A stretch of 64,000 nt of DNA from Janthinobacterium sp. J1-1. GTDB lineage: Bacteria > Pseudomonadota > Gammaproteobacteria > Burkholderiales > Burkholderiaceae_D. The notes under the pieces are model-generated. The model had not been told where the DNA came from and made no database searches. It was given only the letters and a program-made list of their open reading frames with translations. Positions 1-64,000 of the stretch are shown in pieces. Where the stretch lies: assembly GCF_030944405.1 (NCBI RefSeq), contig NZ_CP132339.1, positions 1,798,001 to 1,862,000 of the forward strand, in the 5' to 3' direction. How positions within the stretch are numbered: position 1 is the first letter of the stretch; every line of letters begins with the position of its first letter. The position numbers were made by a program, and so were the translations under genes.

Positions 1-1809
1 GTGCAGGCGATACAGGTGCAGCATGGTGAAATACAGCACGGCCAGCGCCAGCACGGCGCCCAGCCTGGTCATGGTGTGCGAGGCGTGCGATAGCGCGCCC
101 GAGGGCTGGCCCGCCAGCAGCAAGCTGGCGATCGCCGGCGCCAGCACCAGCGGCCAGGAAAACCTCCAGCGCAGGTCGACGGGGGCGAACAGCATGCCCA
201 CGCAGGCCCAGGCGAACAGCAGGGCGCCCAGCACGTTCGCGTTCGCCGGCTGTACCTGGAGCGCCGTCAATCCGATGGCGCAGGCGATGACCCACGCCGC
301 GCGCAAACGCGGCAGCATGGCTTCCGGCCAGCCGCATTGCGCATACAGGCCGTTGGCCGTGCGCAGCGCCAGCACCAGCAGGCAGAACACCAGCATCATG
401 CTGTCGCTGATCGCCAGCCCGTGCGTCCCTTTGCCGCTCATGAAGATGCTGGCAAACAGCGACCCTCCCACCGCGTAGCCGAGCAGGCCTTGCAGCAGCG
501 TGCGGTTGGCGGCGAACGCCAGCAAGGCCAGCACGCACAGCGCGCCGGCGGTGGCGATGCGCAGCGTCGGATCAGGAGCAGGCAGGAACAACAGCAGCGA
601 CACCAGCATGAACGGGACGATCCAGCCCAGTTGAGGCAGGCCGGGGCGCGCCTGCAGCATGCGCTGGTCGGCCCACTCCTTGACTGCCTGCAGCCTGTCG
701 AACAGCGGCGCCGGCCAGCGGAAGGCCAGCAGGGCCATCAGCGCAAACGCCAGCGCCTGGAAGCCGAACAGGCTGATCTTGCTGCCAACGTCGTCGAGCT
801 GCATACCGGCCACGCTGACCACGCCGGCCAGCATAAAGTGCAGCACGAAACCCAGGCCGGCCGACTGCAAGGCCGTCTGCTGGAAATAGCGCTTGGAAAA
901 GACCGCATGCTCCCAGCGTTCGAACTGTTCGGTGTCGAGCTTGTAGGCCAGCATTTCACCGTGATGCCAGCGTATGGTGTACAGCAGTTCGCGCAACTGC
1001 CTGGTGAATTTTTCATCGAACAGCTGGCGCGCATAGGCCGATGGCGGCTTTTGCGACATGATGCAGTCCAGGCCAGGATAGTTCTGGCCGAAGTCGACGA
1101 AATGCATGAACGACTGGTCGGCCCGAAAACGCTGCACGGCGCTGCGTACCAGATCGCCATGGCTGCGCGCCAGGTAGGAAAAGTCGTGATTCCAGCCCAG
1201 CGCGGCAAACACGGCGTCGCGCAGCGCGATGTCGTAACCTTCGCTGGCGCAGTAGCGCAAGGCGCACAATTCGAATTCCTCGCGCACGTCGAGTTTCAGC
1301 AGGGCCTGGTCCTGCAGTGTGCCGGCGAGGACTGCTTCGGCGTCGGCCTGCTGCAGTTGGTCCAGGCAGGCCTGCCAGATACTGGCCGCTTCCTCGGCCG
1401 GGTCGATCTCGATGATGCCCCATAGTTCGGCAGGCGGCGGTGGCGGCGTGTCGATCACGCCCCACAGTTCGATTGGCGCCTGTTCCGTCACGGGGTCGAC
1501 GATGCCCCACAATTCGGCTGGCGGCGCCTGTACCTCGGCCGCCGGCTCGGGCACTACAAGCGGCGCAGCTGGTGTCGCTACTTCCGCATCTTCCCGTAAC
1601 TCCGCCAGTTCCTCGGCAAAGCGCGGCGCATGGTGCAGCGCATATTCATAGGCCTCGCGCAGCTCCTGGAACGCCTCCGGATCGTCTTCCGGGCGCGTGA
1701 GCTTCAGGCGTTTGGCATAGGCGCGCTTGATGGCGCGCTCGTCGCCGGTGGGCGCCGTGCCCAGGATCGCCCACAGGCTGCGCTGGCCGTTATGCAGGTC
1801 GCCATCCAT
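1..1809 (-). CDS. J-domain membrane protein, second of a tandem pair (3' end outside window)
   Basis: Open for 603 codons from an ATG at 1809 to the left window edge without a stop, so the C-terminus is missing. The first ~50 residues match a J-domain (LWAILGTAPTGDERAIKRAY, then KLTRPEDDPEAFQELREAYE), but the HPD signature that activates Hsp70 reads RPE(D). Residues ~95-135 hold three copies of an ELWG(I/V) motif in a Pro-rich linker. After a soluble part, about eight to ten hydrophobic segments follow from residue ~285. It is a paralogue of the gene at 1963-3666, including the IRWxH...LAYK motif before the membrane part. An in-frame TAG directly precedes the ATG and a GAAGG ribosome site lies about 10 bases upstream, which fixes the start. 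By analogy with E. coli DjlB/DjlC and HscC it is probably a membrane co-chaperone of the HscC-type Hsp70 encoded upstream. Function is inferred. Confidence 0.85.
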   Translation of the reverse strand, partial: MDGDLHNGQRSLWAILGTAPTGDERAIKRAYAKRLKLTRPEDDPEAFQELREAYEYALHHAPRFAEELAELREDAEVATPAAPLVVPEPAAEVQAPPAELWGIVDPVTEQAPIELWGVIDTPPPPPAELWGIIEIDPAEEAASIWQACLDQLQQADAEAVLAGTLQDQALLKLDVREEFELCALRYCASEGYDIALRDAVFAALGWNHDFSYLARSHGDLVRSAVQRFRADQSFMHFVDFGQNYPGLDCIMSQKPPSAYARQLFDEKFTRQLRELLYTIRWHHGEMLAYKLDTEQFERWEHAVFSKRYFQQTALQSAGLGFVLHFMLAGVVSVAGMQLDDVGSKISLFGFQALAFALMALLAFRWPAPLFDRLQAVKEWADQRMLQARPGLPQLGWIVPFMLVSLLLFLPAPDPTLRIATAGALCVLALLAFAANRTLLQGLLGYAVGGSLFASIFMSGKGTHGLAISDSMMLVFCLLVLALRTANGLYAQCGWPEAMLPRLRAAWVIACAIGLTALQVQPANANVLGALLFAWACVGMLFAPVDLRWRFSWPLVLAPAIASLLLAGQPSGALSHASHTMTRLGAVLALAVLYFTMLHLYRLH

Positions 1810-1920
1810 CTACAGCAAACCTTCGTTCTCGGACGGCCGCGCTGCGTTGCCGGCCAGGCGCGCATTGCGTTTGGCAAAGACAGGCTGGTGATCAATCAAT
1901 GAATGGCGGTAGATGGGCAT
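1810..1920 (-). CDS. possible 36-residue peptide ORF between the two J-domain genes
   Basis: An ATG at 1920 opens 36 codons that end in TAG directly abutting the ATG of the downstream J-domain gene. The product would be hydrophilic and basic, with no signal peptide or membrane segment. I see no good ribosome site in front of it. It may be a leader peptide that couples translation to the next gene, or simply non-coding spacer. I do not recognise a family. Confidence 0.2.
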   Translation of the reverse strand: MPIYRHSLIDHQPVFAKRNARLAGNAARPSENEGLL

Positions 1921-1962
1921 GATAAGTAAGTTTTCGGGTTTGACGCTCGTTGGAACCGCCAC

Positions 1963-3666
1963 TCAGGTATAGATATTTTTTTGCTGTGCCGCGTGATAGA
2001 GATTGCCCAGGATCAGAATGGCAATAAACAGCAACAACGCTTCCGGTAGTACCATGCGTGCGTCAGGCAATTCCTTGAAAAAAGACACGCCAGAAAAAAG
2101 GGCGAATTTCCCCAGGATCAGGGCCGGCCAGATCAAGTGCCTGGACAGGCCTGCCATCTTGAACTCGTATAAAGGCATGGCGGCCAGACACCACAGCCAT
2201 GCGGCGATCACTGCCACGCTCGATGGCAGGATGGTGGTGGCAGTGATAAAAAACACGGCTGTTCCGCCGAGCAGCCATACGGTGCGCAAGCTGGCGCGCC
2301 ATGGTTCCGGCAATGCTGTTGCCGCGTAGAGCTGCGGTCCGCTGCGCACCAGCATCAGCACAAGGCACAGGCTGAAGGCCAGGCGTGCAGCGAAGTGGAA
2401 ATCTTCAAAACCCAGCTCTTGCATGCCATAGGCCAGCAGCAGCGACAGCGGAAGCAGCAGGACATAAGCCTCCGGCTTGAGCTGCACCGATGCCGAAAGT
2501 AATGCCAGTAGGGCACATGCGGCAAATGCCAAGGTCTCCGTGTACACCACGAATGGAGCAGGGTGCGGGACAAATAGCAGCAGCGATGCGGCGGCGTACA
2601 GAGCCAGCCAGCCGAATTGCCATTTCTTCTGATGGCGCTCATGCCGTAGCCAGTTGCCGAAGCGCGCTTCCTTGAACCGCTCCATGTGATCGAGCAGGGC
2701 GCTGGGGCGATGGAAGGCATAGGCGCCGAACAGGGCGAAGGAAATCGCTTGTGCCAGCAGGAAGGCGTTCAGATGCGGAAAGGCAAATTGAAACTCGCCG
2801 AGCTGGTGCATGAACAGGCATGACGCGTAGAGAGCGAGTCCGCCCAGTGCGGACATCTTGGCTGTCCTGGTAAAATATTTTTTTGCGCGCGCCTGCCGTT
2901 CCCACCAGGTGTAGGCCTCGGCGTTGATCTTGTAGGCCAGCAGATCCGGGTGCTGCCAGCGGATGAGATGGATCAGTTCCAGCAACTGGTGCGTCAATCC
3001 GGCATTCGCCAGAAGGCGGCTCGATGCCGGTGGTGGGGCCATCAACAGCGCAAGCGCGGTGTTGAAGCGCCCGCTGTCCTCCAAATGATGCAAGGAGCAG
3101 GTAGCGTGATGGCGTGCCAACATCTCTCTGGCGGCCTGTGCATCGATTGCATGCAGCTGCGCCACCCGCTCACCCCATTGAAAGTGGGCCATGAACTTGA
3201 CACGCGTCTGGTCATGGCAGGCCGCAGTGGCGCAGTGGCGCAAGGCCATGCGCTCGAACTCCTCGCGGACGGAAAAATTGGCCATGACCGGCCGCGCTTC
3301 CAGCGTCTTCAAATGCAGCCCGCCAGCGGCGTTGAGCCACTCTTGCCAGAGGCTGGCTGCTTCTTTCAGCGGATCGGGGACGGCAAACCCGCTGTCATCA
3401 GGCGCCGTGGCTGACCGACGGCCGTCCATGTTGACCGCGGGAACCGCATCTTTTTTCCGCAACGCGATCATCGATGCCGCGTGCTGGTCATGCGCCGCCA
3501 TCCGCAATGCCTCTTCGTAGGCGTCGCGCAGGCGCTGGAATGCCGCCGGATCATCCTCGGGACGGTTCAGCTTCAACTGACGCGCGTAGGCGCGCTTGAT
3601 CTCGCGCTCGTCGCCGGTGCGCGCGATATTCAGGATATGCCAGGTGTCCGGGGCAGTACTGTTCAT
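1963..3666 (-). CDS. J-domain membrane protein (DjlB/DjlC-like), probable HscC co-chaperone
   Basis: 567 residues. Residues ~8-55 form a J-like domain (WHILNIARTGDEREIKRAYA, then RPEDDPAAFQRLRDAYEEAL) in which HPD is replaced by RPED. A soluble region of ~200 residues contains HLIRWQHPDLLAYKINAEAY, also found in the paralogue downstream. From about residue 270 to the end there are about ten hydrophobic segments, so the protein sits in the inner membrane with the J-domain in the cytoplasm. Its ATG shares one base with the stop of the Hsp70 gene upstream (TGATG), which implies coupled translation. E. coli pairs HscC with the membrane J-proteins DjlB and DjlC, and the arrangement here is the same. 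Pairing is inferred from synteny and domain content. Confidence 0.88.
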   Translation of the reverse strand: MNSTAPDTWHILNIARTGDEREIKRAYARQLKLNRPEDDPAAFQRLRDAYEEALRMAAHDQHAASMIALRKKDAVPAVNMDGRRSATAPDDSGFAVPDPLKEAASLWQEWLNAAGGLHLKTLEARPVMANFSVREEFERMALRHCATAACHDQTRVKFMAHFQWGERVAQLHAIDAQAAREMLARHHATCSLHHLEDSGRFNTALALLMAPPPASSRLLANAGLTHQLLELIHLIRWQHPDLLAYKINAEAYTWWERQARAKKYFTRTAKMSALGGLALYASCLFMHQLGEFQFAFPHLNAFLLAQAISFALFGAYAFHRPSALLDHMERFKEARFGNWLRHERHQKKWQFGWLALYAAASLLLFVPHPAPFVVYTETLAFAACALLALLSASVQLKPEAYVLLLPLSLLLAYGMQELGFEDFHFAARLAFSLCLVLMLVRSGPQLYAATALPEPWRASLRTVWLLGGTAVFFITATTILPSSVAVIAAWLWCLAAMPLYEFKMAGLSRHLIWPALILGKFALFSGVSFFKELPDARMVLPEALLLFIAILILGNLYHAAQQKNIYT

Positions 3667-5374
3667 CAGAGAAAACTGTTGCTTTCTATTTCTTCGAGTA
3701 CCGCTGAAAAAGCCGTGCGCGCCTTGCGGATGGTGGACGGGTCCTGCGACTCCAGCGCGGCCTGGAAGTTGGCCGTATGGGCGGCCAGGTACTGTCGCAC
3801 GTCGCCCAGCGACTGTTCGTACAGGCGGTCGGCGCGCGTGACCAGGGTGCGGTTTTCGATCTGGTCGCGCGGGTGGATTTTCAGGTCGGCCAGTTCCGCG
3901 AAACGCTGTTCGATCTGCTCCGGCGTCATCACGCCGGCGTTGTCGCTGATGACCATTTTATGGTGTTCCTGGGTGGCCAGCACCGTCACTTCGGCTTCCA
4001 GCACGCCGCTGATATCATAGGTAAAGCGTACGTCGATGCCCACTTCGCCGGCCTTCTTGACGGGAATCGGGAAGTTGATCTTGCCGAGGAAGACATTGTC
4101 GGCCACCAGGCGCGATTCGCCCTGGTAGATCGCCACATTGATTTCCTTCTGGTTGTCGTGGATGGTGACGATGTTTTCCGTGCGCGAGACCGGTACCACC
4201 GAGTTGCGCTCGATAATCGGCAGGTAATGGCCGCCCTCGTACTGGTTGGGGCCGACCTGGCGCGAAATGCCGATGCCCAGCGAGTAGGGCGCGACGTCCG
4301 TCATCACCACTTCGTCCAGCGCCGCGTCGCGCATTTTCAGGCCCGCCTGCACGGCCGCGCCCAGCGCGATCGCTTCGTCCGGATCGAGGTGGATGGCGGG
4401 GAAGCGGCCGAACATGCGCGACACCAGTTTGCGTACCAGCGGCATGCGCGTGGCGCCGCCGGCCAGGACAACTTCGTTCAGTTCGGCGGCGCGGATGGTG
4501 GCGTCGCGCAGCGCGCGCTCGACCGGCAGTCGCAGGCGCGCCAGCAGCGGCTCGCACAATTGCGCCAGCCTTTCTTCGCCGATTTCCCAGCTGTAGTCGG
4601 TGTTCTCGAAGCGCGTGTTCATGCGCACCGGGGATTGATCCGACAGCAGGCGCTTGACCCGTTCGGCCTCGTCGCGCAGCAACTGCTGCTGGCGCGGGTC
4701 GAACTGGCGGCTGCCCAGCGTCGTGCGCAAGCCGCTATGCTCCACAAAGGCGTCGACCAGCAGCGTGACGAAATCCTCGCCACCGAGGAAATTGTCGCCG
4801 GCCGAGGCCCGCACTTCCATCACGCCTTCGAACAGCTCCAGGATCGACACGTCGAAGGTGCCGCCGCCCAGGTCGAAGACGAGGAATTTGCTTTCCTGTT
4901 CCTTGTCGCGGATGCCGTAGGCCAGCGCGGCGGCCGTCGGCTCGTTCAGCAGGCGCTCCACGCGCAGGCCCGCCAGCTGGCCGGCGATACGCGTTGCCTT
5001 GCGCTGTGCATCGCTGAAGTAGGCAGGCACGGTGATGATGGCTTCCTCGACCTTTTCGCCCAAAAACGCTTCGGCATCTTCCTTCAGGGCGCGCAGCACC
5101 ATCGATGACAGTTCCTCGGGACGGAACTGCTGCGTGCCGAGGGTGATCTTCTTTTCGCTGCCCATGTAGCGCTTGAAGACCGATGCCGTCAATTGCGGGT
5201 GCGTCTGCAGGCGCTCGCGCGCGGCGCGGCCCACCAGCACGGTGCCGTCGTCGTCGATGCTGACGCACGACGGCGTCAGGTGCTCGCCCAGCGCATTGGG
5301 GATGATGGAAGCCTTGCCGTCGCGCCAGATGGCGACCAGGCTGTTGGTGGTGCCCAGGTCGATGCCGATGATCA

Positions 5375-5375
<1 letters not shown>
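3666..5375 (-). CDS. hscC: Hsp70 family chaperone HscC
   Basis: 569 residues, shorter than DnaK (~640) and close to E. coli HscC (~556). The ATPase domain starts with IIGIDLGTTNSLVAIW. It contains the second phosphate loop (FDLGGGTFDVSILE) and the adenosine motif (VVLAGGATRMPLVRKL), then a substrate-binding domain from about residue 370 and a short helical tail without a DnaK-type EEVD end. It uses ATP to bind and release client proteins. The ATG overlaps the parE stop by one base, and its own stop overlaps the next J-domain gene by one base, so parE, hscC and the J-protein gene form a tightly coupled unit. HscC is known to work with dedicated J-proteins and not with the DnaK/GrpE cycle; the two J-proteins downstream fit that role. 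Confidence 0.92.
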
Positions 5376-7372
<1,997 letters not shown>

Positions 7373-7460
7373 ACGTGTTCAAGCTAAGTAAAGACAGTGG
7401 TGGGAACGCCAGGCGCGCTTGCTGTGCGGCGATTTGACAGAGTGACAGCGGTGGCGATAA

Positions 7461-7476
7461 CTGTATAAATATACAG
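7461..7476. promoter_or_regulatory. LexA (SOS) box upstream of parE
   Basis: CTGTATAAATATACAG is a perfect CTGT-N8-ACAG operator, the LexA consensus of beta- and gamma-proteobacteria, with AT-rich core and flanks. It lies 89 bases upstream of the parE start and about 257 bases from the first kdp peptide gene. It covers the -10 hexamer of the minus-strand promoter at 7468-7496. Confidence 0.8.
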
Positions 7477-7496
7477 TATATCGCGCCTCGCGTCAC
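7468..7496 (-). promoter_or_regulatory. predicted sigma-70 promoter of the parE operon
   Basis: Read on the minus strand: -35 GTGACG (7496-7491, four of six consensus bases), a 17-base spacer, and -10 TATATT (7473-7468, five of six). The -10 lies inside the LexA box, so bound LexA would block it. On the plus strand, GTGACA (7442-7447), 16 bases and TATAAA (7464-7469) form a possible divergent promoter through the same box; I see no convincing gene directly downstream of it. Confidence 0.55.
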
Positions 7497-7631
7497 TCTG
7501 GGAGCGCATTGCGGCAGGCCGGGCGTCCTTGTGCGGACGCTCGCGCATTCTATCGTGATCGGCGCGCAATGGCGCTACTCCTTGGCAACTATGGTGCGCC
7601 CGTCATGTGACGGCTAGATGGTAGTGCACGA

Positions 7632-7656
7632 TTTTTACAGCTTGTTTACACCGCCC
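7632..7656 (+). promoter_or_regulatory. KdpE-like operator upstream of kdp
   Basis: TTTTTACA, five bases, then TTTACACCGCCCG closely resembles the E. coli KdpE site, which is T-rich and ends in TTTACACCCCGCCCG (recalled from the literature). It lies about 80 bases before the first small kdp ORF. It is the only candidate I see for potassium-responsive control of this operon. Confidence 0.6.
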
Positions 7657-7733
7657 GCTCCAGTCTTTACGAATTTTTTAGACCCTTCTGGCTAAGCTTC
7701 CCTCTATCAAAACAAACCTGAATGAGGGTGGGA

Positions 7734-7826
7734 ATGGATCTCGTATACCTGGGCCTGATGGCCGTCTTTTATGTCGTGGTGGCTGGCTTTGCCGGCGCCT
7801 GTGACAAGCTTGGGGGCGCGCAATGA
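7734..7826 (+). CDS. 30-residue membrane peptide at the head of the kdp operon
   Basis: ATG at 7734, preceded by GAGGGTGGGA as ribosome site. The product ([20 protein letters not shown], then a short tail with Cys and Lys) is one hydrophobic helix. Its stop overlaps the kdpF ATG by four bases (ATGA), so it is co-translated with the Kdp genes. It is not KdpF, which follows directly. It may be a second small subunit or a leader that couples translation. I recall similar short unnamed ORFs before kdpF in other proteobacteria but cannot verify this. Confidence 0.6.
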
Positions 7827-7912
7827 ACGCCTTTTATGTGCTGGGCGCCGTGGTGTCGGCCGGCCTGCTGGTATATCTGCTGGTGGCGCTGCTGAAAGCC
7901 GAGGAGCTGTGA
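7823..7912 (+). CDS. kdpF: KdpF, small stabilising subunit of the Kdp potassium ATPase
   Basis: 29 residues, the same length as E. coli KdpF, with one membrane helix ([19 protein letters not shown]) and an acidic end (KAEEL) like the family's NAEAF. It starts inside the stop of the preceding peptide gene and its TGA shares one base with the kdpA ATG. KdpF associates with KdpA and stabilises the KdpFABC complex in the inner membrane. Confidence 0.85.
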
Positions 7913-9729
7913 TGACGACGCAATCGATTTTATTGCTGGTGCTGTTCCTGGCCGTGCTGCTGGCCGCCGGCTATCCGCTGGGCCTGTACATGGCCAGGGT
8001 GGCGGGCGATGCCCCGATCCGTGGCCTGGGCTGGCTGCAACGCGGTGAAAATGTTCTTTACCGCCTGGCGGGCGTGAAAGCGGGTGCCGAGCGCTCCATG
8101 GGCTGGAAGCACTACGCCATCGCGCTGCTGGTGTTCAATACCGTCGGCGCCTTTTTTGTGTATGGCCTGCAGCGCCTGCAGGGCTTTTTGCCATTCAACC
8201 CGCAAGGCCTCGGTAACGTGGGTCCCGATTCCTCGTTCAATACGGCGGTGAGCTTTGTCGCCAACACCAACTGGCAGGGCTATTCTGGCGAGCAGACCAT
8301 GAGCTACCTGACGCAGATGCTGGGCCTGGCCTGCCAGAACTTCTTTTCGGCGGCCACCGGCATTGCCGTGATCTTTGCGCTGGTGCGCGGCTTTTCGGCG
8401 CGCTCGAGCAAATCGATCGGCAATTTCTGGGTCGACCTGGTGCGCTCCACCCTGTACATCCTGCTGCCGCTGTCGCTGGCCCTGTCGGTGGTGTTCATGG
8501 GCGAAGGCGTGATCCAGAATTTTTCGCCATACAAGGAAGTGACCCTGCTCGACCAGGTACATTATGAAACACCGAAAACCGACGCCGCCGGCCAGGCCGT
8601 GCTGGACGCGGCCGGCAAGCCGGTGATGGAAGCGCAAGTGGCCGCCACGCAGACCATCGCCATGGGCCCGGTGGCATCTCAGGAAGCGATCAAGCTGCTG
8701 GGCACGAATGGCGGCGGCTTTTTCAATGCCAATTCCGCCCACCCGTATGAAAACCCGACGGTGCTGTCGAACTTCCTGCAGATGCTGGCCATCTTCATCA
8801 TTCCCGCAGGTCTGTGCTTCACGTTTGGCCGCATGGCGGGCGACATGCGCCAGGGCTGGGCAGTGCTGGCCGCGATGACGCTGATCTTTGTGGTCATGAC
8901 GGCCGGCGTATTCCAGGCCGAGCAGCAGGCCAATCCGGCCTTGCAGGCGCTGGGCGTCGACCAGCAGATGAGTACCTTGCAGGCGGGCGGCAATATGGAA
9001 GGCAAGGAAACGCGCTTCGGCATCAGTTCGTCGGCCCTGTTCGCGGCCGTGACGACTGCCGCCTCGTGCGGCGCCGTCAACTCCATGCACGACTCCTACA
9101 TGCCCCTGGGCGGCATGGTGCCGCTGCTGTTGATGCAGTTCGGCGAAGTGGTGTTCGGCGGCGTGGGCACGGGCCTGTACGGCATGCTGATGTTTGCCAT
9201 CCTGGCCGTCTTTATCGCCGGCCTGATGATAGGGCGCACGCCCGAATACCTGGGCAAGAAAATCCAGGCGCATGAAATGAAGATGGTGTCCCTGGCCATC
9301 CTGGTCACGCCCACCCTGGTGCTGGTCGGTACGGCGATCGCCGTCATGCTGGAACAGGGCACGGTGGGCGTGGCCAATCCGGGCGCCCACGGTTTCTCGG
9401 AAATCCTGTATGCCTTTACGTCGGCCGCCAACAACAACGGCAGCGCGTTCGCGGGGCTGTCGGCCAACACGCCGTTCTATAACGTGATGCTGGCGATTGC
9501 CATGTGGTTCGGGCGCTTTGCCGTGATCGTGCCGGTGCTGGCCGTCGCCGGTTCGCTGGCCGCCAAGCAGCGCCTGTCGGCCAACGCCGGCACCATGCCC
9601 ACGCATGGCCCCATGTTCATTGGCTTACTGGTCGGCGTGGTGATACTGGTGGGTGTACTGAACTACGTTCCTGCGCTGGCCCTGGGCCCCGTCATCGAAC
9701 ACCTGCAACTCTTTACCCAACTGCCATGA
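7912..9729 (+). CDS. kdpA: potassium-transporting ATPase subunit A (KdpA)
   Basis: 605 residues. The ATG at 7912 overlaps the kdpF stop, and the protein begins [15 protein letters not shown]. KdpA is the channel-like subunit related to SKT/Trk transporters. Four selectivity-type loops are visible, including [19 protein letters not shown] and [14 protein letters not shown], between about ten membrane segments. It binds and admits K+, which KdpB drives by ATP hydrolysis. It ends with a four-base ATGA overlap onto kdpB. An upstream in-frame extension to 7771 exists but would run through the small kdp ORFs and is not used. Confidence 0.96.
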
Positions 9730-11792
9730 AAACCAAGACATTGACCCTGTTCGACCCCGCCTTGCTGCTGCCCGCCATCGGCGACGCCTTCAAGAAACTC
9801 GACCCGCGCACGCAGTGGCGCAGCCCCGTGATGTTCGTCGTCTATGTGGGCAGCATCATCACGACCCTGCTGGCGATCCAGGCCCTGAATGGCCAGGGCG
9901 AAGCGCCGTTCGGCTTCATTCTGGCGATTGCGGTGTGGTTGTGGTTCACCGTGCTGTTCGCGAACTTTGCCGAAGCGCTGGCCGAAGGACGCAGCAAGGC
10001 GCAGGCGGCCTCGCTGCGCGCCCTGAAGCAGACCGTGATGGCCAAGAAAATGCAGGTGCCGAAATACGGCACCTCCTGGCTGCCGACACCGGCCACCGAC
10101 CTGCGCCGTGGCATGACGGTGCTGGTCGAGGCGGGCGACGTGATCCCGGCCGACGGCGAAGTGACGGCTGGCGTGGCCTCGGTCGACGAGAGCGCGATCA
10201 CCGGCGAATCGGCGCCCGTGATACGCGAGTCGGGCGGCGACTTTTCAGCTGTCACCGGCGGCACCCGCGTGCTGTCGGACTGGCTGCTGGTGCGCGTTTC
10301 CGTCAATCCCGGCGAGGCCTTTATCGACCGCATGATCGCCATGGTCGAAGGCGCCAAGCGCCAGAAGACGCCGAATGAAATCGCGCTCACCATTTTGCTG
10401 GTGGCCCTGTCGATCGTGTTCCTGATCGTCACCGTCACGCTGTTGCCGTATTCGCTGTTTGCGGTGGCGGCCGCCGGCAGCGGCACGCCGGTGACGATTA
10501 CCGTGCTGATCGCGCTGCTGGTGTGCCTGATCCCGACCACCATCGGCGGCCTGCTGTCCGCCATCGGCGTGGCCGGCATGAGCCGCATGATGCAGGCCAA
10601 TGTGATTGCCACCTCGGGCCGCGCGGTGGAAGCGGCCGGCGACGTCGACGTGCTGCTGCTCGATAAAACCGGCACCATCACGCTGGGCAACCGCCAGGCG
10701 TCCAGCTTTGTGCCGGCGCCGGGCGTGACGGAACAGCAGCTGGCCGATGCGGCGCAACTGGCCTCCCTGGCCGACGAAACCCCGGAAGGGCGCAGCATCG
10801 TGGTGCTGGCCAAGCAGCAGTTCAATATCCGCGAACGCGAGATGGCCAGCCTGAACGCGACGTTTGTCCCGTTTACGGCGCAGACGCGCATGAGCGGCGT
10901 CGATATCGCCGATAGACAGGTGCGCAAGGGCGCGGCCGATTCCGTCAAAAAATACGTGGAAGCGCTGGGCCAGCCGTATCCGGCCGACGTGGCGCGCGCC
11001 GTCGACGATATCGCGCGCCGCGGCAGCACGCCGCTGGTGGTGGTCGATGCGGGCCGGGTGATGGGCGTGGTGGAACTGAAGGATATCGTCAAGGGCGGCA
11101 TCAAGGAGCGCTTTGCCGAACTGCGCCGCATGGGCATCAAGACGGTGATGATCACGGGCGACAACAAGCTGACGGCGGCGGCGATTGCGGCCGAAGCGGG
11201 CGTCGACGACTTCCTGGCCGAGGCGACGCCGGAAGACAAGCTCAAACTGATCCGCAGCTACCAGTCCGAAGGCCGGCTGGTGGCGATGACGGGCGACGGC
11301 ACCAACGACGCGCCGGCGCTGGCCCAGGCCGACGTGGCGGTTGCCATGAACTCTGGCACGCAGGCGGCGAAAGAGGCGGGCAATATGGTCGATCTCGATT
11401 CGAACCCCACCAAGCTGCTGGAAATCGTCGAAATCGGCAAGCAGATGCTGATGACGCGCGGTTCGCTCACCACGTTCTCGATCTCGAACGATATCGCCAA
11501 GTATTTCGCCATCATCCCGGCGGCGTTTGTCGGCACCTATCCGCAACTGAAGGCGCTCGACATCATGCACCTGGCCAGCCCGTCGTCGGCCATCATGTCG
11601 GCCGTGATCTTCAATGCGCTGATCATCGTCGTGCTGATCCCGCTGGCCCTGAAGGGCGTGCAGTACCGCGCCATCGGCGCGGCCAGTCTGCTGCGCCGCA
11701 ACCTGCTGGTGTATGGCCTGGGCGGCATCGTGCTGCCGTTTGTCGGCATCAAGCTGATCGACATGGCGCTGTCGGCACTGAACTTCATCTAA
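9726..11792 (+). CDS. kdpB: potassium-transporting P-type ATPase subunit B (KdpB)
   Basis: 688 residues. P-type ATPase with the phosphorylation motif DKTGTIT (Asp at residue ~313), the actuator loop ITGESAPV (TGES), the hinge [20 protein letters not shown], and membrane helices at the N-terminus, middle and C-terminus. It energises K+ import through KdpA at micromolar K+. The ATG at 9726 overlaps the kdpA stop (ATGA). kdpC follows after 10 bases with an AAGGAAA ribosome site. Confidence 0.97.
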
Positions 11793-11802
11793 AGGAAATA
11801 GC

Positions 11803-12378
11803 ATGAACACCATCGTACGTCCCGCCCTGGTCCTGTTTGCCGCGCTGACCGTGATTTGCGGCGTGGCCTATCCGCTGGCCACGGCCGGCATCGGGCAACT
11901 GGCTTTCAACCATGAAGTCAACGGCAGCATCGTCGAGCACGGTGGCAAGCCGGTCGGCTCGACCCTGATCGGCCAGTCGTTTACCTCGCCGAAATACTTC
12001 TGGGGCCGCCCGTCGGCCACGGCGCCGATGGCCAATAACGGCGTCGGCTCGGGCGGCTCGAACCAGGGGCCGACCAATCCGGCCTTGGTCGAGGCCGTCA
12101 AGGCGCGCATCGCCGCCTTGAAAGATGCCGACCCAGGCAATACGCGCGCGATTCCGGTCGACCTGGTCACGGCGTCCGGCAGCGGCCTGGACCCGGAAAT
12201 CAGCCTGGCCGCCGCCATCTACCAGGCGCCGCGCGTGGCCCGCGTGCGCGGCCTGCCTTTGGCGCAAGTGGAAAACGCCATCGCCAAGGCGCAGAAAACC
12301 GCGTATATCGGCTTTTTCGGCGAGGCGCGCGTGAATGTGCTGGAACTGAATCTGGCGCTCGATGCGATGCAGAAGTAA
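11803..12378 (+). CDS. kdpC: potassium-transporting ATPase subunit C (KdpC)
   Basis: 191 residues with a single N-terminal membrane helix (ALVLFAALTVICGVAYPLAT) and a periplasmic domain containing IGQSFTSPKYFWGRPSAT and DLVTASGSGLDPEIS, both typical of KdpC. It stabilises the KdpA-KdpB complex. It follows kdpB after 10 bases. A short gap with a GGGGTCTGACCCC palindrome separates it from kdpD. Confidence 0.95.
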   Translation: MNTIVRPALVLFAALTVICGVAYPLATAGIGQLAFNHEVNGSIVEHGGKPVGSTLIGQSFTSPKYFWGRPSATAPMANNGVGSGGSNQGPTNPALVEAVKARIAALKDADPGNTRAIPVDLVTASGSGLDPEISLAAAIYQAPRVARVRGLPLAQVENAIAKAQKTAYIGFFGEARVNVLELNLALDAMQK

Positions 12379-12385
12379 GATGATC

Positions 12386-12398
12386 GGGGTCTGACCCC
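12386..12398. repeat. GGGGTCTGACCCC palindrome between kdpC and kdpD
   Basis: GGGGTCTGACCCC is a near-perfect palindrome 8 bases past the kdpC stop. Related sequences occur at 56056-56067 and, as GGGGTCGGAC / GTCCGACCCC, at 32807-32848. The arms are too short and lack a T-run for a convincing terminator, so I treat it as a copy of a short dispersed repeat. Confidence 0.5.
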
Positions 12399-12419
12399 AG
12401 CCTTTCATTGAAAACCACC

Positions 12420-15146
12420 ATGCCCTCCAACGACCAACGCCCCGACCCCGACGCCCTGCTGGCCCAGGTCCAGGCGCAGGAACACAAAGCCACGCGTGGC
12501 CGCTTGCGCATTTATTTCGGCGCTTCGGCCGGCGTCGGCAAGACCTATGCCATGCTGGCCGCGGCGCGCAAGCTGCTGGCCGAAGGTGTCGACGTGCTGG
12601 CGGGCGTGGTGGAAACGCATGGCCGCTCGGAGACGGCGGCCATGCTCGACGGCTTGCCGTGGCTGCCGGCAAAAAACCTGGAATACCGCGGCAAGACCTT
12701 GCCCGAATTCGACCTGGACGCGGCGCTGCTGCGTCACCCTGCCGTGATCCTGATCGACGAACTGGCGCATTCGAACGTGGCCGGTTCGCGCCATCCGAAG
12801 CGCTGGCACGATGTCGAGGAACTGCTGGCCGCCGGCATCGACGTGCTGACCACCGTCAACGTGCAGCACCTGGAAAGCCTCAACGATGTGGTGGGCGGGA
12901 TTACCGGCGTGCGCGTGGCCGAGACCTTGCCCGACACGGTGTTCGACCGTGCCGACGAAGTGGTGCTGGTCGACATACCCGCCGACGAACTGCTGCTGCG
13001 CCTGAAAGCGGGCAAGGTCTACCAGCCGCAGCAGGCGCAGCGCGCGTCGCAGCATTTTTTCCGCAAGGGTAATCTGATCGCCCTGCGCGAGCTGGCGCTG
13101 CGCCGCACGGCCGACCGGGTGCAGGACGATGTGCAGGCCTACCGCCTTGAAAAATCGATCAACCCGGTGTGGAAGACGGGCGCGGCGCTGCTGGCCTGCG
13201 TGGGGCCGCACGCGGGCGGCGAACAGGTGGTGCGCAGCACGGCCCGCCTGGCCAGCCAGCTGAACGCCGAATGGCATGCGCTGTACGTGGAAACGCCAAG
13301 GCTGCAGCGCCTGCCGGCGCGCGAGCGCGAACGCATTCTGAACACCCTGAAACTGGCGCAGGACCTGGGCGCGCGCACCGCCATCGTGGCCGCCAGCGAT
13401 ATCGCCGCCGCCATCGTCGCCCATGCGCGCGGCGCCAATATCGCCAGGCTGGTGATGGGCCGCCGCCAGGGCGGAGCGCTGGCGCGGCTGTGGCATGCCG
13501 CCAGCGCCGCGCGCATCGCCGGCCTGGCGCCCGATATCGACCTGATCGAGGTGGGCCAGCCGGCGCTGGACGCCGCGCCGCGCAAGGCGGCCGAAGAGGC
13601 CATCGTGCACCGGCCTGGGCGCCCCTGGCGCTATCTGCTGGCGGCCGCCGCCAGCCTGGCCACGGCCTGCGCCTCGGTGCCGCTGCTGCCGTATATCGAC
13701 CTGGCCAATATCGCCATGCTCTCCTTGTTGACGGTGGTGCTGGTGGCCGTGCGGCTGGGGCGCGGGCCGGCCGCGCTGGCCAGCCTGGTGGGCGTGGCCA
13801 GCTTTGATTTTGCCTTCGTGCCGCCGCGTTTTTCGTTTGCGGTGGGCGACTTTCAATATGTGATCACGTTTGGCGTGATGCTGGCCGTGGGCCTGATCAC
13901 CGGCCACCTGACGGCCGGCCTGCGCTTCCAGGCGCGGGTCGCCACGCACCGCGAAGCGCGTGCGCGCGCCCTGTACGAATTTTCGCGCGAACTGTCGGGC
14001 GTGCTGCAGACCGAAGAGATTTTCGACATCACGCGGCGCGCCATCGAGCGGGCCTTCCGCGCCCGCGCCACCTTGCTGCTGCCCGATGACGAGGGCCGGC
14101 TGCAGACGCCGCTGGAGCCCGGCCAGCTGGACCTGGGCATCGCGCAATGGGCCTTCGACCGCGCGCAGGCGGCCGGCACCGGTACCGACACCTTGCCCGG
14201 CTCCGATATTTTTTATTTGCCCCTGATCGCGCCGATGCGCACGCGCGGCCTGCTGGCGCTGCTGCCGCTCGATTCGCCCCAGCACCGGCACTGGCTGCTG
14301 GTGCCGGAACAGCGCCAGCAGCTCGACACCTTTGCCGCGCTGGCCGCGATTGCCCTGGAACGTGTGCACTATATCGACGTGGCGCAGGGCGCGCTGGTGC
14401 AGATGGAGTCGGAACGGCTGCGCAATTCGCTGCTGGCGGCGCTGTCGCACGACCTGCGCACGCCTTTGACCTCGCTGGTGGGCCTGGCCGAATCGCTGGC
14501 GCGCTCAACCCCGGCCTTGTCCGGCGCGCAGCTGGAGATGGCGCGCTCGCTGCAGTCCGAGACGGTGCGCATGAGCGCGCTGGTGGCCAACCTGCTCGAC
14601 ATGGCGCGCATCGAAAGCGGCCATGTGCGGCTGAACCTGCAATGGCAGGCGCTGGAAGAGGTGGTGGGCAGTTCCCTGCGCGTAAGCGCCCCGCAACTGG
14701 TGCGGCATGCACTGCGCACCCAGCTCGCGCCCGGCCTGCCGTTGGTGCGCTACGACGCCGTGCTGATCGAGCGCGTGCTGTGCAACCTGCTGGAAAACGC
14801 CGCCAAATACACGCCGGCCGGCAGCACCATCACGATTGCCGCCGGCGTGCATGGCCAGTGGCTGCGGGTGACGGTCAGCGACGACGGGCCGGGCCTGCCG
14901 CCCGGGCGCGAAGAAGCGATCTTTGAGAAATTCACGCGCGGCGAACGCGAGTCGAACCTGCCCGGCGTGGGCCTGGGGCTGGCGATCTGCCGCGCCATCG
15001 TCGAAGCGCATGGCGGCACCATCGCCGCGCAAGTGCCGCTGCCCGCGCGCGGCGCGGCCTTTGTATTGATGCTGCCTCTGGGGACGCCGCCGGCGCCGCC
15101 TGAAGAACTGGACAGCGAATTGACTGACACTGGAACACCATCATGA
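12420..15146 (+). CDS. kdpD: KdpD, sensor histidine kinase for potassium limitation
   Basis: 908 residues from the ATG at 12420; an in-frame TTG at 12408 would add four. The N-terminal KdpD domain has a Walker A site (FGASAGVGKTYAML) and Walker B (VILIDELAHSN). A universal-stress-like domain follows (~250-370), then four close membrane helices (~405-500), a GAF-like region, and HisKA/HATPase domains with the phospho-acceptor in LLAALSHDLRTPLTSL (His ~677) and the nucleotide boxes NLLENAAKYTP, DDGPGLPPG and GVGLGLAICRAIVEAHGG. It senses low K+ or turgor and phosphorylates KdpE. The stop overlaps kdpE (ATGA). Confidence 0.96.
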   Translation: MPSNDQRPDPDALLAQVQAQEHKATRGRLRIYFGASAGVGKTYAMLAAARKLLAEGVDVLAGVVETHGRSETAAMLDGLPWLPAKNLEYRGKTLPEFDLDAALLRHPAVILIDELAHSNVAGSRHPKRWHDVEELLAAGIDVLTTVNVQHLESLNDVVGGITGVRVAETLPDTVFDRADEVVLVDIPADELLLRLKAGKVYQPQQAQRASQHFFRKGNLIALRELALRRTADRVQDDVQAYRLEKSINPVWKTGAALLACVGPHAGGEQVVRSTARLASQLNAEWHALYVETPRLQRLPARERERILNTLKLAQDLGARTAIVAASDIAAAIVAHARGANIARLVMGRRQGGALARLWHAASAARIAGLAPDIDLIEVGQPALDAAPRKAAEEAIVHRPGRPWRYLLAAAASLATACASVPLLPYIDLANIAMLSLLTVVLVAVRLGRGPAALASLVGVASFDFAFVPPRFSFAVGDFQYVITFGVMLAVGLITGHLTAGLRFQARVATHREARARALYEFSRELSGVLQTEEIFDITRRAIERAFRARATLLLPDDEGRLQTPLEPGQLDLGIAQWAFDRAQAAGTGTDTLPGSDIFYLPLIAPMRTRGLLALLPLDSPQHRHWLLVPEQRQQLDTFAALAAIALERVHYIDVAQGALVQMESERLRNSLLAALSHDLRTPLTSLVGLAESLARSTPALSGAQLEMARSLQSETVRMSALVANLLDMARIESGHVRLNLQWQALEEVVGSSLRVSAPQLVRHALRTQLAPGLPLVRYDAVLIERVLCNLLENAAKYTPAGSTITIAAGVHGQWLRVTVSDDGPGLPPGREEAIFEKFTRGERESNLPGVGLGLAICRAIVEAHGGTIAAQVPLPARGAAFVLMLPLGTPPAPPEELDSELTDTGTPS

Positions 15147-15862
15147 ATGACGCTAATGCCACCGGCAACACCACTTCCCCGACCGCACTGCTGGTCGAGG
15201 ACGAACCGCAGATCCGCCGCTTCGTGTGCGCCGCGCTGGAAGCCGAAGGCTGGCAGGTGCACGAATCGGCCACCCTGCAGCGCGGCCTGATCGACGCCGG
15301 CACGCGCCGCCCCGACCTGGTGGTGCTGGATCTGGGCCTGCCCGACGGCGACGGCATCGATTTTCTGGGCGACCTGCGCAAATGGTCGGCCGTGCCCGTG
15401 ATCGTGCTGTCGGCGCGCGTCGGCGAAGACGAAAAAATCCGCGCGCTCGACGCCGGCGCCGACGACTATTTGACCAAGCCGTTCGGCGTGGGCGAACTGC
15501 TGGCCCGCGTGCGCGCCACCTTGCGCCGCCAGCGCCAGCCGGCCGCACCTGATGATGGCGTGGTGCGCTTCGGCGACGTGTCGGTCGACGTGCAGAACCG
15601 CCTGGTGATGCGCGACAAGCAGCTGGTGCATGTGACGCCGACCGAATTCCGCTTGCTGTCGGTGCTGGTGAAAAACGCCGGCAGGGTGGTCACCAATCCG
15701 CAGCTGCTGCGCGAAGTGTGGGGGCCGTCGAACCTGGAGAACGGCCACTACCTGCGCATCTACATGGGCCACTTGCGCCAGAAGCTGGAAGCCGATCCGG
15801 CCCAGCCGCAATACCTGCTGACGGAAACGGCGGTCGGCTACCGATTGCTGCTGCCACTCTAA
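15143..15862 (+). CDS. kdpE: KdpE, response regulator of the kdp operon
   Basis: 239 residues. Receiver domain with acidic pocket (LLVEDEPQIRR), phospho-acceptor in VVLDLGLPDGDGIDF (Asp 63) and the Lys of DDYLTKPFGVGELLAR, then an OmpR-type winged helix (VHVTPTEFRLLSVLVKNAGRVV, then HYLRIYMGHLRQKLE). KdpD phosphorylates it and it activates kdpFABC. Its likely target is the box at 7632-7656. The ATG lies within the kdpD stop. Confidence 0.95.
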   Translation: MNDANATGNTTSPTALLVEDEPQIRRFVCAALEAEGWQVHESATLQRGLIDAGTRRPDLVVLDLGLPDGDGIDFLGDLRKWSAVPVIVLSARVGEDEKIRALDAGADDYLTKPFGVGELLARVRATLRRQRQPAAPDDGVVRFGDVSVDVQNRLVMRDKQLVHVTPTEFRLLSVLVKNAGRVVTNPQLLREVWGPSNLENGHYLRIYMGHLRQKLEADPAQPQYLLTETAVGYRLLLPL

Positions 15863-15994
15863 GTCTTTCTATCCCCCGGTTTTGAAAACAGGCGCCGCGC
15901 GCGCCAGGGGAGCGTTTTACCCGAAATTTTGCAGCAAGGGGCCAGCTGCGCCATCCCGGCAAAGGCCCAACCCACCAATGAAGAAGTACATACC

Positions 15995-16738
15995 ATGAAC
16001 AAAATCGTATTTGCCATCGCCGCCATTCTTGCCTCGGGCGTATTGCACGCGCAGGAAGCGAAACCGGACAATGAAGTCAGCTTCAACGTTGCCGGTGTTT
16101 CCGACTACCGCTACCGCGGCATGTCGCAAACGCGCTTGAAACCGGCGCTGCAGGGCGGTGCCGACTATGTCAATAACCCCACCGGCCTGTACGCGGGCGC
16201 CTGGGCCTCGACCATCAAGTGGACCAAGGACGCGGGCGGCGGTGGCGACGTGGAAGTGGACCTGTATGCGGGCAAGCGCGGCCAGTTGACTGACGATATC
16301 GGCTACGACGCCGGCGTGCTGGCCTATGTGTATGCCGACAACGGCCTGAAACACCTGGCCGGCTTTGCCGATGCGGATACCCAGGAAGTCTACGGCCAGC
16401 TGTCGTACGGCCCGGCGTATATCAAGTATGCGCACGCCGTCTCCAACCTGTTCGGCATCGTCAACAGCAAGAACAGCGGCTACCTCGACATCGGCGCGAA
16501 TATCGACTTGACAAATGGCTGGACCGGCAACCTGCATGCGGGCCACCAGAAGGTGCGCAACAACGATGCGTCGAGCTACACCGACTGGAAAGTGGGCGTG
16601 ACGCGCGACTTTGGCGTGCTCACCGGCGCACTGGCCGTGATCGGCACCAATGGCAGCAAGACCGCCTACGCCTCGCCCGTGAATGGCAAATTCATGGGCA
16701 AGACGGCCTTGATCCTGACAGTCAGCAAGGTGTTTTAA
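15995..16738 (+). CDS. TorF family outer-membrane protein (putative porin)
   Basis: 247 residues. It starts MNKIVFAIAAILASGVLHAQ, a clear signal peptide cut after HAQ or nearby. The mature part begins NEVSFNVAGVSDYRYRGMSQ, the hallmark of the TorF/Gcw family of beta-barrel proteins, and ends in Phe (LTVSKVF), the usual outer-membrane insertion signal. It alternates short hydrophobic beta strands throughout. Substrate unknown. The last 17 bases overlap the end of the convergent dapA-like gene. The ATG at 15995 is chosen because the signal peptide begins there. Confidence 0.85.
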   Translation: MNKIVFAIAAILASGVLHAQEAKPDNEVSFNVAGVSDYRYRGMSQTRLKPALQGGADYVNNPTGLYAGAWASTIKWTKDAGGGGDVEVDLYAGKRGQLTDDIGYDAGVLAYVYADNGLKHLAGFADADTQEVYGQLSYGPAYIKYAHAVSNLFGIVNSKNSGYLDIGANIDLTNGWTGNLHAGHQKVRNNDASSYTDWKVGVTRDFGVLTGALAVIGTNGSKTAYASPVNGKFMGKTALILTVSKVF

Positions 16739-17681
16739 ACGACGCGCCGCCAGCGCGGTAGCGCGGCAGCGCCAGCAATGATTCCAGCGCCAGCGCCAGT
16801 TTTTGCTGGCCGGCGCCGGACATGGGCGTCATCGGCAAGCGCAGTTCATCGCGCAGCTTGCCCTGCATGGCCAGCGCCGCCTTGATGGGGCCGGGGTTCG
16901 GTTCGGCGAACAGCAGCCGTATGGCAGGCAGCATGGTCTCGAACAGGGCGCCGGCGTCGGCGTGGCGATTCGATTGCACCAGGTCGAACAGCTGGGCATA
17001 CAGGTCGGGTCGCACCTGGGCGGCGGCCGACATGGCGCCATGTGCGCCCAGCGCCAGGCTGGCCAGCAGCAGCGCATCGTCGCCGCACAGCACGTCGAGG
17101 TGGGTGTCGCGCAGCAGCTGGCCGAACTGGTCCAGCTGCCCGCCCGCCTCCTTGATGGCGACAAAGTGCGAGTCGCGCGCCAGCAGCGCCGCCGTCGCCG
17201 TCGTGATGTGCACGCCGGTGCGGGCCGGCACGTTGTACAGCACGATGGAGTGATCTGTGGCGGCGGCAATCGCCTGGAAATGGCGCACGATGCCCTCCTG
17301 CGACGGCCGCACATAGGCGGGCGCGGAGATCAGCAGGCCGGCCAGCGGGTGGTCGTGATAGCGTTGCACGGCGGCCGTGACGGCGCGCGTGTCGCTGCCG
17401 GCTATGCCCATCACGACGGGAAAGCGCGGGCCGGCCGCTTCCAGCACGCTAGCCAACAGCATGCCCTGTTCGGCCTCGCTCAGCATGGCCGCCTCGCCGG
17501 TGGTGCCGCACACCACCAGGCCATTGACGCCGCTGCCGGCCAATTCGACAGCCAGCCGCTGTGCGGCGCCGAAGTCGATCGCGCCGTCGCGAAACGGCGT
17601 GACCATCGGCACCCAGATGCCCTGGAAGTGGGCCGTGATGCGCTCGCAGGACATCGCGTGTTCGCACGCGTACTGGTTCAT
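16722..17681 (-). CDS. dapA: DapA family aldolase (4-hydroxy-tetrahydrodipicolinate synthase-like)
   Basis: 319 residues from the ATG at 17681, which overlaps the stop of the small gene upstream (ATGA); a second ATG at 17654 is possible. It is a TIM-barrel enzyme of the DapA/NAL family: GTTGEAAMLS binds the keto acid, the catalytic Tyr is in VLYNVPARTG, and the Schiff-base Lys is in FVAIKEAGG. DapA condenses pyruvate with aspartate semialdehyde in lysine and peptidoglycan synthesis. Sequence alone does not exclude another lyase of the family. It lies far from other lysine genes and is coupled to an ACT-like protein, so it may be a second, specialised copy. Confidence 0.82.
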   Translation of the reverse strand: MNQYACEHAMSCERITAHFQGIWVPMVTPFRDGAIDFGAAQRLAVELAGSGVNGLVVCGTTGEAAMLSEAEQGMLLASVLEAAGPRFPVVMGIAGSDTRAVTAAVQRYHDHPLAGLLISAPAYVRPSQEGIVRHFQAIAAATDHSIVLYNVPARTGVHITTATAALLARDSHFVAIKEAGGQLDQFGQLLRDTHLDVLCGDDALLLASLALGAHGAMSAAAQVRPDLYAQLFDLVQSNRHADAGALFETMLPAIRLLFAEPNPGPIKAALAMQGKLRDELRLPMTPMSGAGQQKLALALESLLALPRYRAGGASFKTPC

Positions 17682-17950
17682 CGTGTACCACCGTGGCGTG
17701 GATGATCCTGGCAAATCCGGCCAAACTCCGCCGGCAGCCAGCGCATCACGGCGTCCATCGTCAGGCGCAGCGCCGGTTCGGTCACGCACAGGTCCACCCT
17801 CATGCGTTCGGCATGGTCGACCGCCTCGATCCGCATGAACGACAGCATCGCGCCGCAGGTCCTGAACACCAGCTGGCGCAGCGCCGACAGGCAGTCTTTA
17901 TCGACCGTGATATGGATAAGAAAAGTGGCTTGGCGCAAGGAAGTGTCCAT
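17678..17950 (-). CDS. small ACT-like protein coupled to the DapA-like gene
   Basis: 90 residues, ATG at 17950, no signal peptide. The predicted order is strand (TFLIHITVD), helix (DCLSALRQLVFRTCGA), strand (LSFMRIEAVD), strand (RMRVDLCVT), helix (LRLTMDAVMRWLP), strand: the beta-alpha-beta-beta-alpha-beta pattern of ACT domains, which bind amino acids in regulatory proteins. The stop overlaps the dapA-like ATG by four bases. It may sense an amino acid and act on the aldolase or its expression. The ACT assignment rests on pattern alone. Confidence 0.6.
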   Translation of the reverse strand: MDTSLRQATFLIHITVDKDCLSALRQLVFRTCGAMLSFMRIEAVDHAERMRVDLCVTEPALRLTMDAVMRWLPAEFGRICQDHPRHGGTR

Positions 17951-18205
17951 GGCGATGGTGCTTTGCAGCGGTGGTTGAGATGCAATCGAGATTAGCAGCG
18001 AGCATGTAAAGATGGTCTAAAAAGCGCGGTGGCGGACGTAAACGCGGCGTATTTTTGGCAGGCGCCGCCATGCGCGCCAGGCCCGGCCTGTTGCGTTTTT
18101 GCCCCGTAAGCCGGGCATGCGTATGCTTTTGTTACAAAATTGAATCGTGCTTTCGGGAACGGAGGTTTATATTGAAACCGTCTCCGCCATCCAGCAAGTC
18201 ACGCC

Positions 18206-19207
18206 ATGTCAGACGAAAAAATCCCGCCCAGTGTTTCTCCCGCCCCGCCTGCTGCGCCGGTCCGTCCCGACCGCGTCGGCCGCGCCTCCGACGCCGATGA
18301 GCGCGACCGCCGCTCGCGCGAGGCACCGCCGCGCTACCTGAAGGATAACGACACGCCGTTCGCGCTGGCCTGGCGCGTGCTGACGTCGCGCTACCGCTCG
18401 ATGCGCGACAAGGCGGGGCGCGACTTCATGCGGCGCACTTTGCGCATCGGTATTTCGGCGCGCATTTTTCATCCGGAACCCGGCGCCACGGGCCTGCGCA
18501 GCAAGAATCTGCAATACCTGGAGGAGTCGATCGCGCAGTGGGTCATGTCGCGCGATGTGCTGGTGTTCATGATCCCGACGGTCAATACCAGCGGCCTGCT
18601 ACACCCGAGTAACATCACCTTGCGCCACTATGCGCGCCATCTTGATGGCCTGGTGCTGCAGGGCGGGGCGGACGTGTCGCCGCAGACGTATTCGGAAGCG
18701 GCCACCCGCCCCGAATGGAGCGGCGACCGCGCGCGCGACCTGTATGAGCTGGAACTGCTGCATGAATTCGTCGACGCGGGCAAACCGGTGCTGGGCATCT
18801 GCCGCGGTTGCCAGCTGATCAACGTGGGCTTCGGCGGCACCTTGTACCAGGATATCGCCTCGGACGTGGAAGGGGCTTCGTCTCACGTCAACGACCTGTA
18901 TGACCGCCACCGCCACACCATCGTCTTCCCGAAAGGCTCGACCCTGGCCGGCCTGTTTCCGAAGGCGGGCGAGGCGCTGGTCAATTCGATCCACCATCAG
19001 TCGGTGAAGGACCTGGGGCGCGATATCACGGTGGAAGCGTATTCGCATGGCGACAATATCGTCGAGGCGATCCGCTACCAGCGCGCGCGCTTCGTGATGG
19101 GCTTGCAGTGGCACCCGGAATTCCATTCGGCCGGTGGCGTCGAGCTGCTCGATTGCACGCCCATCCTCGATAATTTTTTGCGCGCCGCGCGCGAGACCCG
19201 CTTTTGA
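18206..19207 (+). CDS. class I glutamine amidotransferase-like hydrolase (peptidase C26)
   Basis: 333 residues. The first ~75 are polar, Pro/Arg/Asp-rich and outside the catalytic fold. The rest is a C26 / gamma-glutamyl-GABA hydrolase domain: substrate loop LVLQGGADVSPQTYSE, nucleophile elbow VLGICRGCQLINV (Cys), and the His-Glu pair in GLQWHPEFH. Relatives such as PuuD hydrolyse gamma-glutamyl amides in polyamine breakdown. No other polyamine genes are nearby. It overlaps the next gene through TTGA, an odd partner set for a PuuD-like enzyme. Confidence 0.85.
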   Translation: MSDEKIPPSVSPAPPAAPVRPDRVGRASDADERDRRSREAPPRYLKDNDTPFALAWRVLTSRYRSMRDKAGRDFMRRTLRIGISARIFHPEPGATGLRSKNLQYLEESIAQWVMSRDVLVFMIPTVNTSGLLHPSNITLRHYARHLDGLVLQGGADVSPQTYSEAATRPEWSGDRARDLYELELLHEFVDAGKPVLGICRGCQLINVGFGGTLYQDIASDVEGASSHVNDLYDRHRHTIVFPKGSTLAGLFPKAGEALVNSIHHQSVKDLGRDITVEAYSHGDNIVEAIRYQRARFVMGLQWHPEFHSAGGVELLDCTPILDNFLRAARETRF

Positions 19208-20265
19208 TTACCCGGCGCGCGGTGCTGACCGGTTTGCTGGCTTTGCCGTTTGCCGGCGTGCGCGCGGCCTCTGCTGCCACCACGCTGCCATTTGCACTGA
19301 CATCGCCGTCGCATGCGGCTGGCCTGAAAACGCGGGTGCCGGCCAGGGTGGCCGCGCAGGTGATCCGCGCCGCGCAAAAAGCGGTGGACCGGCCCTTGCA
19401 TCTGATGGCCGAAGTGCGCACGGGCGGCCTGCTCGACGGCGAAGGCGGGCGTGCGCAAAGCCAGCAGGCGCAGGAAGACTGGCGCCAGGCGCGGCTGCAG
19501 GCGCTGGCGTGGCGGCTGTCTGGCGACCCTGCCTGCCTGGACAATGCGCGCAAGCTGGCGCTGGCCTGGAGCCGCGGCTACCAGCCCTCGTTCAGCCCCG
19601 TCGACGAGACGGAACTGGCCAGCCTCTTGATGGGCGTGGACCTGATCCAGGAGCGGTTCAATAGCAGCGAACGCGAGCAGCTGAAGGCATTCTGCCGCAC
19701 CCTGGCCAGCGGCTACCTGAGCGACCCGGTCAAGGTGGGCGGGCCGTCGACGGCGCGCAATAACTGGCACAGCCACCGCATCAAGATCGGCACGGCGGCA
19801 AGCTATTTGTCAGGCGACGCGGCGCTGGTCGCGCGTGCAAAAGAGAGCTTTATGTCCCATGTGCCGCGCAATATCGGTGCAGGCGGCGTGCCGTTCGACT
19901 TCGAACAGCGCGACGCCCTGCATTACACCACCTACAGCCTGGAGCCCTTGCTCACCGCCGCGCTGATGGCGCAACAGCATGGCGACGACTGGTATGGCGC
20001 GCCCGAAGCGCGGCGCTTGAAAGAAGCGCTGGCCTGGTTGGCGCCGTATGCGCAGGGCAAGCAGACCCACGTCGAATTTGCGAAAAGCGCGGTGCCGTTC
20101 GACCGCAAGCGCGTGGCCGCCGGCCAGAAGGGTTTTACGGGCAACTGGGAACGCGCGGGCGCGGCCAATGTGTATCTGCTGGCGTCGCGCTTCGATCCCG
20201 CCTATGCGCCGCTGGCGCAGGAACTGCAGCCGCCGGCCTGGGCGCTGGCGCTGTTCTCGGCCTGA
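19204..20265 (+). CDS. exported alginate-lyase-fold protein
   Basis: 353 residues from a TTG overlapping the previous stop (TTGA). The N-terminus MITRRAVLTGLLALPFAGVR is a twin-arginine type signal with an Ala-rich cleavage region, so export to the periplasm is likely. The body is an alpha/alpha toroid of the alginate lyase family: ARNNWHSHRIKIG matches the Asn/His catalytic loop, and FEQRDALHYTTYSLEPLLTAA the Tyr-containing helix. Such enzymes cleave uronic-acid polysaccharides by beta-elimination, or bind them. The real substrate is unknown and no alginate cluster is near. It ends one base before the convergent kinase gene. Confidence 0.8.
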   Translation: MITRRAVLTGLLALPFAGVRAASAATTLPFALTSPSHAAGLKTRVPARVAAQVIRAAQKAVDRPLHLMAEVRTGGLLDGEGGRAQSQQAQEDWRQARLQALAWRLSGDPACLDNARKLALAWSRGYQPSFSPVDETELASLLMGVDLIQERFNSSEREQLKAFCRTLASGYLSDPVKVGGPSTARNNWHSHRIKIGTAASYLSGDAALVARAKESFMSHVPRNIGAGGVPFDFEQRDALHYTTYSLEPLLTAALMAQQHGDDWYGAPEARRLKEALAWLAPYAQGKQTHVEFAKSAVPFDRKRVAAGQKGFTGNWERAGAANVYLLASRFDPAYAPLAQELQPPAWALALFSA

Positions 20266-20266
20266 G

Positions 20267-21700
20267 CTACAGTCCCGGCAGCCGGATGCTGACAATCAGT
20301 CCACTGCGCCGGCCGTTTTCATCCATATCATCACCTTCGCCACGGTTGCGCGCGGCCATGCCGCCGCCGTGGCGCGCCACCATGGTGGCGGCGATCGTCA
20401 GGCCCAGGCCCGCGCCGTCGCCATCCTGCTGGGCGTCGCCGCCGGCGCGGTAAAACGGCTGGAACAGCCGTGCCAGTTCGTCTTCCTGTACGCCACTGCC
20501 ATGGTCGCCGATTTCCACCACGATGTCGCCGTCCTCGCGCCAGGCGCGCAGCACGATGGCCGAGTCTTCGGGCGCGTGGCGCAAGGCATTCCTCAGCACG
20601 TTTTCCAGCACGCTGCGCAGCAGCAGCGGCACGCCCAGCATCGTCAGGGGCAGCGGCGGCGCCGTCCACGCCACGCGGCGCCTGGCCGCCTGCGCCTCGA
20701 AGCGCGCGTCGCCCACCACCTGGCTGATGATCACGGCCAGGTCCAGCGGCTCGGGCATGTCGCTGGGCGCGCCGCGCAGCCGCGCCAGGTGCAGCAGCTG
20801 GCCCACCATCTGGTCCAGGTGGGCGCATTCCTGCTCGATGCGGTCAAAGCGCCTGTCCAGCGCCAGCCCGGCGCCGGCGTCGCGCCGCGCCAGTTCCAGT
20901 CCCAGACGCAGGCGCGCCAGCGGCGAGCGCAGTTCGTGCGACACGTCGCGCAGCAGGTTTTCCTTCGATGCCAGCAGCTCGGCCACGTTTTCGGCCATGT
21001 CGTCGAAGGCGCGCGCCAGGGCGCCGAATTCGTCGCGCCGCGCCAGCAGCGCGCCATCGAGGCGCAGCTTGGCGTCACCGTCGCCAAACGCCTGCGCGCC
21101 CCGTTCCAGCTCGCGCACGGGTCGGCTGATATGGCGCGCCAGCAGCCAGCAGATGGGGGCGCTGAGGGCAAACGCGGCCAGCAGCAGCAGGGGCAGGTCG
21201 GAGTCGCCCAGCGCTTCCAGGTGCGGTGGATCGAAGGGCAAAAAGCCCAGTTCATAATGGTCGCCGTCTGGCGAGACCAGATCGTGTATGTCCCACCATG
21301 ACACCGGCTTGCCAGGCAGGGGGCCGGGCAGCGGCGTGCCGTTGGCGGCGGCGAAATCGCCTTCCTCGATATGCGCGCCCAGGCGGTCTTCCAGCCGCGG
21401 CTGCAGGCGGCGCCCCAGGATGTCTTGCACGCCATGGTCGACCACATAGATCTTCAAGGTGGCGTACCGCGCTTCGCTGGCGCGTATCCATTGCCGCAGC
21501 GCGCCCACGCCGCCCAGCGCCATCTGCGCGCGCGCTTCGCGCACCAGCGCGGCCGGCTCGACGCCGTCGAGCGCATTGTGGCGCGCCGCGCCGACCACCG
21601 TGGTGATCACCATGCCGGCCGCCACGATCATGCAGGTGGCCAGCCAGAACCAGATGAAGATGCGCAGGAACAGCGAGCTGCCTGGCGCGGCGCGGCTCAA
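20267..21700 (-). CDS. sensor histidine kinase, CpxA/RstB-like
   Basis: 477 residues from a TTG that overlaps the regulator's stop (TTGA); there is no ATG before the first membrane helix, so TTG is the likely start. One membrane segment lies at ~12-34, a periplasmic sensor loop of ~140 residues follows, and a second helix ([20 protein letters not shown]) leads into a HAMP linker. The kinase core has [20 protein letters not shown] (phospho-His), [18 protein letters not shown] and [18 protein letters not shown]. It should phosphorylate the regulator encoded upstream. The pair lies divergent to an iron receptor gene, so a role in metal or envelope stress is possible but unproven. Confidence 0.9.
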
Positions 21701-22434
21701 GCGGCGTCGCCCGCGCTCATGGCCAGCAGATAGCCCTGGCCACGCACGCTGCGCAGTTCGGGCCGGCCGTCAGGCGATGGCCCCAGGCCCAGTTTGCGCC
21801 GCAAATTGCTGGCATGCGTATCGAGGCTGCGGTCGTCCGCCTGCAGCTTGCGCCCCAGCGCCCATTGCGTCAGCTGTTCACGGCCTATCATGCGCCCTTC
21901 CGAGCGCATCAGGATTTCCAGGATGCGCGCCTCGGTGCCCGTCAGGCGCACCATGCCGCCGCCGACGCTGGCCTCCAGGCTGCGCGGCAGGTAGCGCAGG
22001 GTGCCCACGCACAGGGCGGGGTCGGGCGGTGGCGCGACGGGTGTGGCCGGGCCGTCGTCGCGGCGGCGCAGCACGGCGCGGATGCGGGCCGTCAGTTCGC
22101 GCGGATTGAAGGGCTTGGGCAGGTAGTCGTCGGCGCCCAGTTCCAGCCCCAGGATGCGGTCGCTCTCGCTGCCGCGCGCCGTCAGCATGATCACCGGCAG
22201 GTTCGATTCCTGGCGCAGCCGCCGGAGGATCTCGAAGCCGTTCTGGCCCGGCAGGGTGACGTCGAGGATTACCAAGTCCAGGCCATGGCCGGCCGCCTGC
22301 AGCAGCTGGTGCGCCTGCCAGCCGTCATGCGCGACCTGCAGATGGATATGCTCGGCCGTCAGGTATTCCTCCAGCATGCGCGCCATCTTGACGTCGTCGT
22401 CGACCAGCAGCACCGAGAAATGCAAAGAATTCAT
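21697..22434 (-). CDS. OmpR/CpxR-type response regulator
   Basis: 245 residues from the ATG at 22434 ([20 protein letters not shown]). Receiver domain with acidic residues VDDD, the phospho-acceptor in [18 protein letters not shown] (Asp 58) and Lys in [16 protein letters not shown], then a winged-helix DNA-binding domain ([21 protein letters not shown], then [15 protein letters not shown]). It is coupled to the kinase gene by a four-base overlap. Its targets are not shown by the sequence; the divergent TonB receptor at 22550 is the nearest candidate. An upstream in-frame GTG/ATG region would add ten residues and overlaps the Fur box region, so it was not used. Confidence 0.9.
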
Positions 22435-22476
22435 AAGACTGCCTTTAACGTTGCCGATACGCAAAAATCGCTGATT

Positions 22477-22504
22477 ATAATGCGAATCGTTCTTATTCTC
22501 AATT
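22477..22504. promoter_or_regulatory. Fur box before the siderophore receptor operon
   Basis: The AT-rich stretch AATGCGAATCGTTCTTATTC with its flanks fits overlapping copies of the Fur hexamer GATAAT and its inverse. It lies 45 to 75 bases before the TonB receptor ATG and about the same distance from the divergent regulator gene. Repression by Fe2+-Fur of the receptor and the following ABC genes is the simplest reading. Confidence 0.65.
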
Positions 22505-22549
22505 GTGTAACAGGGCGCTTGCCGCTGCGCCGACTACCTGAAAGTCCCC

Positions 22550-24580
22550 ATGAAAAAGCTCTCCGTGGCGCCGTGCGCCCGTTTCCTGTTGCCCTGCGCC
22601 TTGAGCGCCGCCGTCGGCGCCGCCTGGGCGCAAGCGCCTGCCGCAACCGCAGCGGCGGCCGTGCCGACCGTGGTGGTGACGGCCTCCGGCGCGCCGGTCG
22701 ACATCAAGGATGCGCCGGCCAGCATCAGCGTCATCACGCGCGAAGAGATCGAGCGCCAGCCCGTGTACGACCTCAATACCCTGCTGCGCCGCATCCCCGG
22801 CGTGACCGGCGGCACCAGCGCCACCGGCGAGCAGTCGAAGATCAAGCTGCGCGGCTTGCCCGAAAAATACACCCTGATCCTGGTCGATGGCAAGCGCCAG
22901 GGCAGTTCCACCGACACCGCCTACCGTCCCGACCAGAGCCGGCAGGACCTGAACTGGATCACGCCCGACATGATCGAACGCATCGAAGTGGTGCGCGGCC
23001 CGATGTCGTCGCTGTACGGTTCCGACGCGATGGGCGGCGTGATCAACATCATCACGCGCAAGGTGCCGCGCCAGTGGGGCGGTTCGGCCACCCTGAACTA
23101 TACCGCCGCCGAGGAATCGGGCCGTGGCGACGCGCACCAGGCCAGCGTCAACCTGGCCGGCCCGCTGTCGCAGGCTGTCGGTATCCGCCTGGGCGCCAGC
23201 AAGAAGCGCCAGGTCGCCGATTCCGTCAGCACCGGCAACCGCGCATTCGGCGGCGTGGGCGGCGAGCGCAATGACAATTTCACGGGTCAGCTGAACTGGA
23301 AGATCGCCGAGCGCCAGAGCATGTCGGTCGATGTCGCCTACGGCAAGCAGCAAGCCAGCGGCGGCGGTGGCCTGGGCGCCACCGGCGTGCCGGTGATCGA
23401 GGCCTTCGGCGCCAGCGAACTGACGCGCAAGAGCGCCGGCATCGGCCATGAAGGGCGCTGGGGCTTCGGCAAGACCAAGGTCAATCTGTACCACAACGCC
23501 TACGACAGCAAGATCAGCGGCCACACGGCGAAATCGAAAGATACCTTGCTCGACGCGACTTTGGAAAAACCGTTCAAGTTCGGCGTCGACCATCTGCTGA
23601 CCCTGGGCGGCCAGTGGAAGGACGAAGAGCTGACCAATACCCGCACCATCGGCACCGTGCCCACCGATTACCTGGGCAATGTGGCCAGCGGCTCGACCCT
23701 GTCGGTGACCACCGCCGCCGTGTTTGCGGAAGACCAGATCTTCCTGCGCGAGGACCTGACGGCCACCGTCGGCGCGCGCCTCGATCACCATGAAAAATTC
23801 GGCAACAACACCAGCCCGCGGCTGTACCTGGTGTATCGCCCGGCCGAAGCGTGGACGGTGCGGGGCGGTATCTCGAAGGGATTCCGCGCACCGAGCCTGA
23901 AGGAAAATGCGCCGAACGCGGTGACCAGTTCGCGTGGCAACGGCTGCGCGGGGCTGCGTCCGTTCGGCTATGTCACCGGCACCTGCTACATGGCCGGCAA
24001 CCCGGACCTGAAACCGGAAACAAGCACCAGCGCGGAACTGGGCGTGGCCTTCGAGCGCGCCGGCTGGGATGCGGGGCTGACCTTCTTCCACACCGATTTC
24101 AAGAACAAGATCGACTACGCGCCGCTGGGCTTTTACCAGGGCCTGTGGTGGACCATGATGGAAAACATCCAGAAGGCGCGCACGCGCGGCCTGGAGGGAA
24201 CCTTGGCCATCCCGCTGGCCAGGAGTCTCACCTTGCGCAACAACCTGACCTACATGATCGAGGCGAAGAACCTGTCCACCGGCGCGAGTTTGCTGAACAC
24301 GCCGAAGGTGTCGCTTTTCTCGGCGCTGGGCTGGCAGGCCAATGACAAGGTGTATGCCGAACTGTCGGCCCAGCACACGGGCAAGCAGCTGGGCGGCGGT
24401 TCCATCTACACCAAAAAATACACGATCACCGATGCGACGGTTTCCTACCGCATGAACGACAAGCTGACCGTGCGCGGCGGCGTGCAGAACCTGTTCGAGG
24501 AAGGCCCGGAAACCGTGGGCGTGGCCGACAACTATGTGCAGGGCCGCCGCTTCTTCGCCGGTCTGACCGCGCGTTTTTAA
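22550..24580 (+). CDS. TonB-dependent ferric-siderophore receptor (FepA/CirA-like)
   Basis: 676 residues. Signal peptide ends around AAWAQA (~28). A TonB-box-like TVVVTASG follows, then a plug domain ([53 protein letters not shown]) and a 22-strand barrel ending FFAGLTARF with the terminal Phe. The plug motif and length fit receptors of catecholate-type siderophores (FepA, CirA, BfrA) more than the FhuA type. No STN signalling domain is present. It sits behind a Fur box and before a complete siderophore ABC importer with only a 22-base gap, so receptor and importer probably handle the same ligand. Confidence 0.9.
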
Positions 24581-24602
24581 ACTGAACTGACTGGATACCA
24601 TC

Positions 24603-25577
24603 ATGATGAATTTTGCTGCACACACCAAACGCCGCTCGCTCGGCATGCTGCTGGCCGGCGCGCTGGCGCTGGCCGTCCTGCCGGCCCAAGCCCAGGAGAC
24701 CCGGAAGATCAGCCACGCCAAGGGTGAAACGGTGATCCCGGCCGCGCCGAAAAGCGTGCTGGTATTCGACCTGGCCACGCTCGACACGCTACAGGCGCTG
24801 GGCGTGGACGTGAAAGGCGTACCGACCGTGAAAATGCCGGCCCATCTGGCGCAGTATGCGGACGCGAAATACGTCAAGATCGGCAGCCTGTTCGAACCCG
24901 ACCTGGAAGCGGTACACGGCGCCAGGCCCGACCTGATCATCACCGGCGGGCGCTCGGCCGCCAAGTATGCGGAACTGGCAAAGATCGCGCCGACCATCGA
25001 CCTGACCGTCGACGCGAAGAATTTCCTGCCCAGCGTGTACCGCAACGCCGAGACCCTGGGCACCATCTTCGGCAAGCCAGCCCAGGCCCAGGCCCAGGCG
25101 CTGGTCAGGCAGAACCAGGATGCCATCGCCGCCCTGAAAACGGTGGCGGCGAAAGGCGGCAAGGGGCTGATGATACTGACCAATGGCGGCAAGATGAGCG
25201 CCTACGGTCCCGGCTCGCGCTTCGGCGTGCTGCATGACGGCTTCGGCATCGTGCCGGCGCAAACCAATCTGGCGCAATCGAACCACGGCCAGGCGATCTC
25301 GTTCGAGTTCCTGCTGCAGACCAATCCGGACTGGCTGTTCGTGCTGGACCGCGACGCCGCCATCGGCCGCGAGGGATCGGCCGCCCAGCGCCTGCTGGAC
25401 AATGAACTGGTCCGCAAGACCACCGCCTGGAACAAGAAGCAGGTGGTCTACCTGGACGCCGCCAACTGGTATTTGCTCGGCAGCGCCGGCCAGGGTGCGC
25501 TGCGCGCCAATATCGCGCAGATCAGCAAGGCCATGGGTGCCGCCGCTCCCGCTGCTCCCGCCACTGCCGCCAAGTGA
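24603..25577 (+). CDS. periplasmic siderophore-binding protein (YclQ/CeuE-like)
   Basis: 324 residues (tandem ATG codons at 24603/24606). Signal peptide with an Ala-rich cleavage site around LPAQAQE. The mature part is a class III binding protein: ETVIPAAPKSVLVFDLATLDTLQALG at the start, DLEAVHGARPDLIITGGRSAAKY in the first lobe and TNPDWLFVLDRDAAIGREG in the second, matching CeuE/YclQ/FatB proteins. It collects the ferric siderophore delivered by the receptor and passes it to the permeases downstream. No lipobox is seen. Confidence 0.9.
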   Translation: MMNFAAHTKRRSLGMLLAGALALAVLPAQAQETRKISHAKGETVIPAAPKSVLVFDLATLDTLQALGVDVKGVPTVKMPAHLAQYADAKYVKIGSLFEPDLEAVHGARPDLIITGGRSAAKYAELAKIAPTIDLTVDAKNFLPSVYRNAETLGTIFGKPAQAQAQALVRQNQDAIAALKTVAAKGGKGLMILTNGGKMSAYGPGSRFGVLHDGFGIVPAQTNLAQSNHGQAISFEFLLQTNPDWLFVLDRDAAIGREGSAAQRLLDNELVRKTTAWNKKQVVYLDAANWYLLGSAGQGALRANIAQISKAMGAAAPAAPATAAK

Positions 25578-25585
25578 GTCGATAG

Positions 25586-26587
25586 ATGGTGTTGAGTAGT
25601 CCGAAGTCGGGCGGCGCCGGCTGGCTGGTGTTGCTGGCGCTGCTGGTGCTTGTGCTGGCCTGCGCCAGCGTGCTGGTGGGCGCCAGCGATGTGTCGATGC
25701 TGGCCCTGCTGGGCATCGGCGGCGCGCCGGCCGACCCGATGGCCTCGCAACTGCTGTTCGCCAGCCGGCTGCCGCGCACCGTGGCCTTGATCCTGTCGGG
25801 CATGGCGATGGCGGTGGCCGGCATGATCATGCAGATGCTGGCGCGTAACCGCTTTGTCGAGCCGTCGACGGCCGGCACGGTCGAATCGGCCAGCCTGGGC
25901 GTGCTGGCCGTGGCCCTGTTCGCGCCAGAACTTCCCCTGTTCGGCAAGATGGTCGTCAGCGCCGGATTCGCGCTGGCCGGCAGCCTGCTGTTCCTGGCGA
26001 TCCTGCGCCGCATTCCGCAGCGCTCGTCGCTGATCGTGCCGCTGGTGGGCCTGGTGCTGGGCGGCGTGATCAGCGCCGTCACCACTTTTTTTGCGCACCG
26101 CCACGACATGCTGCAATCGCTGCACGCCTGGTCGACCGGCGACTTCTCGGCCGTGCTGCGCGGCCGCTACGAGCTGCTGTGGATCGGCTTTGGCCTGACC
26201 CTGCTGGCCTGGCATACCGCGCACCGCTTCACGGTGGCCGGCATGGGCCGCGATTTCAGCGCCAACCTGGGCCTGCGGCATGGCCGCATGGTGGCGCTGG
26301 GGCTGTTGATCGTCGCCACCGTCACGGCGGTGGTGGTGGTCACCTCGGGCATGGTGCCCTTCCTGGGGCTGATCGTGCCCAATCTGGTCAGCCTGATGTT
26401 GGGCGACAATGTGCGCCGCGCCGTGCCTTGGGTGGGGCTGCTGGGCGCGGCGTTCGTGCTGGCCTGCGATATCGCGGGGCGCCTGCTGCTGCATCCGTAT
26501 GAAGTTCCGATCGGCACCGTGGTCGGCATCGTCGGCAGCGCGCTGTTTCTATTTTTGCTGCTGCGCACGCGGGCGAGGGTGGGCTGA
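25586..26587 (+). CDS. siderophore ABC permease, first (FecCD family, YclN/CeuB-like)
   Basis: 333 residues with about nine to ten membrane helices and the family motifs SRLPRTVALILSGMAMAVAG near the N-terminus and GMVPFLGLIVPNLVSLMLG toward the end, which contacts the ATPase. It forms the inner-membrane channel together with the second permease. It starts 8 bases after the binding-protein stop, and its stop overlaps the next ATG by one base. Confidence 0.9.
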   Translation: MVLSSPKSGGAGWLVLLALLVLVLACASVLVGASDVSMLALLGIGGAPADPMASQLLFASRLPRTVALILSGMAMAVAGMIMQMLARNRFVEPSTAGTVESASLGVLAVALFAPELPLFGKMVVSAGFALAGSLLFLAILRRIPQRSSLIVPLVGLVLGGVISAVTTFFAHRHDMLQSLHAWSTGDFSAVLRGRYELLWIGFGLTLLAWHTAHRFTVAGMGRDFSANLGLRHGRMVALGLLIVATVTAVVVVTSGMVPFLGLIVPNLVSLMLGDNVRRAVPWVGLLGAAFVLACDIAGRLLLHPYEVPIGTVVGIVGSALFLFLLLRTRARVG

Positions 26588-27549
26588 TGGCTGTTTCGAT
26601 ATCTTCTTCCGCGCGGCTGTGGCTGCTGGGCGCACTTGCGCTGGCATCGATGGTGGCATTCATGACCATCGGCGCCAACGGCAACTGGGCCTTCGTGCTG
26701 CCGCACCGGGGCGCCAGGCTGGCCGCCATGCTGCTGGTGGCGTATGCCATCGGCGTGGCCACGGTGCTGTTCCAGACGATTACCCACAACCGCATCCTGA
26801 CGCCTGCCGTGATGGGCTTCGACGCGCTGTATGTGCTGATCCAGACCGTCCTGGTGTTCACGCTGGGGCTGGAGCGCCTGGGCGGGGTCGACGTGCGCCT
26901 GAAATTCGGCCTGGAGCTGCTGCTGATGGTGGGCCTGGCTTGCCTGCTGTTCCGCTGGATGTTTTTGGGCGGCACCCAGCGCAGCCTGCATCTGATGATG
27001 CTGGTCGGGATCGTCTTCGGCCTGCTGTTTCGCAGCGTGACCAGCTTCATGGTGCGCATCATCGACCCGAATGAATTCGTGGTGCTGCAGGACCGCATGT
27101 TCGCCAGCTTCAACCTGGTGGCGCAGGACCTGCTGGCCGTCTCCGCGCTGGTGGTGCTGGCCGCCAGCGTGGCCGGCTGGCGCATGTGGCGCGCGCTCGA
27201 CACCCTGGCGCTGGGGCGCGAACTGGCCATCAACCTGGGGCTCGACTACCGCAAGCTGGTGATGCGCGTGCTGGTGCTGGTTGCCGTGCTGGTGTCGGTA
27301 TCGACCGCGCTGGTCGGGCCGGTGACCTTCTTTGGCCTGCTGGTGGCCAACCTGGCCTACCAGCTGATGGGCAGCGACAAGCACCGCCTGGTGCTGCCGG
27401 CGGCCATTTTGCTGGGCGCCACCATGCTGGTCGGCGGCCAGGTGATCCTCGAGCGCGTGTTCGGCTTTGCCACCGCGCTGTCGGTGGTGATTGAATTTTT
27501 GGGAGGACTGATGTTCATCTTTATTCTGCTGCGCCGGAAGGCCGCATGA
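26587..27549 (+). CDS. siderophore ABC permease, second (FecCD family, YclO/CeuC-like)
   Basis: 320 residues. FecCD-type permease with RGARLAAMLLVAYAIGVATV near the start and GPVTFFGLLVANLAYQLMG near the end, and eight to ten hydrophobic helices. The two permeases differ clearly, as expected for a heterodimeric channel. It overlaps the first permease gene (TGATG) and the ATPase gene (ATGA). Confidence 0.9.
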   Translation: MAVSISSSARLWLLGALALASMVAFMTIGANGNWAFVLPHRGARLAAMLLVAYAIGVATVLFQTITHNRILTPAVMGFDALYVLIQTVLVFTLGLERLGGVDVRLKFGLELLLMVGLACLLFRWMFLGGTQRSLHLMMLVGIVFGLLFRSVTSFMVRIIDPNEFVVLQDRMFASFNLVAQDLLAVSALVVLAASVAGWRMWRALDTLALGRELAINLGLDYRKLVMRVLVLVAVLVSVSTALVGPVTFFGLLVANLAYQLMGSDKHRLVLPAAILLGATMLVGGQVILERVFGFATALSVVIEFLGGLMFIFILLRRKAA

Positions 27550-28304
27550 TCGCCGCCGATGCGGTATCCAAACGCTACGGCGACACGCTGGTGGTCGACA
27601 ATGTCACGCTGGTGATTCCGGCCGGCGGCGTGACGGCCATTATCGGCCCGAACGGCGCCGGCAAATCGACCATGCTGGCCATGATCAGCCGCTTGTCTCC
27701 CATGTCGGCCGGCAGCGTGACGGTCGATGGGCTCGATGTGACAACCACGCCGGGCGAGGTGCTGGCCAGGCGCCTGGCCATCCTGCGCCAGGACAATCAT
27801 TTGACCCTGCGCCTGACGGTGCGCGAACTGGTCGCCTTTGGCCGCTACCCCCATTCGGCCGGGCGGCTGACGGAGAACGACCGCGTGCATGTGGAGCAGG
27901 CGCTGGGCTACCTGGGCCTGGAGGCGCTGGCCGAACGCTTCCTCGATGAATTGTCGGGCGGGCAGCGGCAACGGGCCTTTGTCGCGATGGTGCTGTGCCA
28001 GGACACCGATTACGTGCTGCTGGACGAACCGCTCAACAGCCTCGACATGCGCCACGCGGTGGCGATGATGAAGCTGCTGCGGCGCGCCGCCGACGAGTTG
28101 CACAAGACGGTGGTGCTGGTGCTGCACGATATCAATTTCGCCTCCTGCTATGCCGACCATATCATCGCCATGCGCGACGGCAAACTGGCGGCGCAGGGCA
28201 CGCCGCAGGAGCTGATCCAGCCCGAGGTGCTGCGCGATCTCTACCAGGTCGAGGTGAAGGTGCACCAGATCGACGGCCAGCGCATCAGCGTTTTTTATAC
28301 GTGA
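27546..28304 (+). CDS. siderophore ABC importer ATPase (YclP/CeuD-like)
   Basis: 252 residues. Walker A (IIGPNGAGKSTML), signature LSGGQRQRAFVAM, Walker B (DYVLLDEPLNSLD) and the switch His in VVLVLHDINFA are all present. It powers the two permeases. The start overlaps the permease gene by four bases. The Fur-family regulator follows after 11 bases. Confidence 0.94.
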   Translation: MIAADAVSKRYGDTLVVDNVTLVIPAGGVTAIIGPNGAGKSTMLAMISRLSPMSAGSVTVDGLDVTTTPGEVLARRLAILRQDNHLTLRLTVRELVAFGRYPHSAGRLTENDRVHVEQALGYLGLEALAERFLDELSGGQRQRAFVAMVLCQDTDYVLLDEPLNSLDMRHAVAMMKLLRRAADELHKTVVLVLHDINFASCYADHIIAMRDGKLAAQGTPQELIQPEVLRDLYQVEVKVHQIDGQRISVFYT

Positions 28305-28315
28305 AGGAGCGGTCC

Positions 28316-28780
28316 ATGACCACCGATGAAATGGCCGGCGCGCTGGTGCAGGCCGGCCTGAAGGCGACGCCGCCACGGCTGCTGATCTTGCAGCTGTTTC
28401 ATGAGTCGCATGAAAAGCATCTGACGGCGGAAGACGTGTTCCGGCGCCTGATGACGGGCGAGAAAAACGCCAGCGTGGCCACCATCTACCGCGCGCTGAT
28501 GCAGTTTGCCGATGCGGGTTTGCTCGAGCGCAGCCACTTCGACAATGGCGCGGCGATCTTTGAACTGGGCAGCGGCGAGCGCCACGGCCACCTGGTCTGC
28601 AAGGGCTGCGGCAAGGTGACGGAATTCGTCGACGCCGCCATCGAACAGCAGCAGCGGGTGGTGGCGGCCGAACACGGCTTCGTGCTGTACCGCCAGTCGC
28701 CGCTGCTGTATGGCCTGTGCGGCGGCTGCGCCAGCAGCCATGCGGCGCTGGCGGTGCAGCCGGCCGATGTCATACCCTAA
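28316..28780 (+). CDS. Fur family metalloregulator at the end of the siderophore operon
   Basis: 154 residues from the ATG at 28316. N-terminal winged helix (LKATPPRLLILQLFHES, then NASVATIYRALMQFADAGLLER) and a dimerisation domain with two CxxC pairs (CKGCG and CGGC) for structural zinc. The metal loop reads GERHGHLVC where Fur has HHDHL, so the Asp of the secondary metal site is Gly while the His pair of the main site is kept. It is probably a paralogue of the housekeeping Fur and may tune the local iron genes. It follows the ATPase gene after 11 bases, and its stop overlaps that of the convergent receptor gene. Confidence 0.88.
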   Translation: MTTDEMAGALVQAGLKATPPRLLILQLFHESHEKHLTAEDVFRRLMTGEKNASVATIYRALMQFADAGLLERSHFDNGAAIFELGSGERHGHLVCKGCGKVTEFVDAAIEQQQRVVAAEHGFVLYRQSPLLYGLCGGCASSHAALAVQPADVIP

Positions 28781-31284
28781 AACTTCGTGCGCAAGGTCAG
28801 CATGATATTGCGCGGTTCGCCGTAGAAGCCTGTTTCGAACAGGCCCAGGCCCGTCAGGTATTGTTTGTCCAGCAGGTTGTTCACATTCAGGCTGGCCGTG
28901 ACGTGCTTGCCGATCTCGTAGCGCGCCATCAGGTTGACCAGCGCGTAGCTGCCCTGCGCGATGCGCACATAGTCTGCGGCCGCCGGGTTCCACAGCTTGC
29001 CGTAGTAGCTGCTTTGCCAGTTCACACCGCCGCCCACCGTGATTTTTTCCAGGCCGGCCGGCAAGCGCCAGCTGCCCTGCACGCGCAGCAGATGGGCCGG
29101 CTGCGTGGTTTGCAGCATGGTGGAAAACACGTCCTCGCCGTCCTTGTCGCGGCTGTGCGTGTAGGTGTAGCCGGCGCTCAGTTTCACGTCCTTTGCCACT
29201 TCCCCCGTCACTTCCATTTCCAGGCCGCGGCTGGTGATGCCGTCGATCGCCTCGTACGCTTCCTCGCCGTTGACGGCGCCCACGTAATTGGCCACATTGC
29301 CCTGGCGGATCTGGAACAGCGCGGCGCTGGCGTTGACCCTGCCCTGCAGGTATTCGGCTTTGACACCGGCTTCAAAGCCCTTGCCGCGCACGGGCGCCAG
29401 GAAGTTGCGGTTGATATCGCGGTTGCTCTGCGGCGCAAAGATGCTGGTGTAACTGCCGAATACGGAGTACGTCCGGTCGAGGTCATATACCACGCCCGCA
29501 TACGGCGTGACGACATTGTTTTCCTCGATGCGCGCGACGATGGGGGCGGTGGCTGCGTCGATAAAGGTGCGCTGCTGGTCCTGCCGGTAGCGGCTGACGC
29601 GCGCGCCAACAATCACCGACAGGGCGTCGGCGGGACGCAGGCGCGCGGCGCCATACAGGCCGCTCTGGCGCGTGCTGTCGTTGTCGTTGCCCAGGCGCGT
29701 AAAGGCCGGCTGCGCATACTGGCCGCGCCAGTCAAAGTAGCTGCCCGCGACGGGCGGGTAGACCGATTCATGGACGGGGCCGTGCTGTTTCGCCGTCGAG
29801 GACGAATAGCCGAACATCGCCTCATGCTGGCGGCCAAAGGCCGTGAACGGGCCATTGAGGTCGAGGTTGACGGTGCCCTGGCGGCGCTTGCCCGCATACT
29901 GTCCCATGAAGAAATAGGCGCCTTCGCCGGTGACGGGGTCGGGATTGCCGCCGCTGGCCGACCCGAGCACGCTGTCATGCTCGCTGCGCAGCATATTGGC
30001 GCTGAACTTGAGCTTCCACTCGCTGGCAAAAGTGTGTTCCAGCGCGCTGAACAAGGTGGTATTTTTCATGTCGCGCCGGCTCCAGCCGGTGGCCGGATTC
30101 CACGAGGTGGGGAAGTCGGTGCGCGTGCCGTTTGCCAGCAGCACCGGAAAGCCGGTCCAGGTCGAGCCGCGCGGCTTGTAGTCCTGGTGGGTGAAACCGG
30201 CCGTGAGCAAGGTGAGGGGCGTGAGGTCCGCTTCGATGACGCCGTAGGCGACCGATTTCCGCTGCTGGTAGCGGTCCAGGTAGGAATGCTTGTGCTGGTA
30301 CGCGCCGACCAGGCGCGCGCGCACCGTGCGGCTTTCGTTCAGCGCGCCCGATACATCGGCTTCGGCGCGGTAGTTGTCCCACGAGCCGGCGCCCACCGTG
30401 GCCGAACCGGTGAAGTCGGCGGTGGGGCGCTTGCGCACCATGTTGACGGTGGCCGACGGGTCGCCCGCGCCGCTCATCAGGCCGGTGGCGCCTTTCAGCA
30501 CTTCGATGCGGTCGTAGATCGCCATGTCGCTGTTGGTGGTGCCCCAGTCGTACACGCCGTCGTAGATGGCCGACACGCCGTCGTACTGGAAATTGGTGAC
30601 GGCAAAGCCGCGCGCCCAGAAGCTCCATCGGTCGCTGTCGTAGTTCTGCACATTGACGCCGTTGACGTTTTTCATGACGTCGGACACCGCATTGCTGTTC
30701 TGGTCATCCATCTGCTGGCGCGTGACGATGGTCAGCGACTGCGGCGTTTCGCGCTGCGTCAGGGCCAGGCCGGTGGCGCCGCTGGCCGGGCCACCGGAGT
30801 AGCTGCCGGTGCCGCCGGTGACGGCGCTGCGTTCCTGCGCCGCCACCACCGTCACGCCGCTCATCACGGCCATGCCACGGCTGTCGGCGCCGGCTGCCGG
30901 CGTGCCGGCCGGGATCTTTTGCAGCAGATAGCCGCCATTGGGCTGCGCCACCGCCTGCAGGCCGCTGCCGGCGAGCAGAATACGGAAACCGTCCTGCAGG
31001 CTGTGACTGCCCTGCAAACCGGCGCTGCGCAAGCCCTGCGTGGCCTCTCCGGAGAACGACAATAAAATCGCGCTGTCGCTGCCGAAGCGCGTCAGCACGT
31101 CGCCCAGCGCCCCGGCGGGAATGCTGTAGCTGCGCAGCTGCTGCGCCTGGGCTTGCGCGTGGGCGGGAAGAACCAGCGCCATGCCGATCTGCGACAGGGC
31201 GCAGGCGAGGACGGTGCGGACCAGGAGTGAGCGTGGGGCGTGACGAGATGCTGGAAACATGTAAAACCTTTCGTGGATGCGCAA
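28777..31284 (-). CDS. TonB-dependent siderophore receptor with N-terminal signalling (STN) domain
   Basis: 835 residues from ATG 31284, or 827 from ATG 31260. A signal peptide (to ~LPAHAQA) is followed by an STN domain (RSYSIPAGALGDVLTRFGSD, then LLAGSGLQAV) that talks to FecR-type proteins in the periplasm. Then come the plug (TPQSLTIVTRQQMDDQNSNA, DRIEVLKGATGLMSGAGDPS) and a barrel ending MLTLRTKF. The plug resembles FhuE/FpvA/FoxA receptors of hydroxamate or mixed siderophores. It lies 68 bases downstream of the sigma/anti-sigma fusion gene in the same direction, making that protein its probable partner: ligand binding would release the sigma domain and raise receptor expression. Confidence 0.92.
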   Translation of the reverse strand: MRIHERFYMFPASRHAPRSLLVRTVLACALSQIGMALVLPAHAQAQAQQLRSYSIPAGALGDVLTRFGSDSAILLSFSGEATQGLRSAGLQGSHSLQDGFRILLAGSGLQAVAQPNGGYLLQKIPAGTPAAGADSRGMAVMSGVTVVAAQERSAVTGGTGSYSGGPASGATGLALTQRETPQSLTIVTRQQMDDQNSNAVSDVMKNVNGVNVQNYDSDRWSFWARGFAVTNFQYDGVSAIYDGVYDWGTTNSDMAIYDRIEVLKGATGLMSGAGDPSATVNMVRKRPTADFTGSATVGAGSWDNYRAEADVSGALNESRTVRARLVGAYQHKHSYLDRYQQRKSVAYGVIEADLTPLTLLTAGFTHQDYKPRGSTWTGFPVLLANGTRTDFPTSWNPATGWSRRDMKNTTLFSALEHTFASEWKLKFSANMLRSEHDSVLGSASGGNPDPVTGEGAYFFMGQYAGKRRQGTVNLDLNGPFTAFGRQHEAMFGYSSSTAKQHGPVHESVYPPVAGSYFDWRGQYAQPAFTRLGNDNDSTRQSGLYGAARLRPADALSVIVGARVSRYRQDQQRTFIDAATAPIVARIEENNVVTPYAGVVYDLDRTYSVFGSYTSIFAPQSNRDINRNFLAPVRGKGFEAGVKAEYLQGRVNASAALFQIRQGNVANYVGAVNGEEAYEAIDGITSRGLEMEVTGEVAKDVKLSAGYTYTHSRDKDGEDVFSTMLQTTQPAHLLRVQGSWRLPAGLEKITVGGGVNWQSSYYGKLWNPAAADYVRIAQGSYALVNLMARYEIGKHVTASLNVNNLLDKQYLTGLGLFETGFYGEPRNIMLTLRTKF

Positions 31285-31342
31285 GATGGAGACTGCCTGT
31301 ACTCCAGGTCACGCGAACACGCTTGAACAGCTCACTTTATCG

Positions 31343-31353
31343 AAAATATTTTT
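31343..31353 (-). promoter_or_regulatory. candidate ECF sigma target element before the STN receptor gene
   Basis: On the minus strand AAAAATATTTT, touching the stop of the fusion gene, lies about 60 bases before the receptor ATG. The same AAAAATATTTT occurs at 59957-59967, downstream of the second FecI-FecR pair, and both are followed by TCGCG at an equal distance of 26 bases. A-rich -35 elements are common for FecI-type sigma factors. Two sites are weak evidence. Confidence 0.35.
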
Positions 31354-32669
31354 CAGCGCGCCGCCAGTTGGACCTTGGCCACCTGCCGTCCCCAGAAGCG
31401 GGTGACGGTATCGCGCCGCAATTGCAGGCTGGCGCAGACGGCGTCGAGGATGGCGTCCAGGTCGGCCAGCGGGTAGGAACCGGACACGCGCAGGCCGGCC
31501 ACCGCCGGCGTACAGGTCAGCGGATGCTCGCTGTAGCGCGACAGCTCGGCCAGGAAGGCGTCGAGGCGCATGTCGCGCGCCACCAGCATGCCGTTGAGCC
31601 AGGCGCCGCCATACGGCGTTAGCGCCACGCGGTGCTGGCTCGCCGGCGTGAAGTGGGCCGCTTCACCGGGGCGCAGCACCAGGCGCTGGCCGCCGGCTTC
31701 GTCCAGCACGGCCACCGCGCCTTCGAGCACGCCGGCGCTGGCGTACCGGTCGTGCACACGCACCGTAAAGCGCGTGCCCAGCGCCTGCAGAGCGCCATAT
31801 GGTGTGCTGACAAAAAAGGGGCGCCGGGCCGCATCCCTGGCGGTGGCGATAAAGATTTCGCCGGCCAGCAGCGTGATGCGGCGTTGCGCGCCGCTGTAAT
31901 CGATATTCACGGCGCTGGCGGTATTGAGCGTGAGCTCGGTGCCGTCGGCCAGCGCGATCGTGCGGCGCTGGCCGATGCCGGTACGGTAGTCAGCGACCCA
32001 GCCGCGCCAGGCCGTGCCGCGCTCGATCATGCAGAAGCCGGCGCCACCGGCCAGCAGCAAACATAGCGAGGCCAGGGCCTGGCGGCGCGCCGCGCGCGGC
32101 TGGGCGCATGCGCGCAGCAGGGCCGCGCGCATGGCGGGGTCGACGCCGGCGTGCTGCGTTTGCAGCTGCCGCCAGGCCTGCGCCGCAGTGGCCGCGCGCA
32201 GCAGATGGCGCTTGACGGTGGCCAGCGAGACGCCGAGCTGGCGCGCGATATCTTCCTGTGGCAGTTCATCGAGCTGGCGCAATAAAAAGGCGCGCTTGAC
32301 GGCGGGCGGCAGGGCGTCGAGCGCGCGGTCCAGGTCCAGCAGGGTCGCCAGCAGCAGTGTCTGTTCCTCGGGCGAGGGCGCATGCAGGGGAGGCAGTTGG
32401 GCCAGCAGGTCCAGGTAAGCGCGTTCCAGCTTTTCGCGGCGGTAGTGGTTGAACAGCACGCGCTGGGCGACGGTGGCGAGAAACGCGCGCGGTTCGCGCG
32501 CGGCCACCGCATCGTCGCGGTCCAGCAGGCGCACAAAGGTATCGTGGGCCACGTCCGCCGCGCCGGCCGGGCTGCCCATCTTCTTGCGCAGCCAGCCCTG
32601 CAGCCAGCCGTGGTGGTCGGCATACAGTGCCGCGATTTCCTGGCGTTCCAGCGGCTCTGCCAGCGGCAT
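31353..32669 (-). CDS. ECF sigma factor fused to FecR-type anti-sigma factor
   Basis: 438 residues in one frame. Residues ~14-80 are sigma region 2 (YADHHGWLQGWLRKKMGSPA, AADVAHDTFVRLLDR), ~105-160 are sigma region 4 (LPPAVKRAFLLRQLDELPQE, DIARQLGVSLATVKRHLLRA). A linker of ~36 residues leads to one membrane helix (~196-215, ALASLCLLLAGGAGFCMIE), then a FecR domain (~225-330; RRTIALADGTELTLNTASAV, YGALQALGTRF) and an STN-like end. The cytoplasmic DUF4880 domain of ordinary FecR is largely absent. Such hybrids are rare; IutY of Pseudomonas putida is a described example, where regulated proteolysis frees the sigma domain. A Fur box precedes the gene and the STN receptor follows, so it should switch on the receptor when ligand is bound. 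Confidence 0.92.
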   Translation of the reverse strand: MPLAEPLERQEIAALYADHHGWLQGWLRKKMGSPAGAADVAHDTFVRLLDRDDAVAAREPRAFLATVAQRVLFNHYRREKLERAYLDLLAQLPPLHAPSPEEQTLLLATLLDLDRALDALPPAVKRAFLLRQLDELPQEDIARQLGVSLATVKRHLLRAATAAQAWRQLQTQHAGVDPAMRAALLRACAQPRAARRQALASLCLLLAGGAGFCMIERGTAWRGWVADYRTGIGQRRTIALADGTELTLNTASAVNIDYSGAQRRITLLAGEIFIATARDAARRPFFVSTPYGALQALGTRFTVRVHDRYASAGVLEGAVAVLDEAGGQRLVLRPGEAAHFTPASQHRVALTPYGGAWLNGMLVARDMRLDAFLAELSRYSEHPLTCTPAVAGLRVSGSYPLADLDAILDAVCASLQLRRDTVTRFWGRQVAKVQLAAR

Positions 32670-32696
32670 CGCGTTCCCCTTGCAAGACCGATTTAG

Positions 32697-32721
32697 TTAA
32701 TAGGAATCATTCTCAACTATT
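32697..32721. promoter_or_regulatory. Fur box before the sigma/anti-sigma fusion gene
   Basis: AATAGGAATCATTCTCAACT and its flanks fit the Fur consensus (GATAAT repeats around a central C). It ends about 28 bases upstream of the ATG at 32669, a normal position to block RNA polymerase. Iron starvation would open the gene. Confidence 0.7.
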
Positions 32722-32806
32722 GTAGCAAGCGGGGGAGGGGGTGTAAATGTGGGGTGTGGTTTTTTGGCGCTTCGATCGCGCTGTTTGAACCCTGGAAGCA
32801 AGGATT

Positions 32807-32848
32807 GGGGTCGGACCCTGCAGGGACTCGGCGTCCCCGTCCGACCCC
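32807..32848. repeat. inverted repeat related to the GGGTCTGACCC family
   Basis: Ten-base perfect arms GGGGTCGGAC (32807-32816) and GTCCGACCCC (32839-32848) flank a core that contains the self-complementary CCCTGCAGGG. It lies in the 212-base gap between the fusion gene promoter and ybdK. It has no T-run, so it looks like a REP-type element rather than a terminator. Confidence 0.55.
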
Positions 32849-32881
32849 GGCATTTCAAGGGCCTGGGTGCGGGGATACGAA

Positions 32882-34012
32882 TCAATAGTTCATGGGCTCA
32901 CCGCGAAAACATCTGATCGCCGAATCGACCATGCCCTCGGCGCTGCCCTGCAGGTTGTACTGCTTGCGCAGGTACTGCGCGTCGCTCCATTGCTTGGCCA
33001 CATCGGACAGGTGTTTCAAGGCCTGCGTGCTGCCCAGCGCTTCACCGTGCGGTTCCATCTTGCGCAGGGTGGTCATGATGTCTTCGCGCAGCGACATGGT
33101 CTCGTAGGTCTTCGGGTGCGTGATGGCGCCGTCCAGGCCGAAGCGGCAGGCCTGGAAGCGGTTGTAGTTGTACACCAGGTAATCGTCTTCCACCGGCGGC
33201 GTTTCTTTGCGTTCCAGCAGGTAGCGGCACAGCGCCTGCAGGTAGGCAGCCAGCGCGGCCGCGCGTTCCACCGTCAAAGGCGTGTCGCACACGCGCAGTT
33301 CGATGGTGCCGAATTCCGGCTTGGGGCGGATGTCCCAGTAAAAATCCTTCATGCTTTTGATGATGCCGGTGTTTTCCATCTTGGCGAAATACTCGTTCGA
33401 GAACTGGTCCCAGCTCAAGGTGAACGGCGCGCGTCCGCTCATCGGAAACGCGAACACGGAATTCAGACGGGCCGAATCGAACAGCGTGTCGCGTCCCTGC
33501 ACATAGGGCGAAGACGCCGACAGGGCAATGAAGTGGGGGATATAGCGGTTCAGCGAGTGCAGCAAAAACATGGCGTCGTCGCCCGAGGCGCAGCCGATAT
33601 GCACGTGCTGGCCGAAGATGGTGAACTGCTTGGCCAGGTAGCCGTACAGTTCCGAGATCTCCTGGAAGCGCGCCTTGGAAAAGATCTTTTGCGACGACCA
33701 TTGCTGGAACGGGTGGGTGCCGCCGCCGGCGATGCCGATATTGAGCTTGTCGCCGGCCGTGATCAGGGTGTCGCGGATTTCCTGCAGCTGCGCCAGCAGC
33801 GGTTCATGGTGGGTGTGCACGCTCGAATTAATCTCGATCATGCTTTCGGTGATTTCGGGCGTCACATTGCCGGGAAACGGTTTTTTTCCCAGCAAATGCA
33901 GCAGGTCGGGGCTGGCCGCCGTCAGGTCGTAATCCGACAGGTTGACCAGTTGCAGTTCGAGTTCGACGCCGAAGGTCAGCGCGGCCGATTGGCCAAAGGG
34001 TTCCAGCGGCAT
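32882..34012 (-). CDS. ybdK: YbdK family carboxylate-amine ligase
   Basis: 376 residues of the GCS2 family: [17 protein letters not shown] at the start, [14 protein letters not shown], the [13 protein letters not shown] loop, and [18 protein letters not shown]. YbdK of E. coli shows weak glutamate-cysteine ligase activity; its real role is unsettled. The gene begins directly after the stop of the antiporter gene (TAA then ATG, no gap), so the two are translated together. That link may tie it to electrophile or pH stress, as glutathione-linked K+/H+ antiporters do, but this is inference. Confidence 0.9.
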
Positions 34013-35200
34013 TTAGCGCTCCTTGATTTCATGGGTTTCTTTTGCCAGCATCAGCACGCGCTGCACCAGCACGGGGCCGAGCAGTTCGAGCATCAGCGTG
34101 ATGGCGGCCAGCGCATTCAATTCGTCGCCGAAGTTCACGCCCAGCTGGCGTGCGTGTTCCAGCAGCAGGATGATGAAGACGGAGACGGGTGTCAGCGCCA
34201 CGCCGGTCAGGATGCCCTTGCGCCACGAGATGCCGCTGACATGCGAGAACGCCGCCACGCCCACCACCTTGGTCAGCAGGCGGCCTGCGATCACGGCGCC
34301 GGCCAGCGCCGCGCCGGCCGTCACGCTGGACCATTCCAGGGTCGAGGCGGCGTACACAAACAGCAGCACGGTCAGCAGTTCGCCCAGCGCGCCGAAATTG
34401 CGCTGCGCCTGGCTGAAGGCCACGCGGCGGTGGCGCGCCACCAGGCCGAAGGTGAGGGTGGCCAGCAGCGGCGACAGGCTGGTGGTGTAGGTCAGCGCGA
34501 CCAGCAGCATCACGGACAAGGCAAACGCCACGGTGGCGTCCTGCGCCATATTGCCCAGGCGGCGCAGCATGGCCGGCACCACGATGCCGAACACGGTGCC
34601 GGCGGCCACCGAGGCGGCCAGCACGGCGGCGCTGCTGCTGGTCGCCTCGATCAGGTCGGTCGAGCTGTGGAACATCCAGAAGCCGACGATGATATTGAAG
34701 GTGAACACGGCCAGCACGCAGTTGAGCGCCGTCAGGTGCACCAGGCGCTCCGTCACCTGGCCCGAGCTGCGTTCTTCATTGATGACGCGCATGATGGTGG
34801 CCGGCGAGGTCGACATCGACAGGGACGCCAGCAGCAGCGCCGTCATGCGCGAGGTGTCGAATTCGAGCGCGATGAAATACACAATGGCGAAGGTGCCCAG
34901 CGCTTCGACCAGGCCGGCCACGGCGATCCAGGGATTGTTCTTCAGCCAGCGCAAATTGATGCGGTAGCCGACCTCGAACAGGATCAGGCCAAAGGCCACG
35001 TCGGCCAGCACCAGCATCGGGCCGGCGTCCGTCTGTGGCAGGATGCCGACCTGCGCCTGGGCCAGGATAAAGCCGATCACGCCATAAAAGCTGATGCGCG
35101 GCAGGCCGGTCCAGCGGTGGCCGAATTCGCCGATGACCCAGGCCACCGTGATGGCGAACGGCCAGGACAGGTCGGCGGCGATAGCGAGAAGACTTTGCAT
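34013..35200 (-). CDS. Na+(K+)/H+ antiporter family membrane protein (CPA2-like)
   Basis: 395 residues with about 11-12 membrane helices and the monovalent cation:proton antiporter fold: FYGVIGFILAQAQVG, LADVAFGLILFEVGYRINLR, LLLASLSMSTSPATIMRVIN. It lacks the TrkA-N domain of KefB/KefC, so it is the membrane part only. Stop and the following ybdK start are contiguous. Ion specificity cannot be read from the sequence. Confidence 0.85.
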   Translation of the reverse strand: MQSLLAIAADLSWPFAITVAWVIGEFGHRWTGLPRISFYGVIGFILAQAQVGILPQTDAGPMLVLADVAFGLILFEVGYRINLRWLKNNPWIAVAGLVEALGTFAIVYFIALEFDTSRMTALLLASLSMSTSPATIMRVINEERSSGQVTERLVHLTALNCVLAVFTFNIIVGFWMFHSSTDLIEATSSSAAVLAASVAAGTVFGIVVPAMLRRLGNMAQDATVAFALSVMLLVALTYTTSLSPLLATLTFGLVARHRRVAFSQAQRNFGALGELLTVLLFVYAASTLEWSSVTAGAALAGAVIAGRLLTKVVGVAAFSHVSGISWRKGILTGVALTPVSVFIILLLEHARQLGVNFGDELNALAAITLMLELLGPVLVQRVLMLAKETHEIKER

Positions 35201-35504
35201 GCTGATTCCTTTGTAGTAGCGCCGTCACCGGCCGGCAGCGTCAAGGCTGGCGCGGCAAAAACATGGTGCAGCGGTAGTGCATGTGTTGCGCAGACGTTAA
35301 TGCGTACTTCCTGATGCGCCGATTCTACCGGAGCAGGAAGCGCGCGCGATGTTCGCAATCGAACGGTGAGGCGGCCATGGCGGCCGCGCACGGGGTGCTG
35401 CATGGGGGCGGAAACAGGTCCGCCCGGTGATGTCGTGCAGCAGTGTACGGCATGGCGGCCCGCTACCGCCATGGACTTTTTGTTATACGGCCTTGGTGAC
35501 TTGT
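35201..35504. other. 304-base gap upstream of the antiporter gene
   Basis: This gap holds the promoter side of the antiporter gene and the end of the VWA operon, which reads toward it. I see no conserved ORF, RNA gene or clear terminator; only GC-rich sequence and a short AT-rich stretch near 35478-35515. Confidence 0.5.
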
Positions 35505-36674
35505 TTATTTGCTGAGCAAACGCATGCCCCGTTCCAGGCCGTCGATCGACAGCGGGAACATGCGGTCGTTCATCAGCTGGCGCATCACGCCGATCGACTG
35601 GCGGTACTGCCACAGGCCTTCCTGCTCCGGATTGAGCCAGATGAATTTCGGGAACGCGGCCGTGAATCGCGCCAGCCAGGTGGAACCCGCTTCCTCGTTG
35701 TTGTACTCGACCGAGCCGCCCGGGTGCAGGATTTCATAAGGGCTCATGGTGGCGTCGCCGACGAAAATGAGCTTGGTGTCGGCCGGATATTTGCGCAGCA
35801 CGTCCCAGGTGGGGAAACGCTCGGCGTTGCGGCGCCGGTTGTTCTTCCACAGATAATCGTAGACGCAGTTATGGAAGTAGTAGAACTCCATGTTCTTGAA
35901 TTCCGTCTTCGCCGCCGAGAACAGTTCCTCGGTGCGCTCGATATGGTCGTCCATGCTGCCGCCCACGTCGAACAGCATCAGCACCTTGATGCGGTTCTTG
36001 CGCTCGGCCCGCATGCGGATGTCGAGGTAGCCGGCGTTGTTGGCGGTGGCGGCGATGGTGGCGTCCAGCGCCAGTTCGTCCTGCGCGCCCTCGCGCGCGA
36101 ACTTGCGCAGGCGCCGCAATGCCACCTTCAGGTTGCGCGTGCCCAGTTCGCGCTCGCCGTCGTAATCCTTGTAGCTGCGCGCCTCCCACACTTTCACCGC
36201 CGTGCGGTTGCCGCCCTTGCCGCCGATGCGGATGCCTTCCGGGTTGGTGCCGCCATTGCCGAACGGCGAAGTGCCGCCCGTGCCTATCCATTTGCTGCCG
36301 CCTTCATGGCGCTCCTTCTGCTCCTTCAGCAGTTCATTGAGGCGATCCATCAGCTTGTCGTAGCCGAATTTTTCCAGCTGGGCCTTCTGCTCATCCGTCA
36401 GCTCGCGCTGCATGCGTTTGAGCAGCCAGTCGAGCGGAATCGCCGCATTCGTCTCGAAGGCCGCGTTGATGCCCTTGAAGTACTGCGCAAAGGCGCGGTC
36501 GAACTTGTCGAAATGGGCTTCGTCCTTGACCAGGGTCAGGCGCGCCAGATAATAAAAATCATCCATCGACGCGTCGATCACGTTCTTTTGCAGCGCCTCG
36601 AGCAGCGTCAGGAATTCCTTGATCGAGACCGGGATCTTCGCATCCTTGAGGGTGAAAAAGAAGTCGATCAGCAC
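35505..36674 (-). CDS. VWA domain protein, CoxE-like, partner of MoxR ATPase
   Basis: 389 residues from a GTG at 36674 (start MLIDFFFTLKDAKIPVSIKE), which overlaps the end of the acetyltransferase gene by seven bases. The N-terminal half is helical (FLTLLEALQKNVIDASMDDF) with a Gly-rich middle (GTGGTSPFGNGGTNPEG). The C-terminal half is a VWA fold with a metal site VLMLFDVGGSMDDHIERTEE, where the usual DxSxS reads DVGGS, as in CoxE-type proteins. MoxR-VWA pairs act as chaperones that insert metals or mature enzyme complexes. The client here is unknown. The ORF can be read further upstream but only through the acetyltransferase gene. Confidence 0.87.
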   Translation of the reverse strand: MLIDFFFTLKDAKIPVSIKEFLTLLEALQKNVIDASMDDFYYLARLTLVKDEAHFDKFDRAFAQYFKGINAAFETNAAIPLDWLLKRMQRELTDEQKAQLEKFGYDKLMDRLNELLKEQKERHEGGSKWIGTGGTSPFGNGGTNPEGIRIGGKGGNRTAVKVWEARSYKDYDGERELGTRNLKVALRRLRKFAREGAQDELALDATIAATANNAGYLDIRMRAERKNRIKVLMLFDVGGSMDDHIERTEELFSAAKTEFKNMEFYYFHNCVYDYLWKNNRRRNAERFPTWDVLRKYPADTKLIFVGDATMSPYEILHPGGSVEYNNEEAGSTWLARFTAAFPKFIWLNPEQEGLWQYRQSIGVMRQLMNDRMFPLSIDGLERGMRLLSK

Positions 36675-37297
36675 GGCGCCTCTCCCGCGCGGGGCAGGGC
36701 CACGATGGGCCGCTGCGCCAGCTTGTAGCGCAGGTGCGCCGCGATTTCCGGCCATTCGCCGCGCGTGATGCTGTACATGACGGTGTCGCGCACGGTGCCG
36801 TCGCGGCGCAGCGCATGATGGCGCAGCACGCCGTCCTTTTTCGCGCCCAGGCGTTCGATGGCGGCCTGCGACGCATGGTTGAAGTTGTCGGTGCGCAGGC
36901 CCACCAGCGCGCAATCGAGCGTGTCGAAGGCGTGCGTGAGCAGCAGCAGTTTGCAGCTGGTATTGACGTGGCTGCGCTGGCAGCGTTTGGCATACCAGGT
37001 GTAGCCGATTTCCGCCCGGCCCACCTCGGGCAGCACGTCGTGGTAGCTGGTGCTGCCCAGTACCTCGCCGCTGGCGATATCGACCACGGCAAAGGCGAAG
37101 CGCGAGGGGCGCATTTCGATGGCCTTGAAGATGTACTGCTCGACCTGGTCCGGCTCCGGTACCGAGGTGACGCGCAACTGCCACAGCTGGCCGTCGGCGG
37201 CTGCCGCGCGCAAGCCTTCGGCGTGGTGCGGCGCCAGCGGTTCGAGCCGGATGCCGTTCAATTCAAGGCTGACGGGAGCGATATCTTTCACGGCCAC
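36668..37297 (-). CDS. GNAT family N-acetyltransferase
   Basis: 209 residues of the RimJ/RimL-like GNAT type: IRLEPLAPHHAEGLRAAAAD at the start, FAVVDIASGEVLGSTSYHDV, AEIGYTWYAKRCQRSHVNTS and the acetyl-CoA helix region LVGLRTDNFNHASQAAIERL. It transfers acetyl from acetyl-CoA to an amine, substrate unknown. It sits between moxR (3 bases upstream) and the VWA gene (seven-base overlap), so it belongs to that operon. Acetylation of the client or of the VWA protein is a possible link. Confidence 0.88.
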   Translation of the reverse strand: MAVKDIAPVSLELNGIRLEPLAPHHAEGLRAAAADGQLWQLRVTSVPEPDQVEQYIFKAIEMRPSRFAFAVVDIASGEVLGSTSYHDVLPEVGRAEIGYTWYAKRCQRSHVNTSCKLLLLTHAFDTLDCALVGLRTDNFNHASQAAIERLGAKKDGVLRHHALRRDGTVRDTVMYSITRGEWPEIAAHLRYKLAQRPIVALPRAGEAPC

Positions 37298-37300
37298 TCC

Positions 37301-38170
37301 TTAGCGGTTGGTGCGCGACATGAACATCAGGCGCTCGAACAGGTTCACGTCCTGCTCGTTTTTCAGCAGCGCGCCATGCAGCGGCGGCACCACGGTTTTC
37401 TGGTCGCCACTGCGCAGCGCCTCGGCCGGGATATCTTCGGCCAGCAGCAGCTTGAGCCAGTCGAGGAATTCCGAGGTCGACGGCTTTTTCTTCAGGCCCG
37501 GCACGTCGCGCACGGCGTAAAAGGTCTGCAGCGCCTGCGCCAGCAATTCCTGTTTCAGGTTCGGGTAGTGGACGGCGACGATCTGCTCCATCGTGTCCTT
37601 GTCCGGGAATTTGATGTAGTGGAAGAAGCAGCGGCGCAAGAAGGCGTCCGGCAGTTCCTTCTCGTTGTTCGAGGTGATGATGACCAGCGGACGGTGGCGC
37701 GCGGTGACCATTTCGCGCGTTTCATAGACATAGAATTCCATGCGGTCCAGTTCGCGCAGCAGGTCGTTGGGGAACTCGATATCGGCCTTGTCGATCTCGT
37801 CGATCAGCAGCACCACCGGCTCCGGCGCCGTGAAGGCCTGCCACAGCACGCCCTTGACGATGTAGTTCTGGATATCGCGCACGCGCTCGTCGCCCAGCTG
37901 CGAGTCGCGCAGGCGCGACACGGCGTCGTATTCGTACAGTCCCTGCTGGGCCTTGGTGGTCGATTTGATATGCCACTGCATCAAGGGCATGTTCAGCGCG
38001 GCCGCCACTTCCTCGGCCAGCATGGTCTTGCCGGTGCCAGGCTCGCCCTTGATCAGCAGCGGGCGCTGCAGGGTCAATGCCGCATTCACGGCCAGTTTCA
38101 GGTCGGCGGTGGCGACGTAGTTATCGGAGCCTTCGAAGCGGTGGCCTTGCTGTGGGTGCGGTGCTTGCAT
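37301..38170 (-). CDS. MoxR family AAA+ ATPase
   Basis: 289 residues from the ATG at 38170 (MQAPHPQQGHRFEGSDNYVA). Walker A (LIKGEPGTGKTMLAEEVA), Walker B (VVLLIDEIDKADIEFPNDLL), sensor 1 (LVIITSNNEKELPDAFLRRC) and a C-terminal lid are present. It is the first gene of an operon with a GNAT gene and a VWA gene. MoxR proteins use ATP to remodel partner enzymes through the VWA protein. A longer reading to 38311 has no recognisable sequence before residue 1 and was rejected. Confidence 0.93.
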   Translation of the reverse strand: MQAPHPQQGHRFEGSDNYVATADLKLAVNAALTLQRPLLIKGEPGTGKTMLAEEVAAALNMPLMQWHIKSTTKAQQGLYEYDAVSRLRDSQLGDERVRDIQNYIVKGVLWQAFTAPEPVVLLIDEIDKADIEFPNDLLRELDRMEFYVYETREMVTARHRPLVIITSNNEKELPDAFLRRCFFHYIKFPDKDTMEQIVAVHYPNLKQELLAQALQTFYAVRDVPGLKKKPSTSEFLDWLKLLLAEDIPAEALRSGDQKTVVPPLHGALLKNEQDVNLFERLMFMSRTNR

Positions 38171-38390
38171 GAGCGGTTCTGCCGGACGGTTGAAAGGATT
38201 CGAGTATAAACAGAACTGTGGCGGACTGCCACGCCGGCGGCCTGTACCCAGGCTGCACACGCGCTGTTTATGTAGGTGGACTTGCAAGATTATCTTGGTT
38301 AGAATCGGCAACTACCAGCCGTCAATACATAAAATCAAAAAAAACCAGCCTTCGCGTTTCTCCGATTACCTTTGTTCACTTTGTGCCAAT

Positions 38391-38720
38391 ATGAAAAAAA
38401 TAATTGCACTCCTCTTGCTTGCAGGCATAGCCAATGCCGTCACAGCAGCTGACATCGCAGGAAACGCCAAGGCCGGGACAGCCAAGGTGGAAATGTGTAT
38501 CGGATGCCACGGCATCCCTGGCTACAAAGCCACTTTTCCTGAAGTCTTCCAGGTGCCGATGATAGGCGGGCAACCCGCCAAATATATCGAAAACGCGCTG
38601 AAAGCGTATCAGAAGGGCGACCGCAAGCACCCCACCATGAAGGGCATCGCCGCCAGCCTGTCGGACCAGGATATCGCCGACGTGGCGGCCTATTATTCGC
38701 AACAAGCCAAGCCCAACTGA
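38391..38720 (+). CDS. small c-type cytochrome
   Basis: 109 residues with a signal peptide (MKKIIALLLLAGIANAVTAA), one heme site CIGCHG, and a distal Met in VPMIGGQPAKYIENALKAYQ. It ends with DQDIADVAAYYSQQAK, the C-terminal helix of cytochrome c553/c4-like domains. It carries single electrons in the periplasm. It is followed after 11 bases by a second gene of the same type; the pair may act like the two halves of a c4 cytochrome. It lies close to the nitrite and NO reductase genes, so electron delivery to NirK is plausible but unproven. Confidence 0.9.
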   Translation: MKKIIALLLLAGIANAVTAADIAGNAKAGTAKVEMCIGCHGIPGYKATFPEVFQVPMIGGQPAKYIENALKAYQKGDRKHPTMKGIAASLSDQDIADVAAYYSQQAKPN

Positions 38721-38731
38721 GGACCAGCCAG

Positions 38732-39073
38732 ATGAAAAGACTACTCGCCGCCCTGTTGTGCTCGGTAATATCCTGCGCGGCTGTCGCCGCCGGCAATATC
38801 AATACGGGCAAGGCCCTGGCCGAAAAATACAGCTGCGCCACCTGCCACGGCAAGGACTACGCCTCGCCGATCGACCCTTCCTATCCCAAGCTGGCCGGCC
38901 AGCACCGCGACTACCTGGAACATGCGCTGACCGCCTACAAGCGCGGCGACGCTCCCAATGGGCGCAACAACGCCATCATGACGGGCCAGGTCAAGCCGCT
39001 GAGCAACCAGGATATCAAGGACCTGGCCGCCTACTTCCACAGCCTGCCGAAAAGCCTGGTGCTGCGCCGCTAA
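38732..39073 (+). CDS. small c-type cytochrome
   Basis: 113 residues with a signal peptide (LLAALLCSVISCAAVAAG), heme motif CATCHG, the SYPKLAGQHRDYLEHALTAY helix, a Met in NAIMTGQVKPL as likely sixth ligand, and the C-terminal IKDLAAYFHSLPKSL. Same family as the preceding gene and probably in one transcript with it. Its last three bases overlap the end of the convergent norR gene. Confidence 0.9.
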   Translation: MKRLLAALLCSVISCAAVAAGNINTGKALAEKYSCATCHGKDYASPIDPSYPKLAGQHRDYLEHALTAYKRGDAPNGRNNAIMTGQVKPLSNQDIKDLAAYFHSLPKSLVLRR

Positions 39074-40614
39074 GGTTTTATCCCCACTCTGCGCGCCAGC
39101 TTGTGCAGATTGCTGGCGTCCAGCCCCAGCTGGCGCGCGCTGGCGGCCCAGTTGCCCTGATGCTGGCGCAAGGCCTGGCGGATTGCCTGGCGCTGGCTCG
39201 CTTCCACGATCTGCTGCATGGTGGCCGGCTGGCCGTCTGACGGCTGCGGCGGTGGTGCTTCATCTGCGCCGCCAGGCATCTCCACGCCGTCCAGGTCCAG
39301 CATGTCCGGCTCCAGGGTCACGATCTGCCTGCGGTCCGCGCCGCGTATCACCGCTTTCAGCGCGGCGCGGCTGATCACATGTTCCAGCTCCCTGACATTG
39401 CCGGGCCAGCGGTAGTGGCGCAGCGTGTCTTCGGCGGCGTTCGACAGCCGCAGGCTGCGCAGGCCCAGGCGCGCGCGGTTCAGTTCCAGGAAGCGCCCGG
39501 CCAAGAGCAGCACGTCGTGGCCCCGTTCGCGCAGCGGCGGAATCGGCACCGGATACACCGACAGCCGGTGATACAGGTCGGCGCGAAACGTGCCGTCGCG
39601 CACATGGTCGCGCAGGCTGCGGTTGGTGGCGGCGATCACGCGCACGTTCACGCGCCGCGGCTGGTCGGCGCCCAGGCGCTGGATCTCGCCGTTCTGCAGG
39701 GTGCGCAGCAGCTTGGCCTGTATCGACAGCGGCAATTCCCCCACTTCATCGAGGAACAAAGTACCGCCTTCGGCCGCCTCGAAACGGCCCGGCCGGTCGC
39801 TGACGGCGCCTGAAAACGCGCCACGCGCATGGCCGAACAATTCGCTTTCGGCCAGCGACTCGGGCAGTGCCGCGCAATTGACGTGCACCAGCGGTTTGCC
39901 GGCCCGGCGCGACAGCCGGTGCAGCCGGTGCGCGCACAATTCCTTGCCCACGCCCGTCTCGCCCAGCAGCAGCACCGGCAGTTCCGAGTCGGCCACCACT
40001 TCCAGTTCATGCAGCAGCTGGATAATGGCCTCGCTCTGGCCCAGGAAATCGCTGTCTTCGCGCGTTGCTCCGGTGCTGGCCTGGGCGGCGGCGCCGGACA
40101 CGCGCAGGGCGCGGATTTCCGCTTCCAGCCGCGTCACGCGCACGGCGGCCTCGATGGCGCAGGCCAGTTCGCCCAGCTCGCGCTGCGCCTGGCCGTCAAA
40201 GGCGCCCACCTGCAGCGCATCGAGGGTCACCACGCCCCAGCGCTCGCTTTCCAGGTGCAGCGCCATGCCCATGCAGTCGTGCACCGGCAGCGGCACACCT
40301 GGCCGGTCGGCGATCAGGCCGTCGTAAGGGTCGGGCATGGCGCTGTCGTGATGAAAGCAGGTCACGCCGCGCCGGCGCAAGATGGTCGCCAGGCGCGGAT
40401 GGTCCTTGACCAGGAAGCGGCGCCCCAGGGTGTCGCTGACCAGGCCGTCCATGGCCACCGGCCGCAAATGCTCGCCGTCCAGTTTCAAGAGGGCCACCGC
40501 GCCGCAGCCGAAGTGGGCGCGCAGGCTGACGACCAGGCGCTGCAGGCGCACGGCCACCGGCAGGTCGGCCACCAGGTCGGTCAGCAACAGCAAATGGGTC
40601 GTGGTAATGGTCAT
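39070..40614 (-). CDS. norR: NorR, nitric oxide-sensing sigma-54 activator
   Basis: 514 residues from the ATG at 40614; a GTG at 40623 would add three. An N-terminal GAF domain (~1-170) holds the NO-sensing iron. The AAA+ domain has LLGETGVGKELCAHRLH (Walker A), GAFSGA in place of the usual GAFTGA loop that contacts sigma-54, GGTLFLDEVGEL (Walker B) and NRSLRDHVRDGTFRADLYHR. A Fis-type helix-turn-helix (NWAASARQLGLDASNLHKLA) ends the protein. It binds the GGT-N7-ACC boxes before nirK and, on binding NO, activates the sigma-54 promoter. One box covers its own start codon, which suggests autoregulation. Confidence 0.93.
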   Translation of the reverse strand: MTITTTHLLLLTDLVADLPVAVRLQRLVVSLRAHFGCGAVALLKLDGEHLRPVAMDGLVSDTLGRRFLVKDHPRLATILRRRGVTCFHHDSAMPDPYDGLIADRPGVPLPVHDCMGMALHLESERWGVVTLDALQVGAFDGQAQRELGELACAIEAAVRVTRLEAEIRALRVSGAAAQASTGATREDSDFLGQSEAIIQLLHELEVVADSELPVLLLGETGVGKELCAHRLHRLSRRAGKPLVHVNCAALPESLAESELFGHARGAFSGAVSDRPGRFEAAEGGTLFLDEVGELPLSIQAKLLRTLQNGEIQRLGADQPRRVNVRVIAATNRSLRDHVRDGTFRADLYHRLSVYPVPIPPLRERGHDVLLLAGRFLELNRARLGLRSLRLSNAAEDTLRHYRWPGNVRELEHVISRAALKAVIRGADRRQIVTLEPDMLDLDGVEMPGGADEAPPPQPSDGQPATMQQIVEASQRQAIRQALRQHQGNWAASARQLGLDASNLHKLARRVGIKP

Positions 40615-40665
40615 GATCACCACGCAGGGTACATCCGACCGTTTACCGGCACGGTCATTGCGACC
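40609..40665. promoter_or_regulatory. three NorR boxes (GGT-N7-ACC)
   Basis: Perfect GGT-N7-ACC sites occur at 40609-40621, 40628-40640 and 40653-40665. This is the NorR enhancer consensus described in Ralstonia eutropha and E. coli, where three boxes are also typical. They lie about 50 to 100 bases upstream of the sigma-54 promoter, a normal enhancer distance. The first covers the norR start. Confidence 0.85.
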
Positions 40666-40704
40666 CTGTGTTTTTCAATTCCTTGATTTGAAACGGGTTT
40701 TTCC

Positions 40705-40719
40705 TGGCATGCGAGTTGC
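40705..40719 (+). promoter_or_regulatory. sigma-54 promoter of nirK
   Basis: TGGCATGCGAGTTGC has the -24 GG and -12 GC exactly ten bases apart and matches the TGGCAC-N5-TTGC consensus but for one base. Transcription would start near 40731, about 34 bases before the nirK ATG. Confidence 0.82.
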
Positions 40720-40764
40720 GTTATTACAACTGCCAACTCGGCATACAAGACCAAGGATCGTTTC

Positions 40765-42231
40765 ATGAAACCGACTCTCCCCCTTTGCGCCATCGCCGCC
40801 GCCCTGTGCCTGCTGTCGCTCGATGCACCGGCGCTGGCCGCCGCAGCCGCCCCCATCGCCAAGGCCGCCGCCAGCGCGCCCGTCACGCGCCGCCATGAAC
40901 TGCAAACCAATATCGTCGACGGCAAGATGGTGTTTGTCGATGCCAAGGGCCAGGTCAACCCCGTGTTGACGGCCAATACGGGCGACACCATCGAGCTGGT
41001 ACTGAAAAGCGGCGAGGGCGCCGAGCATGACCTGGTGATCCCCGAACTCAATGTCGCCTCCGCCAAGTTCAGCACCGGCAGCGGCAAGATCACCGTGCGC
41101 TTCAAGGTGACCAAAGCTGGCAGCTTTACCTATTACTGCTCGATTCCCGGCCATCGCCAGATCGGCATGGAAGGCAAATTGCAGGTCAGCGGCCCGACCC
41201 TGGCCGACGCTGGTGCCGCTGCCGCGCCGGCCACCAGCACCGGCGGCGACGCCAGTTCGGCCGCGCTGGCGCTGTACACGCCGGCGCCGTCGCCGATGCG
41301 CGGACCGGACCCCGCGGCCGTCAGCGTGGCGGCCAATCCGGCGCAGGTGCCGGCGGCCATCGGTGCGCGCGCGCCGCAGCTGCTCAAGTACCGCATGGAG
41401 ACGGTGGAATTGCCCGGCAAGCTCGATGACGGCACCACGTTTACTTATTGGACCTTCAACCGGCAGGTGCCCGGCCCCATGCTGCGCGCCCGCGTCGGCG
41501 ACACGGTGGAGCTGACCCTGTTCAACGCCAACGACAGCAAGATGATCCACTCGATTGACCTGCACGCGGTGACGGGCGGCCATGGCGGCGGCCAGCACAC
41601 GCAAGTTGCGCCGGGCCAGGAAAAAAACATCACATTCAAGGCGCTCAATCCGGGCCTGTATGTGTACCACTGCGCGACGCCCTTGGTGCCGCAGCATATC
41701 GCGGCCGGCATGTACGGCATGATCCTGGTGGAACCGGAAGGCGGCCTGTCGAAAGTCGACCGCGAGTACTACGTGATGCAGGGCGAGATGTACACGGGCC
41801 GCCCGCACGGCGCGCCCGTGCACCAGGAAGCGAACCTGGAAAAAATGGCCAACGAGCTGCCCGATTACTACGTCTTCAATGGCGAAGTGGGCGCGCTCAG
41901 CAAGACCCACAAGCTGCAGGCGAAAGTCGGCGAGACCGTGCGCATCTACTTTGGCGTCGGCGGCCCGAACAAGATTTCATCGTTCCACATCATCGGCGAG
42001 ATCTTCGACAAGGTCTACAGCGAAGGCTCGATCAGCAGTCCGAAACACGACGTGCAGACCACGCTGGTGGCGCCGGGCGGGGCGACCATCGTCGAGTTGA
42101 AAGTCCAGCACCCGGGCAGCTACCTGCTGGTCGACCATGCCCTGTCGCGCGCCGGCAAGGGCGCGGTCGGCGTGCTGGAGGTCACCGGCGAACCCGTTCC
42201 CGGTGTATTCCACGCCGGCGCCCATCAATAA
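40765..42231 (+). CDS. nirK: copper nitrite reductase NirK with an extra N-terminal cupredoxin domain
   Basis: 488 residues; classical NirK has ~340-380. Signal peptide to ~26. Residues ~40-145 form a complete cupredoxin with a type 1 copper site (GAEHDLVIPE, YYCSIPGHRQIGM). An Ala/Pro linker follows, then the two-domain NirK core from ~195: MIHSIDLHAV with the catalytic Asp and first type 2 His, YVYHCATPLVPQHIAAGMYG (type 1 ligands and second type 2 His), and SSFHIIGEIFD (third type 2 His). It reduces nitrite to NO in the periplasm. The added domain may bring electrons to the core, as proposed for the Hyphomicrobium enzyme. It is first in the NorR-controlled operon. Confidence 0.94.
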   Translation: MKPTLPLCAIAAALCLLSLDAPALAAAAAPIAKAAASAPVTRRHELQTNIVDGKMVFVDAKGQVNPVLTANTGDTIELVLKSGEGAEHDLVIPELNVASAKFSTGSGKITVRFKVTKAGSFTYYCSIPGHRQIGMEGKLQVSGPTLADAGAAAAPATSTGGDASSAALALYTPAPSPMRGPDPAAVSVAANPAQVPAAIGARAPQLLKYRMETVELPGKLDDGTTFTYWTFNRQVPGPMLRARVGDTVELTLFNANDSKMIHSIDLHAVTGGHGGGQHTQVAPGQEKNITFKALNPGLYVYHCATPLVPQHIAAGMYGMILVEPEGGLSKVDREYYVMQGEMYTGRPHGAPVHQEANLEKMANELPDYYVFNGEVGALSKTHKLQAKVGETVRIYFGVGGPNKISSFHIIGEIFDKVYSEGSISSPKHDVQTTLVAPGGATIVELKVQHPGSYLLVDHALSRAGKGAVGVLEVTGEPVPGVFHAGAHQ

Positions 42232-42253
42232 CCTACACTTTCAAGGAGCAATC

Positions 42254-42931
42254 ATGGATTTCATCGACCAGTCCCTGGGCCAGCTGGCCCGCCGCATTCC
42301 GGGCGCAACGCGCCTGTTCGACGCCCACCATCTCGATTTTTGCTGCGGCGGCAACAAGACCCTGCGCGCGGCGGCGGCTGCCGCCGGTGTCGACACGCAG
42401 CCCATTGTCGACGAACTGCAAGTGCTGCTGGAACGCGGCGACGCGTCCGGCGAAGGCGAATGGCAGGATGCCTCTGCCGCTGAACTGGTGGCGCATGTGC
42501 TGGCGCGCTACCACGCCGTGCACCGCGAGCAGCTGCCTGAGCTGATACGGCTGGCGCGCAAGGTCGAGCAGGTGCATGGCGACCGGGCCGACTGTCCGCA
42601 TGGCCTGGCCGATCAATTGTCAAGCATGGCGCAGGAGCTGGAAAGCCATATGCGCAAGGAAGAAAACGTGCTGTTCCCGATGATCGCCGGTGGCCATGGG
42701 GCGATGGCGGGCGGGCCGATCAGCGTGATGCGCATGGAGCACGACGACCATGGCGTGGCCCTGCGCGCGATCGAGCAGCTGACGAACGGCATCGTGGCGC
42801 CAGCCGGCGCCTGCACCACCTGGCGCGCGCTGTACACGGGATTGCGGACCTTCCGCGAAGACCTGATGGCGCATATCCACACTGAAAACAATATCCTGTT
42901 CGAGCGCTTTGCGCCGGCCATGGTGCATTGA
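42254..42931 (+). CDS. ytfE: iron-sulfur cluster repair di-iron protein (YtfE/RIC/DnrN)
   Basis: 225 residues from the ATG at 42254, preceded by AAGGAG. The N-terminal ScdA_N part has DAHHLDFCCGGNKTLRAA. The hemerythrin-like domain carries the di-iron ligands in ARYHAVHREQLPEL, LESHMRKEENVLFPMI, MRMEHDDHGVALRAIE and LMAHIHTENNILFERF. The protein repairs Fe-S clusters damaged by NO. It lies between nirK and norB in one operon, 22 bases after nirK and 12 before norB, as expected for NO defence. Confidence 0.92.
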   Translation: MDFIDQSLGQLARRIPGATRLFDAHHLDFCCGGNKTLRAAAAAAGVDTQPIVDELQVLLERGDASGEGEWQDASAAELVAHVLARYHAVHREQLPELIRLARKVEQVHGDRADCPHGLADQLSSMAQELESHMRKEENVLFPMIAGGHGAMAGGPISVMRMEHDDHGVALRAIEQLTNGIVAPAGACTTWRALYTGLRTFREDLMAHIHTENNILFERFAPAMVH

Positions 42932-42943
42932 CGAAGAAAGACG

Positions 42944-45220
42944 ATGATGGGGCAATATAAAAAACTCTGGTTCACCTTGATCGGCGTGCTGATCGTGACC
43001 TTTTCGCTGCTGGGATACTATGGCGCCGAAGTGTACCGGCAGGCGCCGCCGATTCCTGCGCAGGTCACCGCGCCGGGCGGCAAGCTGCTGTTCGACCGCG
43101 AAGGCATCCTCGACGGCCAGACGGCCTGGCAATCGGTGGGCGGCATGCAGCTCGGCTCCATCTGGGGCCACGGCGCCTACCAGGCGCCCGACTGGACGGC
43201 CGACTGGCTGCACCGCGAACTGATGGCCTGGCTGGAACTGGCCGCGCAGGACCGGCACGGCAAGGCCTACGCGGCGCTGGATGGCCCGGCGCAGGCGGCG
43301 CTGCGCGAAGCGCTCAGGCTCGAATACCGCGGCAATGGCGTCGATGCGGCGCAGGAGCTGCATCTGTCGGCGCGCCGGGTCGAGGCGATCCGCGTCACCG
43401 CCAGCTACTATGACCAGCTGTTCTCGGACGCGCCCGCGCTGCGCACCAGCCGCGAACACTACGCCATGAAGGAAAACACCCTGCCCAGCGCCGAACGGCG
43501 CCAGCAGATGACGCAGTTCTTTTTCTGGACCGCGTGGGCCGCCGCCACCGAGCGCCCCGGCCTTGACGTCACCTATACCAACAACTGGCCGCACGAACCG
43601 CTGATCGGCAACCACCCCAGCGGCGAGAACGTGGTGTGGTCGGTCGCCAGCGTGGTGGTGCTGCTGGCCGGCGTCGGCTTCCTGGTATGGGGCTGGGCCT
43701 TCTTGCGCGACCATGACGAGCCCTTGCCGGCGCCCGGAGCGCGCGACCCCTTGACGACGTTTGCCCTGACGGCTTCGCAGCGGGGACTGGGCAAATACCT
43801 GTTCCTGGTGGTGGCGTTGTTCATCTTCCAGGTATTCATCGGCGGCTTCACGGCCCACTATACGGTGGAGGGACAAACCTTTTATGGCATCGACGTTTCG
43901 CGCTGGTTCCCGTACGCGCTGACACGCACCTGGCATATCCAGGCTGCGCTGTTCTGGATCGCCACCGGCTTCCTGGCCGCCGGCCTGTTCCTGGCGCCGC
44001 TGATCAATGGCGGCAAGGATCCGGCTTGGCAGCGGCTTGGGGTCGATGTGCTGTTCTGGGCGCTGGTGGTCGTCGTCGTCGGTTCGTTCATTGGCAACTA
44101 CCTGGCGATCGCGCAGGTGATGCCGCCCGAATGGAATTTCTGGCTGGGCCACCAGGGGTATGAATACGTGGACCTGGGCCGTTTGTGGCAGATCGGCAAA
44201 TACGTCGGCATCCTGCTGTGGCTGGCCCTGATGCTGCGCGGCGTGGTGCCGGCGCTGCTGGTCAAGGGCGGTGACAAGAACCTGCTGGCGCTGCTGACCG
44301 CTTCGGTGGGCGCGATCGGCCTGTTTTATGGCGCCGGCCTGTTCTACGGCGAGCGCACGCATTTGTCGGTGATGGAGTACTGGCGCTGGTGGGTGGTGCA
44401 CCTGTGGGTCGAGGGTTTCTTCGAAGTGTTCGCCACCACGGCGCTGGCCTTTATCTTTTCCACCCTGGGCCTGGTGTCGGTGCGCATGGCCACGGCGGCC
44501 AGCCTGGCCTCGGCCTCGCTGTTCATGCTCGGTGGCATACCGGGTACCTTCCACCACCTGTACTTTGCCGGCACCACCACGCCGGTGATGGCCATCGGCG
44601 CCAGCTTCAGTGCGCTCGAAGTGGTGCCGCTGATCGTGCTCGGTCACGAAGCGTGGGAAAACTGGCGCCTCAAGGATCGTGCAGCCTGGATGGAAAACCT
44701 GCGCTGGCCATTGATGTGCTTTGTCGCGGTGGCCTTCTGGAACATGCTGGGCGCGGGCGTGTTCGGCTTCATGATCAATCCGCCGATGGCGCTGTACTAC
44801 ATCCAGGGCCTGAACACCACTCCGGTGCACGCCCATGCGGCGCTGTTCGGCGTGTACGGTTTCCTGGCGCTGGGCTTTACCCTGCTGGTGCTGCGCTATC
44901 TGCGGCCTGACTATCGCTACAGCAAGGGGCTGATGAGGACGGCCTTCTGGGGCCTGAACGCGGGCCTGGTGCTGATGATCTTTACCAGCCTGCTGCCGAT
45001 CGGCATCATCCAGTTCCACGCCAGCGTGACCGAAGGCCTGTGGTATGCACGCAGCGAGGCATTCATGCAGCAGCCCTTGCTGCAGAATCTGCGCTGGGTG
45101 CGTACGTTTGGCGACGTGGTGTTTATCGTCGGCGCGGTGGCCATGGCGCTGCAGGTGGTGCTGGGGTTGCTGGGCAAGGCGAAGGCGCCCGCGCTGCCGC
45201 AGGCGGTAAGGCCAGCTTGA
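42944..45220 (+). CDS. norB: quinol-dependent nitric oxide reductase (qNorB)
   Basis: 758 residues, the length of single-subunit qNOR. One N-terminal helix is followed by a periplasmic cytochrome-like domain without a CxxCH heme site (GKLLFDREGILDGQTAWQSV, GSIWGHGAYQAPDWTADWLH), then twelve to thirteen helices of the heme-copper oxidase type with WHIQAALFWIATGF, WWVVHLWVEGFFEVFATTAL and GTFHHLYFAGTT carrying the His ligands. It reduces two NO to N2O using quinol in the inner membrane. Last gene of the nirK operon; a hairpin terminator follows. Confidence 0.95.
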   Translation: MMGQYKKLWFTLIGVLIVTFSLLGYYGAEVYRQAPPIPAQVTAPGGKLLFDREGILDGQTAWQSVGGMQLGSIWGHGAYQAPDWTADWLHRELMAWLELAAQDRHGKAYAALDGPAQAALREALRLEYRGNGVDAAQELHLSARRVEAIRVTASYYDQLFSDAPALRTSREHYAMKENTLPSAERRQQMTQFFFWTAWAAATERPGLDVTYTNNWPHEPLIGNHPSGENVVWSVASVVVLLAGVGFLVWGWAFLRDHDEPLPAPGARDPLTTFALTASQRGLGKYLFLVVALFIFQVFIGGFTAHYTVEGQTFYGIDVSRWFPYALTRTWHIQAALFWIATGFLAAGLFLAPLINGGKDPAWQRLGVDVLFWALVVVVVGSFIGNYLAIAQVMPPEWNFWLGHQGYEYVDLGRLWQIGKYVGILLWLALMLRGVVPALLVKGGDKNLLALLTASVGAIGLFYGAGLFYGERTHLSVMEYWRWWVVHLWVEGFFEVFATTALAFIFSTLGLVSVRMATAASLASASLFMLGGIPGTFHHLYFAGTTTPVMAIGASFSALEVVPLIVLGHEAWENWRLKDRAAWMENLRWPLMCFVAVAFWNMLGAGVFGFMINPPMALYYIQGLNTTPVHAHAALFGVYGFLALGFTLLVLRYLRPDYRYSKGLMRTAFWGLNAGLVLMIFTSLLPIGIIQFHASVTEGLWYARSEAFMQQPLLQNLRWVRTFGDVVFIVGAVAMALQVVLGLLGKAKAPALPQAVRPA

Positions 45221-45237
45221 CTAGTTATCCATCTGCC

Positions 45238-45261
45238 GAAGCCACGCTAGCCGTGGCTTTT
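45238..45261. terminator. terminator between norB and the DoxX-like gene
   Basis: AGCCACG (45240-45246), a five-base loop and CGTGGCT (45252-45258) followed by TTTTCTC form a rho-independent terminator for norB. It overlaps the last codons of the convergent gene and can serve weakly both ways. Confidence 0.7.
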
Positions 45262-45630
45262 CTCCTGCAGGGCCAGGAAGACCAGGCCGGCGACCAGAGG
45301 AATGTTTTTCGTCAGCGGCCCGAAAGGGTGGATCAAAAATTCCGGCAGGAAGACGGCGATCACCAGCGTATAGCCCGCCACCTGCGCGCACTGCGTCCAC
45401 CAGAGCCAGGCCCTGGCATGGACCAGCGAGGCGATGCCCATGGCCAGGTCGGCCAGGCAGGAGGCGGCAAACACCTGTTCCGTATGCAGCGTGATGCCGC
45501 TGCGGCGCAGCCAAGCGAGCGATTCGGCATGCGGATACAGATACCAGGACACAAACGCCGTCCATAGCCAGATAAAGGCCATGCCGAGGCGCATGGCCCA
45601 GTACAGCCGCTGCAGGTGCGCCGGCGTCAT
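45247..45630 (-). CDS. DoxX-like small membrane protein
   Basis: 127 residues from the ATG at 45630 with four membrane helices: YWAMRLGMAFIWLWTAFVSW, FAASCLADLAMGIASLVHA, QCAQVAGYTLVIAVFLPEFL and NIPLVAGLVFLALQEK. The pattern fits the DoxX-like (DoxX_3) family. Its ATG lies within the stop of the DUF2269 gene (ATGA). Function unknown. It reads toward norB and shares the terminator hairpin. Confidence 0.75.
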   Translation of the reverse strand: MTPAHLQRLYWAMRLGMAFIWLWTAFVSWYLYPHAESLAWLRRSGITLHTEQVFAASCLADLAMGIASLVHARAWLWWTQCAQVAGYTLVIAVFLPEFLIHPFGPLTKNIPLVAGLVFLALQEKSHG

Positions 45631-46097
45631 GGCGCGGGCTTGGCCACCATCAGCCAGTAGACCAGCATCAGCGCGGCAAATGCCGGCACGCCGAGCCAGA
45701 ACCAGCAGCGCGCATAGGTCCAGTACAGGCGCGGCAGAGGCGTGCCCGCGTCGTCCGCCAGGCGGGCCAGGTCGCGCATGCGGATCTGCAGCCACACCAC
45801 GGGCAGCCAGCAGGCGCCGGCCAGCGTATACAGCAGCATCGAGGCGAAGACCCAGCCGGACAGGATGGGATAGCCGGCCAGGTGCGCCAGCGCCAGTCCG
45901 GACAGCGGCTGGATGATGACGGCCGGCGTGGTGAACAGCCAGTCGGCCAGCACGGTCTTTTCGGCCGACAGGCGGATCGCCCGCACCTCGCCGCCCCGGT
46001 CGTTGATCCACTTGAAGAAAGCGATGCCGATGCCGGTGCCAAACAGGATCGTGGCGCTGAGGATGTGCAGCCATTTGACGAACAGGTACCAGCTCAT
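45627..46097 (-). CDS. DUF2269 family membrane protein
   Basis: 156 residues, four to five helices, starting MSWYLFVKWLHILSATILFG, the typical DUF2269 opening with a His in the first helix, and containing KTVLADWLFTTPAVIIQPLS. The family has no proven function. It overlaps both neighbours by four bases, so this is a fixed three-gene unit with the saccharopine-dehydrogenase-like gene upstream and the DoxX-like gene downstream. Confidence 0.8.
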   Translation of the reverse strand: MSWYLFVKWLHILSATILFGTGIGIAFFKWINDRGGEVRAIRLSAEKTVLADWLFTTPAVIIQPLSGLALAHLAGYPILSGWVFASMLLYTLAGACWLPVVWLQIRMRDLARLADDAGTPLPRLYWTYARCWFWLGVPAFAALMLVYWLMVAKPAP

Positions 46098-47212
46098 GCC
46101 GGCACCTCGGTCACGTCGTAGCCTTGCAGCGCGGCCAGGTAATTTTCCACCGTGAGCAGGCCGACGCAGGGCATGGCACCGCGCGGCAGCGGCGCATCAT
46201 CGCTGCCGGCGCCGGCCAGGCGGTTCGCCAGCGCGATCGCCGCGCCGCACGGGATATGCGGGCCGTGGTTTTGCGCCGCCAGCAATTGCCATGTCAGTAT
46301 CAACGGCAGGCCATCGAGGCCCGTGCCTTGCAGCGTCACGAACATCGCGCCCTTGTCGCTGACCAGCGGCTCCACCCGGTGGCTGATGGCGTGCAGCGGC
46401 CTGACCAGCGGCAGCAGGCTGCGCAACAGGCCCAGGCGCACCAGTTGCGCGGCGGCCCAGACAAGCAGATGGCCGGGCGCACCGGCAAAACCGGCGTGAA
46501 ACGTGACGGTGTCCAGGCCCGGATAGCGTTGCGGGAACAGCGCCAGGTCGGGCACGTCGCAGCTGCCCAGCAAGCGCCGTCCCACGGGCGCGGCAAAGCG
46601 GTGGCGGTGCAGGTCGAGCCAGCCGTGCGTGGTCTGCTGGCTGCCGCCAACCAGGCGCTGGAACGGTTTGCCGCAGTACGAGAAGATGCCGGTCATGGTG
46701 GCGATGCCCGGTGCGCGGGCGCCCGAGGCGATGCCGTGGCGGATCGATGTGAGCTGGCGAAAGCGTGGCAGGTAGCGGTCGACCACGGCCGAGGACAGGG
46801 CCGGCAGCGAGCTGGCGCCGCTGGTGACGAAGACGCCGCGCTGGCGCGCCAGGTCGTCGAGGCTGGCGATGCCGGCGACAAAATCGCGGCCGTCCGCCAG
46901 GTCGATATAGTTGGCGCCGGCCTCGATCGCGGCACGGGCGACGCGGTAATCCTGGCCCTGGAACGGGCCGGCGGTATGGATCAGCGTATCGACGCCCAGT
47001 GCGGCCAGGCGCCGCGCCAGATCAGGCACAGCGGCATCGAGCGCCAGCGCCTGCTGCTGCGGCAAGCCCAGTTGCGCCGTCAATGCCGTGGCACGGGCCA
47101 CGTCGCGCCCGGCCACCAGCAGATGGATAGCCTGGTTGCCGGCCAGCGCCGCGCAAATGCGCGTGCCGAAAAAACCGTAACCGCCGAGTACCAGTATGGT
47201 GTGATGGGCCAA
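46094..47212 (-). CDS. saccharopine dehydrogenase-like NAD(P)-binding protein
   Basis: 372 residues. It begins with a Rossmann motif (TILVLGGYGFFGTRICAALA) followed by GRDVARATAL, and has TLIHTAGPFQGQDYRVARAA and IEAGANYIDLADGRDFVAGI, typical of the saccharopine dehydrogenase / enoyl reductase group. It is probably a reductase acting on a lipid or amino acid; real lysine-pathway activity is unlikely. It heads an operon with DUF2269 and DoxX-like membrane proteins (ATGA overlaps), which suggests a membrane-associated redox reaction. Confidence 0.82.
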   Translation of the reverse strand: MAHHTILVLGGYGFFGTRICAALAGNQAIHLLVAGRDVARATALTAQLGLPQQQALALDAAVPDLARRLAALGVDTLIHTAGPFQGQDYRVARAAIEAGANYIDLADGRDFVAGIASLDDLARQRGVFVTSGASSLPALSSAVVDRYLPRFRQLTSIRHGIASGARAPGIATMTGIFSYCGKPFQRLVGGSQQTTHGWLDLHRHRFAAPVGRRLLGSCDVPDLALFPQRYPGLDTVTFHAGFAGAPGHLLVWAAAQLVRLGLLRSLLPLVRPLHAISHRVEPLVSDKGAMFVTLQGTGLDGLPLILTWQLLAAQNHGPHIPCGAAIALANRLAGAGSDDAPLPRGAMPCVGLLTVENYLAALQGYDVTEVPA

Positions 47213-47258
47213 GATATCCTTCAGTGGATGAGTTTCTTGGCAACATGATACTACCTGG

Positions 47259-47681
47259 TCAGCGGCGCCGCACGCAGTCGATATACGCGTCCGTATCGGG
47301 CGGCAGGCCGGAACGCTGCGAGGCCCAGATCATCTGGCCCAGGCATTCCATCACTTCGTGCTGGGCCGCGTGGGCCGAATCGAGGCGCTGGGCCAGCTGC
47401 TGCACGGCCGTGCGGATGCCGCGCGGCTGGTCGACCTGCACCTGTTCCGTGATCGACAAATGCATGGACAGGTGCAGAAACGGATTGGCCTGGCCGCCTT
47501 CGACCGAATAGTCGCGCGCCAGCGCCGCTTCGACGTCACTCAATTCGTTTTCATATTCGGGATGCTCGAGGATCCAGTCGATCGCGATCGCTTCCATCGG
47601 CGACAGGATTTCACGGGCGCGGTGCTTGCGCAGGGTGTCGCAAAAGAAGCGGCGCACATCGTCGGAAGAGGGATTGAACAT
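47259..47681 (-). CDS. DUF1841 family protein
   Basis: 140 residues from the ATG at 47681 (MFNPSSDDVRRFFCDTLRKH). The sequence EILSPMEAIAIDWILEHPEY, NPFLHLSMHLSITEQVQVDQ and HEVMECLGQMIWASQRSG fits the DUF1841 family, common in beta-proteobacteria, soluble and helical with several conserved His and Glu. No function is known. A longer upstream reading to 47834 has no family match and overlaps the next gene, so it was not used. Confidence 0.85.
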   Translation of the reverse strand: MFNPSSDDVRRFFCDTLRKHRAREILSPMEAIAIDWILEHPEYENELSDVEAALARDYSVEGGQANPFLHLSMHLSITEQVQVDQPRGIRTAVQQLAQRLDSAHAAQHEVMECLGQMIWASQRSGLPPDTDAYIDCVRRR

Positions 47682-47754
47682 CGTTTTGGCTTGAGGCTGA
47701 AAAGGGCAGGCGATATTGTACCGCGTACCTGGAATGCCTACTTGCGCCCCTCCT

Positions 47755-48222
47755 TCATGCCCGGTCGATGCGGCCCGCGTAGCAACCGCGCCTGGCGTTA
47801 TGCACGTGGAGATAGCGCACAGCCGGATCGTCAAACAGCCGTGCTATCACGGCTTCGATGGCCATTCCCTCCACCACATCGGCGTCGAGCATCATGCCCT
47901 GGTCATCATAGGCGCGCAGCGACAGCAGGCGGATGCGCAGCGAGTCCGGCACCTGGTCGATGGCATCGTAGGCCTGCGTCGCCCCTTCGCGGATAAAAAT
48001 CGCGTGCGAGGCGCGGTAGGGCGTGTCGGCGCTCTGGCAGACGTGATTGAGCAGCAGTACCGTCTGCCCCGGCTCGGCATCCTCCATGGTGATACGGTCG
48101 GGAAAGCCAGGCTTTGCATCGACCAGATACCGTATGACACCCAGTTGTTTCAGTTCGGCCTCGGGCAGGCCATACAAGTGTTGAAATGGCAGCGGCGACA
48201 GGCCGGAGATGCGGAAATGCAT
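47755..48222 (-). CDS. DUF1203 family protein
   Basis: 155 residues from the ATG at 48222 (MHFRISGLSPLPFQHLYGLP). It contains GVIRYLVDAKPGFPDRITME, DAEPGQTVLLLNHVCQSADT and a C-terminal VRYLHVHNARRGCYAGRIDR, the conserved blocks of DUF1203. It is a soluble protein of unknown role, often near stress or regulatory genes. It stands alone here, with the AraC gene upstream on the same strand. Confidence 0.85.
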   Translation of the reverse strand: MHFRISGLSPLPFQHLYGLPEAELKQLGVIRYLVDAKPGFPDRITMEDAEPGQTVLLLNHVCQSADTPYRASHAIFIREGATQAYDAIDQVPDSLRIRLLSLRAYDDQGMMLDADVVEGMAIEAVIARLFDDPAVRYLHVHNARRGCYAGRIDRA

Positions 48223-48287
48223 GCTGGACTCCTGTGGGGAAAGCCGCATCAGACCACTTTCCCGGCATGCCGGCCATCCGCTTCTTG

Positions 48288-49187
48288 CTATGCAATCCGG
48301 AAGCCGGCCACGATGCGCGCCGCGTCGCGCGCCGGCGGCAGGCCAAACTCCCGCGCATATTCGCGGCTGAACTGGGTCGCGCTTTCATAGCCCACATCGA
48401 ACGCGGCGGCCGTGACGCTCTTGCCGGCGGCCGTCAGCAGGGTGCGCGCGCGCAGCAGCCGGATGCGTTTCTGGTACTGCAAGGGGCTCATGGCGGTGAC
48501 GGCCTTGAAGTGGCGGTGGAAGGCCGACACGCTCATCATGGCCTGTTCGGCCAGTGTTTCCACCGGCAGCGGCTGGTCGAAGTCGCGCCGGATCACGGTA
48601 ATCGCGCGGCTCACGCGGGCCATCGCCGTGTCGGGCGTGGCGATCTCGCGCAGCATGGCGCCATGCGGCCCTTGCAGCACCCGGTACAGGATTTCGCGCT
48701 CATAGGCCGGTGCCAGCGCGGCGATATCCAAGGGCTTGTCCATCAGGCGCAGCATGCGCACCCAGGCGTCCATCAGTTCTTCGGTCACCGCCGCCACCGA
48801 AAATCCGGCCACCGCGCGTTCCGTCCGGGCAGGTTCAGGCAAGTTTTCGGCCAGATCAGCCAGCAGGCCGGCAATGATGGCGGGATCGAGCGTCAGCGCC
48901 ACGGCCAGGTAGGGTTCACCCGTGGCGGCCGGCCAGATGGTGCCGATGGCCGGCAAATCGACCGACATCACGAAATAATTCGCGGGGCAGTAGTGCAGCA
49001 CTCTTTCACCGACCGTCATCGACTTGCTGCCTTGCAGGATCAGGTTGACCATCGGTTGATACACGGCCGCCAGCTCATGTTCGGGGATGGCGCCCTGCAC
49101 CATGGCCACGCGCGGGATGCCGGTTTCCGTCAGCCGGTTCTGCGCCCTGGCGGCCAGGGTCCTGAGTTCGTTCAATTGCGTATCCAT
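48288..49187 (-). CDS. AraC family transcriptional regulator
   Basis: 299 residues from the ATG at 49187 (MDTQLNELRTLAARAQNRLT). The N-terminal AraC_N domain has VYQPMVNLILQGSKSMTVGE and HYCPANYFVMSVDLP. The C-terminal double helix-turn-helix has PLPVETLAEQAMMSVSAFHR, HFKAVTAMSPLQYQKRIRLL and DVGYESATQFSREYAREFGL. It lies divergent from an SDR gene with a 148-base gap and probably controls it in response to a small molecule. A longer start to 49319 has no family sequence and crosses the promoter region. Confidence 0.9.
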   Translation of the reverse strand: MDTQLNELRTLAARAQNRLTETGIPRVAMVQGAIPEHELAAVYQPMVNLILQGSKSMTVGERVLHYCPANYFVMSVDLPAIGTIWPAATGEPYLAVALTLDPAIIAGLLADLAENLPEPARTERAVAGFSVAAVTEELMDAWVRMLRLMDKPLDIAALAPAYEREILYRVLQGPHGAMLREIATPDTAMARVSRAITVIRRDFDQPLPVETLAEQAMMSVSAFHRHFKAVTAMSPLQYQKRIRLLRARTLLTAAGKSVTAAAFDVGYESATQFSREYAREFGLPPARDAARIVAGFRIA

Positions 49188-49335
49188 GGCGCCATCTAAT
49201 CGCAAACCGGACAAATGCACAAGCAGAGAAACCAGCGAAAAGCAGGATCGGGCAGGTTTGCGGCAGGAACCGGTACGCAAGGCGGGGCCGTGCCGCCTAC
49301 GATGGTGGCTCTTGTCCACACATCAGGAGTTCAGC

Positions 49336-50088
49336 ATGAGTATTATCGTTATCACCGGCGGCAGCCGCGGCATCGGCGCCAGCACCGCACTGCAGTGCGC
49401 CAGCAAGGGCATGGGCGTGGTCATCACCTATAACAACCATGCGGCCGGCGCCGACGCCGTGGTGCGGCAGATTGTCGCGGCGGGCGGCAAGGCCGTGGCG
49501 CTGGCGCTGGACGTCAGCGATATCGCGTCGTTCGCCGGCTTTCGCGACCAGCTGGCTACCGCACTGCACGCGACCTGGGGCCGCGGCAGCTTCGATGGTC
49601 TGGTCAACAATGCCGGTTATGGCAACTTCAACGCCATCGAAGCCGTCACCGAAGCCGAATTCGACGGCCTGCTGAACGTGCATTTGAAAGGACCGTTCTT
49701 CCTGACCCAGGCCTTGCTGCCGCTGCTGGCCGACGGCGGCCAGATCGTCAACATGACCAGCGCCACCACGCGCGTGGCCACGCCCGGCGCGGCGCCGTAT
49801 GCGGCCTTCAAGGGTGGCCTGGAAGTGCTGACGCGGTATATGGCGAAGGAATTCGGTGCGCGCGGCATCCGCGCCAACGCCATTTCGCCGGGCGCGATCC
49901 GCACCGACATGACCAGTGGGGCGTTTGACCAGAGCCCGGAATTTGTCACCATGCTGGCCGGCCAGACGGCGCTGGGCCGGATCGGCGCGGCCGACGACGT
50001 GGGCAAGGTGATCGCCAGCCTGTTATTGGAGGACAATGGCTGGGTCAATGCCCAGACCATCGAAGTCGGTGGCGGTTACAACATCTAG
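49336..50088 (+). CDS. SDR family oxidoreductase
   Basis: 250 residues from the ATG at 49336, with a CAGGAG ribosome site. Cofactor motif VITGGSRGIGAS, NNAG, Ser in MTSATTR, catalytic YAAFK and the GAIRTDMTSGAF loop are typical of classical SDR enzymes; no acidic residue follows the second strand, so NADP(H) is likely. Substrate unknown. It lies next to a divergent AraC gene, the usual setting for an inducible reductase, and is followed after 15 bases by a VOC gene. Confidence 0.92.
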   Translation: MSIIVITGGSRGIGASTALQCASKGMGVVITYNNHAAGADAVVRQIVAAGGKAVALALDVSDIASFAGFRDQLATALHATWGRGSFDGLVNNAGYGNFNAIEAVTEAEFDGLLNVHLKGPFFLTQALLPLLADGGQIVNMTSATTRVATPGAAPYAAFKGGLEVLTRYMAKEFGARGIRANAISPGAIRTDMTSGAFDQSPEFVTMLAGQTALGRIGAADDVGKVIASLLLEDNGWVNAQTIEVGGGYNI

Positions 50089-50103
50089 AAAAGGAGCTGG
50101 CCC

Positions 50104-50505
50104 ATGCTCGACCATGTCTTTATCAGCGTTGCGGATTTCGACCGCTCCATCGCGTTCTACAGTGCCGTGTTCGATCCGCTCGGCATCACCAGCCGGGTCG
50201 ACTACGACGGCAAGGATGGCCCGCCCGGCCATCCCGACCTGAAAGGTTTCGGCGCCAACGGCCGCATCTTTTTCTGGCTGCGGCAGGGATTGGCCGATGC
50301 GCGCGCGGCCCATGTCGGCTTCGTGGCCAAAAGCTGCGCCGAGGTCGATGCGGCCTACGCGGCGGCGATGAAAGCGGGCGCCACCGACAATGGCGCACCG
50401 GGCGCGCGCCTGTATTACGACCCGCGCTACTATGCCGCCAGCTTCTTTGATCCCGATGGCTACAGCATTGAAATCGTCTATAAAAGCTGGCAGCATCCGC
50501 AATAG
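50104..50505 (+). CDS. VOC family (glyoxalase-like) protein
   Basis: 133 residues with the paired beta-alpha-beta-beta-beta units of the vicinal-oxygen-chelate fold: MLDHVFISVADFDRSIAFYS, HVGFVAKSCAEVDAAYAAAM and a C-terminal DPDGYSIEIVYK. Metal ligands could be His 4, His ~70 and Glu ~126. The enzyme class (glyoxalase, dioxygenase or resistance) cannot be decided. It is co-directional with the SDR gene and probably in its transcript. Confidence 0.88.
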   Translation: MLDHVFISVADFDRSIAFYSAVFDPLGITSRVDYDGKDGPPGHPDLKGFGANGRIFFWLRQGLADARAAHVGFVAKSCAEVDAAYAAAMKAGATDNGAPGARLYYDPRYYAASFFDPDGYSIEIVYKSWQHPQ

Positions 50506-50933
50506 CCTGCGCATTTTCGCCCCTCCCCGGCAGCGGTTTACACGCTGCCGACCCCGCTTTGTTAACGTCCTGTTACTCCCAAATTAATACTTCAAAGTAA
50601 GTGTTATCCACGATCCTGGCGGCCCGGCAAGGGCAAATAACGGTGATAAAATCGCTGTTCTTGATATTTGCTATGGACATCGCCGTGTATTTGTTGTGAT
50701 TTTGGCCCCGCGCGAGGGCCGAAACAGCAGCGGCGCCGTGTTTTCCTTGTCCGCACCATCGCCACCCGATCGCTGCCGCCACCTGCGGCGCGGCGGCAGC
50801 ATGCTTGCTTCATCACCATCGATATCTGACTATCCGGCCGCTGTTGACGCTGGAGGGATAGCTGTTTTCCGATGGTCTTGCGCTTGCCGCCTGGTGGCCT
50901 GGAAGAGCCAACCCATTCATAACGGAGTAACCC
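50506..50933. other. 428-base gap upstream of mqo
   Basis: A hairpin at 50528-50550 (CGGCAGCG / CGCTGCCG, seven-base loop) probably ends the SDR-VOC transcript, though its T-run is poor. A second hairpin at 50772-50800 (GCTGCCGCC / GGCGGCAGC) would lie in the mqo leader. AT-rich stretches near 50570-50600 and 50640-50700 are likely promoter sites. I see no conserved ORF. Confidence 0.5.
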
Positions 50934-52541
50934 ATGCGTAAATCGCTATTAGTTTTGATGTCGTGCCTGATCCTGGCGGCATGTGACAAGACGCCGCCGG
51001 CGTCGACGGACAAGCCGCTCGACGTGCTGCTGGTGGGCGCCGGCACCATGAGCGCCACCCTGGGCAGCATGCTCAAGGAACTCGATCCGTCGCTGACGAT
51101 GGAAATGGTCGAACGCATGGATTCCGTGTCGGCCGAAAGCTCGGACGCGATGAACAATGCGGGCACCGGCCACTCGGCATTCGCCGAACTGAACTACACC
51201 CCGGAAGCGGCTGACGGCAGCATCGAAACCAAGAAAGCCGTTGCCATCAACGAGCAGTTCGAAGTGTCGAAGCAGTTCTGGGCCTACCAGGTCGCCAGCA
51301 AGCACCTGGGCGCGCCGCAGACCTTCATCAACAATGTGCCGCACATGAGCTTTGTGTGGGGCGACGACAATATCGCGTTCCTGAAGAAGCGCTATGCCGC
51401 GCTGCAGAAGGAAAACCTGTTCAAGGGCATGCTGTTCTCGGAAGATTTCAACCAGATCGAACAGTGGGCGCCACTGGTCATGCAAGGCCGTGACAAGAAC
51501 CAGAAAGTGGCGGCGACCCGCATGGACATCGGTACCGACGTCAATTTCGGCAACCTGACGCGTGGCCTGGTGAAATACCTGACCGACAGCCATGGCATGA
51601 CCCTGCACCTGCGTCACCAGGTGGAAGACATCAAGCGCGGCGCCGATGGCGTGTGGAACGTCACCGTCAAGAACCTGGCCGATGGCACTGAAAAGAATGT
51701 GCGCGCCAAGTTCGTGTTTATCGGCGCCGGCGGCGGTTCGCTGCCATTGCTGGAAAAATCGGGTATTCCTGAAGCCAAGGGCTTCGGCGGCGTGCCGGTC
51801 GGCGGCCAATGGCTGGTGACCACCAATCCGGCCCTGGTCGAAGCCCATGCGGCCAAGGTCTACGGCAAAGCCTCGGTCGGTTCGCCGCCGATGTCGGTGC
51901 CGCACCTGGACACCCGCATTATCGATGGCAAGAAAGCGCTGCTGTTTGGCCCGTTCGCCACCTTCTCGACCAAGTTCCTGAAAAACGGTTCGTGGATCGA
52001 CCTGCCGGCGTCTATCGGCACCGGCAACATCAAGCCGATGTTCCAGGCCGGCTACGACAATATCCCGCTGACCAAATACCTGGTGCAGCAAGTGATGAAC
52101 TCGCCGGAAGACCGCCTGGCCACCTTGCGCGAATACCTGCCAAACGCCAAGATGGAAGACTGGACCCTGCAGAACGCCGGCCAGCGCGTGCAGATCGTCA
52201 AGGATGATCCTGTAAAAGGTGGCTTGCTGCAGTTCGGCACCGAAGTCGTCGGCGCCGCCGATGGCAGCATCGTGGCCCTGCTGGGTGCCTCGCCAGGCGC
52301 CTCGACCGCGCCGCCGATCATGATCAAGGTGCTGCAAACCGCCTTCAAGGACCGCCTGGCCACGCCGCAATGGCAAGCCAAGATGCTGGAAATGGTGCCG
52401 TCGTATGGCCAGAAATTGAATGGCGACCCGGCGCTGGCAAACAAGATCCGCCACTACAGCAGCGACATCCTGGGCCTGAAGGCGTTTACGCTGGACGTTC
52501 CCGCCGCAGCACCGGCACCAGCGGTCGCCGCAGCAAACTAA
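50934..52541 (+). CDS. mqo: malate:quinone oxidoreductase (Mqo) with lipoprotein signal
   Basis: 535 residues. The FAD-binding motif is [19 protein letters not shown], followed by [20 protein letters not shown], which is characteristic of Mqo, and [19 protein letters not shown] near the end. It oxidises malate to oxaloacetate and reduces quinone. The N-terminus is [19 protein letters not shown]: a type II signal with lipobox LAAC (Cys 17) and Asp at +2, which in enterobacteria keeps lipoproteins in the inner membrane. Classic Mqo proteins are peripheral on the cytoplasmic side without a signal, so this points to a periplasm-facing anchor. The start is firm because the FAD motif begins about 30 residues in. 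Confidence 0.93.
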
Positions 52542-52575
52542 GTCAGAAACTGGCCGGCGCAGTTTGGCCGGCAAT

Positions 52576-52610
52576 AAAAAAGGGGCAGCCTTCACAGGCT
52601 GCCCCTTTTT
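52576..52610. terminator. bidirectional terminator after mqo
   Basis: AAAAAGGGGCAGCC, a six-base loop, GGCTGCCCCTTTTT: a 14-base stem with an A-run on one side and a T-run on the other. It ends mqo and can also serve rppH, which converges on it. Confidence 0.93.
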
Positions 52611-52629
52611 GCGTGGAGTGATGTCCGGG

Positions 52630-53262
52630 CTACGTTTTGCCCGGCAGTATCAATTCCGGCGTGTAGTTGTCACGATTACCATCCTCGCCGGCCTTGGCCG
52701 GTGCCCCGGCCTCTTGCGCACGGGGCGCATGGGGCTGGCGCAAATAGCGCGAGGTATGGCGGTGCGGCTGCTGCGTGTTGCCATGCACGGGCCAGGTCAG
52801 GAAACGGGACAGCTCCTGCAAGGCGCGCTGGTAGACATCACGCTTGAATTCAATCACGACATCGAGCGGAACCCAGTACTCATGCCAGCGCCAGGCGTCG
52901 AACTCGGGATGGTCGGTCAGGCGCAGATTGACGTCGTTATCGCGCGCGCACATTCTCAGCAGAAACCAAATCTGCTTCTGGCCACGGTAATGGCCACGAA
53001 TCTCGCGCTTGATGAAGTGATCCGGCACTTCATAGCGCAGCCAGTCGCGGGTGCGGCCGACAATTTTGACGTGTTCCTGTCTGAGTCCGATTTCCTCTTC
53101 AAGTTCGCGAAACATGGCTTGTTCCGGTGTTTCGCCATATTTGATACCGCCTTGCGGAAACTGCCATGAGTGCTCGCGCACCCGCTTGCCCCACCACACC
53201 TCGTTCTGGGCGTTTAGCAGGATGATGCCGACGTTGGGCCGAAACCCTTCACGGTCGAGCAT
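52630..53262 (-). CDS. rppH: RNA pyrophosphohydrolase RppH
   Basis: 210 residues from the ATG at 53262 ([20 protein letters not shown]). Nudix box [20 protein letters not shown] followed by IGL, with WQFPQGG before it, identifies RppH. It removes pyrophosphate from the 5' end of mRNAs and starts their decay. The tail (~165-210) is basic and His/Arg/Pro-rich beyond the Nudix fold, longer than the E. coli protein (176). It lies divergent to proS, an arrangement common in Burkholderiales. Confidence 0.94.
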
Positions 53263-53466
53263 AAAACACCTCAAACTTTCTGCGACAGCGCGTCTTTTTT
53301 TACATAAATGCCCACAACTCCGCGTGCCAGTGGTCTTTTCGGGGTGCGAAAAGGGCTGGAATCGCACCAATTGAGCGCATTTGTATAAAGTATGGACGCA
53401 TCAGCCAGCTAATCCTTTAAAATTAGGTTGATTATAACCCTCTCTTTTTAAAAAGAATTCACCGTT

Positions 53467-55203
53467 ATGCGCGCCTCCCGTTTTTTTATCTCGACACTCA
53501 AAGATGCCCCTTCTGACGCGGAAATCGTCAGCCACCAATTGATGATGCGTGCAGGCATGATCAAACGCCTCGGTTCCGGCATCTATACCTACATGCCGAT
53601 GGGCCTGCGCGTGATCCGCAAAGTGGAAGCCATCGTGCGCGAGGAGATGAACCAGGCCGCCGCCATCGAGCTGCTGATGCCGCTCGTGCAGCCGGCCGAA
53701 CTGTGGCAGGAGACGGGCCGCTGGGACAAGATGGGCGCCGAACTGATGCGCGTGAAAGACCGCCATGGCCGCGAATACGCGATCCAGCCGACCTCGGAAG
53801 AAGTCATCACCGACGTGGTGCGCACGGAAATCAAGTCCTATCGCCAGCTGCCACTCAATTTTTATCATATCCAGACCAAGTTCCGCGACGAGCGCCGTCC
53901 GCGCTTCGGCCTGATGCGCGGCCGCGAATTCACCATGAAGGACGCCTACTCGTTCGACCGCGACCTGGCCGGCATGCAGGCCTCGTACAAGGTCATGTTC
54001 GACGCCTATACGCGCATCTTCACGCGCTTCGGCCTGAAGTTCCGCGCGGTGGCGGCCGACAACGGCGCCATCGGCGGCTCCGGTTCGCATGAATTCCACG
54101 TGATCGCCCATACCGGCGAAGACGCCCTGGTGTATTGCCCGACCTCCGATTATGCGGCCAATATGGAAGCGGCCGAAGCGCTGCCGTTGACGGGCGAGCG
54201 CCCGGCCGCCACCCAGGCACTGACGAAAACGGCGACCCCGGGCACCGTCAAGTGCGAAACCGTGGCCGCCTTGCTGGGCCTGGACCTGGCGCAAACCGTG
54301 AAAACCATCGCCCTGACGGCCGAAACGGAAAAAGACGGCAAGGTCACGAAACAGCATTTCGTGCTGCTGCTGCGCGGCGACCATGAGCTGAACGAGATCA
54401 AGGTTGGCAAGGTCGCCGGCCTGGCCGGGCACCGCTTCACGACGGAAGAAGAGCTGCTGGAAGTGTATGGCTCGATCCCTGGCTACCTGGGCCCGATCGG
54501 CACCAAACTGCCGGTGACCGTGGTGGCCGACCGCACCGTCGCCCAGATGAGCGATTTTGTCTGCGGCGCGAATGAAGCCGATTTCCACTACACGGGCGCC
54601 AACTGGGGCCGCGACCTGCCGGAACCCGCCATCGTGGCCGACCTGCGCAACGTGGTCGCCGGCGACGCCTCGCCGGACGGCAAGGGCGTGCTGGCGATCG
54701 AGCGCGGCATCGAAGTCGGTCACGTGTTCCAGCTGGGCACGGCCTACTCGGAAAGCATGAAAGCCACCTTCCTCGACGAAAACGGCAAGCCTGCGCCGCT
54801 GCAGATGGGCTGCTATGGCATCGGCATCACGCGTATCCTGGGCGCCGCCATCGAACAGAACTTCGATGACAAGGGCATTATCTGGCCGGCCTCGATCGCG
54901 CCATTCGAAGTGGTGCTGTGCCCGATGGGCATGGACCGCAGTGAACTGGTCAAGGAACAGACGGAGCAGCTCTACGCGGCCCTGCAAGGCGCTGGCGTCG
55001 ACGTCATCCTCGATGACCGTGGACAGCGCCCTGGCGCCATGTTCGCCGACTGGGAGCTGATCGGCGTGCCGCACCGCATCGTGATCGGCGAGCGTGGCCT
55101 GAAAGAAGGCAAGCTGGAATACCAGGGCCGCCGCGATGCGGAAGCCACCGGCGTGGCACCAAGCGACATCGTCGCCTTTATCCAGGCCAAAATGGCGCAG
55201 TGA
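53467..55203 (+). CDS. proS: prolyl-tRNA synthetase (ProS)
   Basis: 578 residues, bacterial ProS type. Class II motifs: motif 1 around [20 protein letters not shown], motif 2 [20 protein letters not shown] and motif 3 [17 protein letters not shown]. An editing (INS/YbaK-like) domain is inserted at ~225-390, and an anticodon-binding domain with [20 protein letters not shown] ends the protein. It charges tRNA-Pro and clears Ala-tRNA-Pro. Its stop overlaps the GTG of the lytic transglycosylase gene. Confidence 0.97.
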
Positions 55204-55817
55204 TCCGCGTGCCTGTACTGAAAACGGCCGGCGCGCTCGCGCTGGCCGCCTGCCTGGCCTGCGCCCCGCTTGCGCAGGCCGGCAACCAGAAGGAAGAGGC
55301 GCTGGCCGACTCGGTCCGCCTGGCGCTGTCGCACGCGATCCGCGACGAGCGTCCGCCGCAACCCACGTTTTCCAATCCCGAACAGTTACAGCGCTACCGG
55401 CAATGGCTGGCGCAGATGTCGCAGCGCCTGCAGCGCAAACTGCCGGACGCCCAGCTGCGCACGGAATTTTTGGAAACCGTCTGGTACGAGTCGCGCCGCG
55501 CGGGCCTGGAGCCGGCGCTGGTGCTGGGCCTGATCCAGGTGGAGTCAGCCTACCGCAAGTACGCGGTGTCCCTGGCCGGCGCGCGCGGCTACATGCAGGT
55601 CATGCCCTTCTGGACCGGCGTGATCGGCGACCATGACCGCAGCAAGCTGTTTCACATGCAGACCAATCTGCGCTACGGCTGCGCGATTTTGCGCATGTAC
55701 CTGGACATGGAAAAGGGCGATTTGTATCTGGCGCTGGGGCGGTATAACGGCAGCCGCGGGCGGCCCGAGTATCCGAATGCGGTGCGGGCGGCGTGGGTGC
55801 AGTGGGAGCTCAGATAG
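55200..55817 (+). CDS. lytic transglycosylase domain protein (SLT family)
   Basis: 205 residues from a GTG that overlaps the proS stop (GTGA). Signal peptide with cleavage near APLAQAG. The SLT fold has [20 protein letters not shown] (catalytic Glu), [18 protein letters not shown] and [13 protein letters not shown]. It cleaves the peptidoglycan glycan strand in the periplasm with formation of an anhydro end. Coupling to proS is seen in many relatives and is presumably historical. Confidence 0.9.
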
Positions 55818-55868
55818 GCTGTCTGACGTATTGGAAGACGCAAAGCTTAAAAATGGCGGGCCGGAGAC

Positions 55869-55968
55869 GCGAGCCCGAGAAAATGCCGATGGCGGCGTTG
55901 CAGCTCCTCGCCGTACATGCGTACTGTCTTCGTCGCTGCGCCTTGCCCTCGACATTTTTCAGGCCCGC
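55869..55968. repeat. about 100-base imperfect palindromic element
   Basis: Outer arms GCGAGCCCGAGAAAATGCC (55869-55887) and GACATTTTTCAGGCCCGC (55951-55968) are inverted copies with a few mismatches. Pairing continues inward to GCAGC (55900-55904) / GCTGC (55935-55939) and a central GTAC-ATGC-GTAC (55913-55924). It lies in a gene-free gap after the transglycosylase. A structure this long suggests a small dispersed repeat (REP/MITE type) or a structured RNA. No terminal target duplication is evident to me. Confidence 0.55.
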
Positions 55969-56055
55969 TTGGCCCGATGCACCTGTGCGGGCGCCTGGGC
56001 TGTTGACCTTTTGCTGGTGTGCTTGTGAAGCAGGGGCGCTAACTTGACGGCATCA

Positions 56056-56067
56056 GGGTCTGACCCC
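56056..56067. repeat. GGGTCTGACCCC palindrome
   Basis: GGGTCTGACCCC equals the element at 12386-12398 but for one flanking base. It lies just past the SWIB terminator. See the kdpC-kdpD copy and the inverted repeat at 32807-32848. Confidence 0.5.
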
Positions 56068-56101
56068 AAAAAAATACCCCGCTCGCAGTAAAGCGGCGGG
56101 G
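56068..56101 (-). terminator. terminator of the SWIB gene
   Basis: Read on the minus strand: a GC-rich hairpin (CCCCGCCGCT ... AGCGGGG, about ten-base loop) followed by TATTTTTTT. It lies 35 bases past the SWIB stop. Confidence 0.8.
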
Positions 56102-56135
56102 CACTCGCTCGGCGAAAGCGCCGGCGGGTAGCTGA

Positions 56136-56561
56136 TTATTTCAAATGATCGGAGATGAGCTTCGTCATTTCAAACATGGAGACTTGGGCCTTGCCGCCAA
56201 AAACGGCTTTCAGTTTGTCGTCGGCATTGATCATGCGGCGGTTGGCCGGATCTTGCAGGTCGAGTTTTTTGATGTAATCCCAGACCTTCTTGGTCACTTC
56301 AGTGCGCGGCAAAGGTGCTGCGCCAACGACGGCTGCCAGTTCGGTGGACGGCGTCATTTCTTTCATGAAGGCTGCGTTTGGCTTGCGTGGTGTTGCCGGT
56401 GCTGCCGCTTTCTTCGCCGCTGCCGGTTTCGCAGCCGGCTTGGCTGCGGGTTTTGCCGCTGGTGCGGCTTTGGCTGCGGGTGCTGCTTTCTTGGCGGCTG
56501 CAGGTTTGGCTGCTGCTGCCTTGGCTGGCGCTGCTACTGGGGTTTTTTTGGCTGTTGCCAT
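56136..56561 (-). CDS. SWIB/MDM2 domain protein with histone-H1-like tail
   Basis: 141 residues. The first ~58 residues are almost only Ala, Lys and Pro in AAKPA-type repeats, like a histone H1 tail, so DNA or chromatin binding is plausible. Residues ~63-141 form a SWIB domain (MKEMTPSTELAAVVGAAPLP, EVTKKVWDYIKKLDLQDPAN, MFEMTKLISDHL). Similar proteins occur in Chlamydia and beta-proteobacteria, where their role is unclear. It has its own promoter region and terminator. Confidence 0.9.
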   Translation of the reverse strand: MATAKKTPVAAPAKAAAAKPAAAKKAAPAAKAAPAAKPAAKPAAKPAAAKKAAAPATPRKPNAAFMKEMTPSTELAAVVGAAPLPRTEVTKKVWDYIKKLDLQDPANRRMINADDKLKAVFGGKAQVSMFEMTKLISDHLK

Positions 56562-56882
56562 CTTCGAGCCTCCTTAACAAACACATGGGAAATTGCGCAA
56601 TTAATCGCACGGCTAATATTGGTGGGGATTTACACAGTATGCAAGCGATTTTCACGTTTTCACGAGGAAAAAGCAGCGAAATCCTCCCTCTGTCGCCCGG
56701 GCGCAGCGTGGAAGGGCGTGGAAGGGTGTTTTTGCCTGAAAACGGCATGGTTGCTGGCTATGCGGGGAGGGCACAATGCCGGGCTGAGGAAAATGCTGCC
56801 CGGCATTATTTAACATACTGTTTTGCTGCTTTTGGCGGTCGCAAAACACCTTCCGGACCGTCGGTCCGGAAGGCTCGATACC
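56562..56882. other. 321-base gap upstream of the SWIB gene
   Basis: It holds the promoter side of the SWIB gene and the end of ffh. An inverted repeat with ten-base arms lies at 56775-56807 (AATGCCGGGC / GCCCGGCATT, thirteen-base loop). I see no ORF with a ribosome site and no tRNA or 4.5S-like RNA fold that I can defend. Confidence 0.5.
56849..56873 (-). terminator. terminator of ffh
   Basis: CCTTCCGGACC, a three-base loop and GGTCCGGAAGG form a perfect 11-base stem ten bases past the ffh stop. On the minus strand it is followed by TGTTTTG, a short T-run. Confidence 0.75.
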
Positions 56883-58250
56883 TTACTTCAGGCCGGGCAT
56901 CATGCCTTTCATACTGCGCATCATCTTCATCATGCCGCCGCCCGACAGTTTTTTCATCATCGTCTGCATCTGCTCGAACTGGTTCAGCATGCGATTGACT
57001 TCCTGCACCTGCACGCCGGCGCCGGCCGCGATGCGGCGCTTGCGGGTGGCCTTGATCAGTTCAGGCTTGGCGCGCTCCTGCGGCGTCATCGAGTCGATGA
57101 TGCCGCACATGCGGCGCACCTGCTTGTCCGCCTGGTCCATGTTCTTGCCGCCGGCGGCCTGCTGGAACTGGGCTGGCAGCTTGTCCATCAGGTTGGCCAT
57201 GCCGCCCATTTTCTTCATTTGACCCAGTTGCGCCTTGAAGTCGTTCATGTCGAACTTGCCGCCGACCTTCATCTTCTGCGCCAGGTCGGCCGCCGCCTTG
57301 CTGTCGACGCCCTTGCGCGCTTCTTCGACCAGCGCCAGGATGTCGCCCATGCCCAGGATGCGGTTGGCCATGCGGGTCGGGTCGAACGCTTCCAGGCCGT
57401 CCAGTTTTTCCGAGACGCCGGCAAACTTGATCGGCTTGCCCGTGATATGGCGCACCGACAGGGCCGCACCGCCGCGCGCATCGCCATCGAGCTTGGTCAG
57501 CACGATACCGGTCAGCGGCAGCGCGTCGTTGAAGGCCTTGGCCGTGTTGATGGCGTCCTGGCCCAGCATGGCGTCAACCACGAACAGGGTTTCGATCGGT
57601 TTCACGGCCGCATGGACAGCGGCGATTTCGCGCATCATCTCTTCGTCGATACCGAGACGGCCGGCCGTATCGATGATCAGCACATCGTGATAGTGCTTTT
57701 TCGCCCAGTCCAGCGCGGCCAGGGCGATATCGACCGGCTTGTCGGTGGCGGTGGACGGGAAGAAGTCGGCGCCGACCTGGCTGGTCACCGATTGCAGCTG
57801 GGCGATCGCGGCAGGCCGGTACACGTCGGCCGAGACGGTCAGCACTTTCTTCTTCTTTTCTTCCTTCAGGTATTTCGCCAGCTTGCCGACGGTGGTGGTT
57901 TTACCCACACCCTGCAGACCGGCCATCAGGATGATGGCGGGCGGCTGCTGCGCAAAGCTGATCTGCGACGCTTCGGGGCCGAGGTCGGCGCCCATGATGG
58001 CGGCCAGCTCGCGCTGCACCACGCCGACCAGGGCCTGGCCCGGCGACAGCGAGGAAATGACTTCCTCGCCCATGGATTTTTCCTTGACGCGGGCGATGAA
58101 TTCGCGCACGGCGGGCAGCGCGACGTCGGCCTCGAGCAGCGCCAGGCGCACTTCGCGCAGCATTTCGGCGGTATTGGCTTCGGTCAGGCGCGCCTCGCCG
58201 CGCATGGTCTTGACGACTTTGGCAAGCCGTTGGGTAAGATTATCTAGCAT
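56883..58250 (-). CDS. ffh: signal recognition particle protein Ffh
   Basis: 455 residues from the ATG at 58250 (MLDNLTQRLAKVVKTMRGEA). N domain, then a GTPase with MAGLQGVGKTTTVGKLAKYL (G1), DTAGRLGID (G3) and LTKLDGDARGG (G4), then a Met-rich M domain (MMKKLSGGGMMKMMRSMKGM) that binds signal peptides and 4.5S RNA. It targets nascent membrane proteins to FtsY. A longer in-frame start to 58310 has no Ffh sequence. Confidence 0.97.
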   Translation of the reverse strand: MLDNLTQRLAKVVKTMRGEARLTEANTAEMLREVRLALLEADVALPAVREFIARVKEKSMGEEVISSLSPGQALVGVVQRELAAIMGADLGPEASQISFAQQPPAIILMAGLQGVGKTTTVGKLAKYLKEEKKKKVLTVSADVYRPAAIAQLQSVTSQVGADFFPSTATDKPVDIALAALDWAKKHYHDVLIIDTAGRLGIDEEMMREIAAVHAAVKPIETLFVVDAMLGQDAINTAKAFNDALPLTGIVLTKLDGDARGGAALSVRHITGKPIKFAGVSEKLDGLEAFDPTRMANRILGMGDILALVEEARKGVDSKAAADLAQKMKVGGKFDMNDFKAQLGQMKKMGGMANLMDKLPAQFQQAAGGKNMDQADKQVRRMCGIIDSMTPQERAKPELIKATRKRRIAAGAGVQVQEVNRMLNQFEQMQTMMKKLSGGGMMKMMRSMKGMMPGLK

Positions 58251-58407
58251 GATCAACCTGCAGTGGAAAGCTTGGGAGTGGGCGGCGCGTGGCCGGACGA
58301 TGGCCGCCATTTTACTCTATCGCGCCGTTGGGACGGTCGCGCATCGGCAGCGATAGCTTGGCATTTATGGCAATGCCATGATTGCATGCAGGGCTATTTC
58401 AAGGTTA

Positions 58408-58430
58408 AAATGAGAATAATTCTTATTTAC
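58408..58430. promoter_or_regulatory. Fur box before the unfused fecI-fecR pair
   Basis: AATGAGAATAATTCTTATTT is close to the Fur consensus GATAATGATAATCATTATC and is the best Fur site in the window. It ends at the sigma gene start, so Fur would block transcription or the start region directly. Confidence 0.82.
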
Positions 58431-58949
58431 ATGGATAGTATGGCGGCCGCCGATTTTGCCCAGCAACAGGAACTGCACGCGCTCTACAGCAGCCATCACG
58501 GCTGGCTGCAGGGCTGGCTGCGCCATAAGCTGGGCAATGCGGGCGAGGCGGCCGACCTGGCGCAGGATACCTTTGTCAGCGTATTGACCAGCGGCGCGGC
58601 GCCGCAGATCCGCGAGGCGCGGCCGTTCCTGGCCACCATCGCGCGCCGCCTGGTGGCGCACCGCTACCGGCGCCAGGTGCTGGAAGACGCCTACCTGGCG
58701 GCGCTGGCCTGTTTGCCGCCGGCCGTGGCGCCCGCGCCCGAAGAGCGGCTGCTGGCGCTGGAAGCCCTGCAGGAAATCGATGCGGCCCTCGACGGCTTGC
58801 CGCTGCCGGTGCGCACTGCGTTCCTGCTGGCCCAGCTCGAAGGCCTGAGCTACGCCGAGATCGCCGAACGCCTCAATGTATCGGCCAGCTCGGTGAAACA
58901 GTATCTGACGCGCGCCAACCGGCACGTGTTTTTTGCGCTGCCGTCGTGA
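58431..58949 (+). CDS. ECF sigma factor, FecI-like
   Basis: 172 residues from the ATG at 58431; a second ATG at 58440 is possible. Sigma region 2 (LHALYSSHHGWLQGWLRHKL, AADLAQDTFVSVLTSG, ARPFLATIARRLVAHRYRR) and region 4 (LPLPVRTAFLLAQLEGLSYA, EIAERLNVSASSVKQYLTRA). It resembles the sigma half of the fusion protein at 31353-32669, including HHGWLQGWLR and RPFLAT / RAFLAT blocks. A Fur box precedes it and a FecR gene overlaps its stop (GTGA). No TonB receptor is encoded nearby. Confidence 0.92.
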   Translation: MDSMAAADFAQQQELHALYSSHHGWLQGWLRHKLGNAGEAADLAQDTFVSVLTSGAAPQIREARPFLATIARRLVAHRYRRQVLEDAYLAALACLPPAVAPAPEERLLALEALQEIDAALDGLPLPVRTAFLLAQLEGLSYAEIAERLNVSASSVKQYLTRANRHVFFALPS

Positions 58950-59941
58950 GCGGGGCAAAGGTGCCAGCTATCAGCGAAGCCGTGGCGCAGCAGGCGGCCG
59001 ACTGGCTGACCGTGCTGATGTCGGACGAGGCGGGCGAGAAGGAACGCCGCGACTGGATGCGCTGGCGCGAGATGGATCCTGAGCATGCCCGGGCCTGGGC
59101 CCATATCGAAGCGTTTTCGCAGCGCTTTGGCAGCGTGCACAAGGGCGCCGCCGTGCAGGCGCTGGCTGGCGCGGCCAGGCGCCCGGCCAGCGGCAAGCGC
59201 CGCCAGTTGCTGGCCTGGCTGGGCGTGGCCGGCGGCGCCGGCCTGCTGGCCGCGCAGGGCGGCGCCCGCGATGGCGCGCGCACCCTGCTTGCCGACTATC
59301 GCACGACCACCGGCGAGCGGCGCGACATTGCGCTGGCCGACGGTGGCATGGTCAGCCTGAATACGGCGTCGGCCGTCAACCTGCGCTTCGATGGCCGGCA
59401 GCGACGGATCGAACTGCTGGCCGGCGAAATCATGATCGTCAGCGGCCATGGCGCCGGCAGCGATCGGGTTGGCAACGATGCGCCGCTGGTGGTGGCCACC
59501 CGCGAAGGCCTGGTGCGCGCGCTCGGTACCCGCTTTTCCGTGCGCCAGCTCGATGGCGAGAGCCGCGTGGCCGTGTTTGAAAGCGCGGTCGAGATCCGGC
59601 CGCTCGATGGCGCTGGCGCCCCCTTGCTGCTGCCCGCCGGGCGCAGCGCGACGTTTACGCGCCAGCACGCCGCTGCGCCGCAAGCCGTCGAGGCCTATGC
59701 GGACGCCTGGTCGCGCGGGCAGATGATCGTCGACGACGTGACCCTGGGCGAATTCCTGGCCGACCTGTCGCGCTACCGCCCCGGCCTGATCCACTGCGCG
59801 CCGGAAGTGGTCCGGCTGCGCCTGTCGGGCGTGTTTCCGCTGTTCGATACGGAGCGCATCCTCAACATGCTGCCCAATTCGCTGCCGGTGCAGGTGCGCA
59901 GCCGCACGCGCTACTGGGTTTCGGTCGAGCCGGCGCCATAG
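58946..59941 (+). CDS. FecR-type anti-sigma factor
   Basis: 331 residues from a GTG that overlaps the sigma stop. Cytoplasmic DUF4880 domain with the family's Trp residues (AADWLTVLMSDEAGEKERRD, WMRWREMDPEHARAWAHIEA), one membrane helix (~88-103), FecR domain (GERRDIALADGGMVSLNTAS, GLVRALGTRFSVRQL) and an STN-like C-terminus. It holds the sigma factor inactive until a receptor's STN domain signals. It differs from the fusion at 31353 in having the full cytoplasmic domain. Which receptor it listens to is unknown. Confidence 0.92.
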   Translation: MSGAKVPAISEAVAQQAADWLTVLMSDEAGEKERRDWMRWREMDPEHARAWAHIEAFSQRFGSVHKGAAVQALAGAARRPASGKRRQLLAWLGVAGGAGLLAAQGGARDGARTLLADYRTTTGERRDIALADGGMVSLNTASAVNLRFDGRQRRIELLAGEIMIVSGHGAGSDRVGNDAPLVVATREGLVRALGTRFSVRQLDGESRVAVFESAVEIRPLDGAGAPLLLPAGRSATFTRQHAAAPQAVEAYADAWSRGQMIVDDVTLGEFLADLSRYRPGLIHCAPEVVRLRLSGVFPLFDTERILNMLPNSLPVQVRSRTRYWVSVEPAP

Positions 59942-59956
59942 CGGCGTCCCCCTCAA

Positions 59957-59967
59957 AAAAATATTTT
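59957..59967 (+). promoter_or_regulatory. candidate ECF sigma target element before DUF3649
   Basis: AAAAATATTTT lies just after the FecR stop and 174 bases before the DUF3649 start, and matches the element before the STN receptor at 31343-31353. TCGCG follows at the same distance in both. It could be the promoter by which the FecI-like sigma factor drives the PepSY operon. Tentative. Confidence 0.35.
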
Positions 59968-60140
59968 GCGGCAGGACTGCCCGTTTCGGATTCTCGCGGC
60001 ACCTGTCTTTGAGGGATGCAGTTTTCATCAAAATTACAGGCTTGCCGACAGGACGATCCGGGACGGCCGCCGCCATTATCCATTTGACGGAGAGACGCAG
60101 TGATGCAACAGAAACAAACAATCCATGGAGTACCACAGCC

Positions 60141-60419
60141 ATGAAGCCGGTCCACATGCTGTTGTTGTCGCGCGTGCTGGCCGCCATCTTCGGCGGCTAT
60201 GCCTTGACTTCCGGCGTGGCGGTGCTGCTGTCGGCCATGCTGCCCTTGTCGCGCGTGGAAGCCGTGCAGACGGCCACCCTGAGCGCCTTTGCCGTGTATA
60301 CCTGCGCCGTGATCTGGGTGTTTTCGGTGCAGGACCTGCGGCGCGCCTGGCTCGGCATGCTGCTGCCGGCGATACTGTGCGCCGGCATCGGCATGCTGCT
60401 GTCGCGGGGTGCCGCATGA
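60141..60419 (+). CDS. DUF3649 family small membrane protein
   Basis: 92 residues from the ATG at 60141 with three membrane helices (LAAIFGGYALTSGVAVLLSA, TATLSAFAVYTCAVIWVFSV, WLGMLLPAILCAGIGMLLSR). DUF3649 genes stand beside PepSY and DUF3325 genes in iron-siderophore loci of pseudomonads and relatives. The stop overlaps the PepSY gene (ATGA). Probably a helper subunit of the ferrisiderophore reductase. Confidence 0.85.
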   Translation: MKPVHMLLLSRVLAAIFGGYALTSGVAVLLSAMLPLSRVEAVQTATLSAFAVYTCAVIWVFSVQDLRRAWLGMLLPAILCAGIGMLLSRGAA

Positions 60420-62110
60420 GTACCAGGCTGGAAAAAGCCGTCAAGTCGCCGCAGTCGGGCGGCTTGCGCCAGGCCATGGCCTGGCTGCATACCTGGAGCG
60501 GCCTGTGGATTTCGTGGCTGCTGTTCGCCATCTTCCTGACCGGCACCCTGTCGGTGTTCGAGGAACCGATCGGCCACTGGATGCAGCCAGAGCACGCTTT
60601 GGAAGAAGCGGCGCACGCCAGCGAGCCGCCGCCGGCCAAGGTGACCGACCGCGCGCAGCGCCTGGCGCTGGCGCTCGACTTCATGGCCAAGAGCCATCCG
60701 AAGGCCGACATGTGGGAAATCTGGCCGGTGCAGCGCCCCGGGCAGGGCCTGTCGGCCTACTGGTTCCAGCCGCAGGGCGGCTATGGTTCGGCCGATCTCG
60801 ATCCGTTGACGGGCAAGGAGATCCAGCATGGTCACGCGGGCGTGCAGCGCGCCACTCAGGGCGGCCACCATTTCGTCGATTTTCACTACGAGCTGCACGC
60901 TGGCCGCATCGGCGTGTGGATCGTCGGCATCACCACCATGATCATGCTGGTGGCGCTGGTCAGCGGCGTGATCACGCACAAGCGCATTTTCAAGGACTTC
61001 TTTACCTTCCGCCCGGCCAAGGGCCAGCGTTCCTGGCTCGACGCGCACAATGCGGTGGCGGTGCTGACCCTGCCGTTCCAGTTCATGATCGCCTATACGG
61101 GCCTGGTGTTTTATGCCGACGACTATGTGCCGGCGCCGGTGGTGGCGCAGTACGGCGCGGATCATGCCAAGAAATCGTTCCTGGCCGACTGGAACGATGT
61201 CGGCAAACCGGCGCGCACCGGCCAGCCGCTGGCCATACCAGACCTGGAGCAGTTCGCGCTGCGCGCCGAGCAGGCCATCGGCCAGGAAATCCGCGCCGTG
61301 GTGCTGGACAATCCGAACGACGCCTCCATGCGCGTGTGCATGTATGGCTGGAACGAGGACAGCGAACTGCTCGAGCGCATCAGCGCCAATACGGGCCGCG
61401 CCTGTTATGCGCTGGCGACCGGCCTGGAAACCGCCGTGCGCCAGCCTGGTGGTTCGGACACGGGTGGTGCGGCGCTGACGCGCAATGTCATGTCCAACCT
61501 GCATATGGTGGGTTTTGGCGGCATCCCGATGCGCTGGCTGTATTTCCTGTGCGGCCTGGCCGGCACCGCCATGATGGGCACCGGCGCGGTCCTGTTCCTG
61601 GTCAAGCGGCGCCAGAAGTCGCTCGGCGAATTCGGCGCCGCCACGCCGCGCGTGTACCGCCTGGTGGCCTGCCTGAATATCGCCGCGATCGCCGGCCTGG
61701 CGATCGCCTGCATCGGCTTCCTGTGGGCGAATCGCCTGATCCCGGTCGGGCTGGAACAGCGCGCCGGCTGGGAAGTAAAAGCCTTTTTCGGCGTCTGGCT
61801 ATTGACCCTGCTGCACGCCTGCCTGCGCCAGGAAAAACGCGCCTGGATCGAACAACTAGGCGTGCTGGCCGCTTTATGCCTGCTGCTGCCGGTACTCAAT
61901 GTGCTGAGCACGGGCGACAATCTGGCGGCGCAGCTCGCGCGCGGCGACCTGGAAAGCGCCGGCGTGGAACTGTGCGCCATCGCCTTTGGCCTGCTTGCGG
62001 CCTGGGGCGCCTGGAAAGTCGCCACGCGCAAGGAAAAACCCGCTGCCACCGCCAGGAAAAACCTGCCGGCCAGTGCCAACACATCAACCACCATGGAGAA
62101 CAACGCATGA
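60416..62110 (+). CDS. PepSY-associated membrane protein, likely ferrisiderophore reductase
   Basis: 564 residues with PepSY_TM architecture: first helix after WLHTWSGLWISWLLFAIFLT, a periplasmic part with FVDFHYELHAGRIGVWIVGI, SWLDAHNAVAVLTLPFQFMI and NVMSNLHMVGFGGIPMRWLY, and further helices to the end. The His residues beside membrane helices fit heme ligands. Relatives FoxB and FpvG reduce iron in siderophores at the inner membrane so that it is released. It overlaps both neighbours (ATGA) and lies in the FecI-FecR locus, which supports that role here. Confidence 0.88.
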   Translation: MSTRLEKAVKSPQSGGLRQAMAWLHTWSGLWISWLLFAIFLTGTLSVFEEPIGHWMQPEHALEEAAHASEPPPAKVTDRAQRLALALDFMAKSHPKADMWEIWPVQRPGQGLSAYWFQPQGGYGSADLDPLTGKEIQHGHAGVQRATQGGHHFVDFHYELHAGRIGVWIVGITTMIMLVALVSGVITHKRIFKDFFTFRPAKGQRSWLDAHNAVAVLTLPFQFMIAYTGLVFYADDYVPAPVVAQYGADHAKKSFLADWNDVGKPARTGQPLAIPDLEQFALRAEQAIGQEIRAVVLDNPNDASMRVCMYGWNEDSELLERISANTGRACYALATGLETAVRQPGGSDTGGAALTRNVMSNLHMVGFGGIPMRWLYFLCGLAGTAMMGTGAVLFLVKRRQKSLGEFGAATPRVYRLVACLNIAAIAGLAIACIGFLWANRLIPVGLEQRAGWEVKAFFGVWLLTLLHACLRQEKRAWIEQLGVLAALCLLLPVLNVLSTGDNLAAQLARGDLESAGVELCAIAFGLLAAWGAWKVATRKEKPAATARKNLPASANTSTTMENNA

Positions 62111-62448
62111 TCAATACCATCCTGTGCGCACTGGGCCTGTCGTATGCGGGCATGGCCAGCCTGTCGCTGGCGATGGACCGCCACCACGGCCAGGTGTTCG
62201 GCCGCGACGCGGCGCCTTCGGTGCGGCGCGCGCTGCAACTGGCCGGCAGCCTGCTGCTGGCGCTGGCCATCTGGCCTTGCGTGGCCGGCTGGAGCGCGTC
62301 GGTCGGCGTGGTCGCCTGGCTGGGCTTTTTATCGGCCGGCGCGCTGGGCGTGGCCCTGCTGCTGCCCTATGCCCCCACAGTGCTGTTTCGTAGTTCCCTG
62401 CTGGCAGCCGTCGCCGCGCTGGCAGGTCTGGTAACCCTGCTGCAGTAA
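62107..62448 (+). CDS. DUF3325 family small membrane protein
   Basis: 113 residues, three to four helices (TILCALGLSYAGMASLSLAM, LAGSLLLALAIWPCVAGW, GVVAWLGFLSAGALGVALLL, AAVAALAGLVTLL) and a MDRHHGQVFG loop. DUF3325 proteins accompany PepSY ferrisiderophore reductases. It overlaps the PepSY gene by four bases and is followed after 20 bases by the MacA-like gene. Confidence 0.85.
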   Translation: MINTILCALGLSYAGMASLSLAMDRHHGQVFGRDAAPSVRRALQLAGSLLLALAIWPCVAGWSASVGVVAWLGFLSAGALGVALLLPYAPTVLFRSSLLAAVAALAGLVTLLQ

Positions 62449-62468
62449 TCTTCTTCAAGGACAGACCG

Positions 62469-63674
62469 ATGCACGTTTCACCCAAGGCGACACCGTTTCA
62501 TACTTCCCGCCGCGCGGCCATTCTTGGCGCCGTGGCCCTGCTGGCGCTGCTTGGCGCCGGCGCCCTGTGGGCCACGCGTGGCCCGGCCACCATCTTCGAG
62601 ACCACCCCCGTCAAGCGCGGCAGCATCGAGGCCAGCGTGACGGCCATCGGCACCCTGCAGCCGCAGACCTATGTCGACGTGGGCGCCCAGGTATCGGGCC
62701 AGATCACGCGCCTGCACGTGCAACCGGGCACGGTGGTGGAAAAAGGCCAGCTGCTGGCCGAGATCGACCCCAGCGTGCAGCAGGCCACCGTGGACGCGGG
62801 CCGCGCCGCGCTGGCCGGCCTGCGCGCGCAACTGGCGGATCAACAGGCGCAGCACCGCCTGGCCGGCCGGCAGCATGTGCGCCAGACGCAGATGGCCAAG
62901 TTCGATTCCACCCCGCTGGCCGAGCTGGAGCTGGCCGAAGCCACCTTGGCCTCGGCCGCCGCCAAGATCGACCACCTGAAGGCGCAGATAGACCAGACCC
63001 AGGCCAGCCTGAAGGCCGATGAGGCGCGCCTGGGCTATACCCGCATCTACGCGCCGATGGCCGGTAGCGTGGTGGGCCTGGACGCGAAAGAAGGGCAGAC
63101 CCTGAACGCGACCTACCAGACGCCGAATATCCTGCGCATCGCGGACCTCTCCGCCATGACCGTATGGACCGAAGTGTCGGAGGCCGACGTGCGCCGCGTG
63201 CGCGCCGAGATGCCGGTGTATTTCACCACGCTCGGCGGCGACCAGCGGCGCTGGAGCGGCAAGGTGCGGCAGGTGCTGCCGGCGCCGCCGGTGCCGGGCG
63301 GCACCAGCGCCGGCACGGCCCTGGCGCCGTCGACCAGCAAGGTGATCCTGTATACCGTGCTGTTCGACGTCGACAACGCCGACGGCGAACTGATGCCGCA
63401 GATGACGGCGCAGGTGGTGTTCGTCACGGCGGCGGCCAATAATGTGCTGGCCGTGCCGCTGCCGGCCCTGAAACCGTCCAGCGCCGAAGGAGCGAAGAGC
63501 GGGGAGTTTACGGCGCGCGTGATGGGGGCGGACGGCAAGGTCGGCGAGCGCGAAGTGACGGTGGGCGTGCGCAACCGCCTCAGCGCCGAAGTGCTGAAAG
63601 GCCTGAAGGAAGGCGAACTGCTGGTGACGGGCGAGCAGCCGGCCGGCAATGGCCCGAGCAGGTTCCAGTTATGA
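62469..63674 (+). CDS. macA: MacA-like periplasmic adaptor of an ABC export system
   Basis: 401 residues. N-terminal membrane anchor ([20 protein letters not shown]), lipoyl half ([20 protein letters not shown]), a helical hairpin (~95-165, Ala/Gln/Leu-rich), the second half ([20 protein letters not shown]) and beta-barrel and membrane-proximal parts with [20 protein letters not shown]. It bridges MacB to a TolC-type channel. In pseudomonads the related PvdRT-OpmQ exports or recycles pyoverdine; the setting behind a PepSY operon suggests a similar siderophore role. No outer-membrane channel gene is in the window. Confidence 0.88.
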
Positions 63675-64000
63675 GCGGGGTTGACAACACTGCGCCTTTG
63701 ATCGAGCTGCACGGCATCCGCAAGCGCTATGGCGGCCATGACGGCGCGCCGGCCGTCGAGGTGCTGCGCGGCGTCACCTTGTCCATCGGCGCCGGCGAAT
63801 TCGTCGCCATCGTCGGCGCGTCCGGCTCCGGCAAGTCGACCCTGATGCACTTGCTCGGTTGTCTGGACCGCCCCAGCGACGGCACGTACCACTTTGCCGG
63901 CCAGGACGTGGCCAGTTTGAATCCCGACGAACTGGCCTGGCTGCGGCGCGAAGCGTTCGGCTTCGTGTTCCAGGGTTATCACCTGATCGCCACCGAATCG
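63671..64000 (+). CDS. macB: MacB-like ABC exporter, N-terminal part (cut by window end)
   Basis: 110 residues visible. The ATG overlaps the MacA-like stop (ATGA). ATPase start with [20 protein letters not shown] (Walker A) and the Q-loop [11 protein letters not shown], both typical of the MacB/LolD family. The rest of the ATPase, the periplasmic domain and the four helices of MacB would lie beyond 64000. It should pair with the MacA-like adaptor. Confidence 0.88.

Follow-up and report, generated by a model that had tools for sequence, protein, structure and literature searches.

Genes and promoter region at the parE locus

The window, that is, the whole 64-kb stretch of Janthinobacterium sp. 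J1-1 DNA analysed here, carries on its minus strand a line of genes in the order parE-hscC-JDP1-JDP2-parC, with parC just outside it (Table 1). One base is shared at the parE/hscC and at the hscC/JDP1 junctions, JDP1 and JDP2 are 153 bp apart, and 62 bp separate JDP2 from parC. The operon of parE, hscC and a J-protein gene proposed in the original prediction is therefore borne out in its one-base overlaps, and the line extends further than was proposed, to JDP2 and parC. No terminator-like site was found on this strand in either of the gaps that precede JDP2 and parC. Within hscC there is a single promoter-like site of the same orientation, a number near chance, and the 153-bp gap could contain a promoter of its own.

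Table 1. Features of the parE locus (window coordinates, except for parC)
Feature	Position	Strand	Basis or remark
LexA operator (SOS box) CTGTATAAATATACAG	7461-7476		exact CTGT-N8-ACAG; predicted
Promoter P2, -35 GTGACG	7491-7496	minus	consensus scan; predicted
Promoter P2, -10 TATATT, within the box	7468-7473	minus	consensus scan; predicted
Presumed -10 of the older promoter P1, GATAGAAT	7547-7554	minus	kept in 38/38 genus leaders
Segment with P2 and box, missing from boxless genus genomes	~7405-7528	minus	alignment, limits by eye
parE, topoisomerase IV subunit B, 665 aa	5375-7372	minus	TIGR01055 is the best NCBIfam model, below cut-off
hscC, HscC-type Hsp70, 569 aa	3666-5375	minus	HSP70 domain; deletion and insertion as in HscC
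JDP1, membrane-type J-like protein, 567 aa	1963-3666	minus	DnaJ domain below cut-off
JDP2, second J-like protein, 608 aa in full	1-1809	minus	ends ~18 bases left of the window
parC	own genome (G000), C1:1795605-1797845	same as parE	over the TIGR01062 cut-off

The products of these genes could be named with different degrees of certainty. ParE scored 680 bits with TIGR01055 (parE_Gneg), whose cut-off is 723, while the GyrB models gave 562-578 bits, further below theirs, and the presence of parC in the same line argues for the ParE identity. The Hsp70 stayed below the cut-off of the curated DnaK (446 of 648 and 440 of 822 bits) and HscA (420 of 709 bits) models. In alignments with several DnaK chains its residue 80 falls opposite residue 106, which corresponds to a deletion of about 25 residues in the nucleotide domain, and there is a 9-residue insertion near residue 375, in the substrate domain. 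HscC-type proteins have been described as 550-580 residues long, lacking about 25 residues of the nucleotide domain of DnaK and having an insertion in the substrate domain (PMC8215388). The name given here is thus based on size, deletion and insertion and not on a tree, and some non-proteobacterial DnaKs also have the deletion. As regards JDP1 and JDP2, the DnaJ domain was matched with 17.7 and 18.2 bits, respectively, below the Pfam cut-off of 27.8, and in both proteins RPE replaces HPD, so that neither holds a J domain of the HPD type. The J-protein gene originally predicted does show a DnaJ match, but the assignment is weak; both proteins are called J-like only, and a working co-chaperone role is unproven because of the low match and of the RPE motif. 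If the line is read as a unit, the levels of an HscC-type chaperone and of ParE and ParC could increase in parallel.

Upstream of parE, the exact CTGT-N8-ACAG palindrome that had been predicted is present, and CTGTATAAATATACAG is the only match to this pattern in the 64-kb window. Since 0.51 such matches are expected per window by chance (at least one was found in 39 of 100 shuffled sequences), the bare pattern is weak evidence for a LexA site. The predicted promoter, with GTGACG, a 17-base spacer and TATATT (minus strand, 7496-7468), was also recovered, being the sole sigma-70-like match of the consensus scan between 7300 and 7800, where 0.2 are expected. Its candidate -10 falls inside the box, and the consensus match is the same in 32 genomes of the genus. 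The distance to parE, given originally as 89 bases, was measured as 88 from the box to the parE start at 7372.

LexA and the other boxes of the genome

The LexA protein of the genome passes the TIGR00498 cut-off and aligns with LexA repressor chains over residues 6-215, with a nearly identical recognition region. The genome contains 53 CTGT-N8-ACAG sites, compared with 25 for the reversed control pattern, and 50 of the 53 were ranked with a scoring matrix. This matrix is small, built from nine genome sites picked by their neighbour genes; leave-one-out scoring was used for those nine, and the parE site was outside the training set. The parE box scored 28.2, rank 6 among the 50 ranked sites, higher than the box of recA (17.2) and the two of lexA (18.5 and 21.1).

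Strong boxes occur at recA, lexA (two), imuA, dnaE2 and nadK-recN. Among the genes beside boxes, NCBIfam models identified recA, lexA, imuA, an NAD kinase, a uracil-glycosylase-linked radical-SAM gene and a PA0069-family radical-SAM gene, and an error-prone DNA polymerase gene, partial at the end of its locus, stayed below the cut-off. In the case of nadK, the strong box lies before the gene (L014 1501), with recN, named by eye, directly downstream.

That the palindrome before parE is a chance match or the site of another regulator is highly improbable. The expected frequency of the bare pattern and the 25 sites found with the reversed control do leave room for it, but against it stand the full-site score and rank, the invariance of the site within the boxed clade and a recurrence in relatives far above that in shuffled sequences (both described below). 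The chance match was rejected on score, rank and conservation.

Several other sites of the genome deserve mention in their own right. One LexA-like box (L158 1529) precedes a gene with FAN1-type HTH and SAP domains, possibly an SOS-controlled cross-link repair nuclease. Another, strong (28.3), is followed by a 121-aa frame (L147 1551) for which a search of NCBIfam and Pfam returned zero matches, and a third, also strong (24.7; L001 1501), by a frame that by eye resembles a prolyl oligopeptidase. Beside a PAP2-family phosphatase gene there are two LexA-like boxes at a spacing of 19 bases (23.6 and 16.8; L161 1495 and 1514). In addition, CTGT-N8-ACAG palindromes that are GC-richer and nearly identical to one another (CTGTACTAAAGTACAG, CTGTGCGAATGCACAG and similar ones) are found away from SOS genes, for example at L013, L138, L155 and L163; this family possibly represents the sites of another regulator.

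The promoter-box unit within the genus

The leaders of all 38 Janthinobacterium genomes with parE at threshold, out of 40 searched, were read; ParE is 96% identical in Janthinobacterium lividum, J. violaceinigrum and Janthinobacterium sp. SUN073. Of the 38 genomes, 32 have the box; it is absent from G002, G003, G011, G022, G023 and G032. In all 32 boxed genomes the -35, the 17-base spacer and the TATATT in the box are invariant, while the distance to the ATG varies, and the box core occurs in two variants (27 and 5 genomes). Conservation of the upstream region, proposed originally as a check, is thus found in most of the genus and in part of the other Oxalobacteraceae, with six genus genomes as exceptions.

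A further element, GATAGAAT, presumably the -10 of an older promoter, P1, is kept in every one of the 38 leaders; the consensus scan of 7300-7800 missed it, and no clear -35 is visible. Its distance from the ATG is 160-174 bases in genus genomes with the box and 49-51 in those that lack it. Alignment of 10 boxed with 7 boxless-genus or Duganella-type leaders places the difference in a box-bearing segment of some 110-125 bp between parE and GATAGAAT. Just downstream of GATAGAAT there is a hairpin, GCGTCC-GCACAA-GGACGC (minus strand, 7523-7540), invariant in the 10 aligned boxed leaders; in the alignment the boxless leaders are without its second arm, and the hairpin may mark the edge of an inserted segment. 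A copy of the segment from elsewhere in the genome was considered and rejected, as a DNA search with 7385-7560 gave, beyond the self-match, matches of 15-33 bases only, the best with an E value of 0.047.

In a parE nucleotide tree, drawn with no branch supports and holding two genomes twice (L127/L231 and L128/L232), the boxed genomes form one clade with the boxless G002 as sister. Therefore, a single gain of the segment in the genus is the simplest reading of these leaders. The gene hscC appears on that branch as well, and the boxless G003 has an hscC that is more distant (79%). Box and hscC occur together in 30 genus genomes and four have neither (G002, G011, G022 and G032); in G023, also boxless, the downstream genes are unreadable. 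A tie of the box to hscC instead of parE was rejected, because G026, where parC is next to parE, and G006, with a 60-residue hscC remnant, keep the box without a full hscC, and G003 is the one genus genome with the reverse. The locus of G006 (L227) has about 60 residues of hscC between parE and parC and a stop in the parE frame near residue 570, and this state represents recent decay or an assembly fault, since relatives have intact copies as well.

The same leaders bear on the neighbouring, divergent kdp operon (kdpF at 7734). The box does lie between parE and kdp, and either strand of an AT-rich palindrome could carry a -10, but that the box serves kdp, alone or additionally, is very improbable: the second promoter originally predicted to read from the box toward kdp did not appear in the consensus scan of 7300-7800, the box is 257 bases from kdpF, and TTTTTACAGCTTGTTTACA (7632-7650), nearer kdp, is kept in 32/32 boxed and 4/6 boxless genomes, while in other groups the sites are near parE. 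TTTTTACAGCTTGTTTACA itself is a TTTACA-type direct repeat before kdp, possibly a kdp operator.

From the promoter-box arrangement, the box would most likely mark P2 as a second promoter, repressed by LexA, in front of the topoisomerase IV gene line. At the level of sequence there is good support for LexA control of the parE-hscC-J line, given a LexA of the CTGT-N8-ACAG type, the strong boxes at SOS genes and the invariant promoter-box unit; the SOS control originally claimed holds to this extent, and does not cover the six boxless genomes of the genus.

Boxes before parE in other Burkholderiales

Outside the genus, 73 parE leaders of Oxalobacteraceae were scored: 60 hand-picked for genus spread before the leaders were seen, eight further loci, four chosen for an hscC neighbour, and L245 (g37), added after boxes had been seen in that genus. 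Sites over score 17 were found in 19 of the 73 (0.0 in shuffled leaders) and over score 10 in 23 (0.2 in shuffled leaders). The former belong to genus codes g37 (9/11), g4 (2/4), g16 (6/12), g27 (1/1) and g2 (1/1), with none over 17 in the 12 leaders of g9 or in the 32 remaining Oxalobacteraceae leaders. Their distances to the ATG are 24-26, 52, 63, 64, 87, 107-121, 124, 154 and 179-191 bases. The Duganella-type box (L018) aligns to the old leader and not to the Janthinobacterium segment, which argues for at least two origins of the box. The names Duganella for g37 and, below, Comamonadaceae for f48 are inferred from named relatives.

The genes downstream also vary. Relatives of hscC (E value of 1e-120 or better) are present in 63 of 244 genomes of the family. 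In several g37, g4 and g16 genomes a box is accompanied by parC, with no hscC downstream (L018, L130, L132, L236/L167, L240/L179, L241/L219, L243/L181 and L244/L182), while in several genomes of g9, whose 12 leaders have no box over score 17, hscC follows parE, as judged from coordinates; both findings count against tying the box to hscC. The order parE-hscC-J-parC, with seemingly one J-like gene, was seen in g16 (L233, L235) and in g9 (L237, where parE is adjacent by coordinates). Among 80 named loci, a parC match lies within about 2.4 kb downstream of parE in 73 (short and partial in L086), three Janthinobacterium loci have hscC there instead, and four have neither in the available stretch.

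Eighteen of the named loci are Comamonadaceae-like, and 14 of these have a site over score 5 and nine over 10, compared with 0.15 and 0.05 in shuffled sequences; the bins L073 and L084 were put in this group after their sites had been seen, and without both the count over 5 is 13/16. The Rubrivivax, Roseateles and Pelomonas loci, as well as L063, with a leader of 128 bases, were counted in the other group. In an order-wide sample, a site scoring at least 7.9 lies 17-34 bases before the ATG in 8/9 genomes of f48, the family closest to the Variovorax query, and no site over 8 was found in the other 21 loci of that sample or in 20 representatives of 15 further families. Many of the f48 sites read CTGT-N8-CCAG, the form of the E. 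coli dinB and dinI boxes. Ten of the 62 other named loci have sites over 10, namely three Janthinobacterium, one Duganella, two Undibacterium, L029 (a Burkholderiales bin, g27), the beta bins L071 and L072, and Advenella L081 (17.3), which speaks against a neat two-family picture. Weak CTGT-N8-ACAG sites lie about 190-240 bases before parE in some Alcaligenaceae-type loci.

Proposed regulation of the gene line

We consider it likely that P2 is an SOS-inducible promoter of the topoisomerase IV line and the box its LexA operator, with P1 as the basal promoter and induction extending through parC. This reading draws on the score and rank of the box, the presence of LexA, the invariant unit, the boxes in relatives, parC in the line and the precedents in other bacteria. 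In the undamaged cell, P1 would supply basal ParE and ParC, with LexA lying over the -10 of P2. After DNA damage, RecA-driven cleavage of LexA would free P2, and transcription would rise through parE, hscC, JDP1, JDP2 and parC, alongside the SOS-controlled recN. Sister chromosomes may be held together first for repair and then parted with the help of extra decatenation. Thus, the topoisomerase IV genes and the chaperone system would probably both be made on DNA damage. Of this scheme, the site, the LexA of the genome with its other boxes, the invariant unit, the inserted segment and the gene order were observed, and we infer that LexA binds, that P1 is active, that the genes are cotranscribed up to parC, and that sister parting or protein quality after damage benefits.

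The conserved leader motif upstream means that P2 may be minor. LexA might bind and P1 nevertheless make nearly all the parE-parC mRNA, the box being left as a fine-tuning or fading site. We regard this as rather unlikely: although GATAGAAT is common to the whole genus, parE, expected to be essential, needs a basal supply, and the box has been lost or never gained in many relatives, such a site would have to be reconciled with a -35, spacer, -10 and box unchanged throughout the boxed genomes and with boxes that appear again before parE in other genera.

A wider proposal, which is tentative and on balance doubtful, is that topoisomerase IV has been drawn repeatedly into the Burkholderiales SOS regulon by separate boxes that differ in their position before parE, the Janthinobacterium segment and the HscC/J-like cassette between parE and parC having come on the same branch, and that HscC is a true DNA-damage chaperone. 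If so, this could explain the UV sensitivity of E. coli hscC mutants, and topoisomerase IV or the membrane-bound chromosome-segregation machinery would be a possible client of HscC.

Comparison with known systems

To our knowledge, topoisomerase IV lies outside the E. coli SOS scheme. The original view that its SOS control is non-standard has to be restricted, since such control is already known in other phyla and classes (PMC8565304, PMC9380542, PMC3323433). The parCE operon of Bacteroidetes is SOS-controlled, with induction by mitomycin C determined by RT-qPCR (PMC8565304); the topoisomerase IV genes are likewise under a DNA-damage repressor, although this belongs to a different family and has a different motif, and chaperone genes go unmentioned in the sections of that paper on the operon. 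In Streptomyces venezuelae, a LexA site upstream of parE was found with tagged LexA (PMC9380542), the differences being the Gram-positive LexA motif, the description of this ParE as an additional topoisomerase IV subunit and, in the part of the paper concerned, no hscC operon. In the proteobacteria, parE of the alpha-proteobacterium Sinorhizobium meliloti is a LexA target, its SOS control being cited in PMC3323433.

The beta-proteobacterial SOS regulon described in the same review (PMC3323433) resembles that of the present genome in the CTGT-N8-ACAG motif and in the core of lexA, recA and imuA-imuB-dnaE2. Section 7 does not name parE and gives recN without LexA control, whereas here both parE and nadK-recN are boxed; the species of that section include no Oxalobacteraceae, and Figure 5 of the review may tabulate parE for Variovorax. 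In two further papers, ParE occurs only in a reference on toxins (PMC6120978), and neither parE nor topoisomerase appears (PMC7739468). A search by title and abstract start, with subscription journals mostly outside its coverage, found no paper dealing with parE under SOS control in either Oxalobacteraceae or Comamonadaceae; likewise, with the same coverage, it found none on HscC with SOS or on hscC with parE.

In E. coli, SOS-induced RecN holds sister chromatids together against topoisomerase IV, and parE(ts) rescues a recN deletion (PMC5343486). The induction of topoisomerase IV is not an obvious gain, because the enzyme opposes the cohesion kept by RecN (PMC5343486). With both recN and topoisomerase IV boxed in the present genome, a single organism makes it possible to test in which order cohesion and decatenation follow damage, and the relatives that have or lack the box, and have or lack the cassette, offer a ready-made set for comparison.

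Finally, the HscC-DjlC/DjlB system of E. coli is alike in having an HscC-type Hsp70 beside two membrane J-protein genes (PMC8215388). E. coli HscC is said to confer resistance to UV and Cd2+ by a mechanism called unknown in that paper, which does not mention SOS control and does not contain the term SOS; in the present genome, by contrast, parE and parC flank these genes, a LexA box lies upstream of the line, and RPE replaces HPD in the J-like proteins. In this context, a LexA box before an HscC operon would provide a regulatory clue to the role of this chaperone in UV survival.
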